A stretch of 64,000 nt of DNA, from positions 1 to 64,000 of the forward strand of contig JASBTR010000205.1 in the NCBI GenBank assembly GCA_030148325.1, read 5' to 3'. This document shows, one piece after another, positions 1 through 64,000 of the stretch (the first letter of the stretch is position 1; the number at the start of each line of letters is the position of its first letter). Under the pieces are notes generated by a model that had not been told where the DNA came from, did no database searches, and saw only the letters and a program-made list of their open reading frames with translations. Origin of the DNA: Gammaproteobacteria bacterium. Lineage in GTDB: Bacteria > Pseudomonadota > Gammaproteobacteria > UBA6429 > Thiohalophilaceae. The position numbers were made by a program, and so were the translations under genes.

Positions 1-55
1 TTTTACTGTCTTTGCAGGAAACAGATTTGTAACAAGTTTTTAAGAGGAATGAAAA

Positions 56-931
56 ATGGCAATTACTGCTGCACTGGTTAAAGAACTGCGTGAGCGCACA
101 GGCGCGGGCATGATGGAATGTAAAAAGGCGCTGGTGGAAACCGACGGCAACGTCGATACTGCGATTGAAAACATGCGCAAGTCCGGTATGGCCAGGGCTG
201 ACAAGAAAGCCGGTCGGGTTGCGGCTGAAGGTCTGGTGTCGATCAAGATTGATGAGGCAGGCAAGTTTGCCGCTATCGTTGAAGTTAACTGCGAAACCGA
301 CTTCGTCACCAAGGGTGATGACTTCAGGAATTTTGTCGACGCCATTGCCCAGTGCGTGCTGGATAACAAACCGGCCGATCTGGATGCCCTGTTGGCAACC
401 ACGCTGGCCGATGGTGTCAGTGTTGAGGATACCCGTAAAAATCTGATCGCCAAAATTGGTGAAAACATGTCGGTGCGTCGCTTCGAGGTTATTGAAAGCA
501 AGGGCCAGCTTGCCTCCTACAAGCATGGCGAGCGTATTGGTGTCGTGGTTAATCTGGAAGGCGGCGATGAAGCGCTGGGCAAGGATATCGCCATGCACAT
601 AGCCGCCAGTAATCCGGCCTGCGTTTCTGAAGCAGACGTGGATCCAGCTTTGATCGAAAAAGAACGTGATATTTTTTCGGCCCAGGCAGCAGAAAGCGGT
701 AAGCCAGCAGAAATTATTGAGAAAATGGTAGGTGGTCGGATTAAAAAATATCTCAAGGAAGTTACCCTGCTGGGTCAGCCTTTTGTGAAAGACCCGGATC
801 AGATCGTTGCCCAGTTGCTTGATAAGGCCGGCGCCAGCGTTGCGGGTTTTGTTCGTTACCAGGTAGGTGAAGGTATCGAGAAGAAAAGCGAAAACTTTGC
901 CGAAGAAGTTGCCGCGCAAATGAAGGGCTAA
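56..931 (+). CDS. tsf: Elongation factor Ts
   Basis: EF-Ts is the guanine nucleotide exchange factor that regenerates EF-Tu-GTP in the cytoplasm. The 291-residue protein has the N-terminal UBA-like helices ([20 protein letters not shown], residues 8-27) and the TDFV motif that contacts EF-Tu at residues 81-84. The ATG follows AAGAGGAATG-type Shine-Dalgarno sequence. The gene opens the window; rpsB is expected just upstream but lies outside it. The usual next gene, pyrH, follows, but 284 bases of palindromic sequence separate the two. Length and motifs are normal for the family. Confidence 0.97.
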
Positions 932-1215
932 ATAAAAATTCCAGAAGAGTGCCAGAAAAGTATTAATGTGTAGGATGTGCTGAGTGAAACGAAGCGCATC
1001 ATCACAGACTGGATACACGAACGATGCACTTCGTTTCACTCAGCACATCCTACGAGAGTTTAAAAGCATGCTGCAAGGTGGACAGGAATTCGGGACTTTA
1101 TATTTAGATAATAGTTTTAAAATGTTGGGTTACGATGCGCGCCGATCCTGTAGGGGTGTTTTAAGCCTGCAACTATGCGCATCTAACCTAACCTACGCGT
1201 AAAATAACGAAAATT
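932..1215. repeat. tsf-pyrH gap with 84-bp hairpin (family A, copy 1)
   Basis: The gap holds an inverted repeat with 31-nt arms at 970-1000 and 1023-1053 that pair at 30 of 31 positions. A second, weaker hairpin lies at about 1124-1140 and 1175-1196. The first element is almost the same as the one at 46609-46693, including the spacer and some flanking bases, so it is a dispersed repeat. A 72-codon open frame across it (984-1202) is a by-product of the palindrome and is not called. Confidence 0.85.
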
Positions 1216-1929
1216 ATGACTGCAATCAGTTACAAACGTATTTTATTGAAACTCAGTGGCGAAGCGCTGATGGGCGAGCAGGATTTCGGTATTTCACCGG
1301 ACATCCTTGCAGATATTGCTGACGAGGTCAGGTCACTGATTGATGCGGGCGTGCAGGTTGCCATGGTTATTGGCGGTGGTAATATTTTTCGCGGTGTGAG
1401 CCTGGCTTCCAGTGGGATGGATAGAACTTCAGCGGATCAGATGGGGATGTTGGCTACTGTCATTAATGCCCTGGCTATGCAGGATGCGATCGAGCAGAAA
1501 GGCATGAAAATTCGGGTGATGTCAGCGTTGTCCATTCATAGTGTTTGTGAGGACTATATTCGCCGTCGTGCAGTACGTCACCTGGAAAAGGGGCGGGTTG
1601 TTATTTTTGCTGCGGGCACAGGCAATCCTTTTTTTACCACGGATTCAGCCGCCAGTCTGCGCGGCATTGAGATCAACGCCAACGTGGTGATTAAGGGCAC
1701 CAAGGTGGACGGGGTTTATAATGCTGACCCTGTGAAAGACAGGACGGCGGTTCGCTATGATCATCTTGGTTATGATCAGGTTATTGAAGAAAAACTGGCG
1801 GTTATGGATACCACGGCGATTGTACTGTGTCGTGATAACAAGGTGCCGATTCGCGTTTACGATATGAGTGAAAAAGGCGCCTTGCTGCGCATGATTCAGG
1901 GTGAAGATGTAGGCACTCTGGTTGATTAA
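1216..1929 (+). CDS. pyrH: UMP kinase
   Basis: PyrH phosphorylates UMP to UDP with ATP, in the cytoplasm, for pyrimidine nucleotide supply. The 237-residue protein is an amino-acid-kinase-fold enzyme: KLSGEAL near residue 12 binds phosphate, GGGNIFRG near residue 53 is the glycine-rich loop, and [12 protein letters not shown] near residue 160 is the conserved nucleotide-site segment. Length is normal. It precedes frr by about 24 bases, the usual tsf-pyrH-frr order of Proteobacteria. Confidence 0.97.
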
Positions 1930-1953
1930 TCTGCGGGAAACGTGAGGCGATAT

Positions 1954-2511
1954 ATGATTGATGAATTAAAACAGGATGCAGAAACCCGGATGGGGAAAAG
2001 TGTCGAGTCGCTCAAAAATGATCTCAGCAAGATCAGAACCGGACGGGCGCACACCAGTTTGCTGGATCATATTACTGTTGAGTATTACGGCGCTGCAGTT
2101 CCCTTGAGTCAGGTAGCCAATGTCTCTGTTTCCGATGCGCGAACCCTGGCGGTGACGCCGTGGGAAAAACAGATGGTAGCGCCGATAGAAAAGGCGATCA
2201 TGACTTCCGATATGGGACTTAATCCTATGACGGCAGGTGAAGTGATTCGTGTGCCCTTGCCGCCGCTGACCGAAGAACGGCGTAAGGACATGATCAGGAT
2301 TGTACGTCAGGAAGGCGAGGCCGCCAAAGTTGCTGTGCGTAATATCCGTCGTGATGTATTAAGTGACTTCAAGTCATTGCAGAAGGATAAGGAAATCACC
2401 GAGGATGAAGAACGTCATGCACAGGATGATGTGCAGAAAATAACCGACAGGTATGTCGCTATGATTGACGAGCTGCTGAAAGAGAAGGAAAAGGATTTGA
2501 TGGAAATCTGA
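1954..2511 (+). CDS. frr: Ribosome recycling factor
   Basis: RRF works with EF-G to split post-termination ribosomes. I chose ATG 1954 ([15 protein letters not shown]) over the in-frame GTG at 1942 because GAGGCG lies just upstream of the ATG and family members begin there; this gives 185 residues, the usual length. Conserved segments include KIRTGRAH near residue 30 and [13 protein letters not shown] near residue 110. A palindromic repeat follows the stop codon and separates it from uppS. Confidence 0.96.
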
Positions 2512-2567
2512 ATAAGGGGGCTTATCTGGTGAAGGAATCTGTATTTTGTTTTTGCCATAAAAAGGTT

Positions 2568-2644
2568 GATGGGTTTCGCTTTGCTCTACCCATCCTACAA
2601 GAGAGCATAAAGAGCAGGATGGGCAGAGCAAAGCGAAACCCATC
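2568..2644. repeat. Palindrome, family B copy 1
   Basis: Arms of 29 nt at 2568-2596 and 2616-2644 pair at 28 of 29 positions around a 19-nt loop. The element begins GATGGGTTTCGCT and ends with the complement. A second copy with perfect 30-nt arms lies at 57286-57369. It ends 20 bases before the uppS start, so it may shape the uppS leader. Confidence 0.9.
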
Positions 2645-2664
2645 ATTTATTCTGCGATCAAATT

Positions 2665-3429
2665 ATGCATGACAATGAGGCTGGAGCGATTGATGTAGGT
2701 GGTGCGCTTCCGCGCCATGTAGCTATCATCATGGATGGTAATGGCCGCTGGGCTAAAGCACAGGGGAAACCTCGTATTATCGGACACCGCCGTGGTGTCG
2801 AAACCGTGCGTGAAGTCGTCAAGGCCTGCCGTGAACTTGAAATCGAAGTTCTGACCTTATTTGCTTTTTCCAGTGAAAACTGGCGGCGGCCGGCAAAGGA
2901 AGTCGGCCTGCTTATGGATCTGTTTTTTACCGCGCTGGATCGTGAAGTCAAAAGACTGCATCACAATAATATCCGCCTGCGTATTATCGGTGATCACAGC
3001 GCTTTCCCTGCACGGATCCAGAAACGTATTATCAAGGCTGAGACGTTGACGGCTGATAATGATGGCATGACCCTGAACGTGGCGGCCAACTATGGCGGTA
3101 AGTGGGACATCGTGCAGGCGACGCGCAAGCTGGCGGCTAAAGCTGTGCATGGGGAAATAGAGGCTGATGCAATAACTGATGAAATGATCGAAGCCGAACT
3201 GTCTATGAGCGAACTGCCGGATCCTGATCTGTTTATTCGCACCGGCGGTGAAGAACGCATCAGTAATTTTTTGATCTGGCAACTGGCCTATACGGAACTG
3301 TATTTTACCGATACCCTCTGGCCGGCCTTCGATCGGAGTGAGTTCGATAAAGCCCTGTCATCGTTTGCAGGACGCCAGCGCCGTTTTGGACATACAGGCG
3401 AACAGATAGAAAAGCTGCGTAATGCTTAA
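2665..3429 (+). CDS. uppS: Undecaprenyl (ditrans,polycis) diphosphate synthase
   Basis: UppS condenses eight isopentenyl diphosphates onto farnesyl diphosphate to make the C55 lipid carrier for peptidoglycan and O-antigen. The 254-residue protein has the cis-prenyltransferase signature [10 protein letters not shown] at residues 21-30 with the Mg-binding Asp24, GHRRGVE soon after, and the C-terminal RTGGE...R..NF..WQLAYTE region. The ATG at 2665 is the only sensible start and sits right after a palindromic repeat. The stop overlaps cdsA by 8 nt. Confidence 0.96.
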
Positions 3430-4237
3430 GCAGCGTCTTGTTACCGCCGCCATTCTTATCCCCCTGGTTGTCTGGGGAATTTTCAGTTTACCTGATACAG
3501 GTTTTGCCGCCCTGCTGGCGCTGTTTGTTATGCTTGGCGCATGGGAGTGGACCCGCATCTGCGAGATTAAAAATATATTGATGCGTGTTGTATATCTGAT
3601 TCTGTTTTCATTCTGCCTGTACCTGCTCTGGAAAAATGAAGACCCGAGTTTGATCCATATTGTTCTGCAGCTGTCCCTGATATGGTGGCTGACGGCGATA
3701 TGGCTGTTACGGGCCTATTCAGTAGGCAGGGATTATTTGCACGGCCAGCGGATGATCAAGGCGTTAATCGGTTTTGCATTGCTGCTTCCGCCATTTGTTG
3801 CGCTGACTAACCTGCGTGCTGAGCCGGCATTTGGTCCGGCTTATGTACTGTTGCTGCTGTTGTTAATCTGGTCGGCAGACAGCGCGGCTTATTTTTCCGG
3901 TCGCCAGTGGGGCCGGCGCAAACTGTTGCCAAAGGTGAGTCCCGGAAAAAGCTGGGAAGGGGTGGCCGGCGCCATGCTGGCGGCGATGTTACTGGCGTTT
4001 GTGGCTGCATTTTATTTTGAACTCCCGGTGCTGGAATTTGTCATTTTGAGTATTGTCGTGACTGCCATCTCCATCGTAGGCGATTTGACCGAAAGCCTGT
4101 TCAAGCGACAGGTAAATATAAAAGATAGCGGCGCTCTGTTGCCGGGGCATGGCGGCGTGCTGGACAGGATCGACAGCCTGACCTCGGCGGCGCCTTTTTT
4201 CCTTGGCGGTATGCTGTTAATTGCGGGGAAATTATGA
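3422..4237 (+). CDS. cdsA: Phosphatidate cytidylyltransferase
   Basis: CdsA makes CDP-diacylglycerol from phosphatidate and CTP in the inner membrane, the branch point of phospholipid synthesis. The 271-residue protein is a string of hydrophobic helices. The family signature SLFKR followed by KDSG, LPGHGG and DRIDS lies near residues 222-252. It overlaps uppS by 8 nt and dxr by 4 nt, indicating translational coupling. Confidence 0.95.
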
Positions 4238-5424
4238 TGCCTGCCACGATTCCGGGAATTACAATTTTAGGCGCCACGGGTTCGATTGGCGTGAGTACGC
4301 TGGAGGTGATCGCTGCGCAAAAAGATCGTTTTCGGGTCGTCGCGTTGACGGCGAATACCCAGGTTGATCGGCTGTTCCAGCAGTGTCAGGCATTCGAACC
4401 GAAATTTGCGGTGATGGTGGATGCGGATGCGGCGCAGCAACTTGAAAGCAAAATAAACAGGGCTGGTCTGGAAATCCAGGTTCTACAGGGGCTGGATGGG
4501 TTGATTGAAGTTGCTACTCTGGCACAGACGGATCATGTCATGGCGGCCATCGTCGGCGGGGCGGGGTTATTGCCGAGCCTGGCGGCGGCTGAAGCGGGCA
4601 AGCGGGTATTACTGGCTAACAAGGAAGCATTGGTCATGTCCGGTCAACTGTTTATGGATGCGGTGCAGAAAAACGGGGCTGAACTGTTGCCCATCGACAG
4701 CGAACACAACGCTATTTTCCAGTGTATGCCGGATCACTATTGCCAGGGGCTGGCGGCGGTTGGGGTGCGGAAAATCCTGCTTACTGGATCAGGCGGGCCG
4801 TTTCGGAATACGCCGTTTGAAGAACTGGCCAGAGTAACACCTGATCAGGCCTGTGCCCATCCCAACTGGAGCATGGGGCGTAAGATTTCAGTGGATTCGG
4901 CCACCATGATGAACAAGGGGCTGGAATTGATTGAAGCCTGTTGGCTGTTTGATACTTCGCCAGATACTATTGAGATTGTTGTGCATCCACAGAGTATTAT
5001 TCATTCCATGGTGGAATATGTTGATGGTTCGGTGCTGGCGCAGATGGGCATGCCAGATATGCGCACCCCGATCGCTCATGCCCTGGCCTGGCCGCAACGC
5101 ATGGAATCCGGGGTTGAGCGGCTGGACTTTTTTGCCTGTGGGCAGCTGGATTTTCAGGAACCGGACTACAATCGTTTTCCCTGCCTGCGGCTTGCCGAAG
5201 AGGCGATTCGTACCGGTGGCACCATGCCGGCAATATTAAATGCAGCGAATGAAGTGGCGGTGCAGGCGTTTCTGGATCAGAAGCTGCCATTCACCCGTAT
5301 CGCAGTTCTGATTGAAAAAGTGATGAACTCAGTCGATTCCCGCAATGCGGATTCACTGGATATTATTCTGGAAGCGGATGCCCGGGCGCGGGATGCAGCC
5401 AGTCGTATGATATTGGCTGCATAA
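4234..5424 (+). CDS. dxr: 1-deoxy-D-xylulose 5-phosphate reductoisomerase
   Basis: Dxr converts DXP to MEP with NADPH, the committed step of the MEP isoprenoid pathway; ispD and ispF for later steps lie at 44-45 kb. Visible motifs are the Rossmann [14 protein letters not shown] near residue 12, [11 protein letters not shown] near residue 130, and the metal/substrate site segment [17 protein letters not shown] near residue 210. Length 396 is normal. ATGATG gives two possible adjacent starts; 4234 is used. The gene overlaps cdsA. Confidence 0.97.
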
Positions 5425-5440
5425 TAAAAGCAGGTTAGCG

Positions 5441-6793
5441 ATGTTTGATATTTTATATACCGTGGGCGCATTCCTTGTCGCCATCAGCCTGCTGGTGGCC
5501 ATTCATGAGTTTGGTCATTTCTGGGTGGCGCGCCGTCTGGGGGTGAAAATTCTGCGCTTCTCTATTGGTTTTGGCAAACCACTGTGGAAAAAAAACTTCG
5601 GTGGAGATAAAACCGAGTTTGTGGTTGCCAGTCTGCCACTGGGTGGTTATGTGAAAATGCTGGATGGTCGTGAAGGCGATGTGCCCGAAGCTGAGGCGCA
5701 CCGAGCCTTTGATCAGCAGTCCCTTCGCACTCGCTTTGCAATTGTCTTCGCCGGCCCGGCGTTCAATTTTATTTTTGCTATTTTCGCCTACTGGATGATG
5801 TTCGTCATCGGTGTTCAGGGTGTTGCACCGGTGGTTGGCGAAGTGAAAGAAGGGACACCGGCTGCGCAGGCTGGGCTCGCGCCCGGGCAGAAAATTCTGA
5901 TGATCGATGACAGGGATACGCCGATCTGGGATGTGGCGTTGGAGGCCCTGTTACCGGCGATGGTGGATCGGGGCAGCGTAAAAATGACGCTGGCAAATGA
6001 GAATGGACAGACCTTTACCACCGAACTGAATCTGTCGCAGACCGTGCAGGAACTGGAGCCGGGAAAATTATTCGAGATCCTTGGTTTTACGCCCTGGCGT
6101 GAAGAACTTAAATCAGTCGTTGGTCGGGTGGTGGAAGATTCGGCGGCAGCAAAAGCGGGTCTGCAGGAAAAAGATCGGATCCTGCGCATTGATGATAAGG
6201 TTGTTAATAACTGGATGGATATGGTCAAAATTGTCAGTGCGAAGCCGGATCAGGATTTGTTGCTGCGGATCGAACGTGATGGCCATGAAATGGACGTTCC
6301 TGTTCACACTATGTCGGCAGAGCAGGATGGCAGGACAGTTGGCAAGCTGGGCATCGGGCCTTATGTGAGTGATGTGGAGCGGGTGTTATATCGCTATGGT
6401 GTATTTGCGGCTATGGGCAATGCCTGGGACAAGTGCTGGAGCAACGCCTGGCTGACGCTGAAAATGCTGGGCAAGATTATCACGGGTGAGGTTTCGGTAA
6501 AAAACCTGAGTGGTCCGTTGAACATCGCTGTTTATGCCGGCTATTCGGCTAATGCCGGTCTGGCCCGGTTTCTCGATTTTCTTGCGATTGTCAGCATCAG
6601 TCTGGGGATACTGAACCTGTTGCCGGTGCCGGTGCTGGATGGTGGACACCTGATGTTCTATCTGGTTGAGGCGGTCAAGGGTAGCCCGGTTTCCGAACAA
6701 ACAGAAATCATTGCTCAGCAAATTGGTATTGCGGCGCTGGTATTGTTAATGAGCCTGGCCCTGTACAATGATTTTGTACGTCTGTTGAATTAA
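5441..6793 (+). CDS. rseP: Regulator of sigma-E protease, site-2 zinc metalloprotease
   Basis: RseP cleaves RseA within the inner membrane during the envelope stress response. The zinc motif HEFGH is at residues 22-26 and the third ligand motif LDG at residues 399-401, both in membrane segments. Two PDZ domains can be read between them, each with a GLxxGDxI-type segment (GLAPGQKI near 142, GLQEKDRI near 241). Length 450 matches E. coli RseP. It sits directly before bamA, the standard arrangement for outer-membrane biogenesis. Confidence 0.96.
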   Translation: MFDILYTVGAFLVAISLLVAIHEFGHFWVARRLGVKILRFSIGFGKPLWKKNFGGDKTEFVVASLPLGGYVKMLDGREGDVPEAEAHRAFDQQSLRTRFAIVFAGPAFNFIFAIFAYWMMFVIGVQGVAPVVGEVKEGTPAAQAGLAPGQKILMIDDRDTPIWDVALEALLPAMVDRGSVKMTLANENGQTFTTELNLSQTVQELEPGKLFEILGFTPWREELKSVVGRVVEDSAAAKAGLQEKDRILRIDDKVVNNWMDMVKIVSAKPDQDLLLRIERDGHEMDVPVHTMSAEQDGRTVGKLGIGPYVSDVERVLYRYGVFAAMGNAWDKCWSNAWLTLKMLGKIITGEVSVKNLSGPLNIAVYAGYSANAGLARFLDFLAIVSISLGILNLLPVPVLDGGHLMFYLVEAVKGSPVSEQTEIIAQQIGIAALVLLMSLALYNDFVRLLN

Positions 6794-6814
6794 GAATTAG
6801 AAGTAAAGGGTTTA

Positions 6815-9091
6815 ATGAATAAAAAGCTTGGCTTGATATTAATGGGTTGTTTTGTGGGGAAGGTTGCTTTTGCTTACGATACCTTTGTCATTAAAGATAT
6901 CCAACTTGAAGGGTTGCAACGAATTACCGTGGGTACGGTGTTCAACTACCTGCCGATCAAAATTGGCGACAGGCTTGATGAGAAGCTGGGTGCAGAGGCA
7001 ATTCGCAGCCTTTACAAGAGCGGCTATTTCAAGGACGTACGGCTTGAACGTGATGGCGATGTGCTGGTGGTGTTTGTGGCCGAACGTTCTGCTATTGCTG
7101 ATGTTAAATTCGAGGGTAACTCGGATATCACGACCGAACAGCTTGAAACCTCACTTAAGCAGCTGGGCCTGGCCAAAGGCCGGGTGCTGGATCGTTCTCT
7201 GCTGGACAAGATCGAGCAGGAACTTAAACGGCAGTATTATGGGCTGGGTAAGTACGGGGTCAAGGTCAAGGCCGAAACAAAACAGCTCGGACGTAACCGA
7301 GTGGATGTGACTATTAATATCGCCGAGGGTGATCCGGCCGAGATTGCGGCGATCACGATTACCGGTAACAGCCGTTTCAGCACTCGAAAACTACTCAGTC
7401 AAATGCAACTGGGAGAAGAGTCGGTTTTTGGCGGGCGCAACAAATATTCCAAGCAGTTGCTGGGCGCTGATCTGGAAACCATAAAGTCATGGTACCTCGA
7501 TCGCGGCTATATTAATTTCAAAATTAACTCCACTCAGGTTTCTCTTACGCCGGACAAGGAAGATGTTTATATCACGATCAATCTGAGCGAAGGTAAGCAG
7601 TACAAGGTTCGCAGCGTCAAACTCGCCGGTGATTTCATCGTTGACGAGAAGGAACTGTGGCCCCTGATCAGCCTGAAGGAAGATGACATTTTTTCCCGCC
7701 GCAAAAGCATAGATACCACTGAACGTGTTTCCAATCGTCTTGCCGAAGAAGGTTATGCTTTTGCCAATGTCAATGTTGTGCCGGATGTGGACAAGGATAC
7801 GCGCACGGTTGGTCTGACTATTTTTGTTGATCCGGGGCGACGGGTGTATGTACGCAGGGTCAATATCAGTGGCAACACCAAGTCAAAGGATGAAGTGATT
7901 CGGCGCGAAATGCGACAGATGGAAGGCGACTGGATGTCCACCAAGCTGGTCTCGGCTTCACGCACACGCCTTGATCGACTGGGTTTCTTTGATCAGGTGA
8001 ATGTTGAAACGCCTTCGGTGCCAGGTACGGCGGATCAGGTCGACGTTAATTTTAGCGTGGCCGAGCGGCCAACGGGCAATTTGACCGCCGGTGTGGGTTA
8101 TTCCGATAGCCAGGGTGCCATGATCAATATGGCCATTACCCAGCAGAACTTTGTCGGCACCGGTAAGCAGGTTGGAATTTCTATTGACAGGAGCAGCGTC
8201 AGCTCCAATATCAGTCTGAACTATACGGATCCGTATTATACCGAGGATGGCATTAGTCGTGGTTTCAGGCTTTATTACCGCAAGCTGGATACCCGTAGTA
8301 TCTATGTCACCAATTATCTGACAGAAAGCCGCGGTTTATCAGTCAGTTATGGATTGCCACTGAATGAAACGGATCGTTCGCTATTCACTGTGGGCTATGA
8401 TAATACCAAATTAGTTGTAGATGCGACCTACACAGCACAGGATATACTTGATTTTATTGATGAAAATGGTAATGTTTATAACAATTACAATGCCGGTGCA
8501 TCCTGGTCGCGGGACAGGAGGAACCGCCGGATACTGCCGACGGCTGGGGCTTACAGCCGGGCGGGCCTGGATCTGACCACACCAGGCAGTGATCTGGAAT
8601 ATTACAAACTGAACCTGCGCCACATACAGTATTTTGCTATGGGTGACCTGACAACACTGATGATCAAGGGTGTGCTGGGTTATGGCGCAGGCTATGGCAA
8701 TACCCGTTCCCTGCCGCCGTTCCAGCGCTATTATGCAGGTGGCAGTAACTCGGTTCGCGGTTACGATAGTAATTCGCTGGGTCCCCGTGACGAAAGAACT
8801 AACAACACTATTGGCGGCGACACGAAATTTGTCGCCAATTTCGAGCTGATTTTGCCGAACCCGTTTACCGAGAAATCCGGGTCGACCCGGATCAGTGCTT
8901 TCTTTGATATTGGTAATGTGTTTGGAGCACAGGACAAGGTAGACTTCGGGGAGCTCAGGCAGGCGGCCGGCGTGGCGTTCTTATGGCTGGCACCGGTAGG
9001 GGCCATGCGCTTCAGTTATGCGATTCCACTGAATGATCAGGTCGGCGATCAAATTCAGAACTTCCAGTTTACTATGGGCTCGCCGTTTTAA
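6815..9091 (+). CDS. bamA: Outer membrane protein assembly factor BamA
   Basis: BamA is the central beta-barrel of the machine that inserts outer-membrane proteins. The protein starts with a cleavable signal peptide ending near KVAFA at residue 20, followed by five POTRA domains to about residue 420 and a C-terminal barrel. The conserved loop motif appears as SVRGYDSNSLGPRDE near residue 650, and the chain ends in phenylalanine as barrel proteins should. It lies between rseP and skp. Confidence 0.97.
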   Translation: MNKKLGLILMGCFVGKVAFAYDTFVIKDIQLEGLQRITVGTVFNYLPIKIGDRLDEKLGAEAIRSLYKSGYFKDVRLERDGDVLVVFVAERSAIADVKFEGNSDITTEQLETSLKQLGLAKGRVLDRSLLDKIEQELKRQYYGLGKYGVKVKAETKQLGRNRVDVTINIAEGDPAEIAAITITGNSRFSTRKLLSQMQLGEESVFGGRNKYSKQLLGADLETIKSWYLDRGYINFKINSTQVSLTPDKEDVYITINLSEGKQYKVRSVKLAGDFIVDEKELWPLISLKEDDIFSRRKSIDTTERVSNRLAEEGYAFANVNVVPDVDKDTRTVGLTIFVDPGRRVYVRRVNISGNTKSKDEVIRREMRQMEGDWMSTKLVSASRTRLDRLGFFDQVNVETPSVPGTADQVDVNFSVAERPTGNLTAGVGYSDSQGAMINMAITQQNFVGTGKQVGISIDRSSVSSNISLNYTDPYYTEDGISRGFRLYYRKLDTRSIYVTNYLTESRGLSVSYGLPLNETDRSLFTVGYDNTKLVVDATYTAQDILDFIDENGNVYNNYNAGASWSRDRRNRRILPTAGAYSRAGLDLTTPGSDLEYYKLNLRHIQYFAMGDLTTLMIKGVLGYGAGYGNTRSLPPFQRYYAGGSNSVRGYDSNSLGPRDERTNNTIGGDTKFVANFELILPNPFTEKSGSTRISAFFDIGNVFGAQDKVDFGELRQAAGVAFLWLAPVGAMRFSYAIPLNDQVGDQIQNFQFTMGSPF

Positions 9092-9127
9092 ACGTTATGT
9101 TTAAGGACTATTAAAATTAAAGAACAG

Positions 9128-9664
9128 ATGCACATGCAAAAACACAAAATGATGCTGAACAGACAAACCGCTGCCAGAACCCTGTTATTACTGGTGCTTG
9201 GCTTTGTTCTATCGCTGAATGTGGTGGCGCAGGAAGTTAAAATCGGCTTTGTCAACAGCGCCCGGGTTCTGCAGGAAGCGCCGCAGGCTGAACAGGCGAG
9301 GGTGAAACTGCAATCCGAGTTTGCACCCCGGGATAAAAAAATCGTGGCCATGCAGAAGGCCTTGAAAAAACTGGAAGATGAGATGAGCCGTGATGCTGCA
9401 GTAATGAGTGAGACGGTAAGAAAGAAAAAGGAACGTGAGATTCTTGCGAAGAAGCGGGATATCAAGCGAAGCCAGGAAGAGTTCAATGAGGATCTGAATC
9501 TGCGCCGTAATGAAGAGTTGAACAACCTGCAGCAGAAAGTCTATGAAGCGATTGTGTCGTTGGCAAAAGAAGAAAACTATGATGTTATTCTTGGCGATAG
9601 CGTTATGTTTGCCAGTAAGCGCGTGGACATTACCGACAAGGTCATTAAACGCCTGAGCAAGTAA
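9128..9664 (+). CDS. skp: Periplasmic chaperone Skp (OmpH family)
   Basis: Skp holds unfolded outer-membrane proteins in the periplasm for BamA. The 178-residue product has a signal peptide ending at LNVVAQ near residue 35, then the conserved KIGFVNSARVLQ and a long charged coiled-coil region typical of the Skp tentacles. It follows bamA directly. In most relatives lpxD comes next; here it does not. Confidence 0.93.
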   Translation: MHMQKHKMMLNRQTAARTLLLLVLGFVLSLNVVAQEVKIGFVNSARVLQEAPQAEQARVKLQSEFAPRDKKIVAMQKALKKLEDEMSRDAAVMSETVRKKKEREILAKKRDIKRSQEEFNEDLNLRRNEELNNLQQKVYEAIVSLAKEENYDVILGDSVMFASKRVDITDKVIKRLSK

Positions 9665-9835
9665 GGGCGATAATTTCCAGGAAACGTTTACCCTGAGTCA
9701 GTCGAAGGCTTCGACAAGGCTCTCCTGAGAGTCCAGTAGGGTGGGCACGATTCTTGTGCACCACAGGCACTTCCTTCGGTCGCCCACGCGGAATACTCTT
9801 TTTGTGAATAACAAATAGCTACGGGGAAACCGTTC
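9665..9835. repeat. skp-fabZ gap: composite repeats where lpxD is expected
   Basis: The 171-base gap carries two repeat fragments and no coding frame. At 9691-9735 is a hairpin-forming stretch (CCCTGAGTC, GTCGAAGG) related to 38133-38173. At 9736-9795 is a copy of family C beginning GTAGGGTGGGCACG and ending CGCCCACGCGG, also found at 23746-23808 and 56072-56173. No trace of lpxD reading frame is visible. Confidence 0.85.
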
Positions 9836-10279
9836 GTGAATTCAATGGATATTAATGAAATACTGAAATACCTGCCACACCGTTACCCCTTTCTGTTAAT
9901 CGATCGAGTGCTGGATTATAAAGCCGCTGAATACTTGCTGGCACTCAAGAATGTTTCCCATAACGAACCGCACTTCACGGGGCACTTTCCCAGGCGCCCG
10001 GTGATGCCCGGTGTTCTCATTACTGAATGTATGGCACAGGCTACGTCCATCCTTGCTGCGATTAGCACAACAAGGTCAGCCGATGATGACAATCTTTTCT
10101 ATCTTGCCGGTATCGATAAGGCGCGGTTCAAGCGCCAGGTTGAGCCGGGTGATCAGTTGCAGTTGCGGGTTGATTTTATCAAGGAAAAACGCGGGATCTG
10201 GAAGTTTGCAGCCGAGGCAACGGTTGCAGGCAAGCTTGTCTGCAGCGCTGAAATCATGTGTGCTGAACGGAAGATATGA
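9836..10279 (+). CDS. fabZ: 3-hydroxyacyl-ACP dehydratase FabZ
   Basis: FabZ dehydrates 3-hydroxyacyl-ACP in fatty acid synthesis and competes with LpxA for the same acyl pool. The hot-dog fold markers are [11 protein letters not shown] at residues 15-25 and [15 protein letters not shown], with catalytic His50 and Glu64. A GTG start at 9836 follows ACGGGGAAAC; an ATG at 9845 is an alternative. It overlaps lpxA by 4 nt. Confidence 0.96.
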
Positions 10280-11052
10280 TGAACATCGACCCGCGTGCCG
10301 TCATTCATCCTGATGCAAAACTGGCAGAGGGCGTCAGTGTCGGTCCCTTTTCAGTTATTGGCGCGAATGTCGAGATAGGTGAAGGAAGCTGGGTTGGTCC
10401 TCACGTCGTTATTAATGGGCCGACGACCATGGGGCGTGAAAACCGTATTTTCCAGTTCGCCTCCATTGGTGAGGCGCCGCAGGATAAAAAATTTCATGGT
10501 GAAGATTCAAAGCTGGTTATCGGCAATGGCAATACCATTCGTGAATTTGTCACCATCCATCGCGGTACTGAAGATGGCGGGGGTATCACATCAATTGGTG
10601 ATGATAACTGGTTGATGGCCTATATCCATATTGCGCACGACTGCATTATTGGCAATCATACTATTTTTTCCAACGGCGCATCCCTGGCAGGACACGTACA
10701 GGTGGATGACTATGCTATTCTGGGTGGCTTCACGCTGGTGCACCAATTCTGTCACATTGGTATACATGCTTTCTGCGGTATGGGCAGCGCTATTGGCAAG
10801 GATGTCACGCCCTATACATTGGTAAAAGGAAACCCGGCGCATCCTCGTGGATTAAATCTGGAAGGACTAAAGCGACACGGTTATTCCGGCGATCTTATCC
10901 GGGAACTACGGGATGCGTATAAAACAGTTTATCGTATGGGGCTGACTGCCGAGGAAGCGAGATCACGCTTAAGTGCGGTAGCTGAAAAGCATGAAGAGGT
11001 GCGCTTGTTTGTTGAGTTTATCGAAAACTCCGGGCGTGGGATTTTACGCTAA
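10276..11052 (+). CDS. lpxA: UDP-N-acetylglucosamine (or GlcNAc3N) acyltransferase LpxA
   Basis: LpxA puts the first 3-hydroxyacyl chain on the UDP-sugar in lipid A synthesis. The 258-residue chain is a left-handed beta-helix of hexapeptide repeats; catalytic His121 lies in HIAHDC and corresponds to E. coli His125. The position equivalent to E. coli Gly173, the hydrocarbon ruler, is Met169 in GMGSAIGKD, as in Pseudomonas aeruginosa LpxA, which favours a C10 chain. With GnnA/GnnB-like genes nearby, the true substrate may be UDP-GlcNAc3N. Confidence 0.95.
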
Positions 11053-11128
11053 ATTGTTATTACACCGAGCCTGATTCATTGGGTGGGATGCTGCTGAGGA
11101 ACGAAGCGCATCGGTCGAGTTAATTAAC

Positions 11129-12025
11129 ATGTCAGAAAAATATAACAAACCATCTACCTTACTGGCGATCAGCATTCTGGCGCTGGCAGCATCGCTGGTC
11201 TATCTCACCTTTGAATTATCCCGTTTTATCCGTCAGGTTCCGGATATACTGGAAAATATTCGTACAACCAGTGAAAAGGTAGAACCGGTGCTGGAAGAAG
11301 TCAGTCAGCTTCGTGATTTGATTCCGCCGATTCTTGATGAGGTTAGAGCAACCCGCAAACAGATCCCGGCAATTCTTGACGAAATCAAACATGTGCGTGA
11401 GGCGATTCCCCCGATCCTGACCGAGGTGGATAAAACACGGGAGCAGCTTCCGGTAGTGCTTGATGAAGTTGCGGCCGTACGAGGACAACTGCCATCGGTA
11501 CTGGCATCGGTTGATTCTGTGTCTACGGAAATGAAAGCCTATCGCCCGATTGCTTCTGATGCACTAATACAACTGAGTGAAGTAAGAAAAGAAGTACCCG
11601 TAACCCTGGATCGGGTTGATGGCCTTATTGCCAGTGCTGGCGTGGCAGCCGGTGAGGCAAGTTCCGGGGTGCTAACCGGCGCAATTAGCGGCCTGATAAC
11701 CGCACCCTTCAAAATAGTGGGAAGTTTCGCCAGTAGCATACTGAAAATGAGCGAGGATGAAGCGCATAATTATACCGAAGAGGATCTTCTCCTGGTTAAG
11801 GAACATGGTCAGAGTTTACTGGCTAAAGGGAAACTGAATGATTCGCACAAGTGGGAAAACAAGGACACAGGCAAGAACTTCAAGGTTAGCCTGAACAAGA
11901 TCTATTCAAAAGATAGTCTGGCATGCCGTGACCTGCTTCTGCAAGCATGGTCGGAGTCAAAATTAACAGTCAATAAAGTTGTTAGCGTTTGCATGAACGA
12001 TGAAGGTGAGTGGGAACATCATTAA
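11129..12025 (+). CDS. Membrane-anchored protein with seven 14-residue repeats and surface-antigen-like C terminus
   Basis: I do not recognise this 298-residue protein as a named family. It has a short cytoplasmic end, one membrane helix at residues 10-30, then seven tandem 14-residue repeats starting at residues 37, 51, 65, 79, 93, 107 and 121 with consensus IPPILDEVxxxRxQ, predicted to form a rigid helical stalk. Residues 173-205 are rich in Gly/Ala/Ser (glycine-zipper-like). The last 60 residues (HKWENKDTGK, then CRD, then VCMNDEGEW) resemble the C-terminal domain of 17-kDa surface antigen proteins. It stands alone between lpxA and a toxin-antitoxin pair. An envelope role is inferred. Confidence 0.8.
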   Translation: MSEKYNKPSTLLAISILALAASLVYLTFELSRFIRQVPDILENIRTTSEKVEPVLEEVSQLRDLIPPILDEVRATRKQIPAILDEIKHVREAIPPILTEVDKTREQLPVVLDEVAAVRGQLPSVLASVDSVSTEMKAYRPIASDALIQLSEVRKEVPVTLDRVDGLIASAGVAAGEASSGVLTGAISGLITAPFKIVGSFASSILKMSEDEAHNYTEEDLLLVKEHGQSLLAKGKLNDSHKWENKDTGKNFKVSLNKIYSKDSLACRDLLLQAWSESKLTVNKVVSVCMNDEGEWEHH

Positions 12026-12034
12026 TCTCTGCGG

Positions 12035-12187
12035 GTTTAATTCCCCGCTGCTTGCAGCGAAGTACTATTGTGCAGCTTCAACCCTTCATGCACAGGTGAG
12101 CTGCACATGTTCGCCTCATACTGCTCGAAGGGTAGAAGGCGGAACCTGAAACCAATACCACGTAGCTTGCTGCGGGGTAGTTTATTC
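12035..12187. repeat. Dispersed element, family I copy 1, in the 12026-12368 gap
   Basis: The stretch begins TTTAATTCCCCGCTGCTTG and ends CGTAGCTTGCTGCGGGGTAG, partly self-complementary ends, with smaller hairpins inside. The same order of blocks occurs at 29679-29807, and a left-end fragment at 22143-22200. The rest of the gap (12188-12368) shows no gene I can support. Confidence 0.7.
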
Positions 12188-12368
12188 ATATGCCAGGTAT
12201 GTGCCATGAGCGGCCGTTGTGCCATTAATACAAGTAGGCGGAGATTTCTCCGAAGCAGACAATCAGATAATGATATTTTTATTGATGAACTTGTATATGG
12301 CGCTCAGTCACAACGCTGCCGGATAAACCATCGGGCATAATGAATCGCGGTGGTAATTACCAACTTGC

Positions 12369-13171
<803 letters not shown>

Positions 13172-13189
13172 CAGAGTTTCTCTCCTATT

Positions 13190-13254
13190 TGTACTTATTG
13201 AAAGTGTACACGCATATCCGAGACTGTTCAAGCTGTACTTCTTCAATACGTACA
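13190..13254. promoter_or_regulatory. Twin operator of the toxin-antitoxin operon
   Basis: Two 21-bp palindromes of identical design, TGTAC-N11-GTACA, lie at 13190-13210 and 13234-13254, upstream of the antitoxin start (13171, minus strand). Their centres are 44 bp apart, about four helical turns, so two antitoxin dimers could bind the same face of the DNA. The promoter is probably within or between them. Confidence 0.75.
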
Positions 13255-13699
13255 AATGCTGCCTGTCGAACAAATGAAAATCTTTATAAATTCCAGATAT
13301 TTATCTTAAATGTGCCCGATCCAGAGGTTCCGCTTTTTGATAAATTTGATAAAACTTCCACAAAGCAGACTTTCTCCCTCATGGAATATTTTATAAGTGT
13401 GCTGGTTTGGCAAGAAGTGCCGGTTGGCTCCCCAAGCATGTTGCTTCCTTTCTAAAACAGTCATTTCGTCCATAAAAAGGGCTTTCCTGGCGCGATTTTA
13501 TTCCCTTTTAGGGCTGAAATACCATTATATTTCAAAGAATTGCGTGGGTCCGATCCCACCAGACCCAGCAGACATGTTAAACCTTACCAGTTGAGTCAGG
13601 TGATCCTAGCTTGATGGCTTGGGCTATTTTTTATTTGAGACTTATCACTGGAATTTGAATGCCACTGTTTATGGGAGCACCACCCTCGTAACGAAAGTC
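13255..13699. other. Gap between TA operators and transposase remnant
   Basis: No gene, RNA or clear repeat could be supported in these 445 bases. Short open frames occur but carry no recognisable motif. The stretch is AT-richer than the flanking housekeeping genes and is probably degraded mobile DNA. Confidence 0.5.
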
Positions 13700-13915
13700 G
13701 TAGTAGATTTAACTCACACCACATAAGCACAAAGATCAATAGCAAAGTGCTGGCCAGTTCCAGCAGGCGGTCTTCAATCCATTGTCTGCGATGTTCGTAA
13801 TTGTTGCCAGTGAAGGAGTCTTTACCACACAGAAAAGCGCGGCAACACAACGAGAAATGCAATGATAATAGGGAGTGGCATCAAGAGATACTAATGTTTT
13901 CCTTGGTTTTGGCAT
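13700..13915 (-). pseudogene. Y1 (REP-associated tyrosine) transposase remnant
   Basis: Starting at the ATG at 13915 (minus strand) the translation reads [19 protein letters not shown] then ISRCV, the N terminus of a widespread Y1-type transposase. A one-base loss near 13842 shifts the frame to [27 protein letters not shown], and another near 13755 shifts to [10 protein letters not shown]. The reading then ends before the HxH metal motif. At least two frameshifts and a large 3' deletion make it inactive. Relatives of this family mobilise REP-type palindromes. Confidence 0.8.
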
Positions 13916-14006
13916 AGCGCTGTCCCTAGCAGATTATTTGCATGAGATTACAAACTTGATATGCTTGTGTCAATTTATTGATGGGTGTCCATAATTAACC
14001 CTGGAA

Positions 14007-14155
14007 TTAGCAAATAGCACCGTCACCCTGGATGCGATGCACTGCCAGAAGAAGACGGCAAAATTGATCCGTCAACGTAAAGCGCATTATGTACTCTGTG
14101 TGAAGGGGAATCAGAAAGGCTTGCTGGAAGAGCTAACAGACTGGACACGATGCGT
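14007..14155 (+). pseudogene. ISAs1-family transposase fragment
   Basis: An open segment reads STVTLDAMHCQKKTAKLIRQ followed by RKAHYVLCVKGNQKGLLEEL, which is the DAMGCQ/KGNQ region of ISAs1-family (H-repeat type) transposases around the second catalytic aspartate. Only about 50 codons remain; both ends of the gene are gone. It abuts the 3' end of lpxB. Confidence 0.8.
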
Positions 14156-14174
14156 AAGATTGAGGCTTTCTGGC

Positions 14175-15305
14175 TTATTGCTTCAACAGTTCCATTGTCA
14201 ATTCAGCAAGATCGCTAACCTCAGCGTCTGAACTCAACTTTGCTCTTACTTTCTGTAATTCATGTCTAATTGACTGGTTATACTCTGGCTGTGTCAGCAT
14301 TCTGATAATTTCATCGGCAATTTTTTTCGCTTTGGCGTCATATTGAATCAGCTCAGGCACGACGCGTTTGCCGGCGACGATATTGCACAGGCCGATGTGA
14401 TCGACCTTGACCATCTGTTTTGCAATAAAATAGGAAAGAGCGGAGATACGATTGATGATGACCATCGGTGTGCCGATTAAGGCGATTTCAAGCGTCACCG
14501 TACCGGAGACGGTAACAATGGCGTCGCAGGCGGCCATGATATCGTAACTGCGATTTTCAATCATTGTAATGGGCGGCGTCTCTGCCTCAATATAAGGGGT
14601 GAAAATTTCACGTTTGAGGGTAGAGGCGACGGGCAGCAGGAACTGGATTTGCGGGTTCTGCTGTTTCAGTTGTTTTGCGGTTTCAACAATGATAGGCATC
14701 AGGCGTTTGACTTCGCTCTGGCGGCTGCCGGGAAACAGGCCCACCACAGGTTGCTCTGCATTCAGTCCAAATTCAGTACAGAGATGTTCTCGATCGGCAC
14801 TGGCATGGACTTCTTCGGCCAGTGGATGGCCGACAAAACGCACCGGGACATTGTGCCGGTGATAGAAGTCGAGTTCGAAGGGGAAAATGACCGCCATCAT
14901 GTCGACCAGTTTGCGAATTTTTTTGACCCGCCACTGACGCCAGGCCCAGATCTGTGGGCTGATATAGAACAGGACTTTTATGCCAAGCTGTTTGGCGGTT
15001 TTGGCAAGCCGTAGATTGAATTCGGGATAGTCGGTAAGAAACAGAAGATCGGGTGGATCCGTTTTCAGGATTTCGCGCATCCTGTCCAGCGCGCCGAAGA
15101 TTACCTTGCGATGCGCCCAGATCTCAATCAGGCCAACCACGGCCATCTCAGACGAGTCGACAAGAATTTCCACACCGGCCCTGCGCATAGATTCGCCGCC
15201 GATACCGAAAAATTTCACCGAGGGATCGATGTTATGCACGGCCTCAACCAGTCGGGCGGAATGCTGATCCCCGGAGGCCTCTCCGGCGATAATCATGACA
15301 CGCAT
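14175..15305 (-). CDS. lpxB: Lipid A disaccharide synthase
   Basis: LpxB joins lipid X to the UDP-diacyl sugar to form the tetraacyl disaccharide, at the inner membrane. The 376-residue GT-B enzyme begins MRVMIIAGEASGDQHSARL and has LPVASTLKREIFTPY and ATVSGTVTLEIALIGTPMV-type segments near residues 225 and 270. It is the last gene of a minus-strand operon, 9 nt after the gnnB-like gene. Relative to lpxA it is inverted and 3 kb away, although the two usually adjoin. Confidence 0.96.
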   Translation of the reverse strand: MRVMIIAGEASGDQHSARLVEAVHNIDPSVKFFGIGGESMRRAGVEILVDSSEMAVVGLIEIWAHRKVIFGALDRMREILKTDPPDLLFLTDYPEFNLRLAKTAKQLGIKVLFYISPQIWAWRQWRVKKIRKLVDMMAVIFPFELDFYHRHNVPVRFVGHPLAEEVHASADREHLCTEFGLNAEQPVVGLFPGSRQSEVKRLMPIIVETAKQLKQQNPQIQFLLPVASTLKREIFTPYIEAETPPITMIENRSYDIMAACDAIVTVSGTVTLEIALIGTPMVIINRISALSYFIAKQMVKVDHIGLCNIVAGKRVVPELIQYDAKAKKIADEIIRMLTQPEYNQSIRHELQKVRAKLSSDAEVSDLAELTMELLKQ

Positions 15306-15314
15306 GGGTTTCGC

Positions 15315-16403
15315 CTATAACGCTGACTCGATGACTTTGACAATTTCTTTTACCTGTTCATCGCCCAGTTCAGGAAAGACGGGCAGTGACAGACAATGTT
15401 TTACCACATCCTCGGTCACGGGCAGGCTGAGATTGGCGCAGAGGTCGGCAAACACTTTCTGTTTGTGCAGCGGAATGGGGTAATAAATTGCGCAACCGAT
15501 TTGCGAATCGAGCAGTTTCTGCATGATCGCATCGCGCCTGTCACTGAGCAGGGTGTACTGGTGATAGACGTGCTCACCCTTGCCGTCTTCATGTGGCGGG
15601 GTAACGAGATCTTTCAGCAGCGTACTATACTGATGCGCGGCACGGCGGCGACCTTCATTATAGCTCTTCATGCGCTTGAGTTTGATGCGCAGGATCACAG
15701 CCTGTATTTCATCGAGGCGGCTGTTATAGCCGATGATGTCATGATGGTAACGCTCACTGCTGCCGTGGTTGCGTAACTTCTTCAACTGCGCGGCGACATC
15801 GTCATCGTTGGTCGTGACCATACCGCCATCGCCGTAGCAGCCGAGATTTTTGCTGGGAAAGAAACTGTGGCAACCGGCGATACCGATGCCGCCGGTCATC
15901 CGGCCATTGATGGCAGCGCCAAAGGACTGGGCGCAGTCTTCTATAACCTTAAGCTTGTGTTTTTCTGCAATCGCCATGATCGCATCCATATCGGCCGGCT
16001 GCCCAAACAAATGCACCGGGATAATGGCGGTGGTTTTATCGGTGATCGCGGCTTCGATTTTTGATGGATCAATATTAAAAGTATCGGCTTCAATATCGAC
16101 AAACACCGGCGTGGCGCCGACATAGTCGATAGCTTCAGCCGTGGCGATAAAAGTAAACGCGGTGGTGATTACTTCGTCGCCCTTACCGATGCCGGCGGCA
16201 AGTAAGGCCAGGTGCAGGGCATCGGTGCCGGAGGCGCAGCTAACAGCATGCCTGACACCAAGATAATCGGCGGCCTCCTGTTCAAATGCCTGCACGTTGG
16301 GGCCAAGGATGAAATGGGTATTGTCAAAGGTTTCGGCCATGGCGGCCTGGATTTCATCTTTCAGTGTCTGGTACTGACCTTTGAGATCGACCATTGGGAT
16401 CAT
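15315..16403 (-). CDS. gnnB: DegT/DnrJ/EryC1 aminotransferase, probable GnnB (UDP-3-keto-GlcNAc aminotransferase)
   Basis: The 362-residue protein is a PLP-dependent sugar aminotransferase: GTDALHLALLA near residue 59, EDCAQSFGA near residue 155, and the Schiff-base lysine Lys185 in HSFFPSKNLGCYGDGG. I chose ATG 16403 (MIPMVDLKGQYQ) because the longer frame to 16499 runs into a repeat fragment (TTCGCCTGAAGGCGAA-like) and lacks family similarity. GnnB of Acidithiobacillus ferrooxidans aminates the 3-keto sugar made by GnnA. Tight linkage to lpxB favours this over WbpE-type O-antigen enzymes, which share the fold. Confidence 0.8.
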   Translation of the reverse strand: MIPMVDLKGQYQTLKDEIQAAMAETFDNTHFILGPNVQAFEQEAADYLGVRHAVSCASGTDALHLALLAAGIGKGDEVITTAFTFIATAEAIDYVGATPVFVDIEADTFNIDPSKIEAAITDKTTAIIPVHLFGQPADMDAIMAIAEKHKLKVIEDCAQSFGAAINGRMTGGIGIAGCHSFFPSKNLGCYGDGGMVTTNDDDVAAQLKKLRNHGSSERYHHDIIGYNSRLDEIQAVILRIKLKRMKSYNEGRRRAAHQYSTLLKDLVTPPHEDGKGEHVYHQYTLLSDRRDAIMQKLLDSQIGCAIYYPIPLHKQKVFADLCANLSLPVTEDVVKHCLSLPVFPELGDEQVKEIVKVIESAL

Positions 16404-16541
16404 AGTCTGGGTGCCTCGTAATCGTGTCGCTCTGGTTTGTGAAATACTATTGTCGGTATGGTTTGAGTCGTCCATGTTCGCCTGAAGGCGAAGCTGCATA
16501 ACCGATACTTGTCTGCCTGCGTCGGGGTAGTGTATTACTAT

Positions 16542-17480
16542 TTACTGCGCGTTGAGCAGACGGGTAATTTCGATGGCGGTTTCCAGTGCGCGCATACCTG
16601 CCTTGCCACTGACAACCGGTTCCCTGTTGTTTCTGATGCAGTCAAGGAAAGAACTGATTTCACTTAACAGGGCATCACCCTGTTCGAAAGTGCATTCCTC
16701 ACTGTTGACATCCGAGATACCGGGAAACATTTCGCCGCTGCCCTTTCGGTGGACCGCCAGTTTTTTGTCCTGAAAGTCTATGGAGATATAAGCATCCTGC
16801 TGGAACAGGCGCATCTTGCGTTCGCTTTTTACGCTGACGCGACTTGAGGTGACGTTGGCGACACAGCCGTTTTCAAATTCAATCCGGGCGTTGGCGATGT
16901 CGATATCTTTTGACAGCACCTGTACGCCGTTGGCGCTGATGTGTTTGACCGGTGAGTCGACAAAATCAAGAATAATGTCGATGTCATGAATCATCAGATC
17001 CAGGACGACGTTGACATCGGCGCCGCGGGGATTAAACGGTGCAATGCGGTGTGATTCGATGAACAGGGGTTGCTTAAGGATATCCTCCAGCGCCATGATC
17101 GCCGGGTTGAAACGTTCCAGGTGGCCGATCTGGAAAATCAGATTATTGGCTTCGGCCAGCGCAACCAGTTTGCCGGCTTCTTCCACGGTGGAGGTGATGG
17201 GCTTTTCCAGCAGCACGTGGATGTTGTTTTGCAGAAAAAAACTCGCAACCTCGTAATGCTTCTGAGTCGGCACAACGATGCTGACTGCATCTACCTTGCC
17301 GGGCAGTTCATGGTAATCGTGATAAACCTCAATCCCATGTTCGTCGGCAATGCCTTTGGCAACGTCCTGATTGGTATCACAGACGGCAATGAGTTGTGAA
17401 TCATCCAGTGAGGCGTATTTCTGGGCGTGAAATTTGCCCAGGTAGCCGACGCCGATTACTGCAGTTCTTAATTTTGTCAT
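16542..17480 (-). CDS. gnnA: Gfo/Idh/MocA oxidoreductase, probable GnnA (UDP-GlcNAc 3-dehydrogenase)
   Basis: The 312-residue protein has an N-terminal Rossmann fold (GVGYLG, residues 10-15) and the family lysine in LLEKPIT (residues 90-96), followed by QIGHLERFNPA near residue 117. GnnA oxidises the 3-OH of UDP-GlcNAc with NAD, the first of two steps to UDP-GlcNAc3N, the donor for amide-linked lipid A. It heads the gnnA-gnnB-lpxB operon. The alternative is WlbA/WbpB, which acts on UDP-GlcNAcA; context favours GnnA. Divergent from rnhB. Confidence 0.78.
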   Translation of the reverse strand: MTKLRTAVIGVGYLGKFHAQKYASLDDSQLIAVCDTNQDVAKGIADEHGIEVYHDYHELPGKVDAVSIVVPTQKHYEVASFFLQNNIHVLLEKPITSTVEEAGKLVALAEANNLIFQIGHLERFNPAIMALEDILKQPLFIESHRIAPFNPRGADVNVVLDLMIHDIDIILDFVDSPVKHISANGVQVLSKDIDIANARIEFENGCVANVTSSRVSVKSERKMRLFQQDAYISIDFQDKKLAVHRKGSGEMFPGISDVNSEECTFEQGDALLSEISSFLDCIRNNREPVVSGKAGMRALETAIEITRLLNAQ

Positions 17481-17675
17481 GATTGGGGTTTTATTATGGT
17501 CGCGTGGTGCGTTCCGGATGCGTTCCGGACAATGAAAAGAACGGGGATTTTCTCACTCTGGCACTGATAAATCAATGATATATAAGGTTACTGTACAGGA
17601 CGAGGCCGGTAACCGATTTGGGAGGAAGGGCGTTTTGCGGTAAGCTTTTGCGCAAAATTGGATAAGGGAGTCGGT

Positions 17676-18257
17676 GTGAAGGTTTTGATAGTAGAGGAAA
17701 GGGTTGCCGGGGTGGATGAGGTTGGGCGTGGTCCGCTGGCCGGGCCGGTGGTGGCGGCGGCGGTGATTCTGGATCCGCTCAGGCCGATTGAGGGACTGGT
17801 GGATTCGAAAAAAATCAGCGAGAAAAAGCGTGAACGACTGGCGCTGGAAATACGCGAAAAAGCGCTGGCCTGGGCGCTGGGACGCGCTGAAGTGGAGGAA
17901 ATCGATAGCATTAATATTCTTCAGGCCAGCCTGCTGGCGATGAAACGGGCGGTGGAGCAATTGCAGCCGGCGCCTGATCGCGCCCTGATCGATGGTAACC
18001 GTTGCCCCGAACTGGACTGCCCGGCCGAGGCCATTATCGGCGGTGATGCCACGGTGGCCGCGATTAGCGCGGCTTCGATTATCGCCAAGGTGGCGCGTGA
18101 TCAGGAAATGGTGGCGCTGGATGCGCACTATCCGGGTTACGGTCTGGCCCGGCATAAGGGCTATCCGACCAAAATGCACATCGAAGCCCTGCAGATACAT
18201 GGGGTGAGCTGTATCCATCGGCGCAGCTTCGGGCCGGTCAAAAAACTGATTGTTTAA
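17676..18257 (+). CDS. rnhB: Ribonuclease HII
   Basis: RNase HII removes ribonucleotides from DNA and RNA primers. The metal-binding DE pair is in [15 protein letters not shown] near residue 14; [20 protein letters not shown] and the C-terminal HRRSFGPVK are conserved. I chose GTG 17676 ([12 protein letters not shown]), 5 nt after GGGAG, over a TTG at 17658. Length about 193. In relatives it sits between lpxB and dnaE; here the lpxB block is flipped and the sucAB-lpd genes intervene before dnaE. Confidence 0.95.
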
Positions 18258-18328
18258 ACCAGTCTGTCACCGGTCTTTCACAGGCATTTGTTTTAATAAG
18301 AAAATCAGGTTATAAGATAGGGAATGAT

Positions 18329-18482
18329 CATATGTAGGTACTTAAGGAATTTATTCACCTGTAGGTTCGCCTTCAGGCGAACAGCAGCGGTTAAATAACG
18401 TAGAGTGTGGCGCATAATTGAGTATTTTGTACGGCTAAAGCCGTACCTACAATTGTTCACTCGCTTAAGTACCTACGTATGA
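18329..18482. mobile_element. 154-bp nested palindrome with 9-bp flanking direct repeats
   Basis: Outer arms of 13 bp (GTAGGTACTTAAG) at 18334-18346 and 18464-18476 enclose two perfect hairpins, 18365-18382 and 18429-18446. The direct repeat GGGAATGAT stands immediately outside on both sides (18320-18328 and 18483-18491), as a target-site duplication would. No coding frame. It has the look of a small non-autonomous insertion in the rnhB-HNH gap (18258-18563). Confidence 0.7.
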
Positions 18483-18563
18483 GGGAATGATATGTAGATG
18501 GTGGAAAGCTTCTTTCCATGTATCGCAGAAGTACAAGTTGTACCATAGATTTATGAGGACAGC

Positions 18564-19133
18564 ATGAACTTGCCATTGATATTGAGGCTGGATGTGACCG
18601 GCCAGCCGGTGAACTGGATCCCCTGGCAGGAGGCGGTCTGCCTGTATGCCCGCGATCGGGTGGCCTGGACGGCAGGGGAAAACAGGTTTTCTCTGCATGG
18701 TGGCGCCAGTCGCCTGACGGGTGAAGTCAGTGTCATCGAGATCAACTCTATTATTGCCGTCAAAGGCGAAAACCGGCGCCGCCTGCGCCAGCTTGCGCCC
18801 CCGCTTAACAATCTCGAACTGTTTCGTCGTGATCGCCATCTCTGCCTTTATTGCGGCAAGAGTCCGAAGGTCTCACAGCTGACCCGTGACCATGTCAAAC
18901 CAATTTCCCGCGGGGGTAAAAATCACTGGCTCAATGTGGTCACGGCCTGCAGGCGGTGTAATACACACAAGGGCAACAAAACACCGGAAGAAGCGGGTAT
19001 GCCGTTGCTGGCCATTCCCTATGTCCCCAATGTGGCGGAGTATCTGGTGCTGCGCAACCGGCGTATTCTTGGTGATCAAATGGAATTTCTTAAAATGCAG
19101 TTCAAGGAAGTTGACCGGGAATGGAAAATGTAG
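18564..19133 (+). CDS. HNH endonuclease family protein
   Basis: The 189-residue protein ends in a compact HNH domain: a zinc knuckle Cys94/Cys97 and Cys129/Cys132, the catalytic pair Asp109-His110 in TRDHVKPISRGG, Asn124, and the closing NTHKG (133-137). The first 80 residues are of unknown role. Such stand-alone proteins are common in Gammaproteobacteria and mostly of unknown function; no restriction or phage gene is near. ATG 18564 follows TATGAGGACAGC. Confidence 0.8.
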   Translation: MNLPLILRLDVTGQPVNWIPWQEAVCLYARDRVAWTAGENRFSLHGGASRLTGEVSVIEINSIIAVKGENRRRLRQLAPPLNNLELFRRDRHLCLYCGKSPKVSQLTRDHVKPISRGGKNHWLNVVTACRRCNTHKGNKTPEEAGMPLLAIPYVPNVAEYLVLRNRRILGDQMEFLKMQFKEVDREWKM

Positions 19134-19190
19134 GCTCGCGGTTTTCCTGCCGGATTATATAAACGTGGTCTTCATCCATAAAAGTTTGTA

Positions 19191-19286
19191 TTAAATGCAG
19201 AGGCGCCAGGACGCAGAGATTGTATGATTTTGATTATTAATAATCTTTTTCTTTGCGTCTCTGCGCCTTTGCGTTCTCTGCGTTAA
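19191..19286. repeat. Family D palindrome, copy 1
   Basis: An imperfect inverted repeat: left arm with ATGCAGAGGCGCCAGGACG, right arm CGTCTCTGCGCCTTTGCG ending TCTCTGCGTTAA. Family D consists of degenerate ACGCAAAGG/CGCAGAGG blocks and recurs about nine times in the window. This copy precedes sucA. Confidence 0.8.
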
Positions 19287-19320
19287 TTACCCATGTGTTA
19301 AGGATATATAATAAGGCCTG

Positions 19321-22134
19321 ATGCCAATGAAGGAGTTATTGGAAAACAGTTATCTGTTTAGCGCCAACGCCCCCTTCGTGGAGGCGCAATATACGGAGTA
19401 TCTTCGCGATCCTGATGCTGTTGGTGAGGATTGGCGAGCATTTTTCAGAGAGCTACAGAAGACGGCATCTGGCGTAGAACCCGATCATGCGGCTATTCGC
19501 GCACAGTTTGCCCAGCTGGCAAAACAGCCTCGTAGCCGCCGACTCCCCAGCGCGTCATCGACCCCCGCCCTGACCGAGGCCCACCAGGTCGCGGTCTTAC
19601 AGCTGATCAACGCCTACCGCTTTCGTGGTCATCAGAATGCCGATATTGATCCCCTCCACTTGAGGGAACAGATCCCGGTGCCCGAGCTGGATCCTGCATT
19701 TCATAAACTCGCTGACGAGGATATGGATACGGAATTTAATACCGGTTCGCTGGTGGGACCGGCAACGGCCAGCCTGCGGGAAATTCTTACTATTCTGCGT
19801 CGAACCTATTGCGGCCATATCGGCGTCGAATACATGCACATCACCAATACCCTGCAGAAACGCTGGTTACAGCAACGGCTGGAAGGGGAGGATGCCAGCG
19901 CACCGTTTTCGCAGGCTGAACAGCGAAACCTGTTACGGCATCTGCTGGCGGCCAGTGAGTTCGAAAAATACCTGCATACGCGCTATGTAGGTCAAAAGCG
20001 CTTTTCCCTGGAGGGTGCGGAATGTCTGATCCCCATGCTGCAGCAACTGCTGCACCAGGCGGGAGAGCATAATGCTACCGAGGTGGTGCTGGGAATGGCC
20101 CACCGCGGACGGTTGAATGTGCTGACCAACATACTTGGCAAATCACCCGCGTCCCTGTTCGAGGAGTTTGAGGGGACGAATGGGGATGATGATACCGGCG
20201 CCGGTGATGTGAAATACCATCAGGGTTTTTCCTCGGATATCAGGACGGCGGGCGGTATTGTGCATCTGGCCCTGTTATTCAACCCCTCACATCTGGAGAT
20301 TATCGGCCCGGTGGTGGGGGGGTCCGTGCGTGCGCGACAGCATCTGCGTAAAGACAGTGGCGGTGGCATGGTGTTGCCCGTGTTGATTCATGGTGATGCG
20401 GCTTTTTCCGGGCAGGGCGTGGTGATGGAAAACTTCAACATGTCACAGGCGCGGGGCTTTAGCATTGGCGGGACGCTGCACATCATCATCAACAACCAGA
20501 TCGGTTTTACCACCAGCAACCCGCTCGACTCTCGTTCCACCACCTATTGCACCGAAGTGGCGCGCATGATCCAGGCGCCGATCCTGCACGTCAATGGCGA
20601 TGATCCCGAGGCGGTGGCGCGGGTGATGCGCATCGCGCTGGATTTCCGCATGGTTTATCGTAAGGATGTGGTGGTGGACCTGGTCTGCTATCGCCGTCAT
20701 GGCCACAGTGAGGCTGATGAACCTGCAGCGACCCAGCCCATTATGTATCAGAAGATTCGCCAGCATACCCCGGTCAGCCAACTGTATGCCGAGCGCCTGA
20801 TTGAGCAGACAGTGGTGAGTAGCAGCGAAGTGGATGAATGGGTCAGTCGTTATCGAAGCAGGCTCGATGCGGGTGAAACCGTCGCGCCCAATATAATGAC
20901 GGACAACTTCGATAAACCCTACTGGGTGGACTGGACGCCTTATCAACATGCCAGGCCGGATGAAGTGGTGGAAACCGCTATCGATACGACAGGAATCAGC
21001 ACGCTGGTAGAGAAAATGTTGCGGCTGCCGGAATCGTTGACGGTACACAGGCAGGTGCGACGCATTTTTGATGAGCGCGGCAAAATGGCGGTGGGCGAGT
21101 TAGCGATGGACTGGGGCTTTGCCGAGACCCTGGCGTATGCCTCGCTGGTGGATGAGGGCTATCCTGTTCGGCTTTCCGGCCAGGACACCGGTCGCGGCAC
21201 GTTCTTTCATCGCCATGCCATTCTCCACGATCAGCAGGATGGTTCCAGCTATACACCGTTGCAGCACCTGTCAGAAGAGCAGGCGGACTTCATCGTTATC
21301 GACTCGCTGTTGTCCGAAGAGGCGGTACTGGCTTTCGAGTATGGTTACAGCACCGCAGCGCCCTATTCACTGGTGATCTGGGAGGCGCAGTTCGGTGATT
21401 TTGCCAATGGCGCACAGGTCGTTATCGATCAGTTCATCACCTCGGGTATGGCCAAGTGGGGTCGCCTGAGCGGCCTGGTGATGTTTCTGCCGCATGGTTT
21501 TGACGGCCAGGGACCCGAGCATTCATCCGCCCGTCTTGAGCGCTATTTGCAGTTGTGTGCGGAAAACAATATCCAGGTATGCGTGCCCAGTGAGCCGGCG
21601 CAGATGTTTCACCTGTTGCGGCGACAGATGTTACGCAAACTGCGTATACCACTGGTTATTATGACGCCCAAGAGCCTGTTACGACACAAGTTGTCCACCT
21701 CGCACCTGCAGGATATCAGTGAGGGCGCTTTCCAGTTTGTCATTAACGATCCGGATACAGCCGCAGCGAAGTCGGTTTCCCGCGTGCTGTTATGCAGTGG
21801 CAAGGTGTTCTACGATCTTCATGAGGCGCGCCGCAAGCGGGGCATAGACAATATTGTTATCCTGCGCATTGAGCAGCTTTACCCTTTTCCCACCGTAGCG
21901 TTGCGCAAGGCGATGGCGCGTTATACGCAGGCCGGTGAGGTGGTATGGTGCCAGGAGGAGCCGCAGAATCAGGGCGCCTGGTTTTATATTGAGCCGTTGC
22001 TCAGGCAAGTCCTGGGCGAGGGACAGAGCCTGTCTTTTGTCAGCCGACCGGCTTCGGCGTCACCGGCGGTGGGTTACCATAAGAAGCACATCGAACAACT
22101 GCAGGCGTTGGTGGATGCGGCGTTAACCGGTTAA
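19321..22134 (+). CDS. sucA: 2-oxoglutarate dehydrogenase E1 component
   Basis: SucA decarboxylates 2-oxoglutarate with thiamine diphosphate and passes the succinyl group to the E2 lipoyl arm, in the TCA cycle. The 937-residue protein opens with the E2-binding LLENSYLFSANAPFVE, has the catalytic HRGRLNVL near residue 261 and the TPP motif GDAAFSGQG...NNQIGFTT near residues 360-400. Length is typical. sucB and lpd follow on the same strand, each after a repeat-laden gap. Confidence 0.97.
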   Translation: MPMKELLENSYLFSANAPFVEAQYTEYLRDPDAVGEDWRAFFRELQKTASGVEPDHAAIRAQFAQLAKQPRSRRLPSASSTPALTEAHQVAVLQLINAYRFRGHQNADIDPLHLREQIPVPELDPAFHKLADEDMDTEFNTGSLVGPATASLREILTILRRTYCGHIGVEYMHITNTLQKRWLQQRLEGEDASAPFSQAEQRNLLRHLLAASEFEKYLHTRYVGQKRFSLEGAECLIPMLQQLLHQAGEHNATEVVLGMAHRGRLNVLTNILGKSPASLFEEFEGTNGDDDTGAGDVKYHQGFSSDIRTAGGIVHLALLFNPSHLEIIGPVVGGSVRARQHLRKDSGGGMVLPVLIHGDAAFSGQGVVMENFNMSQARGFSIGGTLHIIINNQIGFTTSNPLDSRSTTYCTEVARMIQAPILHVNGDDPEAVARVMRIALDFRMVYRKDVVVDLVCYRRHGHSEADEPAATQPIMYQKIRQHTPVSQLYAERLIEQTVVSSSEVDEWVSRYRSRLDAGETVAPNIMTDNFDKPYWVDWTPYQHARPDEVVETAIDTTGISTLVEKMLRLPESLTVHRQVRRIFDERGKMAVGELAMDWGFAETLAYASLVDEGYPVRLSGQDTGRGTFFHRHAILHDQQDGSSYTPLQHLSEEQADFIVIDSLLSEEAVLAFEYGYSTAAPYSLVIWEAQFGDFANGAQVVIDQFITSGMAKWGRLSGLVMFLPHGFDGQGPEHSSARLERYLQLCAENNIQVCVPSEPAQMFHLLRRQMLRKLRIPLVIMTPKSLLRHKLSTSHLQDISEGAFQFVINDPDTAAAKSVSRVLLCSGKVFYDLHEARRKRGIDNIVILRIEQLYPFPTVALRKAMARYTQAGEVVWCQEEPQNQGAWFYIEPLLRQVLGEGQSLSFVSRPASASPAVGYHKKHIEQLQALVDAALTG

Positions 22135-22142
22135 TTGCTTTG

Positions 22143-22200
22143 GGTTTAATTCACCGTGGCTTGAAGCGAAAAACTGCAGATTGGGCTGAATGAGACCAGA
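22143..22200. repeat. Partial family I element between sucA and sucB
   Basis: GGTTTAATTCACCGTGGCTTG here matches the left end of the elements at 12035 and 29679. Downstream the similarity fades. The rest of the sucA-sucB gap, up to 22322, shows only the sucB leader with GGAG at 22310. Confidence 0.55.
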
Positions 22201-22322
22201 ATCCTGCGAAGCAGGTTCAGGAAATCCATAATGAAGCCCGAAGGGATTCTATGGGAAATGAAGCCCCTAAATACCCCACAGCTTTGTGTAGGCTGATTTA
22301 TGAATCAATGGAGAAAACAAGC

Positions 22323-23531
22323 ATGCAGATTGAGGTAAAGGTCCCCAGCCTGCCGGAATCGGTAGCCGATGCCACCCTCCTGAACTGGCGTAAAAAGGCC
22401 GGTGATCCGGTGCTGCGGGATGAAAATCTGGTGGACCTGGAAACCGACAAGGTGGTGCTGGAGATCACTGCGCCTGATTCGGGCGTACTGGTTAATATCA
22501 GTCGCAATGATGGCGACACCGTAGTCAGTGATGAGGTGATCGCGATTATTGATACCGAGGCAAAGCCGAAGTCTGCGCCTGTTTCTACGGCTCAGAAAGC
22601 GACGGCCGAGAAAGCGGCTGAACCGGCAGACATAAAGTCCGCAATAAAATCCGCTCCAATACTCAGCCCAGCTGCGCGAAAGCTGGTGCTGGAAAACAAT
22701 CTGGATCCCGCCCACATTCAGGGCAGCGGGCGCGACGGCCGTATCACCAAGGCCGATATCATCAACTATCTGGACAAGCGTCCGGATAGCGAGAGTGAGC
22801 CGCCTGAAGCCGTGCGGATAACTGCCGGAACGCGGCCTGAACGACGGGCGCCAATGAGTCGCTTGCGGGCGCGGGTGGCCGAGCGCCTGAAACAGGCGCA
22901 AAACACCGCCGCGATCCTGACCACCTTTAATGAAGTCAATATGAAAGTGGTGATGGACCTGCGGGAAAAATACAAAGATCAGTTTGAACAGAAACACGAA
23001 ACCCGTCTGGGTTTCATGTCCTTCTTTACCACCGCAGTAGTCGAGGCCCTGAAACAGTTCCCGATCATCAATGCCTCGGTGGATGGCGACGACATCGTCT
23101 ACCACGGTTATTTTGATATTGGCATTGCCGTCGGTTCACCGCGGGGACTGGTCGTGCCCATCCTGCGTGATGCCGATACGATGAGTTTTGCTGAAATCGA
23201 AATCGCCATTCGGGATTTCGGCCGACGCGCGAAAGAGGGAAAACTGTCATTGCAGGAACTCACCGGCGGCACCTTCAGTATCACCAACGGCGGCGTCTTC
23301 GGCTCCCTGTTATCCACCCCCATCCTCAATCCGCCGCAGAGTGCGATTCTGGGCATGCACAAGATCCAGGAAAAGCCGGTGGTGGAAAATGGCGAAATAG
23401 TGATTCGGCCGATGATGTACCTGGCCCTGTCCTATGATCATCGCATCGTCGATGGCCAGGACGCAGTGCTGTTCCTGGTGGCGATCAAGGATGCGCTGGA
23501 AGATCCCTCACGCATGTTGCTGGAGGTTTAA
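22323..23531 (+). CDS. sucB: Dihydrolipoyllysine succinyltransferase (E2 of 2-oxoglutarate dehydrogenase)
   Basis: SucB is the core acyltransferase of the complex. Domains in order: one lipoyl domain (residues 2-77, lipoylated Lys in LETDKVVLE), a linker rich in Ala/Lys, the E1/E3-binding domain ([14 protein letters not shown] near residue 107), and the catalytic domain ending with [15 protein letters not shown] start at ATG 22323 ([14 protein letters not shown]), 9 nt after GGAG; an upstream extension to 22251 has no family support. Gives 402 residues. Confidence 0.96.
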
Positions 23532-23559
23532 TTAGCGCCCATTTTATAAATATGCATAA

Positions 23560-23732
23560 TTAACGCAGAGGACGCAAAGTCGCAGAGGCGCAGAGATTAT
23601 GATTTATAGATCATGAACATATAACGTTATTAAAAACTCTGCGTCTTTGCACCGTGAGAACCTCGCTTCGCGAGTTTCATTCGGTACTTCCTACGCTTCG
23701 CGCTGGTCGCGTCTCAGCGTCCTCTGCGTTTA
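23560..23732. repeat. Family D palindrome, copy 2, with nested family E
   Basis: The outer arms are TTAACGCAGAGGACGCAAAG at the left and GCGTCCTCTGCGTT at the right. Within the right arm, at 23651-23710, sits a 60-bp family E unit (ACCGTGAGAACCTCGCTTCG to CTGGTCGC). The same unit is nested at the same relative place in the next D copy, 25241-25396. Confidence 0.8.
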
Positions 23733-23745
23733 TATCGCAGGCCCA

Positions 23746-23808
23746 GCGGGTGGGCAGGGTTTTTGTGCGCCACAGGCACTTCCTTTGGTCGTCCACGCGG
23801 AATATTGG
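23746..23808. repeat. Family C repeat, copy 2
   Basis: GCGGGTGGGCAGGGTTTTTG through GTCCACGCGGAATAT matches the repeats at 9736-9795 and 56072-56173. It ends 9 bases before the lpd start, and its right end runs into the lpd ribosome binding site (TTGGAG). Confidence 0.8.
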
Positions 23809-23816
23809 AGTAACTC

Positions 23817-25235
23817 ATGTCGGATTACGATGTCATTGTTATCGGTGGCGGCCCCGGTGGTTATGTGGCTGCGATTCGTTGTGCGCAGCTGGGCATGAAG
23901 ACGGCCTGTATCGATGACTATGTCAATGAACAGGGTGCGCCATCCCTGGGGGGCGTCTGTCTCAACGTGGGTTGTATTCCTTCCAAGGCGCTGCTGGACA
24001 GTGTCCATCATTATCATCGTGCGCGGCATGAATTTGCCAATCACGGTATTCAGGTCGGCGAGGTCTCCATCGATGTGGCGGCCATGATGCAGCGCAAACA
24101 GCAGGTGGTGCAGACACTGACGGGCGGCATCGCCATGCTGTTTACCAAATATAAAATCGACTGGCTGCCGGGACGCGGGTGTCTGGTGGGTGAGCAGCGT
24201 GTGCGTGTAGAGAGTCGGGGGGAAGATACGCTGAATGAAATCAGCGCGGACAATATTATTATTGCTACCGGCTCTTCGGTAGTTGAACTGGAAGCGGCCC
24301 CTTTTGATGACGATCGCATTGTGGATTCTACCGGCGCGCTGGCCTTTGCCGAAGTGCCGCGCCGACTGGGCGTGATTGGCGCCGGGGTCATCGGCCTGGA
24401 ACTGGGCAGTGTCTGGGCTCGTCTGGGTGCTAAAACGACACTGCTGGCGCGCAGTGAGACCTTCCTGCGGCATGTGGATCGGCAGATTGCCGAAGCCGTG
24501 CAGCAGGACCTGCCGGATTCCGGTCTGGAAGTTCAGTTCGGCGCCCGCCTCAGGTCGGTAAAAAAGACCGCCAGGCAGATTACCGTAACCTGGGAGAATG
24601 CAGCGGGCGAACATAAATTACATGTGGATCGGCTGCTGGTGGCGGCGGGCAGACGGCCCAACAGCGCCGATATCGGTGCAGAAACCGTAGGACTGAAATT
24701 CGATGGCCGGGGTTTTATCGAGGTGGATGCAGAGTGCCGCACCAACCTGCCGGGCGTGTATGCCATCGGTGACGTGGTGCGGGGTCCGATGCTGGCGCAT
24801 AAGGCCTCGGCGGAGGGTGTGGCGGTGGCCGAGCGCATCGCCGGTCAGCAACCGCAGGTGAATTACGCCACGATTCCCTCGGTCATCTACACCTGGCCGG
24901 AAGTGGCCTGGGTGGGGCAGAATGCCGAGCAGTTGCAGGCCGAAGGGATCGCTTTTAATGCCGGTGTGTTTCCCTTTGCCGCCAACGGCCGCGCGCATGC
25001 GGCAGGAGACACGGTGGGTATGGTGAAAATCCTCAGCGATGCGCGCACCGACACGATTCTTGGGGTGCACATCTATGGCGCGCATGCCTCGGAGTTGATT
25101 GCAGAAGCCGTGCTGGCGATGGAATTTTCCGCCTCGGCTGAGGATCTGGCGCGCACCATTCATGCCCATCCGACGTTCTCCGAAGCGTTGCACGAAGCCG
25201 CGCTGGCGGTGGACGGGAGCGCGCTGCATATATAA
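23817..25235 (+). CDS. lpd: Dihydrolipoyl dehydrogenase (E3)
   Basis: E3 reoxidises dihydrolipoyl groups with FAD and NAD. The 472-residue protein has the FAD-binding GGGPGGYVAAIRCAQLG near residue 10, the redox disulfide in GGVCLNVGCIPSKALL near residue 45, the NAD fold GAGVIGLELG near residue 188, the second FAD motif YAIGDVV near residue 318, and the catalytic HAHPTFSEALHEAAL at the C terminus. Third gene of the sucA-sucB-lpd set. Confidence 0.97.
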   Translation: MSDYDVIVIGGGPGGYVAAIRCAQLGMKTACIDDYVNEQGAPSLGGVCLNVGCIPSKALLDSVHHYHRARHEFANHGIQVGEVSIDVAAMMQRKQQVVQTLTGGIAMLFTKYKIDWLPGRGCLVGEQRVRVESRGEDTLNEISADNIIIATGSSVVELEAAPFDDDRIVDSTGALAFAEVPRRLGVIGAGVIGLELGSVWARLGAKTTLLARSETFLRHVDRQIAEAVQQDLPDSGLEVQFGARLRSVKKTARQITVTWENAAGEHKLHVDRLLVAAGRRPNSADIGAETVGLKFDGRGFIEVDAECRTNLPGVYAIGDVVRGPMLAHKASAEGVAVAERIAGQQPQVNYATIPSVIYTWPEVAWVGQNAEQLQAEGIAFNAGVFPFAANGRAHAAGDTVGMVKILSDARTDTILGVHIYGAHASELIAEAVLAMEFSASAEDLARTIHAHPTFSEALHEAALAVDGSALHI

Positions 25236-25240
25236 TTTTT

Positions 25241-25396
25241 CAACGCTAAGACGCCAGGACGCGAAGGCCGCAAAGAATTTTACTGTATTTCACTAATTTC
25301 CTTTGCGATCTCTGCACCGTGAGAACCTCGCTTCGCGAGTTTCATTCGGTACTTCCTACGCTTCACTCTGGTCGCGTTTTAGCGCCTTTGCGTTAA
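25241..25396. repeat. Family D palindrome, copy 3, with nested family E
   Basis: AACGCTAAGACGCCAGGACG at the left pairs loosely with GCGCCTTTGCGTTAAT at the right. A family E unit of 60 bp lies at 25316-25375 and differs from the one at 23651-23710 at only a few positions. The element fills most of the lpd-dnaE gap. Confidence 0.8.
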
Positions 25397-25473
25397 TAAT
25401 CTTTTCTTCCTGTTACTGAAACAGGACTGTCAAGACTTGAACTGAGCGCGGTTTAGGCTGAGACTCTTATCCC

Positions 25474-28400
25474 ATGTCTGCCTCTTTCGTTCACCTTCGA
25501 TTACACACTGAATACTCGCTGATTGACGGCATTGTCCGGGTCAAGCCGCTGATGAAAGCCGTGGCGGAGGCGGGTATGCCGGCGGTGGCGATGACCGATC
25601 AGAGCAATCTGTTTGCGATGGTGAAATTTTACACGGCAGCGGTGGCCGCTGGGGTTAAGCCCATCATCGGCGTGGATGTCTGGTTGCATAATGAGCAGGA
25701 GCCGAGCCAGCCGGATCGGCTGGTGTTACTGTGCAAGGACCGAAGCGGCTACCTCAACCTGTCGCGGCTGATCTCCCGAGCCTATATCGAAGGCCAGCAT
25801 CTGGGGCGGCCCATGCTGCAGCGCGACTGGCTGACAGGCAACACGGACGGGTTGATTGCGCTGTCTGCCGGGCGTGAGGGCGATGTGGGACAGGCGTTAT
25901 TGACAGGCAATCAGGCGGCGGCGAGGGCGGCACTGGCCCATTGGCAGGCGCTGTTTCCGGACAGCTTTTATCTGGAGCTGCAACGCACGGGGCGGGAGAA
26001 CGAGGAAGACTACCTGCATGCAGCCGTGCAACTGGCGATCGAAATGGATGTACCGGTGGTGGCCACCAACGACGTGCATTTTCTCAAGGCTTCCGAGTTC
26101 GAGGCGCACGAGGCGCGGGTCTGCATCAATCAGGGCCGGGTGCTGGACGATCCCCGTCGTCCGCATGATTATTCAGACCAGCAGTATTTGCGCAGCGCGG
26201 AAGAAATGTGCGCGCTGTTCGAAGATATCCCTGAGGCGCTGGAAAACACCCTGGCCATCGCACAGCGCTGTAACCTTGAACTGACCCTGGGCAAGAATTA
26301 TCTGCCGGACTATCCGGTGCCTGAGGGCATGAGCATTGAGGATTTTCTGGCCGCGGAATCGCGCAAGGGACTGGAATTGCGGCTGGCCAAACTGTTTGAT
26401 ACCGCCGCCCCGGATTTTGCCGAAAAGCGCAAGCAATATGATGAACGTCTTGAGGTTGAACTCAAGGTTATCAATGGCATGGGCTTCCCCGGTTACTTTT
26501 TGATTGTGGCTGACTTCATTCGCTGGGCCAAGGATCATGCAATCCCGGTCGGCCCCGGGCGTGGTTCCGGCGCCGGTTCGATTGTCGCCTATGCCCTGAG
26601 CATTACCGATCTCGATCCGATTGCCTATGATCTGCTGTTCGAACGCTTTCTCAATCCCGAACGCGTATCTATGCCCGACTTCGATGTGGACTTCTGCATG
26701 GAAGGCCGCGATCGGGTGATCGACTATGTGGCCGAGCATTACGGGCGCGACAAGGTATCTCAGATTATCACCTACGGCTCCATGGCGGCCAAGGCGGTGG
26801 TGCGCGATGTGGGTCGGGTGCTGGGCTACCCCTACGGGCTGGTGGACGGCATCGCCAAGCTGATCCCCTTCGAGATTGGTATTACCCTGGACAAGGCGCT
26901 GGAGCAGGAAGACGCCTTGCGTGAGCGCTATGAAAATGAAGAAGATGTCGCCAGCCTGATCGATCTGGCCAGATCGCTGGAAGGCTGCGCCCGTAACGCC
27001 GGCAAGCATGCGGGCGGGGTGGTGATCTCACCCACCAAATTAACGGATTTCACGCCGCTGTATTGTGAACAGGGCGGCGGCAGTCTGGTTACCAAGTTCG
27101 ATAAAAATGACGTGGAAGCCGTCGGTCTGGTGAAATTCGACTTTCTCGGTCTGCGCACCCTGACGATTATCGACTGGGCGGTACAGACAGTGAATCGCCA
27201 GCGCAAACAGGCAGGCGAAGAGTCCCTTGATATCACAGCGATTCCGCTGGATGATGAAAAGAGCTTCGATCTGCTTAAGGCCTGCCAGACTACCGCCGTC
27301 TTCCAGCTCGAATCCCGTGGCATGAAAGATTTGATCAAACGCCTGCAGCCGGACGATTTCGAAGACATTATCGCGCTGGTGGCGCTGTTTCGTCCCGGCC
27401 CGCTGCAGTCCGGCATGGTGGATGACTTTATCAATCGCAAGCATGGCCGCGCCAAAGTCGAATACCCCCATCCGGATATCGGCCCCATTCTCCAGCCTAC
27501 CTACGGGGTGATCCTGTATCAGGAACAGGTGATGCAAATCGCCCAGGTGCTGGCCGGTTATACCCTCGGCGGCGCCGATATGCTGCGTCGCGCCATGGGC
27601 AAGAAAAAGCCTGAAGAAATGGCCAAACAGCGTGCTATCTTTACCGAAGGCGCGGTGAAACGCGGCGTGGAGGAAAAGACCGCTACCTATATTTTCGACC
27701 TGATGGAAAAGTTCGCCGGTTACGGCTTCAACAAGTCGCACTCGGCTGCCTATGCGCTGGTCTCCTATCAGACCGCCTGGCTCAAGGCGCATTACCCCGC
27801 CGCCTTCATGGCCGCGGTGCTGTCCGCCGACATGGATAACACTGACAAGGTGGTGACCCTGATTGATGAGTGCGCCGACATGGATCTGAAAGTCGAGCCG
27901 CCAAACATCAACCTCTGCAGCCATCGTTTTACCGTCGATGGTGAACAGACCGTGGTCTATGGACTGGGCGCGATCAAGGGCGTGGGTGAAGCCGCTATCG
28001 AAGGTATTATTCAGGAGCGGGAGAAAAACGGTGCCTTTACCGATCTGTTTGATTTTTGCAAACGCATCGAACTGAAAAAGGTCAATCGCCGCACACTGGA
28101 AGGTCTGATCATGGCCGGGGCGCTGGACGTGTTCGGCGAGAATCGCGCTACCCTCATGGCTTCACTACCTGCAGCATTGAAGATGGCGGAACAGGAACAT
28201 CGCAACCGTGAAGCCGGGATTGACGATCTATTTGGTATCGCGCCAAAGTCCGATAGCGGTGCAGCGAGTGTGGAATATCATCAGCAGCCGGACTGGAATG
28301 AAGATCAGCGTCTGTCCTGCGAGAAACAGACGCTGGGTCTGTACCTCACCGGTCATCCGATCAATCGTTATCTGGAGGAACTGGGACGCTTTACCAGCGC

Positions 28401-28938
28401 GCGTATCGTGGATCTGAAGCCGGCGAAGAACCAGACCGTGGTGGTGGCCGGGCTGATTGTCGCCATGCGCAGCATGAACACCCGGCGTGGCGATCGCATG
28501 GCCTTTATTACGATTGATGATCGCAGCGCACGCATCGAGCTGGCCGTGTTTTCCGAAGCCTTTAACCAGTATCGTGATCTGCTGGCCAAAGACAAACTGA
28601 TTGTGGTCGAAGGCGAAGTCAGCATCGATGACTACAGCGGCGGCTTCAAGATGAGCGCCAGCAGCATTTATGACATTAATCAGGCGCGCACCCGCTTTGG
28701 CAAACGCCTGCTGTTACAGGTCGATGAAAAACGCGCAGCGAATGGTTTTATCCATGAACTGCAAACGACCCTGATGCCTTTTCGTGACGGCATCTGCCCG
28801 ATAGTGCTCGATTACCAGCGACAGGGTGCGCGCGCGCAACTCATGCTGGGAGAAAGCTGGCGTGTCCAGCCGAGTGATGAACTGTTACAACGGCTGCGTG
28901 AAATGGTTGGTGAGGAACGGGTGGAGATGGTTTACTGA
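25474..28938 (+). CDS. dnaE: DNA polymerase III alpha subunit
   Basis: DnaE is the replicative polymerase. The 1154-residue protein starts with the PHP domain (FVHLRLHTEYSLIDG), has the palm-domain aspartates in MPDFDVDFCMEGRDR near residue 400, GPGRGSGAGS just before them, and FNKSHSAAYALVSYQTAWLK near residue 750. A C-terminal OB-fold begins near residue 980. Length and order of domains match E. coli DnaE. accA, its usual neighbour, is displaced by 8 kb. Confidence 0.97.
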   Translation: MSASFVHLRLHTEYSLIDGIVRVKPLMKAVAEAGMPAVAMTDQSNLFAMVKFYTAAVAAGVKPIIGVDVWLHNEQEPSQPDRLVLLCKDRSGYLNLSRLISRAYIEGQHLGRPMLQRDWLTGNTDGLIALSAGREGDVGQALLTGNQAAARAALAHWQALFPDSFYLELQRTGRENEEDYLHAAVQLAIEMDVPVVATNDVHFLKASEFEAHEARVCINQGRVLDDPRRPHDYSDQQYLRSAEEMCALFEDIPEALENTLAIAQRCNLELTLGKNYLPDYPVPEGMSIEDFLAAESRKGLELRLAKLFDTAAPDFAEKRKQYDERLEVELKVINGMGFPGYFLIVADFIRWAKDHAIPVGPGRGSGAGSIVAYALSITDLDPIAYDLLFERFLNPERVSMPDFDVDFCMEGRDRVIDYVAEHYGRDKVSQIITYGSMAAKAVVRDVGRVLGYPYGLVDGIAKLIPFEIGITLDKALEQEDALRERYENEEDVASLIDLARSLEGCARNAGKHAGGVVISPTKLTDFTPLYCEQGGGSLVTKFDKNDVEAVGLVKFDFLGLRTLTIIDWAVQTVNRQRKQAGEESLDITAIPLDDEKSFDLLKACQTTAVFQLESRGMKDLIKRLQPDDFEDIIALVALFRPGPLQSGMVDDFINRKHGRAKVEYPHPDIGPILQPTYGVILYQEQVMQIAQVLAGYTLGGADMLRRAMGKKKPEEMAKQRAIFTEGAVKRGVEEKTATYIFDLMEKFAGYGFNKSHSAAYALVSYQTAWLKAHYPAAFMAAVLSADMDNTDKVVTLIDECADMDLKVEPPNINLCSHRFTVDGEQTVVYGLGAIKGVGEAAIEGIIQEREKNGAFTDLFDFCKRIELKKVNRRTLEGLIMAGALDVFGENRATLMASLPAALKMAEQEHRNREAGIDDLFGIAPKSDSGAASVEYHQQPDWNEDQRLSCEKQTLGLYLTGHPINRYLEELGRFTSARIVDLKPAKNQTVVVAGLIVAMRSMNTRRGDRMAFITIDDRSARIELAVFSEAFNQYRDLLAKDKLIVVEGEVSIDDYSGGFKMSASSIYDINQARTRFGKRLLLQVDEKRAANGFIHELQTTLMPFRDGICPIVLDYQRQGARAQLMLGESWRVQPSDELLQRLREMVGEERVEMVY

Positions 28939-28951
28939 TGATGGTTTTCCT

Positions 28952-29068
28952 ATGAGCAAGGTCAGTCTTTTCAAACTCCTCGGCATGAAAGTGCTGATCG
29001 GAGTTATTGGTTTTATTGTTTCAATTGCATCGGTGGTTATGTTGGCTATGTATTATTATCCCGGCTAA
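28952..29068 (+). CDS. Small single-pass membrane protein
   Basis: A 38-residue frame starts at ATG 28952, 14 bases after dnaE, with one hydrophobic helix (about residues 12-34) preceded by Lys-rich residues and ending YYYPG. I do not recognise it, and the ribosome binding site is poor. It may be translated with dnaE or with the gene after it. Function unknown. Confidence 0.4.
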   Translation: MSKVSLFKLLGMKVLIGVIGFIVSIASVVMLAMYYYPG

Positions 29069-29106
29069 GCAGGCGATAATGGGAATCACACTAAGGAGAA
29101 TGAACG

Positions 29107-29670
29107 GTGAATGATATAAAAACAGAAATTGATTATGGGCCACTGGCTGTTTTGATCGGCGTCTGGGACGGTGATCGGGGTGAAGATATTGCGCCGGAAC
29201 CCGATAGTGAGGAAAACAATCCCTATTATGAAACGATTGTGTTTGAGGCCATTGGCGATGTGACCAATGCCGAATCCCAGACGCTGGTGGCGCTGCACTA
29301 TCGACAGATAGTCAAACGCAAATCGGATGACAACGTCTTTCATGATGAAACCGGCTACTGGATGTGGGATGCCGAGCGCGATACGGTTATGCATTCACTC
29401 GCTATCCCTCGCGCCGTTACGCTGTTAGCCGGCGGCGGTGTGCGCAAGGAGGGCAATGCACTTGTGTTTGAAGTCGCAGCGAAGCTGGGCGATCCCGACT
29501 GGGGTATTATTCAGTCCCCGTTTATGCGAGACAATGCAAAAACCACCGCGTTTACGCATGCGATAACCGTTGCCGGTGATGAACTCAGCTACATGGAAAC
29601 CACGATGCTGGATATCTATGGCCGCAGTTTCGAACATACGGATAAAAACAGCCTGACGCGCCAGGGCTGA
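29107..29670 (+). CDS. Nitrobindin-like haem-binding beta-barrel protein
   Basis: The 187-residue protein has the GxWxG opening motif of the nitrobindin/THAP4 family in VLIGVWDGDRGED (residues 15-27), followed by alternating strands predicted to make a 10-stranded barrel. Characterised relatives bind ferric haem and may scavenge peroxynitrite or nitric oxide. The GTG start at 29107 follows AAGGAG at good spacing. The haem-ligand histidine cannot be fixed without an alignment; a general lipocalin-type role remains possible. Confidence 0.7.
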   Translation: MNDIKTEIDYGPLAVLIGVWDGDRGEDIAPEPDSEENNPYYETIVFEAIGDVTNAESQTLVALHYRQIVKRKSDDNVFHDETGYWMWDAERDTVMHSLAIPRAVTLLAGGGVRKEGNALVFEVAAKLGDPDWGIIQSPFMRDNAKTTAFTHAITVAGDELSYMETTMLDIYGRSFEHTDKNSLTRQG

Positions 29671-29678
29671 ATTTTTAG

Positions 29679-29807
29679 ATTTAATTCCCCATGGTTTGCT
29701 GTGAAGTTCTATTGTAGGTGCGGCTTCTACCCTGCGGGTGAGCCGCGCCTGTTCGCCTGAAGGCGAACCTGCAATCAATACTCGTAGCTTGCTGCGGGGT
29801 TGTTTGT
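29679..29807. repeat. Family I element, copy 2, in the 29671-30025 gap
   Basis: It starts ATTTAATTCCCCATGGTTTG, carries the hairpin GTTCGCCTGAAGGCGAAC in its centre, and ends CGTAGCTTGCTGCGGGG. Block order matches 12035-12187. The remainder of the gap, 29808-30012, shows nothing I can name. Confidence 0.7.
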
Positions 29808-30025
29808 GCAATCAGTAGGTTGTGTAGAGCGATAGTGAAATCCAACAGGCGCGTCTGATTCCCCCTTCCCTCAGCCACGGGCTGGATCAATCTGTCTGAT
29901 CCGCACTCGCAAACTGTAAAAAAATGATCCTGGTCAGCCACTGTGGAAATAGTTCCTTTGACAGGGGCCATAGCATGCTTGAATAATCATAAAGCGGCTA
30001 AAAAATGGCCGCAGGAGGAGGCGTT

Positions 30026-30514
30026 ATGAAAAAGCATCTTTTCACCAGCCTGGTGTTCCTGTTCGTTCTAAGCGGACTAAACAGCAAAGCCCATGCCGCA
30101 GAAGATGATGTGATCAAAGTGGTATACCATGCGGACTATGCTGAGCCACGCCGAGTAAGCGCTATGATAACCAGTATCAACAACATGGTAACCACCTATC
30201 AAAATGATCTGGTGGAGTATGATGTGCGTATTGTGTTTATCTCCCACGGTATTCGATTTCTGACCAATGACAAACTTAAGGGCACGCCTTTTGCGGAAGA
30301 CAGGGCTCTGGCGGAAAGTCGTTCCAGTCTGATGCAACGTCTGGCCGGTTTGCAGGAGGTACAGGGAGTCAAGCTGGAGCTGTGTGATATCACCCGTCAG
30401 GCGATTCGCCTGGAGAGGGAGAAGCTCATGCCAAACGTTAAACTGGTGCGATCCGGGGTGGTGCGGATTGCAGAGCTACAACATAATGGTTTTGCCTATC
30501 TGAAAGTTGAATAA
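30026..30514 (+). CDS. Periplasmic DsrE/DsrF-like protein
   Basis: ATG 30026 follows a perfect AGGAGGAG. The protein has a signal peptide (KKHLFTSLVFLFVLSGL, cleavage after SKAHA near residue 25) and a DsrE-type alpha/beta domain: VVYHADYAEPRRVSAMITSI near residue 33, a central VRIVFISHGIRFL strand-helix, and a late Cys in LELCDITRQ. Cytoplasmic DsrE proteins carry sulfur; exported single-domain members are common near redox genes and poorly understood. The lone cysteine could carry a persulfide. Confidence 0.7.
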   Translation: MKKHLFTSLVFLFVLSGLNSKAHAAEDDVIKVVYHADYAEPRRVSAMITSINNMVTTYQNDLVEYDVRIVFISHGIRFLTNDKLKGTPFAEDRALAESRSSLMQRLAGLQEVQGVKLELCDITRQAIRLEREKLMPNVKLVRSGVVRIAELQHNGFAYLKVE

Positions 30515-30557
30515 CAGTTTCCAGGCTGAGTTTTTACTGCAAGCTTTTGCCTGGCGG

Positions 30558-31190
30558 CTATCGTCGATAGACTACGTGTGCCAGTGATCTGGCCAGTGCT
30601 TCTGTCTCCTGTTGCATAACCTTGCTAATGGTCTGCGTGACAGCATCCCGAGCCAGACTGAGCAAATGGGGGATGCGCACTGAACGACTTAACATGCGCG
30701 TTTCCATGGCATAGAGGCTGAGTATTTTATGTAGCAGTTCCTGAAACTGTGCCTGCTCATAAAGTGCATTCACTGCTGCGCGAAACGAACTCAGGTTTTG
30801 CCATTGGCCAAGGATGCGGTAACTTGCGTGCAGAAGCAGTTCGATGCGCTGTTGCCGATAGTGTTCAATGTCCTGATACTGGATCTGGATGTCGACAGGA
30901 AACAGGGCGGCTTTGCGCACAAAGGCGTGATCAATTTCCCGCGCCTGCTGCAACAGGGCGGTTACATGAGTAGAGTCAGGTCTGGCCCCGGATTGAAGCA
31001 GGCCGGCCGCCTGGAGGATGACCTGCCGGTCTTTTTCCACTTCCTTGTCGACATTGATGTCCAGAAAAGACTGAAAGGGCGGTAACGCCAACCTGAACAG
31101 AGTATAACTTTTAAGGCCTTCTACCGTACGCTGGCTGAAAGTCTCCATCATAACGCGGCTCATGCTACAAAGTATGTTGACCCTGTTCAT
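30558..31190 (-). CDS. Uncharacterised all-helical protein
   Basis: I do not recognise this 210-residue protein. It has no signal peptide or membrane span; almost all of it should be alpha-helical, with many Gln and Leu residues and an Arg-rich end. It lies 15 bases downstream of the methyltransferase gene on the same strand and is likely co-transcribed with it. Several Met codons near the N terminus (residues 1, 10, 14, 15) leave the true start open. Confidence 0.65.
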   Translation of the reverse strand: MNRVNILCSMSRVMMETFSQRTVEGLKSYTLFRLALPPFQSFLDINVDKEVEKDRQVILQAAGLLQSGARPDSTHVTALLQQAREIDHAFVRKAALFPVDIQIQYQDIEHYRQQRIELLLHASYRILGQWQNLSSFRAAVNALYEQAQFQELLHKILSLYAMETRMLSRSVRIPHLLSLARDAVTQTISKVMQQETEALARSLAHVVYRR

Positions 31191-31205
31191 GAACCCGGCC
31201 GCTGA

Positions 31206-31979
31206 CTATTTATCGAGAGGTTTCATGGCCCGGTGATAGCCGATCATGCCGCCAAGCAGGGTCTGGCTTGAAACTTTTTCGAATCCCACATCGCGCAGCA
31301 GTGCTGAGAGCTCGTCTGCGGAATAGAACATGCGCAGGGCATTGATAAAATATTCCTTGCAGTCAAGCGCCGAGTTTGAGCTGCGAAATAGCAGGGCGGT
31401 AAAGTTCAGACAAAAACGCAGGTAAGTATAGTAGCTCCATTCCACAATTTTGTTGGATGGGCGCAGCATATCGCAGTGATAGAAGCATCCACCCGGTTTC
31501 AGCACCCGTCTGATTTCATGGCAGACATCCATGATGCGTAAATGCCGTGAGGCATACTGCAGGGTGACTACATCGAAATGATTGTCAGGGAAAGGCAGGC
31601 TGTGGACATCACCGATGGTGCTGTCAATCTGCATGCCAAGCCTGCGCGCCGATTCCTGGCCCACTGCCTGCATGGCCTTGCTGCGGTCAATGGCGTGAAC
31701 CTGCAGGTCGGGCTGTTTTTTCAGCAGTGCGATACCAATGGCGTTGGTGCCGGCACAGACATCGAGCACTCTTTGTCCGCTTTGCACATCGATGGTGGAA
31801 ATAAAGCGGTTGCGAAACCAGTTCCAGAGACCGAGGCTGGCTACATGATTGGCGCGGTCATAATAACGAGCGACATCAGTAAATACGTCGTCCAGTTCTT
31901 CCATCCAAACCTGCCTGAATTGCTGCTCCCGATTGTCCTCCCTGGTGGAAAAGGGGATTACGCGCTGGCCATTGGCCAT
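31206..31979 (-). CDS. UbiE/COQ5-like SAM-dependent methyltransferase
   Basis: The 257-residue class I methyltransferase has the UbiE-like opening VFTDVARYYDRANHVASLG (near residue 33), motif I as VLDVCAGTNAIG (near residue 71), GDVHSLPFPDNHFDVV (near residue 123) and RRVLKPGGCFYHCDM (near residue 160). The glycine-poor motif I and the extra N-terminal 30 residues set it apart from true UbiE, so quinone methylation is not assured. A strong AAGGAGG precedes ATG 31979. It may belong to the end of the ftr iron operon, 175 bases upstream. Confidence 0.75.
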   Translation of the reverse strand: MANGQRVIPFSTREDNREQQFRQVWMEELDDVFTDVARYYDRANHVASLGLWNWFRNRFISTIDVQSGQRVLDVCAGTNAIGIALLKKQPDLQVHAIDRSKAMQAVGQESARRLGMQIDSTIGDVHSLPFPDNHFDVVTLQYASRHLRIMDVCHEIRRVLKPGGCFYHCDMLRPSNKIVEWSYYTYLRFCLNFTALLFRSSNSALDCKEYFINALRMFYSADELSALLRDVGFEKVSSQTLLGGMIGYHRAMKPLDK

Positions 31980-32154
31980 ACTTCCTCCTTAGTTATTGTT
32001 TTTGGTGCTTCTATAAATATAGCAGTGATATCCCTACTTTAATGCAAACCAGCGCGGATAGCAGCAACTGTATGTATTTTTAGGCATGGATCAGGCGGTT
32101 TGTAGTGCGGATGAGAAAACCGGGAGCAAACCCGGTACTGACAAAATGAGTGAG

Positions 32155-33546
32155 TCACCAGATATAAAACATCATGATCCAGCTTATGCCAATCAGACTG
32201 GCGCTGCTCATGATGACTGTCCAGGCGCTTAGTCGTCGCCCGTGCGTTACATTCTCCTGTTTGAGCATTCGCCAGAGCAGGCTGGCGCTCCAGATATAGG
32301 CCAGCACTAACAGGCTGGCGCGTATTTCAACAACGCCAATAAGACTGATGTGTTCAGCTTTGAGCATGCTTAATGTGAGTGAACTCAGACCGAGGAAAAT
32401 ACTGAGTCCGGCCAGTGGTGTGAGCGCATAACCCAGGCGCCATGGTATGGAATTTTCCTGTTTGAGAATGCGCCCGGCCAGCCACAGTCCGACGAGGATC
32501 AGGCCACCGATGCTCAGCGCCGTTGCGCCGATATAAAACAGGATGCTGGCGCCATCCAGCCAGCTGAATACGTCGTTGGTTTCTGGATAATGGGTCAGTA
32601 GCCACCAGGGTGCGCTGTCATCCAGCATCCAGAAACTGTCTCTTTCGATCAGCCATTCCGCAATGTTTTGTTTCATGCTTACGAACCAGGGCGATGCAGA
32701 CCACTGGAAAGCGCCGGTGGCGACGCCGAGCATGCCAAACAGCAGCAGAAGAATGTCCCAGTGATTAGCGTCCTTCTTTTCAATAGAAAGAATTTCCGTA
32801 TTGGGCGAGCGGGTCTCCAGGTTGACGGCATCGCGGTAGCCACTGCAGCGTCCGCACATGTGGCAGGCGCTGTTGCCGGTCATGGCGCGGATGTTGATCA
32901 ACGGTGCGCAGTCTACGGCCGGGGTGCGCCGTGGGGCCTGTTTCCAGGCCGCTCTGTCTACCTGAAAATGCACTGGGGCCAGCCGCGAGAGCAGGGAGAA
33001 GACGCCGTTGGCCGGGCACAGGTGGCGGCACCAGACTCGTTTGCCACGGCCATAGATAAAACCGACCAGCATCGCAGCAATGGTCGAGCCACCGAGGATC
33101 AGCAGTGCCGCCTTCGGATATTCATAGACACTGACCAGCTGGCCATAAACGGTAGTGAGTACAAAGGCGACAAAGGGCCAGCCGCCCCAGCGCATCCAGT
33201 GGGGAATGGTTCGCCCCAGACCATGCTGGCTTGACCATTCCGTCAGTGCACCCTCGGGACAGAAGACGCCGCACCAGACACGTCCCAGCAGGATCATGCT
33301 AAGCATGACGAAAGGCCACCAGATCCCCCAGAAAATGAACTGGGCAAACAGGATCAGGTTTTCATAAAAATGCACATAGTCTTTGGGCAGGGGCAGGAAG
33401 GCCGGCCAGATCAGCAGTGTTAAATAAAAGATCACTACTATCCATTGAATACGCTGGATCAGGCTGCGTCGGATGGCCATGGCATCTCCCAGACGTTGCA
33501 GCCAGGGGCGGCGGGGAAGAGGCAGGCTTTCGGCAATTTCATTCAT
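32155..33546 (-). CDS. ftrD: FtrD-like membrane polyferredoxin of the ferrous iron uptake system
   Basis: The 463-residue protein resembles NapH/CcoG-type iron-sulfur membrane proteins. Cysteines occur as VWCGVFCPEG (Cys92, Cys96), VWCRHLCPANG (Cys173, Cys177), then Cys213, Cys228, Cys231 and Cys234, between about ten membrane helices. In Bordetella and Brucella FtrABCD, FtrD is thought to draw electrons away from iron oxidised during uptake. It is the last of five closely spaced genes. The second half, with more helices and no cysteines, has no clear assignment. Confidence 0.82.
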   Translation of the reverse strand: MNEIAESLPLPRRPWLQRLGDAMAIRRSLIQRIQWIVVIFYLTLLIWPAFLPLPKDYVHFYENLILFAQFIFWGIWWPFVMLSMILLGRVWCGVFCPEGALTEWSSQHGLGRTIPHWMRWGGWPFVAFVLTTVYGQLVSVYEYPKAALLILGGSTIAAMLVGFIYGRGKRVWCRHLCPANGVFSLLSRLAPVHFQVDRAAWKQAPRRTPAVDCAPLINIRAMTGNSACHMCGRCSGYRDAVNLETRSPNTEILSIEKKDANHWDILLLLFGMLGVATGAFQWSASPWFVSMKQNIAEWLIERDSFWMLDDSAPWWLLTHYPETNDVFSWLDGASILFYIGATALSIGGLILVGLWLAGRILKQENSIPWRLGYALTPLAGLSIFLGLSSLTLSMLKAEHISLIGVVEIRASLLVLAYIWSASLLWRMLKQENVTHGRRLSAWTVIMSSASLIGISWIMMFYIW

Positions 33547-33583
33547 GGCATGTTATTCCGAGGCTGGATCAGGGCTTGCTATT

Positions 33584-34414
33584 TTAAGCCGTATGGGTGC
33601 GTAGTCCGGTCGGCTGGCGCAGCAGCAGGCTGACTACCAGCCAGTAGGCGGCATAGATCAGCAGCAGCATCAGTGCCGGGTGGGCGCGGTAGCCGGTGAA
33701 GGCGGCGATAATCCCGCCCACACGGGTACTGTCGTCGAGCAGGAAGCTGCTATCCCAGACCGGATCGACCAGCGCCGGCAACCAGCCGAGGCCGATCATG
33801 CGATCCACGCCATCCACCAGCAGGGCAGCGGCCAGCAATAGCAACAGGATCTCGCTGAAGCGGAAAAATACTTTCCAGGAGAAAAAACGGCTGCCCTGTG
33901 ACAGCAGCCAGAAACTGAGAAAAGCGAGGACAAAGCCGCTGATTGCGGCGCCGATGAATTGCAGTTGCGCACCGCCGCTTTGCGCCAGACCTGCGCCATA
34001 GAGAAAAATGACGGTTTCAGCGCCTTCGCGGCCGACGGCAATGGCGGCCAGTGCGGCCATGCCCCACCAGTTGGCCTGTTCGTGGGCACGCTGCATCCCG
34101 GCTTCCAGATTGCGCTTGAGCGTGCGTCCATGGCGGCGCATCCACAGTACCATCTGGGTGATCAAAACGGCAGCAATCAGCATGATGGCAATCTGGAAAT
34201 ATTCCAGCGCCTCACCCACCAGTTCGCTTTGCACTTCGAGCATGATAAAGGCCAGTCCCAGGGCCAGGCCGATGCCCGCCAGCACGCCGCCCCAGAGAAA
34301 GCGCATGCCGTTACCCGTGTCGGCCTGGTTTTTCAACCAGGTGTAGAGAATGCCAATCACCAGCATGGCTTCGATGCTTTCGCGCCAGACGATAAATACT
34401 GTGCTGCCCATCAT
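33584..34414 (-). CDS. ftrC: FTR1-family iron permease
   Basis: FTR1 permeases move iron across the inner membrane after its oxidation. The 276-residue protein has seven predicted helices and both RExxE iron motifs: RESIE at residues 11-15 and REGAE at residues 129-133. There is no fused peptidase M75 (EfeO) domain, and no EfeB gene nearby, which favours FtrC over EfeU. It lies between the cupredoxin and the ferredoxin genes, as in ftrABCD. Confidence 0.88.
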   Translation of the reverse strand: MMGSTVFIVWRESIEAMLVIGILYTWLKNQADTGNGMRFLWGGVLAGIGLALGLAFIMLEVQSELVGEALEYFQIAIMLIAAVLITQMVLWMRRHGRTLKRNLEAGMQRAHEQANWWGMAALAAIAVGREGAETVIFLYGAGLAQSGGAQLQFIGAAISGFVLAFLSFWLLSQGSRFFSWKVFFRFSEILLLLLAAALLVDGVDRMIGLGWLPALVDPVWDSSFLLDDSTRVGGIIAAFTGYRAHPALMLLLIYAAYWLVVSLLLRQPTGLRTHTA

Positions 34415-34441
34415 TTTTCTCCGTAGTCTTCTATCTCAGCG

Positions 34442-34792
34442 TTATTTAGCCACAATATGGCCTTCCGCGGTGTCTGGATGAAACTCGCCAAAGAAGCGGT
34501 AACGTCCTGGTTTTAGCGGGGCGAATACAATTGAACGGGTCACGCCCTCGGCGATCACCGATTCCTTACGCAGTTCCTTACTTTCGAATTCTTCCGGTCC
34601 CGGCCCCTGATTGGTAATAACGATTTTAAAGCGAGTGCGGGCCGGGACGGTGATAGTCTCTGGCTCAAAGCGGCCATCCTTGATCGTCAGTTTATAGGCG
34701 GGTAAAGCCGCATGGGCGCTGACAGATAGCAACAGGCTGCCTGGTAAAAGCAATAAAAGTAAAGGCAATGAGCTAAGACGGAGTTTGTTCAT
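34442..34792 (-). CDS. ftrB: FtrB-like periplasmic cupredoxin
   Basis: A signal peptide (LPLLLLLLPGSLLLSVSAHA, cleavage near residue 28) is followed by an 88-residue cupredoxin-like domain beginning YKLTIKDGRFEPETITVPA and ending GEFHPDTAEGHIVAK. In FtrABCD the equivalent protein is proposed to oxidise ferrous iron bound to the P19 protein. The usual Cys copper ligand is not present, as in EfeO-type cupredoxins; charged Glu/His residues may bind metal instead. Confidence 0.83.
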   Translation of the reverse strand: MNKLRLSSLPLLLLLLPGSLLLSVSAHAALPAYKLTIKDGRFEPETITVPARTRFKIVITNQGPGPEEFESKELRKESVIAEGVTRSIVFAPLKPGRYRFFGEFHPDTAEGHIVAK

Positions 34793-34808
34793 GTTGGTTC
34801 TCTGTTAA

Positions 34809-36200
34809 TCAATAGTTAAGCTGCACCCGCAGGCCGTAGGCAGTCATGGCTGCGGTGGCCTGATTACCGCCGGGCCGGCGAATATATTGCAGGTTAGGCG
34901 ATAGTTCGAACTGGCTGTTGATGCGGTAGCGATAGAAAACCTCGGCGAGCTGTTCGGCGCCACTGGCGCTTGACGCCGATTTGTAGTCATCGCTGATGGA
35001 CAGCCAGCCCAGCGCCAGGCCGATGGCATCGCCGCCTCTTCGCCAGTAACTGCCGCCAATATCGGCGCCGATGGTCAGCGTACGGTCAAATTTTACTCTA
35101 CCCTGGGTCTGTTGGCCAAAACGGGCGAACAGGGTGGTGTAGTCGGCCACCTTTTGATCCAGGCTCAGGCCGAAGCCGGAATGCTTCTTTTCCAGGCCAT
35201 CGAAGTCTTTACCGCGGCCGTTACGCCAGTAGTAAAGGCGATAGTTGGCTTCCAGCCCGCCAAAAAAACGCTGGCTGGTTTCAGCCTGTACAATGAGGAA
35301 GGGGCTGGACAGAGAATCTTCGAAACTGGCGCCCTTACCCGCACCGAAGACGCCCATAGACAGGCCATAGCGTTGAGGCCTGTAGTAGTCGTTAAACCAG
35401 GCCAGACGCATGCCCGGTGAAAAACCGAAATCATCCACGCCAATATCGCTGCCCACGTCAAGCAGGGGATTGTGGATAAAAGCCTGATTCATGAAACCAC
35501 GGGTTTCGTCATCGGCGATGGTGTTCTGATCAAAGAAAATGAAAGGATCGATTTTGCCGAAGTTCACTTCCAGATGCTGGCGAGAGAGATCCGGATTGCC
35601 GCCCAGCGGCAGGGGCACATTGAGCTGATACCAGGCCTGTGCCAGCAGCACGGTGCTGTCCGCGGTGGCGGTGCCGGGGCGCTGGAAACTGGTGCTGTTG
35701 AAAGATGAAAAGGCATCACCGGGATTTTCCAGCCCCAGTCCCTGGCCCATGCGGAAATGGGTAAAAATAAAGCCTTCCGATGCGCCGATGTTGCCGGCTG
35801 GCAGGCTCACCGTCACATCGCCGCGGTAGTTCAGCTCGGCGGATTTTTCGTTACCGGCAGGAACACCGGAAAGGCCCTGCGCCGCCATAGTCAGGCCGAC
35901 GCCTGCCTCGATGCCGTCGAGGCTTTCCACGGTGCGTGCGGCCTTGCGGTAACTGTAAACCTGGGACTCGATTGCTTTCAGGCGAGCGGAAATTTCCGGT
36001 TCGCTATCACTGATATAAGGTTCATCAAGGGATTTTTTTAGCTGGACATTTTCGGATTCCAGTGCCTTGATACGTTTTTCCATGGCCTCCAGCCGTTCAT
36101 CCATTGCCGTTGGCGCCTCTGCCGCCACGACTGGCAGGTTTATACAGGCGCATAACAGGCCTGCTGCAATCATTTTTGCGTGACAGTGGAGGCCAGGCAT
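34809..36200 (-). CDS. Outer membrane porin with N-terminal coiled coil
   Basis: The 463-residue protein has a signal peptide ending near VVAAEA (residue 28), a coiled coil at about 32-60 (LEAMEKRIKALESENVQLKK), then a beta-barrel with alternating Tyr/Phe/Gly strands and a terminal RVQLNY typical of outer-membrane barrels. It resembles the OprB-like porin group. It lies 3 bases after ftrA and 16 before ftrB, so it is part of the iron operon and is a candidate outer-membrane channel for the substrate. That role is inferred. Confidence 0.75.
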   Translation of the reverse strand: MPGLHCHAKMIAAGLLCACINLPVVAAEAPTAMDERLEAMEKRIKALESENVQLKKSLDEPYISDSEPEISARLKAIESQVYSYRKAARTVESLDGIEAGVGLTMAAQGLSGVPAGNEKSAELNYRGDVTVSLPAGNIGASEGFIFTHFRMGQGLGLENPGDAFSSFNSTSFQRPGTATADSTVLLAQAWYQLNVPLPLGGNPDLSRQHLEVNFGKIDPFIFFDQNTIADDETRGFMNQAFIHNPLLDVGSDIGVDDFGFSPGMRLAWFNDYYRPQRYGLSMGVFGAGKGASFEDSLSSPFLIVQAETSQRFFGGLEANYRLYYWRNGRGKDFDGLEKKHSGFGLSLDQKVADYTTLFARFGQQTQGRVKFDRTLTIGADIGGSYWRRGGDAIGLALGWLSISDDYKSASSASGAEQLAEVFYRYRINSQFELSPNLQYIRRPGGNQATAAMTAYGLRVQLNY

Positions 36201-36203
36201 GAA

Positions 36204-36761
36204 TCAGTAACCTCCGCGCTTGCCGATACCGGCATAGATGAATTCGTATTCTACCTCAAACGGCTTGAACCAGGGACGCACGCCGGTGAGACGATCAGTA
36301 TGACGGCCGAAGTGTTTGCCAGAGGGGTTTTCCGGCGCATCCGGTGGATAGATGGTGTATTTGAGTGTGTATTTGCCCGGCCCCATGAGTTTAACGTTAT
36401 CGCCGTAGTGAGGGCCGTCGTTGGCGACCATGGGCATGAAGTCGCCGCGGATGATTTTATCCGAACCTTTTTTGCGCAGCTCATATTTTACATGCAGGTA
36501 AGGGATCCAGTCGCCTTCGGCAAAGCCATTGGCATTGATGTCAAGCGCGCGGATATCGGCTTCAAGGTGAACGTCGGATTTTTCCGAAGGCGTCATCATA
36601 CCGGCCGGTTCCATACGTACGGGTTGTAGATAGACAGCGGCAATTTCCATACCGTTACGTTGTTCCGGCACCCCGGCAGGGTATTCTACCGACCAGGCCG
36701 GGGTACTAAGCAGGCCAAACCCTATGGCCAGAAGGCGGATATTCAGGCTGGGGAATGTCAT
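36204..36761 (-). CDS. ftrA: P19-type periplasmic ferrous iron-binding protein (FtrA-like)
   Basis: The 185-residue protein matches the P19/Tp34 family: signal peptide ending near STPAWS (residue 24), GMEIAAVYLQPVRMEP, HLEADIRAL near residue 85, the GPHYGDNVKLMGPGKYTLKY strand pair, and HTDRLTGVRPWFKPFEVEY near the end. P19 dimers bind Cu/Fe through Met, Glu and His and hand iron to the FTR1 permease. It is first in the operon, downstream of a Fur-like site. Bordetella ftrA is the named equivalent. Confidence 0.87.
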   Translation of the reverse strand: MTFPSLNIRLLAIGFGLLSTPAWSVEYPAGVPEQRNGMEIAAVYLQPVRMEPAGMMTPSEKSDVHLEADIRALDINANGFAEGDWIPYLHVKYELRKKGSDKIIRGDFMPMVANDGPHYGDNVKLMGPGKYTLKYTIYPPDAPENPSGKHFGRHTDRLTGVRPWFKPFEVEYEFIYAGIGKRGGY

Positions 36762-36787
36762 ATAATAAGGCTCCAGGTCACTATTCT

Positions 36788-36808
36788 AAATACGAATCAA
36801 TCTCAATT
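36788..36808. promoter_or_regulatory. Fur-like operator of the ftr operon
   Basis: Read on the minus strand, AATTGAGATTGATTCGTATTT resembles the 19-bp Fur box (GATAATGATTATCATTT-like) at about 12 of 17 core positions. It is 27 bases upstream of ftrA. The surrounding AT-rich stretch (36775-36830) would hold the promoter. The rest of the 36762-37113 gap, which must also contain the accA promoter, shows no other feature I can support. Confidence 0.5.
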
Positions 36809-37113
36809 CTAATTTAGCAATTTCTAATTTTGCGGTCAAGTGCCGTTTACCTGTGGACTTTGATTTAACTGCGCCAGATCAATTTCAGCAAAGTGAGGCG
36901 GCTTTTGTCCTGCATGTGATGAATTGCCGTGCAGGGATGCGCTATAGAGGGGACTATGGGTTCTATCCGCTAATATTTAAGGGTAGAATAGCCTGAAATT
37001 TACTTACGCTTGCTGATGGCGATACCTGGGAACGTTACTGATGTCATCCTTAACTGCCTGATGTGTAAAGAATTATTAATGTCATCACTGACTAATACCC
37101 ACAATACTAAATC

Positions 37114-38070
37114 ATGAACCTGAATTTTCTGGACTTTGAACAACCCATCGCCGAGCTGGAGGCGAAAATTGAAGAACTGCGTTATGTGGGTTCTGATAAT
37201 GAGATAAATATCAGCGAGGAAATCAATCGCCTGCAGGGTAAGAGCCGCGAACTGACTGAATCCATTTTCTCCAATCTGCAGTCTGCGCAGATTGCGCAAC
37301 TGGCCCGCCATCCTCAGCGACCCTATTTTCTCGATTACGTCGAACGTATCTTTACGGATTTTGATGAGTTGCACGGTGATCGTGCCTATGCCGATGATGC
37401 TGCCATTGTCGCCGGGCTGGCGCGCCTGGAGGGCAAACCGGTGTTGATCATGGGCCAGCAGAAGGGCCGGGATACGCGGGAAAAAATCCGTCGCAACTTC
37501 GGTATGCCGCGCCCGGAAGGGTATCGCAAGGCCCTGCGCCTGTTTCAGATGGCCGAACGTTTTAAATTACCCCTGTTGACCTTTATTGATACCCCCGGCG
37601 CCTATCCCGGCGTAGGCGCGGAAGAACGCGGCCAGAGTGAGGCGATTGCCCGCAACCTGCTGGTACTGTCGCAGCTGAAGACACCTGTCGTCAGCACCGT
37701 AATTGGCGAGGGCGGTTCCGGTGGCGCACTGGCCATTGGTGTGTGCGATCGTCTGTTGATGATGCAGTACAGTACCTATTCTGTGATCTCGCCGGAAGGC
37801 TGCGCCTCTATTTTATGGAAAAGTGCAGACAAGGCAGCGGAAGCGGCGGAAGCCATGGGGCTGACGGCCCCGCGTCTTAAGGAACTGGGACTGATTGACG
37901 CCATCATCAATGAACCGCTGGGCGGTGCGCACCGGGACGTTGAGGCAACTGCCGCCAATGTTAAAGCCGCATTGCTGGAAAGTCTGGAAAGCCTGGAATC
38001 GATTGGCCTGGACAAGCTGCTGGATCAGCGATACGAAAAATTGCTCAGTTACGGTAACTTTACCGAATAG
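37114..38070 (+). CDS. accA: Acetyl-CoA carboxylase carboxyltransferase alpha subunit
   Basis: AccA pairs with AccD to carboxylate acetyl-CoA in fatty acid synthesis. The 318-residue protein begins [22 protein letters not shown], has [18 protein letters not shown] near residue 87 and the oxyanion/CoA segment [16 protein letters not shown] near residue 202. Length is the usual one. dnaE lies upstream but separated by an 8-kb accessory segment; tilS follows. Confidence 0.97.
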
Positions 38071-38078
38071 CCGTGTCC

Positions 38079-38261
38079 TTAACGCAGAGGATGCAAAGGC
38101 GCAGAGGTGAAATTGATAAATTACGCTGACACCTTCGACTGGCCCCTCCTTAGCAAGGTCGAAGGACTCAGGGCGAATGAAATTAATCCGATGTTCCTTA
38201 AATATTATCAATACTGCCTGAAAAACTCTGCGTCTTTGCGTCTTTGCGTTCTCCGCGTTAA
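38079..38261. repeat. Family D palindrome, copy 4, with inner hairpin
   Basis: Arms TTAACGCAGAGGATGCAAAG and CTTTGCGTTCTCCGCGTTAA enclose about 140 bases. Inside, at 38133-38173, is a hairpin (ACCTTCGACTGG to GGTCGAAGGACTCAGGG) related to the one at 9691-9735. It fills the accA-tilS gap. Confidence 0.8.
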
Positions 38262-38293
38262 TAAAAGTTCTGCGAATTGGGTAAACAGGGATA

Positions 38294-39625
38294 ATGGACC
38301 CGCTGCTTAGCACCTTGCTGGCTCAATTAAAACAATTTCCTTCCACCCAACATTACCGTGTGGCCTACAGTGGCGGTTGCGATTCCCATGTCCTCCTGCA
38401 TGCCCTCGTTGCGATCCGGGCTCAACTTCCTGTAACAGAAATTTCTGCGCTGCACGTTAATCATGGCCTTGCCGAGGACGCCGATCACTGGGCGGCGCAT
38501 TGCGAGAAGGTGGCGGCGGATCTGGGTGTTGCTTTTGATGCTGTTTCGGTTGACGCCATGGGTGAGGCGAACGAGAGCCCGGAAGCGGCCGCCCGTCAGG
38601 CGCGCTACCATGTTTTTGAGCAAATGATGGCCGAAGGTGACGGACTGCTGCTGGCACATCACGAAGATGATCAGGCTGAGACTCTGTTGCTGCAACTGTT
38701 TCGCGGCGCCGGGGTGCGCGGGCTGGCGGCGATGCCGCGGCATACGGCTTTTTCCAGAGGCTGGCTGGGTCGGCCGCTGCTTGAGATCTCCCGTCAACAT
38801 CTGCGTGACTATGCGAATGCGGCCGGACTGAACTGGATAGAAGACCCGGGCAACCAGTCGCAGGATTTCGATCGTAATTTTTTGCGCCATAAGATTATCC
38901 CGGAACTGCTGCCGCGCTGGCCGGCGTTATCGCAGACACTGGCGCGTGCGGCGCGACATCAGTCAGCAGCGAGTCATCTGCTGGATGAACTGGCGGCGGC
39001 AGACCTGGAGGTGCTGGCTGGCAGCCGACCGGCTTGTCTTTCCATCCGCGACCTGAGCGCGTTGAGCAGGGAACGCCAGGACAATGTGCTGCGTTACTGG
39101 ATTCGCCTGCACGGGGTTTTGCCGCCGCCTTCCGCGCAGTTGCAGCGTATCCATACTGAAGTCCTTTCGGCGCGGGAGGATGCGCAACCGCAGGTCGGCT
39201 GGGCGGACAGTGTGGTTCGGCGTTATCGGGATGATCTGTATCTGTTGCCGGCAGAGGCGGGTGGAGGTTCCATGAATTGTGATCCATTAAGCTGGGATTT
39301 AAAAAACGATCTGGTTTTAGCGGACGGTCGCCGGCTAAAGCTTGAACGACGACAGGGCACGGGGCTGAAGGCATCCCTTCAGTCACGTACGGATGTGTCG
39401 GTGCGCTTTCGTCAGGCGGGGGAAGTCTGTCGTCCGGCTGGACGTGGACAGGCGCACCGGTTGAAGACGCTGTGGCAGGAATGGGGGGTGCCGCCCTGGG
39501 AACGGAACCGCATACCCCTGATTTATGCAGGCGAGGAGATCGCTCAGGTAGTTGGTTACTGTATCTGCGAGCCCTGGCAGGCTGATGCAGGCGATGCAGG
39601 GTTAATCGTCACAGAATTAGCGTAA
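38294..39625 (+). CDS. tilS: tRNA(Ile)-lysidine synthetase
   Basis: TilS converts C34 of tRNA(Ile2) CAU to lysidine so it reads AUA. The PP-loop ATP motif is YSGGCDSHVLLHAL near residue 25, and HHEDDQAETLLLQLFRGAG near residue 115 is the conserved second block. The C-terminal domains 1 and 2 can be read to residue 443. The order accA-tilS-pyrG is common in Gammaproteobacteria. Confidence 0.94.
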   Translation: MDPLLSTLLAQLKQFPSTQHYRVAYSGGCDSHVLLHALVAIRAQLPVTEISALHVNHGLAEDADHWAAHCEKVAADLGVAFDAVSVDAMGEANESPEAAARQARYHVFEQMMAEGDGLLLAHHEDDQAETLLLQLFRGAGVRGLAAMPRHTAFSRGWLGRPLLEISRQHLRDYANAAGLNWIEDPGNQSQDFDRNFLRHKIIPELLPRWPALSQTLARAARHQSAASHLLDELAAADLEVLAGSRPACLSIRDLSALSRERQDNVLRYWIRLHGVLPPPSAQLQRIHTEVLSAREDAQPQVGWADSVVRRYRDDLYLLPAEAGGGSMNCDPLSWDLKNDLVLADGRRLKLERRQGTGLKASLQSRTDVSVRFRQAGEVCRPAGRGQAHRLKTLWQEWGVPPWERNRIPLIYAGEEIAQVVGYCICEPWQADAGDAGLIVTELA

Positions 39626-39752
39626 GCACAACTGCGGTGATTGAAACAGCATCCAAAAACAGCGACAATACCTCCCCAGCAAACATTCCTGCCGCATTTC
39701 GATAATTCCCCTGCAATGCGGGAAAATGACAGGAATTTCATTCACCTCTTAA

Positions 39753-42253
<2,501 letters not shown>

Positions 42254-42260
42254 AAAAACC

Positions 42261-42340
42261 TTAACGCAAAGGCGCAGGGACGCAAAGGCCGCAAAGTTTT
42301 TGTTTTTTTGACTTCTTCGCGGTCTTTGCGTCTTTGCGTT
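42261..42340. repeat. Family D palindrome, copy 5
   Basis: TTAACGCAAAGGCGCAGGGA and CGCAAAGGCCGCAAAG on the left pair with CTTTGCGTCTTTGCGTTG on the right around a T-rich loop. The shortest D copy in the window, and the best stem-loop; it lies between kdsA and eno and could stop transcription. Confidence 0.8.
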
Positions 42341-42376
42341 GAAAATGTATTTTAAATTTTGGAGAGATAAACCTAA

Positions 42377-43672
<1,296 letters not shown>

Positions 43673-43678
43673 ACACAG

Positions 43679-43954
43679 ATGAAAATACTGGCGGCCATTC
43701 TGCTGTTCCTTTTTCTGCTCCTGCAATACGATTTGTGGGTGGGTGAGGGCAGTATGGCCACGGTGCATCATTTGCAACAGGCGGTGCAGAGCCAGCAACA
43801 GGAAAACGCCAAACTGAAACAACGCAACGCCGCGCTGGGCGCTGAAGTGCAGGATCTCAAACAGGGGCTGGAAGCGGTTGAGGAACGCGCGCGCAGCGAA
43901 CTGGGCATGATCAGGGAAGGGGAAACTTTTATACAAGTGACGAGTGACGAGTGA
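43679..43954 (+). CDS. ftsB: Cell division protein FtsB, C terminus written by a tandem repeat
   Basis: FtsB forms the FtsQLB complex in the septum. The 91-residue protein has a membrane helix at residues 4-21 and a coiled coil at about 30-72 (HHLQQAVQSQQQENAKLKQR), followed by EERARSELGMIREGETF, the conserved FtsB end. The last six residues, VTSDE and the preceding Gln/Val boundary, are encoded by the first units of a GTGACGA array, which also supplies the stop codon. The conserved part seems intact. Position between eno and ispD is standard. Confidence 0.92.
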   Translation: MKILAAILLFLFLLLQYDLWVGEGSMATVHHLQQAVQSQQQENAKLKQRNAALGAEVQDLKQGLEAVEERARSELGMIREGETFIQVTSDE

Positions 43955-44108
43955 CGAGTGACGAGTGACGAGTGACGAGTGACGAGGAACAAGGTATTGC
44001 AAAACATTGTAATTATTTTGTCTGAAACTGTAATTATGTTTCCCGGATGCACTGATTAATACTCGGTTACGTTAATGTCCTCGTCCCTCGTCACTCGTCC
44101 CTCGTCAC
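43937..44108. repeat. Family H: paired 7-bp tandem arrays, copy 1
   Basis: Seven perfect copies of GTGACGA run from 43937 to 43985, and four inverted copies (TCGTCCC, TCGTCAC, alternating) from 44081 to 44108. The two arrays can pair across a 95-base loop. The left array encodes the end of FtsB and the right array the beginning of IspD. A related pair lies at 51438-51561. Confidence 0.92.
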
Positions 44109-44821
44109 TTAAAAACCACTGGGCCATCATTCCCGCTGCCGGTGTCGGCAAGCGCATGCGTACAGACGTTCCCAAACAATATCTGCCACTTTGCGGCAAA
44201 CCTGTCATTGCTCACACGATTGAGCGGCTGGCCTCGCACCCTGAGATTAAAGGACTGGTGGTGGCGCTTTCCGAAGATGATGCTTACTGGCGGGATCTGG
44301 AGTTTTCTATTGATAAACCCCTGTGGCGGGCTACCGGTGGAGTGGAGCGTTGTCACTCGGTGCTGAATGCCCTGCATGTGCTGTCTTCGCATGCGCATGA
44401 TGATGACTGGGTGCTGGTGCATGATGCTGCGCGCCCCTGTGTGCGAACGGATGACATCAGTTTGTTAATCGATGCCATTGATGAGGATGCGATTGGCGGT
44501 CTGTTGGCAATTCCCGTGCGTGATACCATGAAGCGTGCAACGGGAACGCTTGCTAACGAGAAAAATACCGTCGTGGATACCCTTGATCGCAGTTGTTTAT
44601 GGCATGCGTTGACGCCACAGATGTTCCGTCTAGGCCAGTTGCGGGATGCCCTTGCCGAGGCGCTGGAAAAGGAAGCGCTGGTGACCGATGAATCCTCGGC
44701 CATGGAACTTGCGCAATACAAACCGATGCTGATCGAAGGCCATGCCGACAATATCAAGATTACCCGGCCTGAAGATTTAATCCTGGCCGAATTCTATCTT
44801 CAGCAACAGGAAACATCGTAA
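44075..44821 (+). CDS. ispD: 2-C-methyl-D-erythritol 4-phosphate cytidylyltransferase
   Basis: IspD makes CDP-ME from MEP and CTP. The conserved protein begins at [21 protein letters not shown], where family members usually have a Met 2-4 residues upstream. Here the only in-frame start is ATG 44075, and residues 2-12 ([11 protein letters not shown]) come from the TCGTC(A/C)C array. Further motifs: [11 protein letters not shown] near residue 113 and [11 protein letters not shown] near residue 208. Total 248 residues. A gain or loss of one 7-bp unit would shift the frame. Overlaps ispF by one base. Confidence 0.94.
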
Positions 44822-45288
44822 TGCGAATCGGACAGGGTTTTGATGCACACGCCTTCAAAACAGGTGGCCGTCTGCTGCTGGGGGGGGTCGAGATCGAACA
44901 TGACCGGGGTATGCAGGCTCACTCTGATGGTGATGTCGTCATTCATGCACTGTGCGATGCTATCCTGGGCGCGTTGGCGCTGGGGGATATTGGTAAGCAC
45001 TTTCCAGACAGTAGCGATGAGTTCAGGGGTATCGACAGCCGTATTCTTCTGCACAAGGTTGTCACATTGATGCAGCAGCGCGAGTACGGCATCGGCAATG
45101 TCGATATTACGATCATCGCCCAGCAGCCGAAACTGGCGCCCTACATCGAGCGCATGCGCGAAGTGCTGGCGACCGACATGAAAACCGGTATCGAAAATGT
45201 CAGTGTCAAGGCCACAACCACGGAAAAAATGGGCTTCACCGGACGTTCAGAAGGCATTGCCGTACAGGCGGTGGTGCTGCTGGTTTGA
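44821..45288 (+). CDS. ispF: 2-C-methyl-D-erythritol 2,4-cyclodiphosphate synthase
   Basis: IspF cyclises CDP-ME 2-phosphate to MEcPP with loss of CMP. The 155-residue trimeric enzyme starts [12 protein letters not shown], with zinc ligands Asp8 and His10, and has the third ligand in [18 protein letters not shown] near His42. The C-terminal [16 protein letters not shown] is conserved. Start and ispD stop share a base (TAATG), so the two are translationally coupled. Confidence 0.97.
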
Positions 45289-45298
45289 CGGACTCATT

Positions 45299-45497
45299 TC
45301 AACGCAAAGACGCCGGCAACGCAAAGTTTTTTGTTTCCTGTACACAACCATTATTGTTACATGTGGGTGTATATTTATGGTTGAGCAAAATCAGCCCTGA
45401 GAAATTTTCAGAATCAGGCCGTCAAAATGAAAATTTCATCTCGAAATGTTTCTGTTTTATGGCTTTGTGCCCTTTGCGTCTTCGCGCCTTTGCGTTT
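45299..45497. repeat. Family D palindrome, copy 6
   Basis: CAACGCAAAGACGCCGGCAA at the left pairs with the right-hand CCCTTTGCGTCTTCGCGCC and TTTGCGTTT. The middle, about 140 bases, has no gene. The right arm ends 8 bases before the truD start and takes the place of an ordinary ribosome binding site. Confidence 0.75.
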
Positions 45498-45505
45498 ATC
45501 AAAGC

Positions 45506-46525
45506 ATGATTGATTCGTTGCACTATGCCTACGGCAAGCCCGAATGCAGCGGCGTTATCCGCAGTTGCCCGGAAGATTTTATTGTCGATGAAATTTCAGG
45601 CATCGAACCGGATGGCGAGGGTGAGCACGTCCTGTTACAGATCAGCAAACGTAATTCCAATACCGACTGGCTGGCAAAGCAGCTGGCGCGTCTGGCTTCG
45701 GTGGCGGTAAAAGACGTCAGCTACGCCGGTCTGAAAGACAGGCAGGCGGTGACCACGCAATGGTTCAGTGTGCGCCTGGCAGGTAAGGATGAGCCGGATT
45801 GGACAGCCCTGAACAGTGACGATATCAAGGTACTTCAGGTTCATCGTCACCGGCGTAAATTGCGACGCGGGGCGTTAAAAGGGAATCGATTTGAACTCCT
45901 GATTCGTGAACTTACATGCGAACCGGCTTCGCTCGAAGCCCGGCTGGAAAAAATAAAACAGCAGGGCGTGCCGAACTATTTCGGTGAGCAGCGCTTCGGT
46001 ATCGAGGGCTCAAATCTGGATCAGGCCCGCGCCATGTTTGAGGGCAAACGCATCAAATCACGTCACCAGCGCAGCATGTATCTTTCTGCCGCGCGTTCTC
46101 AATTGTTTAACCATGTGCTCTCACAGCGAGTAGAGCAGCAGAGCTGGAATCAGGCGATCACCGGTGATGTCATGTTGCTGGCCGGTTCCAACAGCTATTT
46201 TGTGATTGATGAAGTCGATGATGAAATTCGCCAGCGTGTCGAAACCTTTGATATCCACCCCAGCGGCATTCTCTGGGGGCGGGGGCAGACACAGAGCAGG
46301 GCGCATGCGGCGGAACTGGAAGCGGAACTGGCAGAGCGTTTTCCCCTGTTCTGTCAGGGACTGGAAAAAGCCGGGCTGAGTCAATCCCGCCGCGCCCTGC
46401 GCGTGCTTCCCGAGAAGCTGGAATGGACATACCGGCCCGAGCAGAAACAGCTTGCCCTGTGTTTTGAACTGCCAGCAGGCGCCTATGCTACCGTTGTATT
46501 GCGTGAACTTGTCGGTTGGGTGTAA
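45506..46525 (+). CDS. truD: tRNA pseudouridine(13) synthase
   Basis: TruD makes pseudouridine 13 in tRNA(Glu). The catalytic aspartate lies in SYAGLKDRQAVTTQWFSV near residue 80, and NYFGEQRFGIEGSNL near residue 160 is the second signature. I begin at ATG 45506 (MIDSLHYAYGKPEC); the frame is open 20 codons further up but that stretch is repeat sequence. About 339 residues. ispF-truD-surE-pcm is the usual order; here repeats and a minus-strand Smr gene split truD from surE. Confidence 0.93.
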   Translation: MIDSLHYAYGKPECSGVIRSCPEDFIVDEISGIEPDGEGEHVLLQISKRNSNTDWLAKQLARLASVAVKDVSYAGLKDRQAVTTQWFSVRLAGKDEPDWTALNSDDIKVLQVHRHRRKLRRGALKGNRFELLIRELTCEPASLEARLEKIKQQGVPNYFGEQRFGIEGSNLDQARAMFEGKRIKSRHQRSMYLSAARSQLFNHVLSQRVEQQSWNQAITGDVMLLAGSNSYFVIDEVDDEIRQRVETFDIHPSGILWGRGQTQSRAHAAELEAELAERFPLFCQGLEKAGLSQSRRALRVLPEKLEWTYRPEQKQLALCFELPAGAYATVVLRELVGWV

Positions 46526-46526
46526 A

Positions 46527-46750
46527 TAACGCAGAGGACGCGGAGGCGCAAAGGCGCGGAGAAGATCTAAATAACTGTTCCAAAAGGGTGTTCAGATATT
46601 ATTAATGTGTAGGATGTGCTGAGTGGAACGAAGCGCATCATTCCAGGCCTGGAGACACGAACGATGCGCTTCGTTCCACTCAGCACATCCTACGAAGGTT
46701 TAAAATCATCCTGTCCGCGCCCCTTTGCGCCCCCGCGTCCTCTGCGTTAA
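46527..46750. repeat. Family D palindrome, copy 7, with family A copy 2 nested
   Basis: Outer arms ATAACGCAGAGGACGCGGAG and GCGTCCTCTGCGTTAAAC. Inside is a perfect inverted repeat, 31-nt arms at 46609-46639 and 46663-46693, that is nearly the same as 970-1053 in the tsf-pyrH gap. The A unit with its flanks appears to have inserted into the loop of the D element. Confidence 0.88.
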
Positions 46751-46784
46751 ACACGAATAGCTGATGGCGGCACTTTGGTCGGTT

Positions 46785-47333
46785 TCAACCTTTCTTTCTC
46801 AGCAACACATAAATCGCGCCGGTACCGCCATCCACCTGCCGTGCCGAGCAGAAGGCGAGGATGTCATCACGCTGGCGCAGCCAGTGGTTGACGTATTGTT
46901 TCAGAATCGGACGCTTGCCCAGTGAACCGTGGCCCTTACCGTGAATGATGCGCACGCAGCGCAGGCTGTGGCTGTGGCAGAAGTAAAGGAATTCGACAAT
47001 GGCTTCCCGGGCTTCAAGTTTGGTGCGCCCGTGTAGATCGAGTTCCGCCTCGATGCTGAACTCTCCCCGCCTGAGTTTTTTCAGGGTTCGCTGCTGAATG
47101 CCGTTGCGTACGAACAGGAGTTCTTCGCCGGTTTCCATATCTGCCGGATCTACCGGATCAGATAACATGTCCGCCAGTACCTGCTGGTTATCTTTTTCCT
47201 GTTGCAGCGGGCGGGGCGGGGGTCGGGTTTTTTCCGGCATGATGCGGGGTTCAACGTCCAGCTTGCGTGCGTCGGCCACGCTTTTCTGAAACAGTTTGCG
47301 ATCTTCATCAGAAATAGCGTGTTTTTTTTTCAT
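46785..47333 (-). CDS. Smr domain protein (SmrA/SmrB-like nuclease)
   Basis: The 182-residue protein has a charged N-terminal half and a C-terminal Smr domain with LDLHGRTKLEAREAI near residue 100 and IIHGKGHGSLGKRPILK near residue 130. Smr proteins of this type are endonucleases; SmrB cuts mRNA at collided ribosomes, SmrA nicks DNA. The LDLHG and HGKG motifs are present, so it should be active. The start ATG (47333) has AGAG upstream. Convergent with truD and divergent from surE. Confidence 0.85.
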   Translation of the reverse strand: MKKKHAISDEDRKLFQKSVADARKLDVEPRIMPEKTRPPPRPLQQEKDNQQVLADMLSDPVDPADMETGEELLFVRNGIQQRTLKKLRRGEFSIEAELDLHGRTKLEAREAIVEFLYFCHSHSLRCVRIIHGKGHGSLGKRPILKQYVNHWLRQRDDILAFCSARQVDGGTGAIYVLLRKKG

Positions 47334-47439
47334 CTCTACATAGGCCTGAGCGCATTATTTATATAAAGTGTGCGATGTACTGATTTCGAGTATAGTAAAC
47401 CTGCCTTGTCTTTGTTTCTATAGGCAAATAGATAACGAT

Positions 47440-48189
47440 ATGCACATTCTAATTAGTAATGATGACGGCTTCGAAGCGCCGGGAATCACTGCCCTGGCTG
47501 ACAGGCTTGAATCACTGGCGCAGATTACCGTTGTTGCTCCCGAGCGTGATCGCAGCGGCGCCAGTAATTCCCTGACTCTGGAACTTCCCATTCGTGCACG
47601 GGAAGCGACAAATGGCTTCATCCGTGTTGATGGCACGCCGACCTATTGTGTGCATCTGGCGATTACCGGTCTACTCGAGGTAGAGCCAGACATGGTAGTG
47701 TCAGGCATCAATGCCGGCGCTAACATGGGCGATGACGTGCTTTATTCCGGCACTGTGGCGGCGGCCATGGAGGGGCGTTTTCTGGGCCTGCCGGCCATTG
47801 CTGTTTCACTCGCGGGCAATAATGGTTTACAGCACTTTGAGACGGCGGCTCAGGTGGCGGAAAATCTGATTACACAGATGCAAACTGATCCACTGCCATG
47901 GGATACCATACTTAATGTAAATGTCCCCGATTGTCGTTGGCAGGAACTCAAGGGCTTTCAGGCTACCCGTCTGGGGCACCGTCACAAGGCGGAGCCGGTG
48001 ATCCGGGACAGGGATCCACGCGGGCGGGCAATCTACTGGGTGGGGCCGCCGGGAGCCGAGCAGGATGCCGGGCCGGGAACGGATTTTCATGCTGTGCGTA
48101 CGGGCTATGTGTCGGTGACGCCGATCCAGGTGGATCTAACTCGCCATGAAAGTATTCCTGTGCTGCAGGACTGGTTGAAGGAGCTGTAA
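47440..48189 (+). CDS. surE: 5'/3'-nucleotidase SurE
   Basis: SurE hydrolyses nucleoside monophosphates and helps stationary-phase survival. The metal site [11 protein letters not shown] is at residues 4-14; [30 protein letters not shown] complete the active site. I chose ATG 47440 ([10 protein letters not shown]); a longer frame to 47368 has no support. About 249 residues. pcm follows after 3 bases, the conserved surE-pcm pair. Confidence 0.96.
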
Positions 48190-48192
48190 GCG

Positions 48193-48858
48193 TTGTTCTC
48201 GAACAAGCTGGCCGGCATAGGCATGACCTCGCAGCGTACCCGGGATCGGCTGATCGCCCGTCTCCGTGATGAAGGCATCGAGGATGAGCGGGTGCTGGCT
48301 GTGATGCGCACTACGCCCCGGCATATTTTTGTCGATGAGGCGCTGGCCACTCGCGCCTACGAGGACACGGCCCTGCCCATCGGCTATGGCCAGACCATTT
48401 CCCAACCCTATATCGTTGCCCGTATGAGCGAAGTGCTGCTGGGCGGAGGTCCGTGTCACCGAGTGCTTGAGATATGCACCGGCTCCGGTTATCAGAGCGC
48501 GGTACTGGCGCAGCTGGTGGATCAGGTTTATACCGTCGAGCGTATCCCCGAGTTGCATGCCCGAGCGAAAAAATGCCTGGCTGAACTGCAGCTTCGTAAT
48601 CTGCGCTTCCAGCTCAGTGATGGCAGCTGGGGCTGGGAACCGTTTGGCCCCTACGACGGGATTATCGTCACCGCGGCGCCGGAACAGGTGCCGGAGGAGC
48701 TGTTGAAGCAGCTGGCTGATGGCGGACGCCTGGTGATTCCCTGTGGCCGCGCCGATGCCCAGCGTTTGCGCCTGATTACCCGTGCTGGTGACAGTTTCAG
48801 CGAAACTCTGCTGGACTGGGTTAGTTTTGTTCCCCTCATAAAAGGAGAGAGTAAGTGA
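48193..48858 (+). CDS. pcm: Protein-L-isoaspartate O-methyltransferase
   Basis: Pcm methylates isoaspartyl residues to start their repair. Visible blocks: [54 protein letters not shown], and SAM motif I as [16 protein letters not shown] near residue 95. A TTG at 48193, with GGAG upstream, gives 221 residues; ATG 48223 is the alternative and would remove ten. Overlaps the next gene by 4 nt. Confidence 0.95.
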
Positions 48859-49433
48859 AGGTGTTTTCCCGTCTGTTTGAAATGGTTATGCGTTGGGTCG
48901 AACACCGTCATGCCCCCTGGTATCTTGCCGGCCTGAGTTTTGCCGAGTCATCATTTTTTCCGGTGCCGCCGGATGTGATGCTGGCCCCCATGTCGCTGGC
49001 AAAAACGACGCGCGCCTGGCGTTATGCAATGATCACCACCCTGGCTTCGGTTACCGGCGGCATTGCCGGTTATGCGATCGGCATGTTTGCCTTTGATCTG
49101 GTTGAACCCCTGTTGCACAGCGCGGGTTACTGGGAGCGTTATGAAATGGCGCGGGCCTGGTTCGATACCTGGGGGATCTGGGTGGTGTTGCTGGCCGGGT
49201 TTTCCCCCATTCCCTATAAGGTTTTCACCATCACTTCGGGTGTGGTGGGCATGGCCTTTCTGCCCTTTGTGCTGGCTTCGATTGTTGGTCGTGGCGCTCG
49301 TTTCTTTCTGGTGGCGGGATTGATGGTCTGGGGAGGAGAGAAAATGGAACAGACGTTGCGTCGCTATATCGATCGTATTGGCTGGGTGCTGGTAGTGGTG
49401 GTGCTTGTAGCCTGGTTTACCCTGAAAAATTAA
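48855..49433 (+). CDS. YqaA-type inner membrane protein (SNARE-associated/DedA-like)
   Basis: The 192-residue protein has four or five membrane helices, with [17 protein letters not shown] near residue 35 and [19 protein letters not shown] near residue 115, the hallmarks of the VTT/DedA fold group. It commonly stands between pcm and nlpD in gammaproteobacteria. Exact function unknown; relatives affect lipid carrier flipping. Overlaps pcm by ATGA. Confidence 0.88.
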
Positions 49434-49456
49434 TGCGCCGAGAGATGCGAGTTCGC

Positions 49457-49624
49457 TTAACCCGCATTTCTCACCAGAGGGCGAGATGATCGCGCAGAGA
49501 ATTGGATCCACAAAGAATTTTCCGAAGGAGTGGAATAACAGTGCGTATTTCCGACTGAGGAAAATCCTTTGTGGATTCAAAGATCAAGCGAGGGTTCGTC
49601 ATTCTGGTGAGAAGTGCGGGTTAA
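49457..49624. mobile_element. 168-bp near-complete palindrome inserted at the 5' end of nlpD
   Basis: Terminal inverted repeats TTAACCCGCATTTCTCACC at 49457-49478 and its complement at 49603-49624 match at 21 of 22 positions. Inner arms 49504-49523 and 49559-49577 also pair, so almost the whole element folds back. It carries AGAGGG-N4-ATG at 49476-49488. It has the size and ends of a MITE; no parent IS is in the window. Confidence 0.8.
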
Positions 49625-50355
49625 TACTGTTTTTGCTGGCGACTCTGCTGCTTAACGCCTGCAGCAGCCGCTTTGTTAACTTTGGCGATGGTCGCTATTC
49701 AAAAAAGTACCAACAGGCTGTACATGTAGTGCGCAAGAGCGAGACCCTGTATTCCATCGCCTGGCAACATGGTTATGATTACCGCAAGCTTGCGGCCTGG
49801 AATAACATCCCGCGCCCCTACACGATTTATCCGGGGCAGAAGATAAAATTAGCGGGCAAACAGGAAAAAAAATCTGCACCTAAAATAAAAACTAAGGTAG
49901 TATCGAAACACAGGACTGTGACATTGGCCGCAAATAAAAAGCATGCAGTGTCACAGAAAAAAAATAATAATAAGAATACAAAAATAACATGGCGCTGGCC
50001 GACAGCTGGAAAGATCATCAGTCGATATTCAGACAGGGATCCCGGCAAGAAAGGGCTGGATATCGCCGGTCGGACTGGCCAGCCTGTATATGCCGCTGCA
50101 AGCGGTGAAGTCGTGTACAGTGGCAATGGTCTGCGCGGCTATGGAAACCTGATTATTATCAAGCACAATGAAACTTACTTTAGCGCCTATGCGCATAATC
50201 GCGATATATTCGTGAAAGAAAGCGAAAAGGTAAAGTTTGGCCAGAAAATTGCCGATATGGGTAATAGTGAAGCCAGCAGGCCGATGTTGCATTTTGAAAT
50301 CAGACGTAATGGAAAACCTTCTAACCCCTTGAAGTATTTACCCAAAAAACGTTAA
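49486..50355 (+). CDS. nlpD: Murein hydrolase activator NlpD, N terminus supplied by a repeat
   Basis: NlpD is the outer-membrane lipoprotein that activates amidase AmiC at the septum. The lipobox LLNAC has its Cys at residue 59, after the hydrophobic LILFLLATLLL; LysM (VVRKSETLYSIAWQHG) spans about 82-123 and a LytM domain about 175-285. LytM is degenerate as expected of an activator: GKKGLDIA lacks the zinc His and MLHFEIR lacks one of the HxH pair. Residues 1-46 are encoded by the palindrome at 49457-49624, and no later ATG, GTG or usable TTG exists before the signal sequence. Confidence 0.9.
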   Translation: MIAQRIGSTKNFPKEWNNSAYFRLRKILCGFKDQARVRHSGEKCGLILFLLATLLLNACSSRFVNFGDGRYSKKYQQAVHVVRKSETLYSIAWQHGYDYRKLAAWNNIPRPYTIYPGQKIKLAGKQEKKSAPKIKTKVVSKHRTVTLAANKKHAVSQKKNNNKNTKITWRWPTAGKIISRYSDRDPGKKGLDIAGRTGQPVYAAASGEVVYSGNGLRGYGNLIIIKHNETYFSAYAHNRDIFVKESEKVKFGQKIADMGNSEASRPMLHFEIRRNGKPSNPLKYLPKKR

Positions 50356-50375
50356 TGAAGGTTTGAAACTGCATC

Positions 50376-51437
50376 ATGGGCAATGACGACAAGCATCCTT
50401 TCAACAACAAAAACATGGAGCCAGCCAACGTGGAAGCCGTTTCTGAAGTAATGGAAGATAAAGACGATACTATTCTCCCGAAAGAGGACGAAGTGCTTGA
50501 TGCCGATTCCGATATTGAACTGGAAGTAGACACTGTCGATGGGGGTAATAAAGATGATAAAAAGGACAGGAAAGTAAAATATCAGGCAGGCAGTATCCCT
50601 GATGGACAACTGGATGCTACCCGCCTGTATCTGGGGGAAATTGGTTTTACCTCCCTGCTGACCGCCGATGAAGAAAAATATTATTCTCGCCTGGCGTTGA
50701 AGGGCGATGAATCGGGGCGCAGGAAAATGATCGAATGCAATCTGCGCCTGGTGGTGAAGATTGCGCGACGCTATCTCAACCGCGGACTGGCGCTGCTGGA
50801 CCTGATCGAAGAAGGCAACCTTGGACTGATTCGCGCAGTGGAAAAATTTGATCCGGAACGTGGCTTTCGTTTTTCAACCTACGCCACCTGGTGGATACGC
50901 CAGACTATCGAACGCGCGATTATGAACCAGACCCGCACCATTCGTCTGCCGATCCACGTGGTCAAGGAAATCAATATTTATCTGCGCGCAGCACGGCATC
51001 TTTCCCAGACCCTGGATCACGAACCCAGTGCCGAGGAAATAGCCGAGAAGCTGGACAAGCCGATTGAAGACGTCAAGCGCATGCTGGGGCTGAACGAGCG
51101 TATCGCCTCGGTAGATAGCCCCATGGGACATGATGCCGACAATTCCCTGCTTGATGCGATCCCGGATGAAAATAACGTCGATCCAGTGGTGTTGTTACAG
51201 GATGATGATGTCAAGGCTAATATTGAACAGTGGCTGGCACAGTTGAGTGACAAGCAGCGTGAAGTGGTGGAACGCCGCTTCGGCCTGCATGGTTATGACG
51301 TCTCGACCCTGGAAGAAGTCGGCAATACCATCGGTGTAACCCGCGAACGGGTGCGCCAGATCCAGCTCGAAGCACTGAAAAAACTGCGCGACATACTGGA
51401 GAAAGAAGGTTACTCCGTGGATGCCTTATTTAAATAA
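50376..51437 (+). CDS. rpoS: RNA polymerase sigma factor RpoS
   Basis: RpoS directs general stress and stationary-phase transcription. The 353-residue sigma-70 protein has an acidic N-terminal stretch (to about residue 70), region 1.2 ([20 protein letters not shown]), region 2 ([35 protein letters not shown]), and region 4.2 ([20 protein letters not shown]). The nlpD-rpoS order is standard, so a main rpoS promoter within nlpD is likely. A repeat array starts at the base after the stop codon. Confidence 0.97.
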
Positions 51438-51561
51438 GTGACGGGTGACAAGGGACGAGTGACGAGGAAAAATCTTTTGAAAAGCGCCTGGTGAAGAATA
51501 ACAGGTAGAATTTGTTTCAACGATTATACTTTATCGTCCCTCGTCCCTCGTCCCTCGTCCC
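51438..51561. repeat. Family H: paired 7-bp tandem arrays, copy 2
   Basis: Left side GTGACGGGTGACAAGGGACG through ACGAG (51438-51466) begins immediately after the rpoS stop. The right side is four perfect TCGTCCC units at 51534-51561. The unit is a variant of the one at 43937-44108. The right array encodes the last residues of the minus-strand Mth938-like gene. Confidence 0.9.
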
Positions 51562-51983
51562 TGTATAATCGCCGCCACCACATGCCGGCCATCTCCCGCC
51601 AGCAGGTTAAACGTCCGGCAGGCGGCGGCTGTATCCATGATTTCCAGCCCAATTCCCGCTTCGTGTACCGGTCGAGTGATTTCGGCGTCGGGAAACTGCA
51701 ATTTTGAACCTGTTCCCAGAATAATCAGCTCTGGCCCCAGCTGGCATACGGTTTCCATGGCGGCGGCGTTAAGGTGCGCAAAGCTGGAAACGGGCCAGTC
51801 TGGGACAAGCTGGCCGCGGCTGATGATGAAACTGGAAATTAGCGGATAAAGGCCGGTTTCAGGATCCTGATGGAGATCCTGGGTCACATCCAGTTGCAGT
51901 TCACAGGGGATCAGCAGATCGATGCGCTGGCTGGCATAGCCGTGAATACGCAGGCCGCTGTGTTTTTCCTCGACAAACTTCAC
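51531..51983 (-). CDS. Mth938-like (DUF498) protein with repeat-encoded C terminus
   Basis: The 150-residue protein has the Mth938 fold blocks ISRGQLVPDW near residue 55, LGPELIILGTGSKLQFP near residue 85, and GIGLEIMDTAAACRTFNLLAGDGRHVVAA near residue 115. This is the NDUFAF3/Mth938 group, unknown in bacteria. The native end would be near VAAIIQ; the final GRGTRDEGR is encoded by inverted TCGTCCC units. Convergent with rpoS. Confidence 0.85.
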   Translation of the reverse strand: MKFVEEKHSGLRIHGYASQRIDLLIPCELQLDVTQDLHQDPETGLYPLISSFIISRGQLVPDWPVSSFAHLNAAAMETVCQLGPELIILGTGSKLQFPDAEITRPVHEAGIGLEIMDTAAACRTFNLLAGDGRHVVAAIIQGRGTRDEGR

Positions 51984-52146
51984 TTCTATACTACCTCTGA
52001 TGACGGCTCTGATGCCGGGGCCTGTTAATATGGAATGAGCGGCCTCGACACATTGACAGTATGCCCGCTCACCCGTTAATGTTACCAGCTTTGCCGGGCG
52101 CTGGAGCCTGGCTTGAAACTAAATTCAATTTGAGCCGGATAGCCCC

Positions 52147-53334
52147 TTGATCGACGATTTTCCCAGAATTAAACGCCTGCCCCCCTATGTGTTCAATATC
52201 GTCAATGAAATTAAGGCGGTCGCACGGGCGCGGGGGGAGGATATCATTGATTTTGGTATGGGCAACCCGGATCAGCCCACGCCACAGCATATCGTTGACA
52301 AGCTGGTCGAAGTCGCCCAACGCCCGGATACGCACCGTTACTCCCTGTCTCGCGGCATTCCGCGTCTGCGCCGGGCTATCTGCAACTGGTATCAAGGCCG
52401 CTACGACGTCGAGCTTGATCCGGAATCAGAGGCGATTGTCACCATTGGTTCAAAGGAAGGTCTGGCCCATCTGGCGCTGGCGACCGTCGGTCCGGGCGAT
52501 GCAGTGCTGGTGCCGAGTCCGGCCTATCCCATTCATCCCTATGGCTTCATCATTGCCGGTGCAGATATTCGCCATGTGCCGATGGTTCCCGGGGTGGATT
52601 TTTTTGAAGAACTGGAAAAAGCGATCAAGGACTCCTGGCCGCGGCCGAAGATGCTGGTGCTGAATTTTCCCGGCAATCCGACCACTGAATGTGTGGAGCT
52701 GGAGTTCTTCGAAAAGGTAGTGGAAATCTGTCGTGAACATGAAATCTGGGTGGTTCATGATCTGGCCTATGCCGATATTGTTTTTGATGGTTATAAAGCG
52801 CCGTCTATTCTCCAGGTTCCGGGTGCTATGGAAGTGGCGGTGGAGTTTTACTCCCTCTCCAAGAGTTACAATATGCCCGGCTGGCGAGTGGGGTTCATGT
52901 GCGGTAATCCTGCCCTGGTAGCGGCGCTGGCGCGAATGAAATCCTATCTGGATTACGGCATGTTCACACCCATCCAGGTGGCGGCCATTACCGCGCTGGA
53001 AGGACCGCAGGATTGCGTACATGAAATTGCCGAGATGTATCGCAGCCGCCGTGATGTGCTCTGTGACGGCCTTAATGCCATCGGCTGGAAGATTGAAAAA
53101 CCCCGGGCGACCATGTTTGTCTGGGCGCCGATTCCAGAACCCTACCGCGAGATGGGCTCACTGGAGTTTTCCAAACTGTTACTAAAAGAAGCGAAAGTGG
53201 CGGTCTCACCGGGCATCGGCTTTGGTGAATACGGCGATGATCATGTGCGCTTCGGATTAATTGAAAATGAACACCGCACTCGTCAGGCCGTTCGCGGCAT
53301 ACGGGATATGTTGAAACCTAAATTAATCAGTTGA
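52147..53334 (+). CDS. alaC: Alanine-synthesising aminotransferase AlaC
   Basis: A class I PLP aminotransferase of the AlaC type, moving the amino group from glutamate to pyruvate. The lysine lies in [17 protein letters not shown] near residue 238; other blocks are [12 protein letters not shown] near residue 37 and [13 protein letters not shown] near residue 177. TTG 52147 is the likely start; 395 residues. The last codons lie in the left arm of a long fold-back repeat. hom and thrC follow, as in many beta- and gammaproteobacteria. Confidence 0.93.
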
Positions 53335-53493
53335 ATCTACTGCGAACGCCTATGGCACAGAATCTAAAAGACTTTTTGGGATATTTTGAACTCAGCGTAT
53401 GGGTGATACGCCTTCGTCCAAAATATCCCAAAAAGTCTTTTATCTTCCGCACCATAGTCGCTCTCGCTACGATTCAACTGATTAATTCAGGTT
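53315..53493. repeat. 179-bp fold-back palindrome between alaC and hom
   Basis: Perfect 23-bp inner arms, AAAAGACTTTTTGGGATATT plus TTG, occur at 53366-53388 and inverted at 53419-53441. Outer arms at 53315-53337 and 53471-53493 match at 22 of 23 positions. The left outer arm includes the last five codons of alaC, so part of the gene end is duplicated in inverted order. The hairpin could also end alaC transcription. Confidence 0.88.
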
Positions 53494-53529
53494 AAAAAAA
53501 TGCGGATAAATGATGAGAGGAAAAGCATA

Positions 53530-54846
53530 GTGGATGCGGTAAAGGTAGGACTTCTGGGACTGGGTACTGTCGGTGGCGGCACAGTCAATGTATTAAAACG
53601 TAATGTGGAAGAAATTGCCCGCCGCGCCGGTCGTGGGATCGTTATCACCCATGCAGCGGCGCGCGATCTGAACAAACCACGCATCTGCGACACGGATGGT
53701 ATCACTCTGACGACCGATCCCATGGCGGTGGTCAATGACAGTGAAGTGGAAATCATCATTGAACTTATCGGTGGCGACGGCCTGGCAAAAGATCTGGTGA
53801 TGGCGGCCATAGCCCAGGGCAAGCATGTGGTGACCGCCAACAAGGCGCTGATTGCCAAACACGGTAATGAGATTTTTGCTGCTGCGCAGGACAAGGGCGT
53901 GATGGTGGCCTTCGAAGCGGCGGTGGCGGGCGGCATTCCCATTATCAAGGCCATTCGTGAAGGGCTGGCGGGTAATAAAATTCAGTGGCTGGCCGGCATT
54001 ATCAACGGCACCGGCAATTTTATTCTCACCGAGATGCGTGACAAGGGGCGTGATTTCGACGATGTGCTCAAAGAAGCGCAGGAGCTGGGTTACGCCGAGG
54101 CCGATCCGACCTTTGACGTGGAGGGCATCGATGCCGCCCACAAGCTGACTATTCTGGCCTCCATCGCCTTTGGCCTGCCCCTGCAGTTCGAAGCCGCTTT
54201 TACCGAAGGCATAAGCAAAATTACCCGTGAGGATGTGAATTTTGCCGAAGAGCTGGGTTACCGTATCAAGCATCTGGGCATCAGTCGCCGCACCGACAGA
54301 GGGGTGGAACTGCGCGTGCATCCCACCCTGATCCCGGAAAGACGGCTGATTGCCAATGTCGATGGCGTCATGAATGCGGTGCTGGTAATGGGCGATGCCG
54401 TAGGGCCAACGCTCTATTATGGCGCCGGTGCCGGGGATGAACCCACCGCTTCCGCCGTGGTCGCCGATTTAGTGGATGTGGTGCGGGTATTGACGACGGA
54501 TCCGGAAAACCGGGTGCCGCATCTTGCCTTCCAGCCGGACGCCCTGTCCGATCTGCCGATTCTTTCCATGGATGAGGTGGAAACCGCCTATTATCTGCGC
54601 ATGCAGGCCGATGACCGCCCCGGCGTACTGGCCGATGTGACCCGCATTCTGGGCGATTCGGGGATCAGCATCGAAGCCATCATCCAGAAAGAACCACAAC
54701 CTGATTCCGATAAGGCCAGTATTATCATGCTCACCCATACCGTGCTGGAAAAACAGATGAACCAGGCGATCAGCAATATCGAAGCGCTGGACAGCATCCA
54801 TGGCGAAGTCACCCGCATTCGTATGGAATCGCTGGATGCAAGTTGA
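53530..54846 (+). CDS. hom: Homoserine dehydrogenase
   Basis: Hom reduces aspartate semialdehyde to homoserine for threonine and methionine. The NAD(P) fold is VGLLGLGTVGGGTV near residue 5, the catalytic part IINGTGNFILTEM near residue 155 and AHKLTILASIAFG near residue 200, and a C-terminal ACT domain (DRPGVLADVTRILGDSGISIEAI) suggests threonine feedback control. GTG 53530, with GAGAGG upstream, fits the family start; ATG 53500 would add ten residues. 438 residues. Confidence 0.95.
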   Translation: MDAVKVGLLGLGTVGGGTVNVLKRNVEEIARRAGRGIVITHAAARDLNKPRICDTDGITLTTDPMAVVNDSEVEIIIELIGGDGLAKDLVMAAIAQGKHVVTANKALIAKHGNEIFAAAQDKGVMVAFEAAVAGGIPIIKAIREGLAGNKIQWLAGIINGTGNFILTEMRDKGRDFDDVLKEAQELGYAEADPTFDVEGIDAAHKLTILASIAFGLPLQFEAAFTEGISKITREDVNFAEELGYRIKHLGISRRTDRGVELRVHPTLIPERRLIANVDGVMNAVLVMGDAVGPTLYYGAGAGDEPTASAVVADLVDVVRVLTTDPENRVPHLAFQPDALSDLPILSMDEVETAYYLRMQADDRPGVLADVTRILGDSGISIEAIIQKEPQPDSDKASIIMLTHTVLEKQMNQAISNIEALDSIHGEVTRIRMESLDAS

Positions 54847-54851
54847 GCGTA

Positions 54852-54955
54852 TTAAACGCAGAGAACGCTGAGGCGCAAAGACGCAGAGTTTTAATTAAAA
54901 AATCTATATTCTTTTATCTCTGCGCCTCCGCGTCTTTGCGTTCTCTGCGTTAAAA
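54852..54955. repeat. Family D palindrome, copy 8
   Basis: TTAAACGCAGAGAACGCTGA with GGCGCAAAGACGCAGAG pairs with CTCTGCGCCTCCGCGTCTTT and GCGTTCTCTGCGTTAA around a 30-base AT-rich loop. It is a clean copy without a nested insertion. Confidence 0.85.
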
Positions 54956-54984
54956 CAAATTTTTAGATTTCAGGAGTAATAACA

Positions 54985-56064
54985 ATGCCGTTTCGTAACC
55001 GCTACACAGGCTTGATCGATAAATACCGTGATCGTTTACCGGTGCATGATGACACCCGTATCATCAGCCTGGGCGAGGGCAACACGCCGCTGATTCGTCT
55101 GCATAACATTCCCGATCATCTGGGCAAGGATGTCGATATCTATGTGAAATACGAAGGTCTGAACCCGACCGGTTCGTTCAAGGATCGCGGTATGACCATG
55201 GCGGTGACCAAGGCGGTGGAAGAGGGCAGCAAGGCGATTATCTGTGCTTCTACCGGCAATACCTCGGCCGCGGCGGCGGCCTATGCCGCGCGTGCGGGCA
55301 TTACTGCATTTGTGCTGATCCCGGATGGCAAGATTGCGTTAGGTAAACTCGCACAGGCGATGATGCACGGCGCGGTGGTGATTCAGATCAAGGGCAACTT
55401 CGATGCCGGTATGCAACTGGTGAAGGAAGTTGGCGAGCAGGCGTCGGTGACGATTGTAAATTCTATCAACCCTTATCGTATTCAGGGGCAGAAGACAGCA
55501 GCCTTTGAAATTATTGAAGAGTTGGGCACTGCACCGGACTTCCACTGCATTCCCGTAGGCAATGCAGGCAACATTACCGCGCACTGGATGGGTTACAGCG
55601 AATATCATGAAAACGGCATCGTTAACAATCGTCCGCAGATGCTGGGTTATCAGGCGGCGGGTTCAGCGCCCTTTATGCGCGGTGAAATGGTCGATGATCC
55701 TGAAACCGTGGCTACTGCAATTCGCATCGGCCATCCGCAAAGCTGGGACAAGGCCTGGAAAGTGAAAGAAGAATCGAAGGGCTGGTTCGACGAATGCACC
55801 GACGAGGAAATCCTCGCCGCGCAGAAACTGCTGGCCGAGAAGGAAGGCGTATTCTGCGAACCGGCCTCGGCCACTTCACTGGCCGGGGCGATCAAGGATA
55901 TTAATGCCGGTAAAATTCCCGAAGGCAGCAAGATCGTCTGCACGCTGACCGGTCACGGTCTGAAAGATCCGGATACGGCAATTAAACAGAGCACCCGTCC
56001 GCTGATCACCATCGATGCGACGCTGGATAAAGTGAAGGCTGCGATTCTGGATAATATGGACTAA
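54985..56064 (+). CDS. thrC: Threonine synthase
   Basis: ThrC makes threonine from O-phosphohomoserine with PLP. The lysine is in [16 protein letters not shown] near residue 60, phosphate-site [15 protein letters not shown] near residue 92, and [13 protein letters not shown] near the end. The 359-residue size is that of the short (type II) enzymes common in organisms without a thrABC operon. ATG 54985 follows AGGAGTAATAAC. It pairs with hom. Confidence 0.96.
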
Positions 56065-56071
56065 TTTCTCC

Positions 56072-56173
56072 GTAGGGTGGGCACGTTTTTTGTGCACCAC
56101 AGGCACTTCCTTCGGTCGCCCACGCAGTAGTTTAATAGATTTCGCGTGGGCATAAAAACCATGCCCACCCTAC
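56072..56173. repeat. Family C repeat, copy 3, with both ends
   Basis: This 102-bp copy has 12-bp terminal inverted repeats, GTAGGGTGGGCA and TGCCCACCCTAC, and an inner pair GCCCACGC/GCGTGGGC. The copies at 9736 and 23746 keep only the left part. It begins 7 bases after the thrC stop. Confidence 0.88.
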
Positions 56174-56265
56174 ATTTCTTGGCCACATCGTGCGATGGTT
56201 TGTTGCTTTTGTTGGACGCTTAGCCCAGGCTACGGTTGCCGACGATATGTTCAGAGATTACATCA

Positions 56266-57321
56266 ATGTCCCACCGATCTGTCACCTTCTTTGTCCCGGA
56301 TCTCCTGGGACTGGTCAGGGAACTCAAACATCTGCCAGAAGGTGACATTCCAGAATTAAAAAATCTTCAACGCTTTCTGTCCCGCGCTGAAAAAAAACCA
56401 GTTAACATTCACGACTGGCATGCTGGTCTGGCCTGGTTGTTTCAGCTTGAAAAATTACCGGCTGCGGCATTGAGTCACAAGCTGGTTACAGGCTCGATAG
56501 AACAGGATGTTTTTTATATATGTGCCGATCCAGTTTACATTCAGCCTGACCTGACCAGTGCCGTATTGCTGGCGCATGAGGAACTGGATCTTTCACAGGA
56601 TGATGCGCGTGAACTGGCTGTCACTATCAATACACATTTCCTCGAGGAAAGCTGGTCGCTTGAGGTTTTGACGCCGCATCGCTGGGTATTGAAGTTGCCA
56701 CAGCAAGCTGCAATAACGACGACACCAGTGGCGCAACTTGTACAACAGCCGATAGGCGATAAACTTCCTCAGGGGCGGGATAGTCATTACTGGCAGCGCA
56801 TACAGAATGAAATACAGATGTTGCTGTTTGCTCATCCGTTGAATCAAAAACGTGAAGCGCAGGGACAACCGCCCGTCAGCAGTCTCTGGCTCTGGGGCGA
56901 AGGCAACTTGACAGAGAAAGCAACTGCTGACTGGCAAAGCATTACAGGCACAGGCGAATTACTGGATGCGCTGGCAAACTGGAGTGGCTGTGACAGACGG
57001 GCGATGAGTATTAACGACAGGCTGGTTATAGATGGGCCGGTTAACAGGATATTGCTGGCGAGTGATGAATTTGTTCCAGCCATACAACACCACGATCTGT
57101 ATGCCTGGATCAGGGCGCTGGAACAGTTTGAGAATAACTGGATAAGTGTATTACTGGAATTACTCGCGACGGGAGAACTTGATTCTATTGTTCTGCTTGC
57201 CGGAAAGGACATGCAGTTTAGTTTAGACAGGAAAATGTTCAGACGCTGGTGGCGGCGGACAAAACCGATTACGGAAGTTTTTATTGATGGGTTTCGCTCT
57301 CGCTCTACCCATCCTGCATGA
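56266..57321 (+). CDS. RpfE-like protein (phosphoglycerate mutase-like fold), C terminus in a repeat
   Basis: The 351-residue protein resembles the proteins annotated as RpfE-type regulators next to recJ in beta- and gammaproteobacteria, including the Xanthomonas rpf region. Recognisable pieces are VTFFVPDLLGLVREL at the N terminus and PVSSLWLWGEGNL near residue 205. A relation to the alkaline phosphatase/iPGM superfamily has been suggested; metal residues are not obvious. The last codons, DGFRSRSTHPA, are encoded by the left arm of a family B palindrome, so the original end has been replaced. Function unknown. Confidence 0.72.
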   Translation: MSHRSVTFFVPDLLGLVRELKHLPEGDIPELKNLQRFLSRAEKKPVNIHDWHAGLAWLFQLEKLPAAALSHKLVTGSIEQDVFYICADPVYIQPDLTSAVLLAHEELDLSQDDARELAVTINTHFLEESWSLEVLTPHRWVLKLPQQAAITTTPVAQLVQQPIGDKLPQGRDSHYWQRIQNEIQMLLFAHPLNQKREAQGQPPVSSLWLWGEGNLTEKATADWQSITGTGELLDALANWSGCDRRAMSINDRLVIDGPVNRILLASDEFVPAIQHHDLYAWIRALEQFENNWISVLLELLATGELDSIVLLAGKDMQFSLDRKMFRRWWRRTKPITEVFIDGFRSRSTHPA

Positions 57322-57369
57322 AAGTATGAAGCAGTCCGTAGGATGGGTAGAGCGAGAGCGAAACCCATC
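57286..57369. repeat. Family B palindrome, copy 2
   Basis: Perfect 30-nt arms at 57286-57315 and 57340-57369 with a 24-base loop. The left arm lies inside the 3' end of the RpfE-like gene and the right arm ends 18 bases before the recJ start. The other copy is at 2568-2644. Confidence 0.93.
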
Positions 57370-57387
57370 AATCATTAATTGGGAATT

Positions 57388-59142
57388 ATGAAAACCATTA
57401 TAAAACGCCGAACCCTGCCTGACACCCTGCCGGAGCTGGACGGGGTGTCACCGCTGTTACAACGCATCTATGCCGCTCGGCAGATTAAAAAGACGCAGGA
57501 TCTGGATTACAGTTTCAGTCAGCTACTTCCCTTCGATCAGCTTAAAGGCATGGACGATGCCGTGCAGATTTTGAGTGCGGCGCTTGCGGCGCAGAAACGC
57601 ATTCTCGTGGTTGGTGACTTTGATTGTGACGGCGCTACCAGTACCGCGCTTGCTATCAGGGGGCTGCGCGCCTTTGGTTTTACACAGCTTGAATATCTGG
57701 TTCCCAACCGGTTTGAATATGGCTATGGCCTGACGCCCGAGATCGTCGAGGTGGCGCTGGAATACAAACCTGATCTGATCATTACCGTTGATAATGGCAT
57801 CTCAAGTATTGAAGGCGTGGCGGCGGCAAAGGCGCGTGGTGTGCAGGTGCTGGTAACGGATCATCATCTGGCGGGAACCCAATTGCCACAGGCTGATGCC
57901 ATTGTTAATCCCAATCAACCGGGTGACAACTTTGCCAGTAAGAACCTGGCCGGGGTCGGCGTCATGTTCTATGTGCTGATGGCGCTGCGTGCTCACCTGC
58001 GCAAGCAAGACTGGTTTAAAAAAAACAATATCGAAGAACCCAACCTGGCCCAGTGGCTGGATCTGGTGGCGATGGGCACGATCGCGGATGTAGTGGCGCT
58101 GGATCATAATAACCGGATTCTGGTCTCACAGGGGCTGGCGCGTATGTGCGCCGGTCAACTGTGCGCCGGCCTGAAGGCTATGGCAACGGTGGCGGGACGG
58201 CAGCTATGGACGCTTTCCAGCAGTGATATTGGCTTTGCAATTGCGCCGCGCTTCAATGCCGCCGGCCGGCTGGATGACATGAGTCTGGGGATTGAATGTC
58301 TACTGGCGACCGATGAACATGCCGCAATGGGGGCAGCACAACAACTGGATACGCTAAATCGGGAACGTCGTCTGATTGAGGATGAGATGAAACAGCAGGC
58401 GCTGGATCTGCTCACTGATATGCGCCTGGATGACGACGATAAAACATTGCCTGTTGGCCTGTGTTTGTTCGAACCCGAATGGCATGAAGGTGTGGTGGGT
58501 ATTCTGGCATCGAGGATAAAGGATCGCCTGCACCGCCCGGTGATCGCTTTTGCGCGTACGGCGAATGATCAGATCAAGGGCTCGGCGCGTTCGGTCAGAG
58601 GGGTGCATATTCGCGATGTGCTGGATGCGGTAGCGACGCGCCATCCCGATCTTTTGAGTCGTTTTGGCGGTCATGCCATGGCCGCCGGCCTGAGCCTGAG
58701 GGAAGAACATTATGCGTCGTTTGCCGACGCATTTGATAAGGAGGTTCGCCGCCATCTTGATGCTGATTGCCTGCAGGGGCTGATTGAAACCGACGGTGAA
58801 TTAAACGCGGCAGAACAAAACATCGAGATAGCTGAATTGCTGGGCGTTGCCGGTCCCTGGGGGCAGGGTTTTGAAGAACCGCTGTTTGAGGGGGTATTTC
58901 GCCTGTTGCAAAGCCGCATCGTAGGCGAGAAACATCTGAAAATGGTGCTCGCTAAAGAAAATGGTGAGCCGATAGACGCGATTGCTTTTAACACTACCGA
59001 TAGCGACTGGCCGGAAAATGTTGAATGGCTGAGCGTGGTGTACCGACTGGACATTAATGAATTCAGGGGTGCGCGCAGCTTGCAGCTGATTGTCCAGCAC
59101 CTTGTTCCAGAGGCGGATAATAAAAATGCTGTTGAACTGTAA
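57388..59142 (+). CDS. recJ: Single-stranded-DNA-specific exonuclease RecJ
   Basis: RecJ degrades 5' single strands in recombination and mismatch repair. DHH-family motifs: VVGDFDCDGATSTALAI near residue 75, TVDNGISS near residue 133, VTDHHLAG near residue 157, and DHA1 block GGHAMAAGLSL near residue 430. I start at ATG 57388 (MKTIIKRRTLP); TTG 57379 would add three. 584 residues, normal length. Confidence 0.96.
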   Translation: MKTIIKRRTLPDTLPELDGVSPLLQRIYAARQIKKTQDLDYSFSQLLPFDQLKGMDDAVQILSAALAAQKRILVVGDFDCDGATSTALAIRGLRAFGFTQLEYLVPNRFEYGYGLTPEIVEVALEYKPDLIITVDNGISSIEGVAAAKARGVQVLVTDHHLAGTQLPQADAIVNPNQPGDNFASKNLAGVGVMFYVLMALRAHLRKQDWFKKNNIEEPNLAQWLDLVAMGTIADVVALDHNNRILVSQGLARMCAGQLCAGLKAMATVAGRQLWTLSSSDIGFAIAPRFNAAGRLDDMSLGIECLLATDEHAAMGAAQQLDTLNRERRLIEDEMKQQALDLLTDMRLDDDDKTLPVGLCLFEPEWHEGVVGILASRIKDRLHRPVIAFARTANDQIKGSARSVRGVHIRDVLDAVATRHPDLLSRFGGHAMAAGLSLREEHYASFADAFDKEVRRHLDADCLQGLIETDGELNAAEQNIEIAELLGVAGPWGQGFEEPLFEGVFRLLQSRIVGEKHLKMVLAKENGEPIDAIAFNTTDSDWPENVEWLSVVYRLDINEFRGARSLQLIVQHLVPEADNKNAVEL

Positions 59143-59227
59143 TCAGGAAACAGATGCGGGTGCGAATACTGGAATTACTGCAGGGATCGCTTTATTATCT
59201 AAATTAATAAGCATATGAGGTGTGATA

Positions 59228-59854
59228 ATGGCTGTTGTAAAAAAAGTAGTTCTGATGCTGTCTACGGTTTCGCTATTGTCTTATGGAATTCTGACACAGG
59301 CTGCAGGGGATCCTGTTAAAGGCAAGGACAAGGCGGCTGCCTGCACCGGTTGTCACGGTGAGGATGGCAATAGTCTGGCGCCAAATTTTCCCAAGCTGGC
59401 GGGGCAATATGCGGATTATACCGTTAAGCAGGTGAATGATTTTCTACATAACAAGCGTGCTGATCCGATTATGAGCGGCATGGCAGCGACGGCGGGCAGC
59501 GCCGCTGACCTGGCTGATATTGCAGCTTTCTTCGCTATCCAGAAAACGATGAAGGGTGTGGCAGTGAAATCAAAAAAAGCGCTGCAGGGCAGGACCCTTT
59601 ATTTAAAGGGCGATCAGAAACGAGGGGTTTATGGTTGTGTGAACTGCCATGGCAAGAACGGCAAGGGCATGTCGAAATCGAATCCCTATTTTCCAGTTGT
59701 TGGCGGACAGCACAAGGATTATCTGGTAAAAACGCTCAGGGATTTCAAGGCAAAAACACGGCGCAATGATCCGGGCGGTATGATGGCGGATATTGCAGTG
59801 AAGTTGACCGATGCCGAGATTGATGCGGTATCCGAATATCTTTCCGGTCTGTAA
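59228..59854 (+). CDS. Dihaem cytochrome c4
   Basis: The exported 208-residue protein carries a signal peptide ending near TQAA (residue 26) and two haem sites, CTGCH at 39-43 and CVNCH at 137-141, in two similar halves, each with later Met residues (M82/M85 and GGMMAD) as sixth ligands. This is the cytochrome c4 pattern, a periplasmic electron carrier to cbb3 or similar oxidases. ATG 59228 follows GAGG. It is a lone gene between recJ and prfB. Confidence 0.9.
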   Translation: MAVVKKVVLMLSTVSLLSYGILTQAAGDPVKGKDKAAACTGCHGEDGNSLAPNFPKLAGQYADYTVKQVNDFLHNKRADPIMSGMAATAGSAADLADIAAFFAIQKTMKGVAVKSKKALQGRTLYLKGDQKRGVYGCVNCHGKNGKGMSKSNPYFPVVGGQHKDYLVKTLRDFKAKTRRNDPGGMMADIAVKLTDAEIDAVSEYLSGL

Positions 59855-59941
59855 AACGGACTTTTCCTGCTGCGCAAAGCGCTACACGGATGGAGGCAGA
59901 GTGGGTATAATCGCCACCTTTCTTTGCAGGTGGCCGACGAA

Positions 59942-61040
59942 ATGTTAGAACTCAACCCGATTTTCACGCAAATCAAGGATATGCAGACGCGCGTTGATGC
60001 GCTCAGGGGGTATCTTTGACTACGAAGTCAAGCGTGAAAGGCTGGATGAAGTCTGTCGGGAACTGGAACAACCCTCGGTCTGGGATGATCCCAAACGTGC
60101 GCAGGAACTGGGGCGGGAACGCGCCCAGCTGGAACTGATCGTCGATACGGTTTCCGGACTGGATGAGACGCTGGCGGATGCTCGTGAGCTTCTGCAAATG
60201 GCGGCTGAGGAAAACGACGAGGATACGGTTAATTTTGTAAAGCAGGATTTGCAGGCGCAGGAAGAGAAACTGACGAAGCTGGAATTTCAGCGCATGTTCT
60301 CCGGCGAAATGGATGCCAATAATGCCTTTCTCGACATTCAGGCCGGTTCCGGTGGCACCGAAGCACAGGACTGGGCCGAGATGCTACTGCGCATGTACCT
60401 GCGCTGGGGCGAACGGCGTGGCTTTAAAACCGAACTGATCGAAGTTTCCGACGGCGAAGTCGCCGGTATCAAAAGCGCGACCATTAAATACACCGGCGAC
60501 TATGCCTACGGTTGGTTGCGCACGGAAACCGGTGTCCATCGTCTGGTACGCAAATCCCCGTTTGATTCAGGCAACCGCCGCCACACTTCGTTTGCCTCCG
60601 TATTTGTCTCGCCCGAAGTTGACGACAATATCGAAATTGAAATCAACACCGCCGACCTGCGCATCGACACCTACCGCGCCAGCGGCGCCGGTGGTCAGCA
60701 TGTCAACAAAACAGACTCGGCTATTCGTCTCACCCATTTACCATCAGGGATCGTGGTACAGTGTCAAAGCGGACGCTCGCAGCACCAGAACAAGGACAAC
60801 GCCATGAAACAGTTAAAGGCGAAGTTGTATGAAATGGAGCTGCAAAAACAGAATACAGAGAAAATGGCGCTGGAAGAAAGCAAGTCCGATATCGGTTGGG
60901 GTAGTCAGATCCGTTCCTATGTGCTGGATCAGTCACGCATCAAGGATCTGCGCACCGGCGTGGAAACCAGCAATACCCAGGCCGTACTCGATGGCGACAT
61001 TGACAAGTTTATTGAAGCCAGCCTGAAAGCGGGTTTGTAA
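59942..61040 (+). CDS. prfB: Peptide chain release factor 2 (programmed +1 frameshift)
   Basis: RF2 ends translation at UGA and UAA. Translation starts at ATG 59942 ([15 protein letters not shown]), reaches an in-frame TGA at codon 26 (60017-60019) and continues after a +1 shift at DYEVKRE, giving 365 residues, the usual RF2 length. The SPF motif is in RKSPFDSGN and the GGQ motif in [14 protein letters not shown]. The gene precedes lysS as usual, separated by a palindromic repeat. Confidence 0.97.
60005..60020 (+). promoter_or_regulatory. prfB: Programmed +1 frameshift site of prfB
   Basis: AGGGGGTATCTTTGAC has the three elements known for RF2 autoregulation: an internal Shine-Dalgarno (AGGGGG) three bases before the slippery CTT codon, then TGA and C. 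Low RF2 slows termination at TGA, lets the ribosome slip, and raises RF2 synthesis. The layout is identical to E. coli. Confidence 0.96.
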
Positions 61041-61060
61041 AATATTTTAACCACAGCGCT

Positions 61061-61165
61061 ATTGTTGGGCTTCATAACCATCATTCAGCCCAACCTACGA
61101 TAGAATGAAATTTTGAACTATAGAAAACACTGTAGGTTGGGCTGAGTGAAACGAAGCCCAACAAT
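61061..61165. repeat. Nested palindrome between prfB and lysS
   Basis: Outer 13-bp arms ATTGTTGGGCTTC at 61061-61073 and inverted at 61153-61165, inner 14-bp arms TCAGCCCAACCTAC at 61085-61098 and inverted at 61132-61145. Both pairs are perfect. The right end touches an ATG at 61164 that is in frame with lysS. A weaker relative lies at 1124-1196. Confidence 0.88.
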
Positions 61166-61190
61166 GAAGCGTAAATTGAGAAACAAGGCA

Positions 61191-62732
61191 ATGGCAAACG
61201 AAAAACAAAAGCAGAAACCGGCACAACCCGAAGTAGACGAAAACAAGCTCATAGCCCAGCGGCGTGAAAAACTGGCAGCCTTGCGCGAACAGGGGGTGGC
61301 CTTTCCGAATGATTTTCGTCGCAATGTCATGGCTGGCGAGCTGCACGCCGAATACGGTGAGAAGAGCAAGGAAGAACTGGATGAACTGGGTGTTCGGGTT
61401 AGTGTCGCCGGTCGTATGATGTTAAAGCGGGTGATGGGCAAGGCCAGTTTTGCAACCGTGCAGGACATGTCGGGTCGTATCCAGTTGTACGTTACCCGTG
61501 ATGAATTGCCCGAAGGCTTTTATAACGAGCAGTTTAAAAAATGGGATCTGGGCGACATCATCGGTGCTGAAGGCAGGTTGATGAAAACCAATAAAGGCGA
61601 ACTATCGGTAAAGGTGGATAGTATTCGCCTGTTGACCAAAGCGCTGCGTCCACTGCCGGAAAAATTCCAGGGTCTGTCGGATCAGGAAACCCGTTATCGC
61701 CAACGTTATCTTGATTTGATTATGAACGAGGAATCACGCCGGACGTTTATGCTTCGCTCTAAAATCATCAGCCACATCCGTGAGTTTTTAAGCAATAAAA
61801 ACTTCCTCGAAGTGGAAACACCGATGATGCAGGTGATACCCGGCGGTGCCACGGCGCGTCCCTTTAGCACCTATCACAATGCGCTCGACATGGATCTTTA
61901 TTTGCGCATTGCGCCGGAGCTGTATTTAAAACGTCTGGTAGTCGGCGGTTTCGAACGGGTGTTTGAAATCAATCGCAACTTCCGTAATGAAGGATTATCC
62001 ACGCGGCATAATCCTGAATTCACCATGATTGAATTCTATGAAGCCTATGCGACTTATCATGATTTAATGGATATCACTGAAGAAATGCTGCGCTCAATCG
62101 CGGAAAATGTGATTGGCAAAACCCTGATTCAATACCAGGGAGATGAATATGACTTTGGCAAACCTTTTACCCGGATGACGGTGAAAGAATCCATTCTGCA
62201 CTTCAACGATGATATCAGCGAAGCGGAGCTGGATGATAGCGAGAAGGCACGCGCCATTGCCGAGCGCCTGGGTATTCCGCTAAAAGACAGCTACGGACTG
62301 GGCAAGGTGCAGATTGAAATATTCGAGAAAACCGTTGAGCATCGTTTAATGGATCCCACTTTTATTACCGCTTACCCGACTGAAGTTTCACCGCTGGCGC
62401 GGCGCAGTGATGATGATCCCTTTGTCACTGATCGGTTTGAATTTTTCGTCGGCGGGCGTGAAATCGCCAATGGTTTCTCGGAACTGAATGACGCTGAGGA
62501 TCAGGCTGAGCGTTTCCGCAACCAGGTGGCGGAAAAAGAAGCCGGTGATGAGGAAGCCATGTTCTTTGATCAGGACTATGTCACCGCACTGGAACACGGC
62601 ATGCCGCCCACCGCCGGAGAAGGCATCGGCATCGATCGACTGGTGATGCTGTTCACCGATGCGCCTTCCATCCGCGATGTGCTTCTGTTCCCGCATATGC
62701 GACCGGAGCGAAGCGTAGGAAGTGCGGAATGA
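61191..62732 (+). CDS. lysS: Lysyl-tRNA synthetase class II, C-terminal residues from a repeat
   Basis: LysS charges tRNA(Lys). Motif 2 is [25 protein letters not shown] near residue 275, motif 3 [15 protein letters not shown] near residue 480; the N-terminal OB domain has [17 protein letters not shown] start at ATG 61191 ([10 protein letters not shown]), since the frame above it is repeat-derived; 513 residues. The family ends near LFPHMRP; here ERSVGSAE follows, encoded by a repeat unit (62698-62735) that also supplies the stop codon. Confidence 0.95.
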
Positions 62733-62794
62733 AACTCGCGAAGCGAGGTTCTACTGTGCGACCGGAGCGAAGCGTAGGAAGTGCGGAATGAAAC
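62698..62794. repeat. Family E, inverted, full unit plus partial second unit
   Basis: A 38-bp sequence starting TGCGACCGGAGCGAAGCG occurs identically at 62698-62735 and 62757-62794. The first is part of a full reverse-oriented copy of the 60-bp unit seen at 23651-23710 and 25316-25375. The lysS stop codon lies inside the first unit. Confidence 0.92.
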
Positions 62795-62805
62795 AGGTTT
62801 GAATT

Positions 62806-63068
62806 TTAACGCGGAGAACGCAGAGGCGCGGAGACGCAGAGAAAATCAAACTGAACCCGAGACGAAGTGCACCCCGCGAGCATTTTACCCTCCATGATGT
62901 AAACCCTGCATGACCATGCAAAGGAAAATCACAGACGATGTCATTCCAGCATAGGCTTAGCCGGAATCCAGATACTCGAACTATGGATTCCGACTAAGCC
63001 TATGCCGGAATGACGAGTTAAATAACATTTGTAAATCTCCGCGCCTCCGCGCCTCTGCGTTCTCTGCG
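62806..63068. repeat. Family D palindrome, copy 9, with nested family G palindrome
   Basis: Outer arms TTAACGCGGAGAACGCAGAG and CTCTGCGTTCTCTGCG. Nested at 62940-63014 is another palindrome with 31-nt arms (GTCATTCCAGCATAGGCTTA to the complement) that match at 29 of 31 positions. The remaining bases of the 62733-63096 gap show no gene. Confidence 0.85.
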
Positions 63069-63096
63069 ATCAATCTGGTTATATCTAAAGGATGGT

Positions 63097-63381
63097 TTAC
63101 TCCCCATACCCCTTCGGCACTTTGCCCTTGAGCATATAGGCAAAGGCGATCACTTCAGCCACGGCAAGATAAAGCGCTTCGGGGATTTGATCGCCCAGTT
63201 CGATCTTCGATAACACTTTCACCAGTTCCGGATTATCCTGCAGAGGCACATCGTGTTCGCGGGCGATGGCGAGGATCTGCTCGGCAATATCGCCTGCCCC
63301 CTTGGCGGTCACCTTCGGCGCTGTTTCACCGTCGTATTGCAGGGCAACGGCCAGTGTCGGTGTGCGGCTCTGTTCGCTCAT
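63097..63381 (-). CDS. FhlB-like protein (FlhB C-terminal domain homologue)
   Basis: The 94-residue protein resembles the cytoplasmic part of the flagellar export switch FlhB: AVALQYDGETAPKVTAKG (compare the post-NPTH VALKYD), GAGDIAEQILAIAREHDVPLQDNPELVKVL, and the IPEALYLAVAEVIAFAY helix. The self-cleaving NPTH is absent. Stand-alone proteins of this sort lie beside fliK and can replace the FlhB tail. It overlaps the FliK-like gene by ATGA. Confidence 0.88.
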   Translation of the reverse strand: MSEQSRTPTLAVALQYDGETAPKVTAKGAGDIAEQILAIAREHDVPLQDNPELVKVLSKIELGDQIPEALYLAVAEVIAFAYMLKGKVPKGYGE

Positions 63382-64000
63382 ACCTGTTCGTCCAGTATGG
63401 GGGAGCCGATTGTTTCCGCTGCGGGTTCGGGCTGTCCCTGACGACAGTCAATCCCCGCCACCTCCAGCCCGGCATGACGCAGCCGGCTACCGAGCGTGTC
63501 CAGATATTGATTGAATAGCGCGCTGGTTTGTTCTTCTTCTGCATGAAAGTGTACCGCGATCTGTTCCTGTTGCAGGGCGATCACGGCCTGCACCGGACCC
63601 AGTCCTTCCAGATCAAACGCAAGCCGTACGCTCCAGCGCGGATCTGCCTGTTGCCGATCGGCCTGGCTGTCTTCATCACTCGGGGGTGTGCCGGGGTGGT
63701 TTTCACGCTGGATGCGAAGATCAAACAGGTTGATGCCCTGCTCGCTGCGAACCGGCAATTCCATCGACCAGCCGGGACGACCGGCTTCTTCGCTTTTGAG
63801 GTGATGCAGCTGGTGGATGTGCAGGCGCGCCAGCACGCCTTCGGTCTGTTGCAGCAACTGCTCTGCGGCTCTGAGTGGTGAGGTCTGCGTCAGACTGGCT
63901 GCAACAGCAGGCTGTGCTCTGGGATTGCCCGCGCTGACTGGCAATGTGGTTTGCTGAGAGGGGCGGGCAGATCCTGGCTGCGGCCCGATTGTTCCGGCCG
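63378..64000 (-). CDS. FliK-like flagellar hook-length protein (5' part outside window)
   Basis: The minus-strand frame stays open to base 64000, so only the C-terminal ~207 residues are seen. It is rich in Gln, Pro and Glu, and its ending (WSVRLAFDLEGLGPVQAVIAL, then RLRHAGLEVAGIDC) matches the folded C-terminal domain of FliK-type proteins. Coupling to an FhlB-like gene supports a role in the hook-length/export switch. The start is not in the window. Confidence 0.75.
   Translation of the reverse strand, partial: AGTIGPQPGSARPSQQTTLPVSAGNPRAQPAVAASLTQTSPLRAAEQLLQQTEGVLARLHIHQLHHLKSEEAGRPGWSMELPVRSEQGINLFDLRIQRENHPGTPPSDEDSQADRQQADPRWSVRLAFDLEGLGPVQAVIALQQEQIAVHFHAEEEQTSALFNQYLDTLGSRLRHAGLEVAGIDCRQGQPEPAAETIGSPILDEQV

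Follow-up and report, generated by a model that had tools for sequence, protein, structure and literature searches.

In the stretch of DNA analysed here (the window, 64,000 nucleotides), an open reading frame with an ATG start occupies positions 11129–12025 of the plus strand and encodes a protein of 298 amino acids, which is probably an inner-membrane-anchored coiled-coil rod with a C-terminal domain similar to 17kDa_Anti_2. The gene is single-copy in the source genome, its neighbours in the window are chromosomal housekeeping genes, and lpxA lies immediately upstream on the same strand (10276–11052; Pfam Acetyltransf_11 and Hexapep). The protein, encoded throughout on the plus strand, begins with a transmembrane helix (residues 10–28, positions 11156–11212), followed by seven contiguous 14-residue units (residues 37–134, 11237–11530), a connector of 21 residues (135–155, 11531–11593), an eighth unit (156–169, 11594–11635), a Gly/Ala-rich segment (180–206, 11666–11746) and the C-terminal domain (210–296, 11756–12016) with cysteines 266 and 288, homologous to PF16998 (17kDa_Anti_2). 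This order of parts, as well as the repeat, its heptad, the homology of the C-terminal domain and the near-constant length within the family, is demonstrated at the level of sequence. The helix 10–28, with a mean Kyte-Doolittle hydropathy of 2.19 over its 19 residues, is the only strongly hydrophobic one, in agreement with the single membrane anchor proposed in the initial annotation. The Gly/Ala-rich segment named there is also present, and the architecture, which the annotation could assign to no known family, found no curated full-length match among Pfam and NCBIfam profiles.

Units of the contiguous series start at residues 37, 51, 65, 79, 93, 107 and 121. Those at 65, 79, 93 and 107 are a good fit to the pattern IPPILDEVxxxRxQ; those at 37, 51 (which has VEPV) and 121 are degenerate. 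The seven repeats of exact length claimed earlier were thus recovered, three of them in degenerate form, and an eighth 14-residue unit, absent from the earlier list, was found behind the connector. In a BLOSUM62 self-similarity analysis the stalk gave z = 9.7 at lag 14 and, since none of 2000 shuffled sequences scored as high, the 14-residue repeat is not due to chance. The z value was 10.5 at lag 28 and −0.2 at lag 15, and the other top lags besides 14 were 28, 21 and 7. The composition of the repeat was estimated from a table of 45 Pro-led units taken from six members of the family; they were chosen by Pro at position 2, so that positions 1 and 2 are conditioned by the selection. Position 4 of these units is I or V in 37 of 45, position 5 is L in 37 and position 8 is V or I in 35, with Glu at position 7 and Arg at position 12 in 27 units each.

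The spectrum of hydrophobic residues (I, L, V, M and F) computed for residues 33–179 (147 residues) has its peak at a period of 3.50, with a power of 27.5 against the shuffle 95% level of 6.3, and at periods 3.60, 3.67 and 3.75 the power is 0.2 or less. The connector is exactly three heptads long and the heptad frame continues through it. With its peak at 3.50 and almost no power at these three periods, the spectrum shows a frame that is unbroken through the stalk. If position 1 of the unit is taken as a, positions 4, 5, 8, 7 and 12 correspond to d, e, a', g and e', respectively, and the unit Pro (position 2) falls at b, an outer, surface position of the register. Given the period of 3.50 throughout, the few glycines within the stalk and the surface position of Pro, the stalk is best read as a straight, continuous rod of coiled coil in which Pro recurs on the surface at intervals of about 14 residues. 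The spacing between g and e' is that of the usual interchain salt bridge in parallel coiled coils; Glu7 and Arg12 occupy these positions, which pair between chains, and this supports a parallel coiled coil. We infer that the rod is probably a parallel homo-oligomer. Helical hairpins or a stack of helical turns, which the initial annotation deduced from the 14-residue period, have to be abandoned in view of the unbroken heptad, the few glycines and the surface Pro; a solenoid is ruled out by the same heptad. A low-confidence AF2 model of the full protein (pLDDT 45.9, pTM 0.20) has one helix at 7–129 and another at 139–178, with a break around 130–138. Both this model and that of the isolated C-terminal domain (pLDDT 55.5) are poor because there were two input sequences only.

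The similarity of the C-terminal domain to the 17-kDa antigen, already suspected from the sequence, was substantiated by profile-profile comparison, which gave 99.2% (hhalign, E 6.6e-20) with nine short single-domain relatives having signal-peptide-like starts and 98.2% (E 3.5e-14) with six 17 kDa antigen lipoproteins. The window protein alone scored 23.4 bits with PF16998, below the curated cut-off of 26.6, and seven of the 18 aligned members of its family matched at E ≤ 0.01 (best 2.3e-8). By the profile-profile comparison the homology to PF16998 over the whole domain can be considered firm. Two cysteines are common to the domain and its relatives, the second being differently spaced in members G629 and G770. 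The relatives carry signal peptides or lipoboxes, as judged by eye, and the family is named after an outer-membrane antigen; soluble secreted single-domain proteins are also among them. Since the relatives are exported and the two cysteines are shared, the domain would be located outside the cytoplasm. The designation "surface-type", given to the protein initially, goes further than this: its relatives are secreted or lipobox-bearing, and nothing indicates exposure on the cell surface. In the window protein itself the first cysteine is Cys266 and none occurs near the N-terminus, so it has no signal peptide lipobox. No solved structure matching the profile of the single-domain relatives was found. 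Two of these relatives with signal-peptide-like starts, L011 (1417–1791) and L033 (1390–1962), lie near each other on one contig (G221), which suggests that a gene for a soluble 17kDa_Anti_2-like protein was duplicated in tandem.

Glycines of the Gly/Ala-rich segment stand at G180, G184, G188 and then G198, making a short run that seems to lack the long regular GxxxG of the lipoproteins. Its hydrophobicity is borderline, so that its insertion into the outer membrane is only conjectural: the best 19-residue mean is 1.40 in the window protein and ranges from 0.6 to 1.7 after residue 110 in the members. It is a probable membrane- or partner-docking helix. The 17 kDa antigen lipoproteins share with the rod protein the homologous C-terminal domain, the two cysteines, a W/N motif and a Gly-rich segment just before the domain; they are, however, only about 150 amino acids long and begin with a lipobox cysteine, where the rod protein has a transmembrane helix and a rod of 150 residues. 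SlyB, an outer-membrane lipoprotein of E. coli (PDB 7ojf), likewise combines a Gly-rich segment with a small adjoining domain; it matches the profile of the 17-kDa lipoproteins through the glycine zipper only, and gave no match to the window protein at E ≤ 1.

Homologues were sought in the window's own genome and its relatives, where a protein search of 40 genomes found two besides the own copy, and by profile in 40 genomes of the same family, in 369 of the class (twice, the second time with a better profile) and in 398 of the phylum. A homologue in L002 came from a search of genome contigs and is 62% identical to the window protein over its full length; L002 is apparently the contig that carries the G002 copy. 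The full architecture was found in five of the 40 family genomes. In the class sample, which was drawn evenly, it occurs in two of 369 genomes, the source genome included. In the phylum sample, a transmembrane helix, stalk and Gly segment occur together in 12 of 398 genomes (own included), all of one class, and seven of these 12 have the C-terminal domain; some match was registered in 101 of the 398, most of the remaining rows being C-domain-only. These counts leave out 17 weak stalk-only rows of the phylum search (E 1e-6 to 1e-3), four proteins that are unrelated low-complexity or other coil proteins (G447, G430, G450 and G274; L083–L086) and the stalk-only class rows L023, L025, L027, L030, L031 and L032, which are other coil proteins and not members. 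Judged by these searches, the homologues are patchily distributed within Gammaproteobacteria and make up a small, uncharacterised family; with such a spread (2/369 class genomes) the rod protein is no general component of the envelope. The titles and opening parts of abstracts on 17kDa_Anti_2 or the 17-kDa antigen, DUF948 and Pro-containing 14-residue repeats yielded no description of it. A phage origin was rejected, as 50,697 phage records contained no match for the rod protein, and a plasmid origin likewise: the sole match in the plasmid collection was a 2.1-Mb Photobacterium replicon.

The alignment comprises 18 members, including the one from the Photobacterium replicon, and Pro66, Arg153, Pro157, Gly188 and Pro193 are invariant in all of them. 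Twelve have the full architecture. Ten of these have a hydrophobic period of 3.50, and G217 and G753 one of 3.52–3.53, with a spectral power of 17.6–35.2 against shuffle 95% levels of 5.8–6.4; most show the 14-residue unit clearly, but it is weak in G217, G753, G561 and G463. In the other six (five genomes of one genus and Photobacterium) the protein terminates shortly behind the Gly segment, and the hydrophobic period is 3.60–3.66, that is, another coil geometry; lag 15 is the top one in three of them (G459, G488 and Photobacterium), and the remaining three have their top lag at 7 and lag 15 in second or third place. Profiles of the two subtypes align from the transmembrane helix to the Gly segment (hhalign probability 99.5%, E 6.6e-23), and masking of the stalk leaves a match of the tail (95.1%, E 3.1e-8). 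The stalk alone gave 98.5%, the reversed profile 24.2% and six column shuffles 0.1–0.2%, whereas five heptad-block shuffles reached 41–84%, so the full score is inflated by coil similarity. The case for kinship of the two subtypes is therefore made chiefly by the tail and by the arrangement of the parts. Resemblance of coils was rejected as a sign of kinship in general, matches in Pfam, NCBIfam and PDB (Laminin, SMC, syntaxin, chemoreceptors, adhesin stalks and designed coils) being those of a generic coil.

The charge on the N-terminal side of the transmembrane helix is +1 in the window protein, and that of the next 15 residues is −1. In 14 of the 18 members the net charge is higher before the helix than behind it; four have equal values, and no member has a lower charge before the helix. 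This bias predicts an N-terminus in the cytoplasm and a stalk outside, with which the exported kinship and paired cysteines of the C-terminal domain agree. The width often quoted for the periplasm is 20–25 nm. From the end of the transmembrane helix to the Gly segment, whose positions were set by hand from the alignment for all lengths and periods given here, the members have 130–169 residues (median 160, n = 18), or 19.3–25.1 nm as a helix. Two members, with 130 and 132 residues, fall clearly below the others; the length stays near 160 although the period and the number of repeats vary. On this measure the rod length would be close to the periplasm width, so that the initial proposal of a stalk passing from the inner membrane through the periplasm survives as regards length, and fails as regards the stacked turns or hairpins. 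In E. coli the distance between the membranes follows the length of Lpp, 14 additional residues of which widen the periplasm by 3 nm (PMC5736177, in part). Wild-type cells under hyperosmotic conditions have a distance of 30–32 nm, which is more than the rod alone would span, and the same work argues against Lpp length alone dictating the width of the periplasm (PMC8824477, in part).

The explanation that we favour, with moderate confidence, is a rod of coiled coil that is anchored in the inner membrane, extends as far as the outer one and serves as a tether or spacer for both. The N-terminal helix would remain in the inner membrane, its N-terminus facing the cytoplasm, a coiled coil of about 150 residues would cross the periplasm, and the Gly segment together with the C-terminal domain would dock at the outer membrane. 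Both this docking and the function as tether and spacer are what we infer; the length of such a spacer could be altered by whole 14-residue repeats. Length and predicted topology are compatible with an envelope-spanning tether. Known systems offer parallels: TolA, Lpp and phage spanins work by reaching across part or all of the periplasm, as is proposed for the rod protein; no sequence relation to any of them was found. Unlike the rod protein, Lpp is an outer-membrane lipoprotein fixed to peptidoglycan, and spanins are phage lysis proteins, whereas the rod gene has neither a phage match nor a phage lysis context. Envelope-spanning helical parts are also known in MCE proteins (TIGR00996), to which the rod gave a weak coil match (16 bits; cut-off 140.5), and Pfam detected no MCE domain in the window protein. 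If correct, the tethering rod would be a second, unrelated inner-membrane-anchored one with countable 14-residue units, allowing a direct test of length control by repeat number, and would connect the 17-kDa-antigen domain, which is widespread but poorly understood, with the architecture of the envelope.

One may suppose, more tentatively, that the family is a natural ruler of the periplasm, its rods keeping a total length near 160 helical residues in spite of changes in their internal geometry. Equally tentative is the corresponding shift from left-handed heptads (14-residue unit, 3.50) in members with the C-terminal domain to near-hendecad packing (15-residue unit, 3.60–3.66) in those without it. 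Were this true, selection would act on length and not on sequence or handedness. Conservation of length also speaks against an amphipathic, apolipoprotein-like protein, whose Pro-punctuated helices would bind lipid or rest flat against a membrane, because flat binding does not require a conserved length. The regular hydrophobic face fits such a protein, and a Pro starting each unit recalls apolipoprotein repeats; the period of 3.50 is, however, the value for supercoiled rods, and a conserved Arg stands beside the core at position 12, which makes lipid binding very unlikely. The C-terminal domain might instead bind peptidoglycan or a lipoprotein at the cell wall, where the rod would stop. Its soluble secreted single-domain relatives imply that it need not sit in a membrane, but the length of the rod greatly exceeds the distance from the inner membrane to the wall, and no peptidoglycan-binding family was matched in Pfam or NCBIfam, so that we regard a spacer of this kind as highly improbable.

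Rather unlikely is a scaffold of the FacZ/DUF948 type, in which a transmembrane helix and a coil organise proteins at the inner membrane and the outer one is not reached. For the N-terminal half, DUF948 (PF06103) is the best match in Pfam (28 bits, E 2.5e-6); it also matches 14 of the 18 members at E ≤ 0.01, and FacZ of S. aureus shares the single N-terminal transmembrane helix followed by a coiled coil, with a predicted reach of about 15 nm (PMC10914604, in part). The score of 28 bits is nevertheless below the curated 37.2 and covers the helix and coil only, as generic coils do. FacZ is N-out with its coil described as cytoplasmic, and its description, in the part considered here, names no Gly segment or 17-kDa domain (PMC10914604); the charges of the rod protein predict N-in, and its C-terminal domain belongs to an exported family. 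A signal relay, in which the rod would place a 17kDa_Anti_2-like sensor near peptidoglycan or the outer membrane and convey its state to the inner membrane or to a partner in the cytoplasm, seems quite improbable. The uninterrupted coil from the sensor-like end to the transmembrane helix does recall those of chemoreceptors, which are among the PDB matches, but the cytoplasmic tail has only about 10 residues and no output domain, there is no conserved neighbour, and six of the 18 members do without the C-terminal domain.

Genomic surroundings of the rod gene were compared in 19 regions, two of them on contigs of just 3.3 and 5.5 kb. The initial annotation had proposed to follow the spread near lpxA: this gene is common to the window and L002 only, so the linkage is confined to the window's genus and a general operon function with lpxA is ruled out. 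The rod gene lies 3' of lpxA at a distance of 76 nucleotides in the window and 6 in L002, and no promoter or terminator pattern clearly above chance was seen between them in the window. No partner gene is conserved across families in the compared regions, where blocks are shared only by the close kin L078–L080. In L002 the rod gene is followed by genes that were named by eye as a LysR-type regulator and RuBisCO-like. In G217 (L071, 2822–3271, minus strand) it stands directly behind the end of a gene for fatty acid cis/trans isomerase (CTI), an enzyme acting on membrane lipids; this was observed once only. In relatives the usual order is fabZ-lpxA-lpxB. It is broken in the window (9836–15305), where fabZ and lpxA are on the plus strand and lpxB is on the minus strand about 3 kb away. 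Between the rod gene and lpxB lies a pair of a GNAT toxin and a TacA1-type antitoxin (12369–13273, minus strand), recognised by Pfam Acetyltransf_7 (26.9 bits), Acetyltransf_1 (20.8 bits) and PF08681 (84 bits). In another class of the phylum, L084 (1880–2428, minus strand) encodes a different single-transmembrane coiled-coil protein of 183 amino acids that ends in FPFP and has a sub-threshold score of 25.4 bits with DUF948; it is possibly an analogous short rod.

Follow-up and report, generated by a model that had tools for sequence, protein, structure and literature searches.

How does a cell make and export NlpD when a palindromic element lies between the lipoprotein signal of the protein and the start codon of its gene? 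The question is raised by a gammaproteobacterial draft genome, of which we analysed a stretch of 64,000 nucleotides (the window). The usual gene order around nlpD is surE-pcm-yqaA-nlpD-rpoS, and in the window pcm and yqaA lie upstream of nlpD and rpoS downstream. The yqaA-like gene (48855..49433, + strand) encodes a VTT-domain membrane protein and was recognized from the list of open reading frames (ORFs), its Pfam VTT_dom match and the gene order of congeners; rpoS (50376..51437, + strand) matched the NCBIfam RpoS equivalogs above cut-off. Between them, an element-initiated ORF of 289 amino acids (49486..50355, + strand; ORF list, Pfam and NCBIfam) carries Pfam LysM (4.9e-13) and Peptidase_M23 (1.1e-31) domains behind a lipobox, and its best NCBIfam matches were ActS/NlpD, below their cut-offs. 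With LysM and M23 domains following the lipobox, and in the expected gene order, this ORF is predicted to encode an NlpD/ActS amidase-activator lipoprotein.

The palindrome extends over 49457-49624, with outer arms of 22 nt at 95% complementarity and inner arms of 22 nt at 91%. Folded as RNA it reaches -91.5 kcal/mol (z = -11.3 against shuffles), a value that none of 200 shuffles equalled. It comprises a 160-bp element (49461..49620, + denoting the strand with the family-conserved RNA fold) that begins with the terminal inverted repeat CCCGCATTTCTCACC (49461..49475, + strand), ends with its counterpart CCCGCACTTCTCACC, which has one mismatch (49606..49620, - strand), and is flanked on the left (49457..49460) and right (49621..49624) by unstranded copies of TTAA. 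The original signal continues at 49621..49662 (+ strand) with its hydrophobic core and lipobox, LILFLLATLLLNAC, the Cys codon lying at 49660-49662. An earlier, sequence-only reading of this DNA had claimed that the element leaves the nlpD signal without a start of its own, that the sole in-frame ATG, together with an AGAGGG motif, lies within the element, and that 46 repeat-coded residues would precede a buried signal. These claims were borne out. In the lipobox frame the sole ATG, at 49486, belongs to the element; the SD-like AGAGGG (49476..49481, + strand) is paired in the hairpin, as judged from sequence, fold and opening cost; and 46 element-coded residues stand ahead of the signal in the 289-residue ORF, the last being the Leu of the right TTAA copy. 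Between the element and the lipobox there is no in-frame ATG or GTG, and the only standard start there is a TTG within the hydrophobic core. The very stable hairpin of the element now lies ~750 nt upstream of rpoS in the transcript, where it may lessen read-through into rpoS from the operon upstream.

The same reading had taken the 5' end of nlpD to be replaced, and here it did not hold: the native start remains 24 nt to the left of the element, and TTAA is duplicated. The original 5' end, cut off by the element, occupies 49433..49456 (+ strand), as located by empty-site reconstruction, orthologous starts and alignment, with the start and first 8 codons intact (ATG CGC CGA GAG ATG CGA GTT CGC, coding for MRREMRVR). 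Its ATG at 49433 overlaps the TAA stop of yqaA (49431-49433), and this TAATG overlap and the gene order are the same in all three congeners. Comparison with element-free relatives, as had been suggested, gave uninterrupted nlpD starts: the congeners G001, G002 and G003 read MHRRMQVRLIVFVLAALLLAACSS, MPRMFRVRLIVIVLATLLLAACGS and MPQEIRVRLIVLVLATLLVACSS at this place, without the element, and the orthologous start is also intact in one more distant relative (G020). Excising the 160 bp and one TTAA copy from the window restores a standard lipoprotein signal from ATG 49433, the flanks joined through a single TTAA (ATGCGCCGAGAGATGCGAGTTCGCTTAATACTG...) reading in frame as a textbook lipoprotein signal. 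Given TTAA on both sides, the intact native start and the element-free congeners, this is a clean insertion that split the 5' end rather than a replacement: the 160-bp element entered nlpD at a TTAA within codons 9-10, and these four bases were duplicated. The genome holds one close copy of the element, which excludes collapse of a repeat in the assembly. The insertion adds a net 164 bp, a length not divisible by three, and so breaks the native frame.

Searches for a parent insertion sequence (IS) and for other copies, both proposed earlier, yielded a parent IS type and further copies. A 1748-bp IS1380-family element (L099, 1370-3117), whose transposase matches PF13701 with E = 2.6e-158, is bounded by CCCGCATTTCTCACC/CCCGCATTTCTCACA and flanked by a CTAG duplication, and its left 15 bp are identical to those of the window element; only the ends are alike, and the window element's core does not derive from the L099 element. 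Exact YTAR duplications flank young copies in the genome G240 (CTAG, CTAG, CTAA, TTAA and TTAG), and an exact 4-bp duplication is kept in 11 of the 29 copies of an independent set. The flanks of some copies elsewhere do not match, which is to be expected of old insertions but leaves a YTAR duplication in every copy unproven. A TA duplication of the IS630 type, considered from a few copies, was set aside in favour of 4 bp on the exact YTAR duplications in G240 and at the IS. Because it has the same 15-bp end and a YTAR-type duplication as the IS1380 element, is short, lacks a transposase gene and occurs in dispersed copies, the window element classifies by sequence as a MITE of the IS1380 group. 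A search of this genome found no IS1380 transposase, and the L099 element is a candidate mobilizer of the MITE. We also considered the element's reading frame as a transposase N terminus and rejected it, since Pfam gave no match and the resemblance to the IS is confined to the ends.

Relatives of ~165 nt are spread over the class and reach into other parts of the phylum. Similarity search across 369 genomes of the class found them in 37, with at most 14 matches in one genome (G045), and a covariance model, built from 24 of 28 aligned copies, found matches in 40 of 398 genomes of the phylum, all labelled as outside the class except this genome itself. A sister subfamily in G240 (L092-L097) comprises ~85 end pairs of ~175 bp with the same ends and a different GC-rich core; seemingly unrelated in sequence, it fits the covariance model at 49-59 bits. 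Plasmid and phage collections contained no match to the element or the sister consensus. The orientations of copy and flanking gene (++ 17, -- 13, -+ 12, +- 8) show no clear bias, which argues against a simple co-transcription rule. When frame fusions were sought among the other copies, only L049 ran long (212 codons), and this looks like a spurious frame. The congener G003 carries a degenerate copy at another site (L012 / L196, C137), and three copies in G045 (L018, L019 and L024) have a common extra block of ~50 bp (GGCCGCTGCCGGCATCCTGCCTTACGCGGCACTTGTAC...) near the hairpin tip. Four IMG/VR contigs (L070, L075, L076 and L077) start ~105 nt inside a copy of the element's end, and L077 (4768 bp) has the element end at both contig ends; these contigs are likely chromosomal and broken at the repeat, and were possibly mistaken for complete viral genomes.

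What is conserved in this family points to RNA. We aligned 28 full-length copies from many genera over 51 consensus pairs and found 95.7% of cells paired, with compensatory change in 43 of the 51 pairs; none of 500 shuffles did as well, and a one-base shift of the partners lowered pairing to 43-44%. Internal-loop motifs, namely GAUGAUCGC, tandem G-A and CAAGCGAGGG, were kept. A DNA palindrome prefers neither strand. The + strand nevertheless gave the better RNA fold in 28 of 28 copies, by a mean of 19 kcal/mol, and wobble cells in the alignment were G-T in 145 cases against 12 A-C. Among independent copies that the model retrieved and that had no part in building it, the same strand folded better in 29 of 29, by a mean of 23 kcal/mol, with copy orientation set by the loop motifs and a small bias possibly added by the model's own scoring; one strand was thus the better RNA in all 57 copies of the two sets. 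Because the independent copies were aligned by fitting them to the model, their pair counts are biased towards it, whereas the fold comparison is independent of alignment. Gene conversion between the arms could produce covariation but not strand asymmetry, and the two together argue for selection on the RNA of one strand. Its role is likely to lie in transcript stability or processing, or in the element's own mobility. Searches of Rfam gave no gathering-score match for five copies (L015, L033, L053, L049 and L095) and, for the window region, only chance miRNA matches far below gathering. Selection on the open frame was considered and dropped, the three codon positions varying alike.

How NlpD might be translated across such a hairpin is suggested by the junction itself. 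Owing to the frame shift caused by the net insertion, the native start yields only an 18-codon leader (49433..49489, + strand, from translation), which ends at the TGA at 49487-49489. This stop overlaps the element's ATG at 49486 as ATGA, and by chance of frame the conserved ATGATCGCG core of the element begins a stop-free frame that leads back into the nlpD signal. In free mRNA, opening the SD and start would cost 17.9 kcal/mol at the element versus 3.5 at the native start. With the element's SD buried in the hairpin and the two codons overlapping, leader-coupled reinitiation is the likeliest route to NlpD. Ribosomes arriving through yqaA and the native nlpD start would unfold the hairpin as they translate, terminate at the TGA and restart at the ATG at 49486, a ribosome that ends the leader keeping the element's SD and start region unpaired. 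Translation would then give a prolipoprotein in which a basic stretch of 46 residues precedes a normal h-region and lipobox, and Lgt and LspA could still give unchanged mature NlpD, provided that the long n-region is acceptable to them and to Sec. Long n-regions are known; a positively charged extension of 46 residues is unusual and does not alone preclude processing by Sec, Lgt and LspA. From these features we infer both coupled reinitiation and export of NlpD. The earlier choice between the element serving as a start and NlpD going unexported was therefore right in bringing the element's ATG into play and too narrow in its alternatives, coupling to the native start being likelier given the buried SD.

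The main rival, and a serious one, is recent loss of function, in which NlpD is lost to the hairpin and the frameshift and the element's open frame is a matter of accident; we regard it as a distinct possibility that falls short of likely. It draws on the buried SD, on the absence of codon selection on the element's frame in the family (differences of 0.18, 0.24 and 0.20 at codon positions 1, 2 and 3), and on at least 4 other M23-domain ORFs in the genome that could compensate. It has to contend with an nlpD that shows no stop, frameshift or raised rate, with a frame open across 289 codons and with the ready translation route that the ATGA overlap provides. The dN/dS of nlpD is 0.13 to G003, against 0.09-0.16 for other pairs, with no stop or frameshift in 237 codons; this normal constraint fits continued use and recent insertion alike, and cannot separate use from recent loss. 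NlpD might alternatively initiate immediately ahead of the hydrophobic core, at a codon that is weak or non-standard, either the ATA at 49624 or the TTG in the signal. Such a start would give a short signal, and TTG is legal as a start, but there would be neither a basic n-region nor an SD, and the preceding region sits within a hairpin arm, all of which makes this very unlikely.

We likewise think it highly improbable that the element codes for protein and is retained for the peptide it contributes, as argued for Rickettsia palindromic elements: about 12 related copies keep the open frame MIAQ...RLKKIPCGFK.QARAR, but changes are not in excess at third positions, more distant relatives are interrupted by stops or have no ATG, and RNA pairing accounts for the conservation. 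An assembly or sequencing artefact is barely credible. The genome is a draft of 211 contigs with 5.45% contamination, yet it holds a single close copy of the element, with an exact 4-bp target site duplication and intact terminal repeats, between clean flanks that match the congeners on both sides. Weighing these readings, we consider it quite probable that nlpD was split by a MITE insertion, with likely coupled reinitiation at the element's ATG and RNA selection across the family.

Short mobile palindromes have been described in several bacteria. The Correia/NEMIS elements of Neisseria are palindromic mobile elements of ~100-160 bp, with long stem-loop transcripts and some ORF fusions (PMC2229807; PMC10969869), and effects on transcript stability and processing have been reported for Correia and ERIC elements (PMC10969869). 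Their ends are TA-bounded, whereas the window element has IS1380-type ends and a YTAR duplication. Closer in length is YPAL/RU-2 of Yersinia, an element of 168 bp with an open frame that in YPO1552 forms part of a signal peptide (PMC2229807); the window element resembles it in having nearly the same length, an open frame and a signal-peptide case. YPAL has no terminal inverted repeats and makes duplications of 3-26 bp (PMC2229807), and the 15-bp terminal repeats and 4-bp duplication of the window element set it apart. In Rickettsia, the RPE is a palindromic mobile element of ~150 bp, translated in the frame of the conserved gene that contains it (PMC10969869). RPEs stay in frame within proteins, whereas the window element, with a net insertion of 164 bp, ends the native frame at TGA 49487 and supplies a new N-terminal start; we therefore did not class it as an RPE. 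With IS1380-family elements and MITEs it shares the identical 15-bp terminal repeat, the 4-bp YTAR duplication and a short length without a transposase, and differs in a core that does not come from the L099 IS and in its conservation as a one-strand hairpin. Gene-fused mobile palindromes, even in signal peptides, are thus already known, and nlpD adds a new case, distinguished by its unusual stop-start junction. A literature search with the terminal and core sequences found no description of the family, which, with its IS1380-type ends and strand-specific RNA conservation, appears undescribed.

On balance we lean towards a phylum-wide family of mobile hairpins with IS1380-type ends, spread by DNA transposition and selected as the RNA of one strand, which in nlpD has come to form a stop-start relay. 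The nlpD allele offers a clean natural experiment on two points: whether a lipoprotein can tolerate 46 extra residues ahead of its signal, and whether termination-reinitiation can bridge a hairpin insertion. The usual view of bacterial MITEs is of DNA whose hairpins are incidental. With a one-strand hairpin conserved beyond one class by way of numerous compensatory changes, a functional RNA of a MITE becomes a testable question, and the covariance model of the family provides a means to find its copies.
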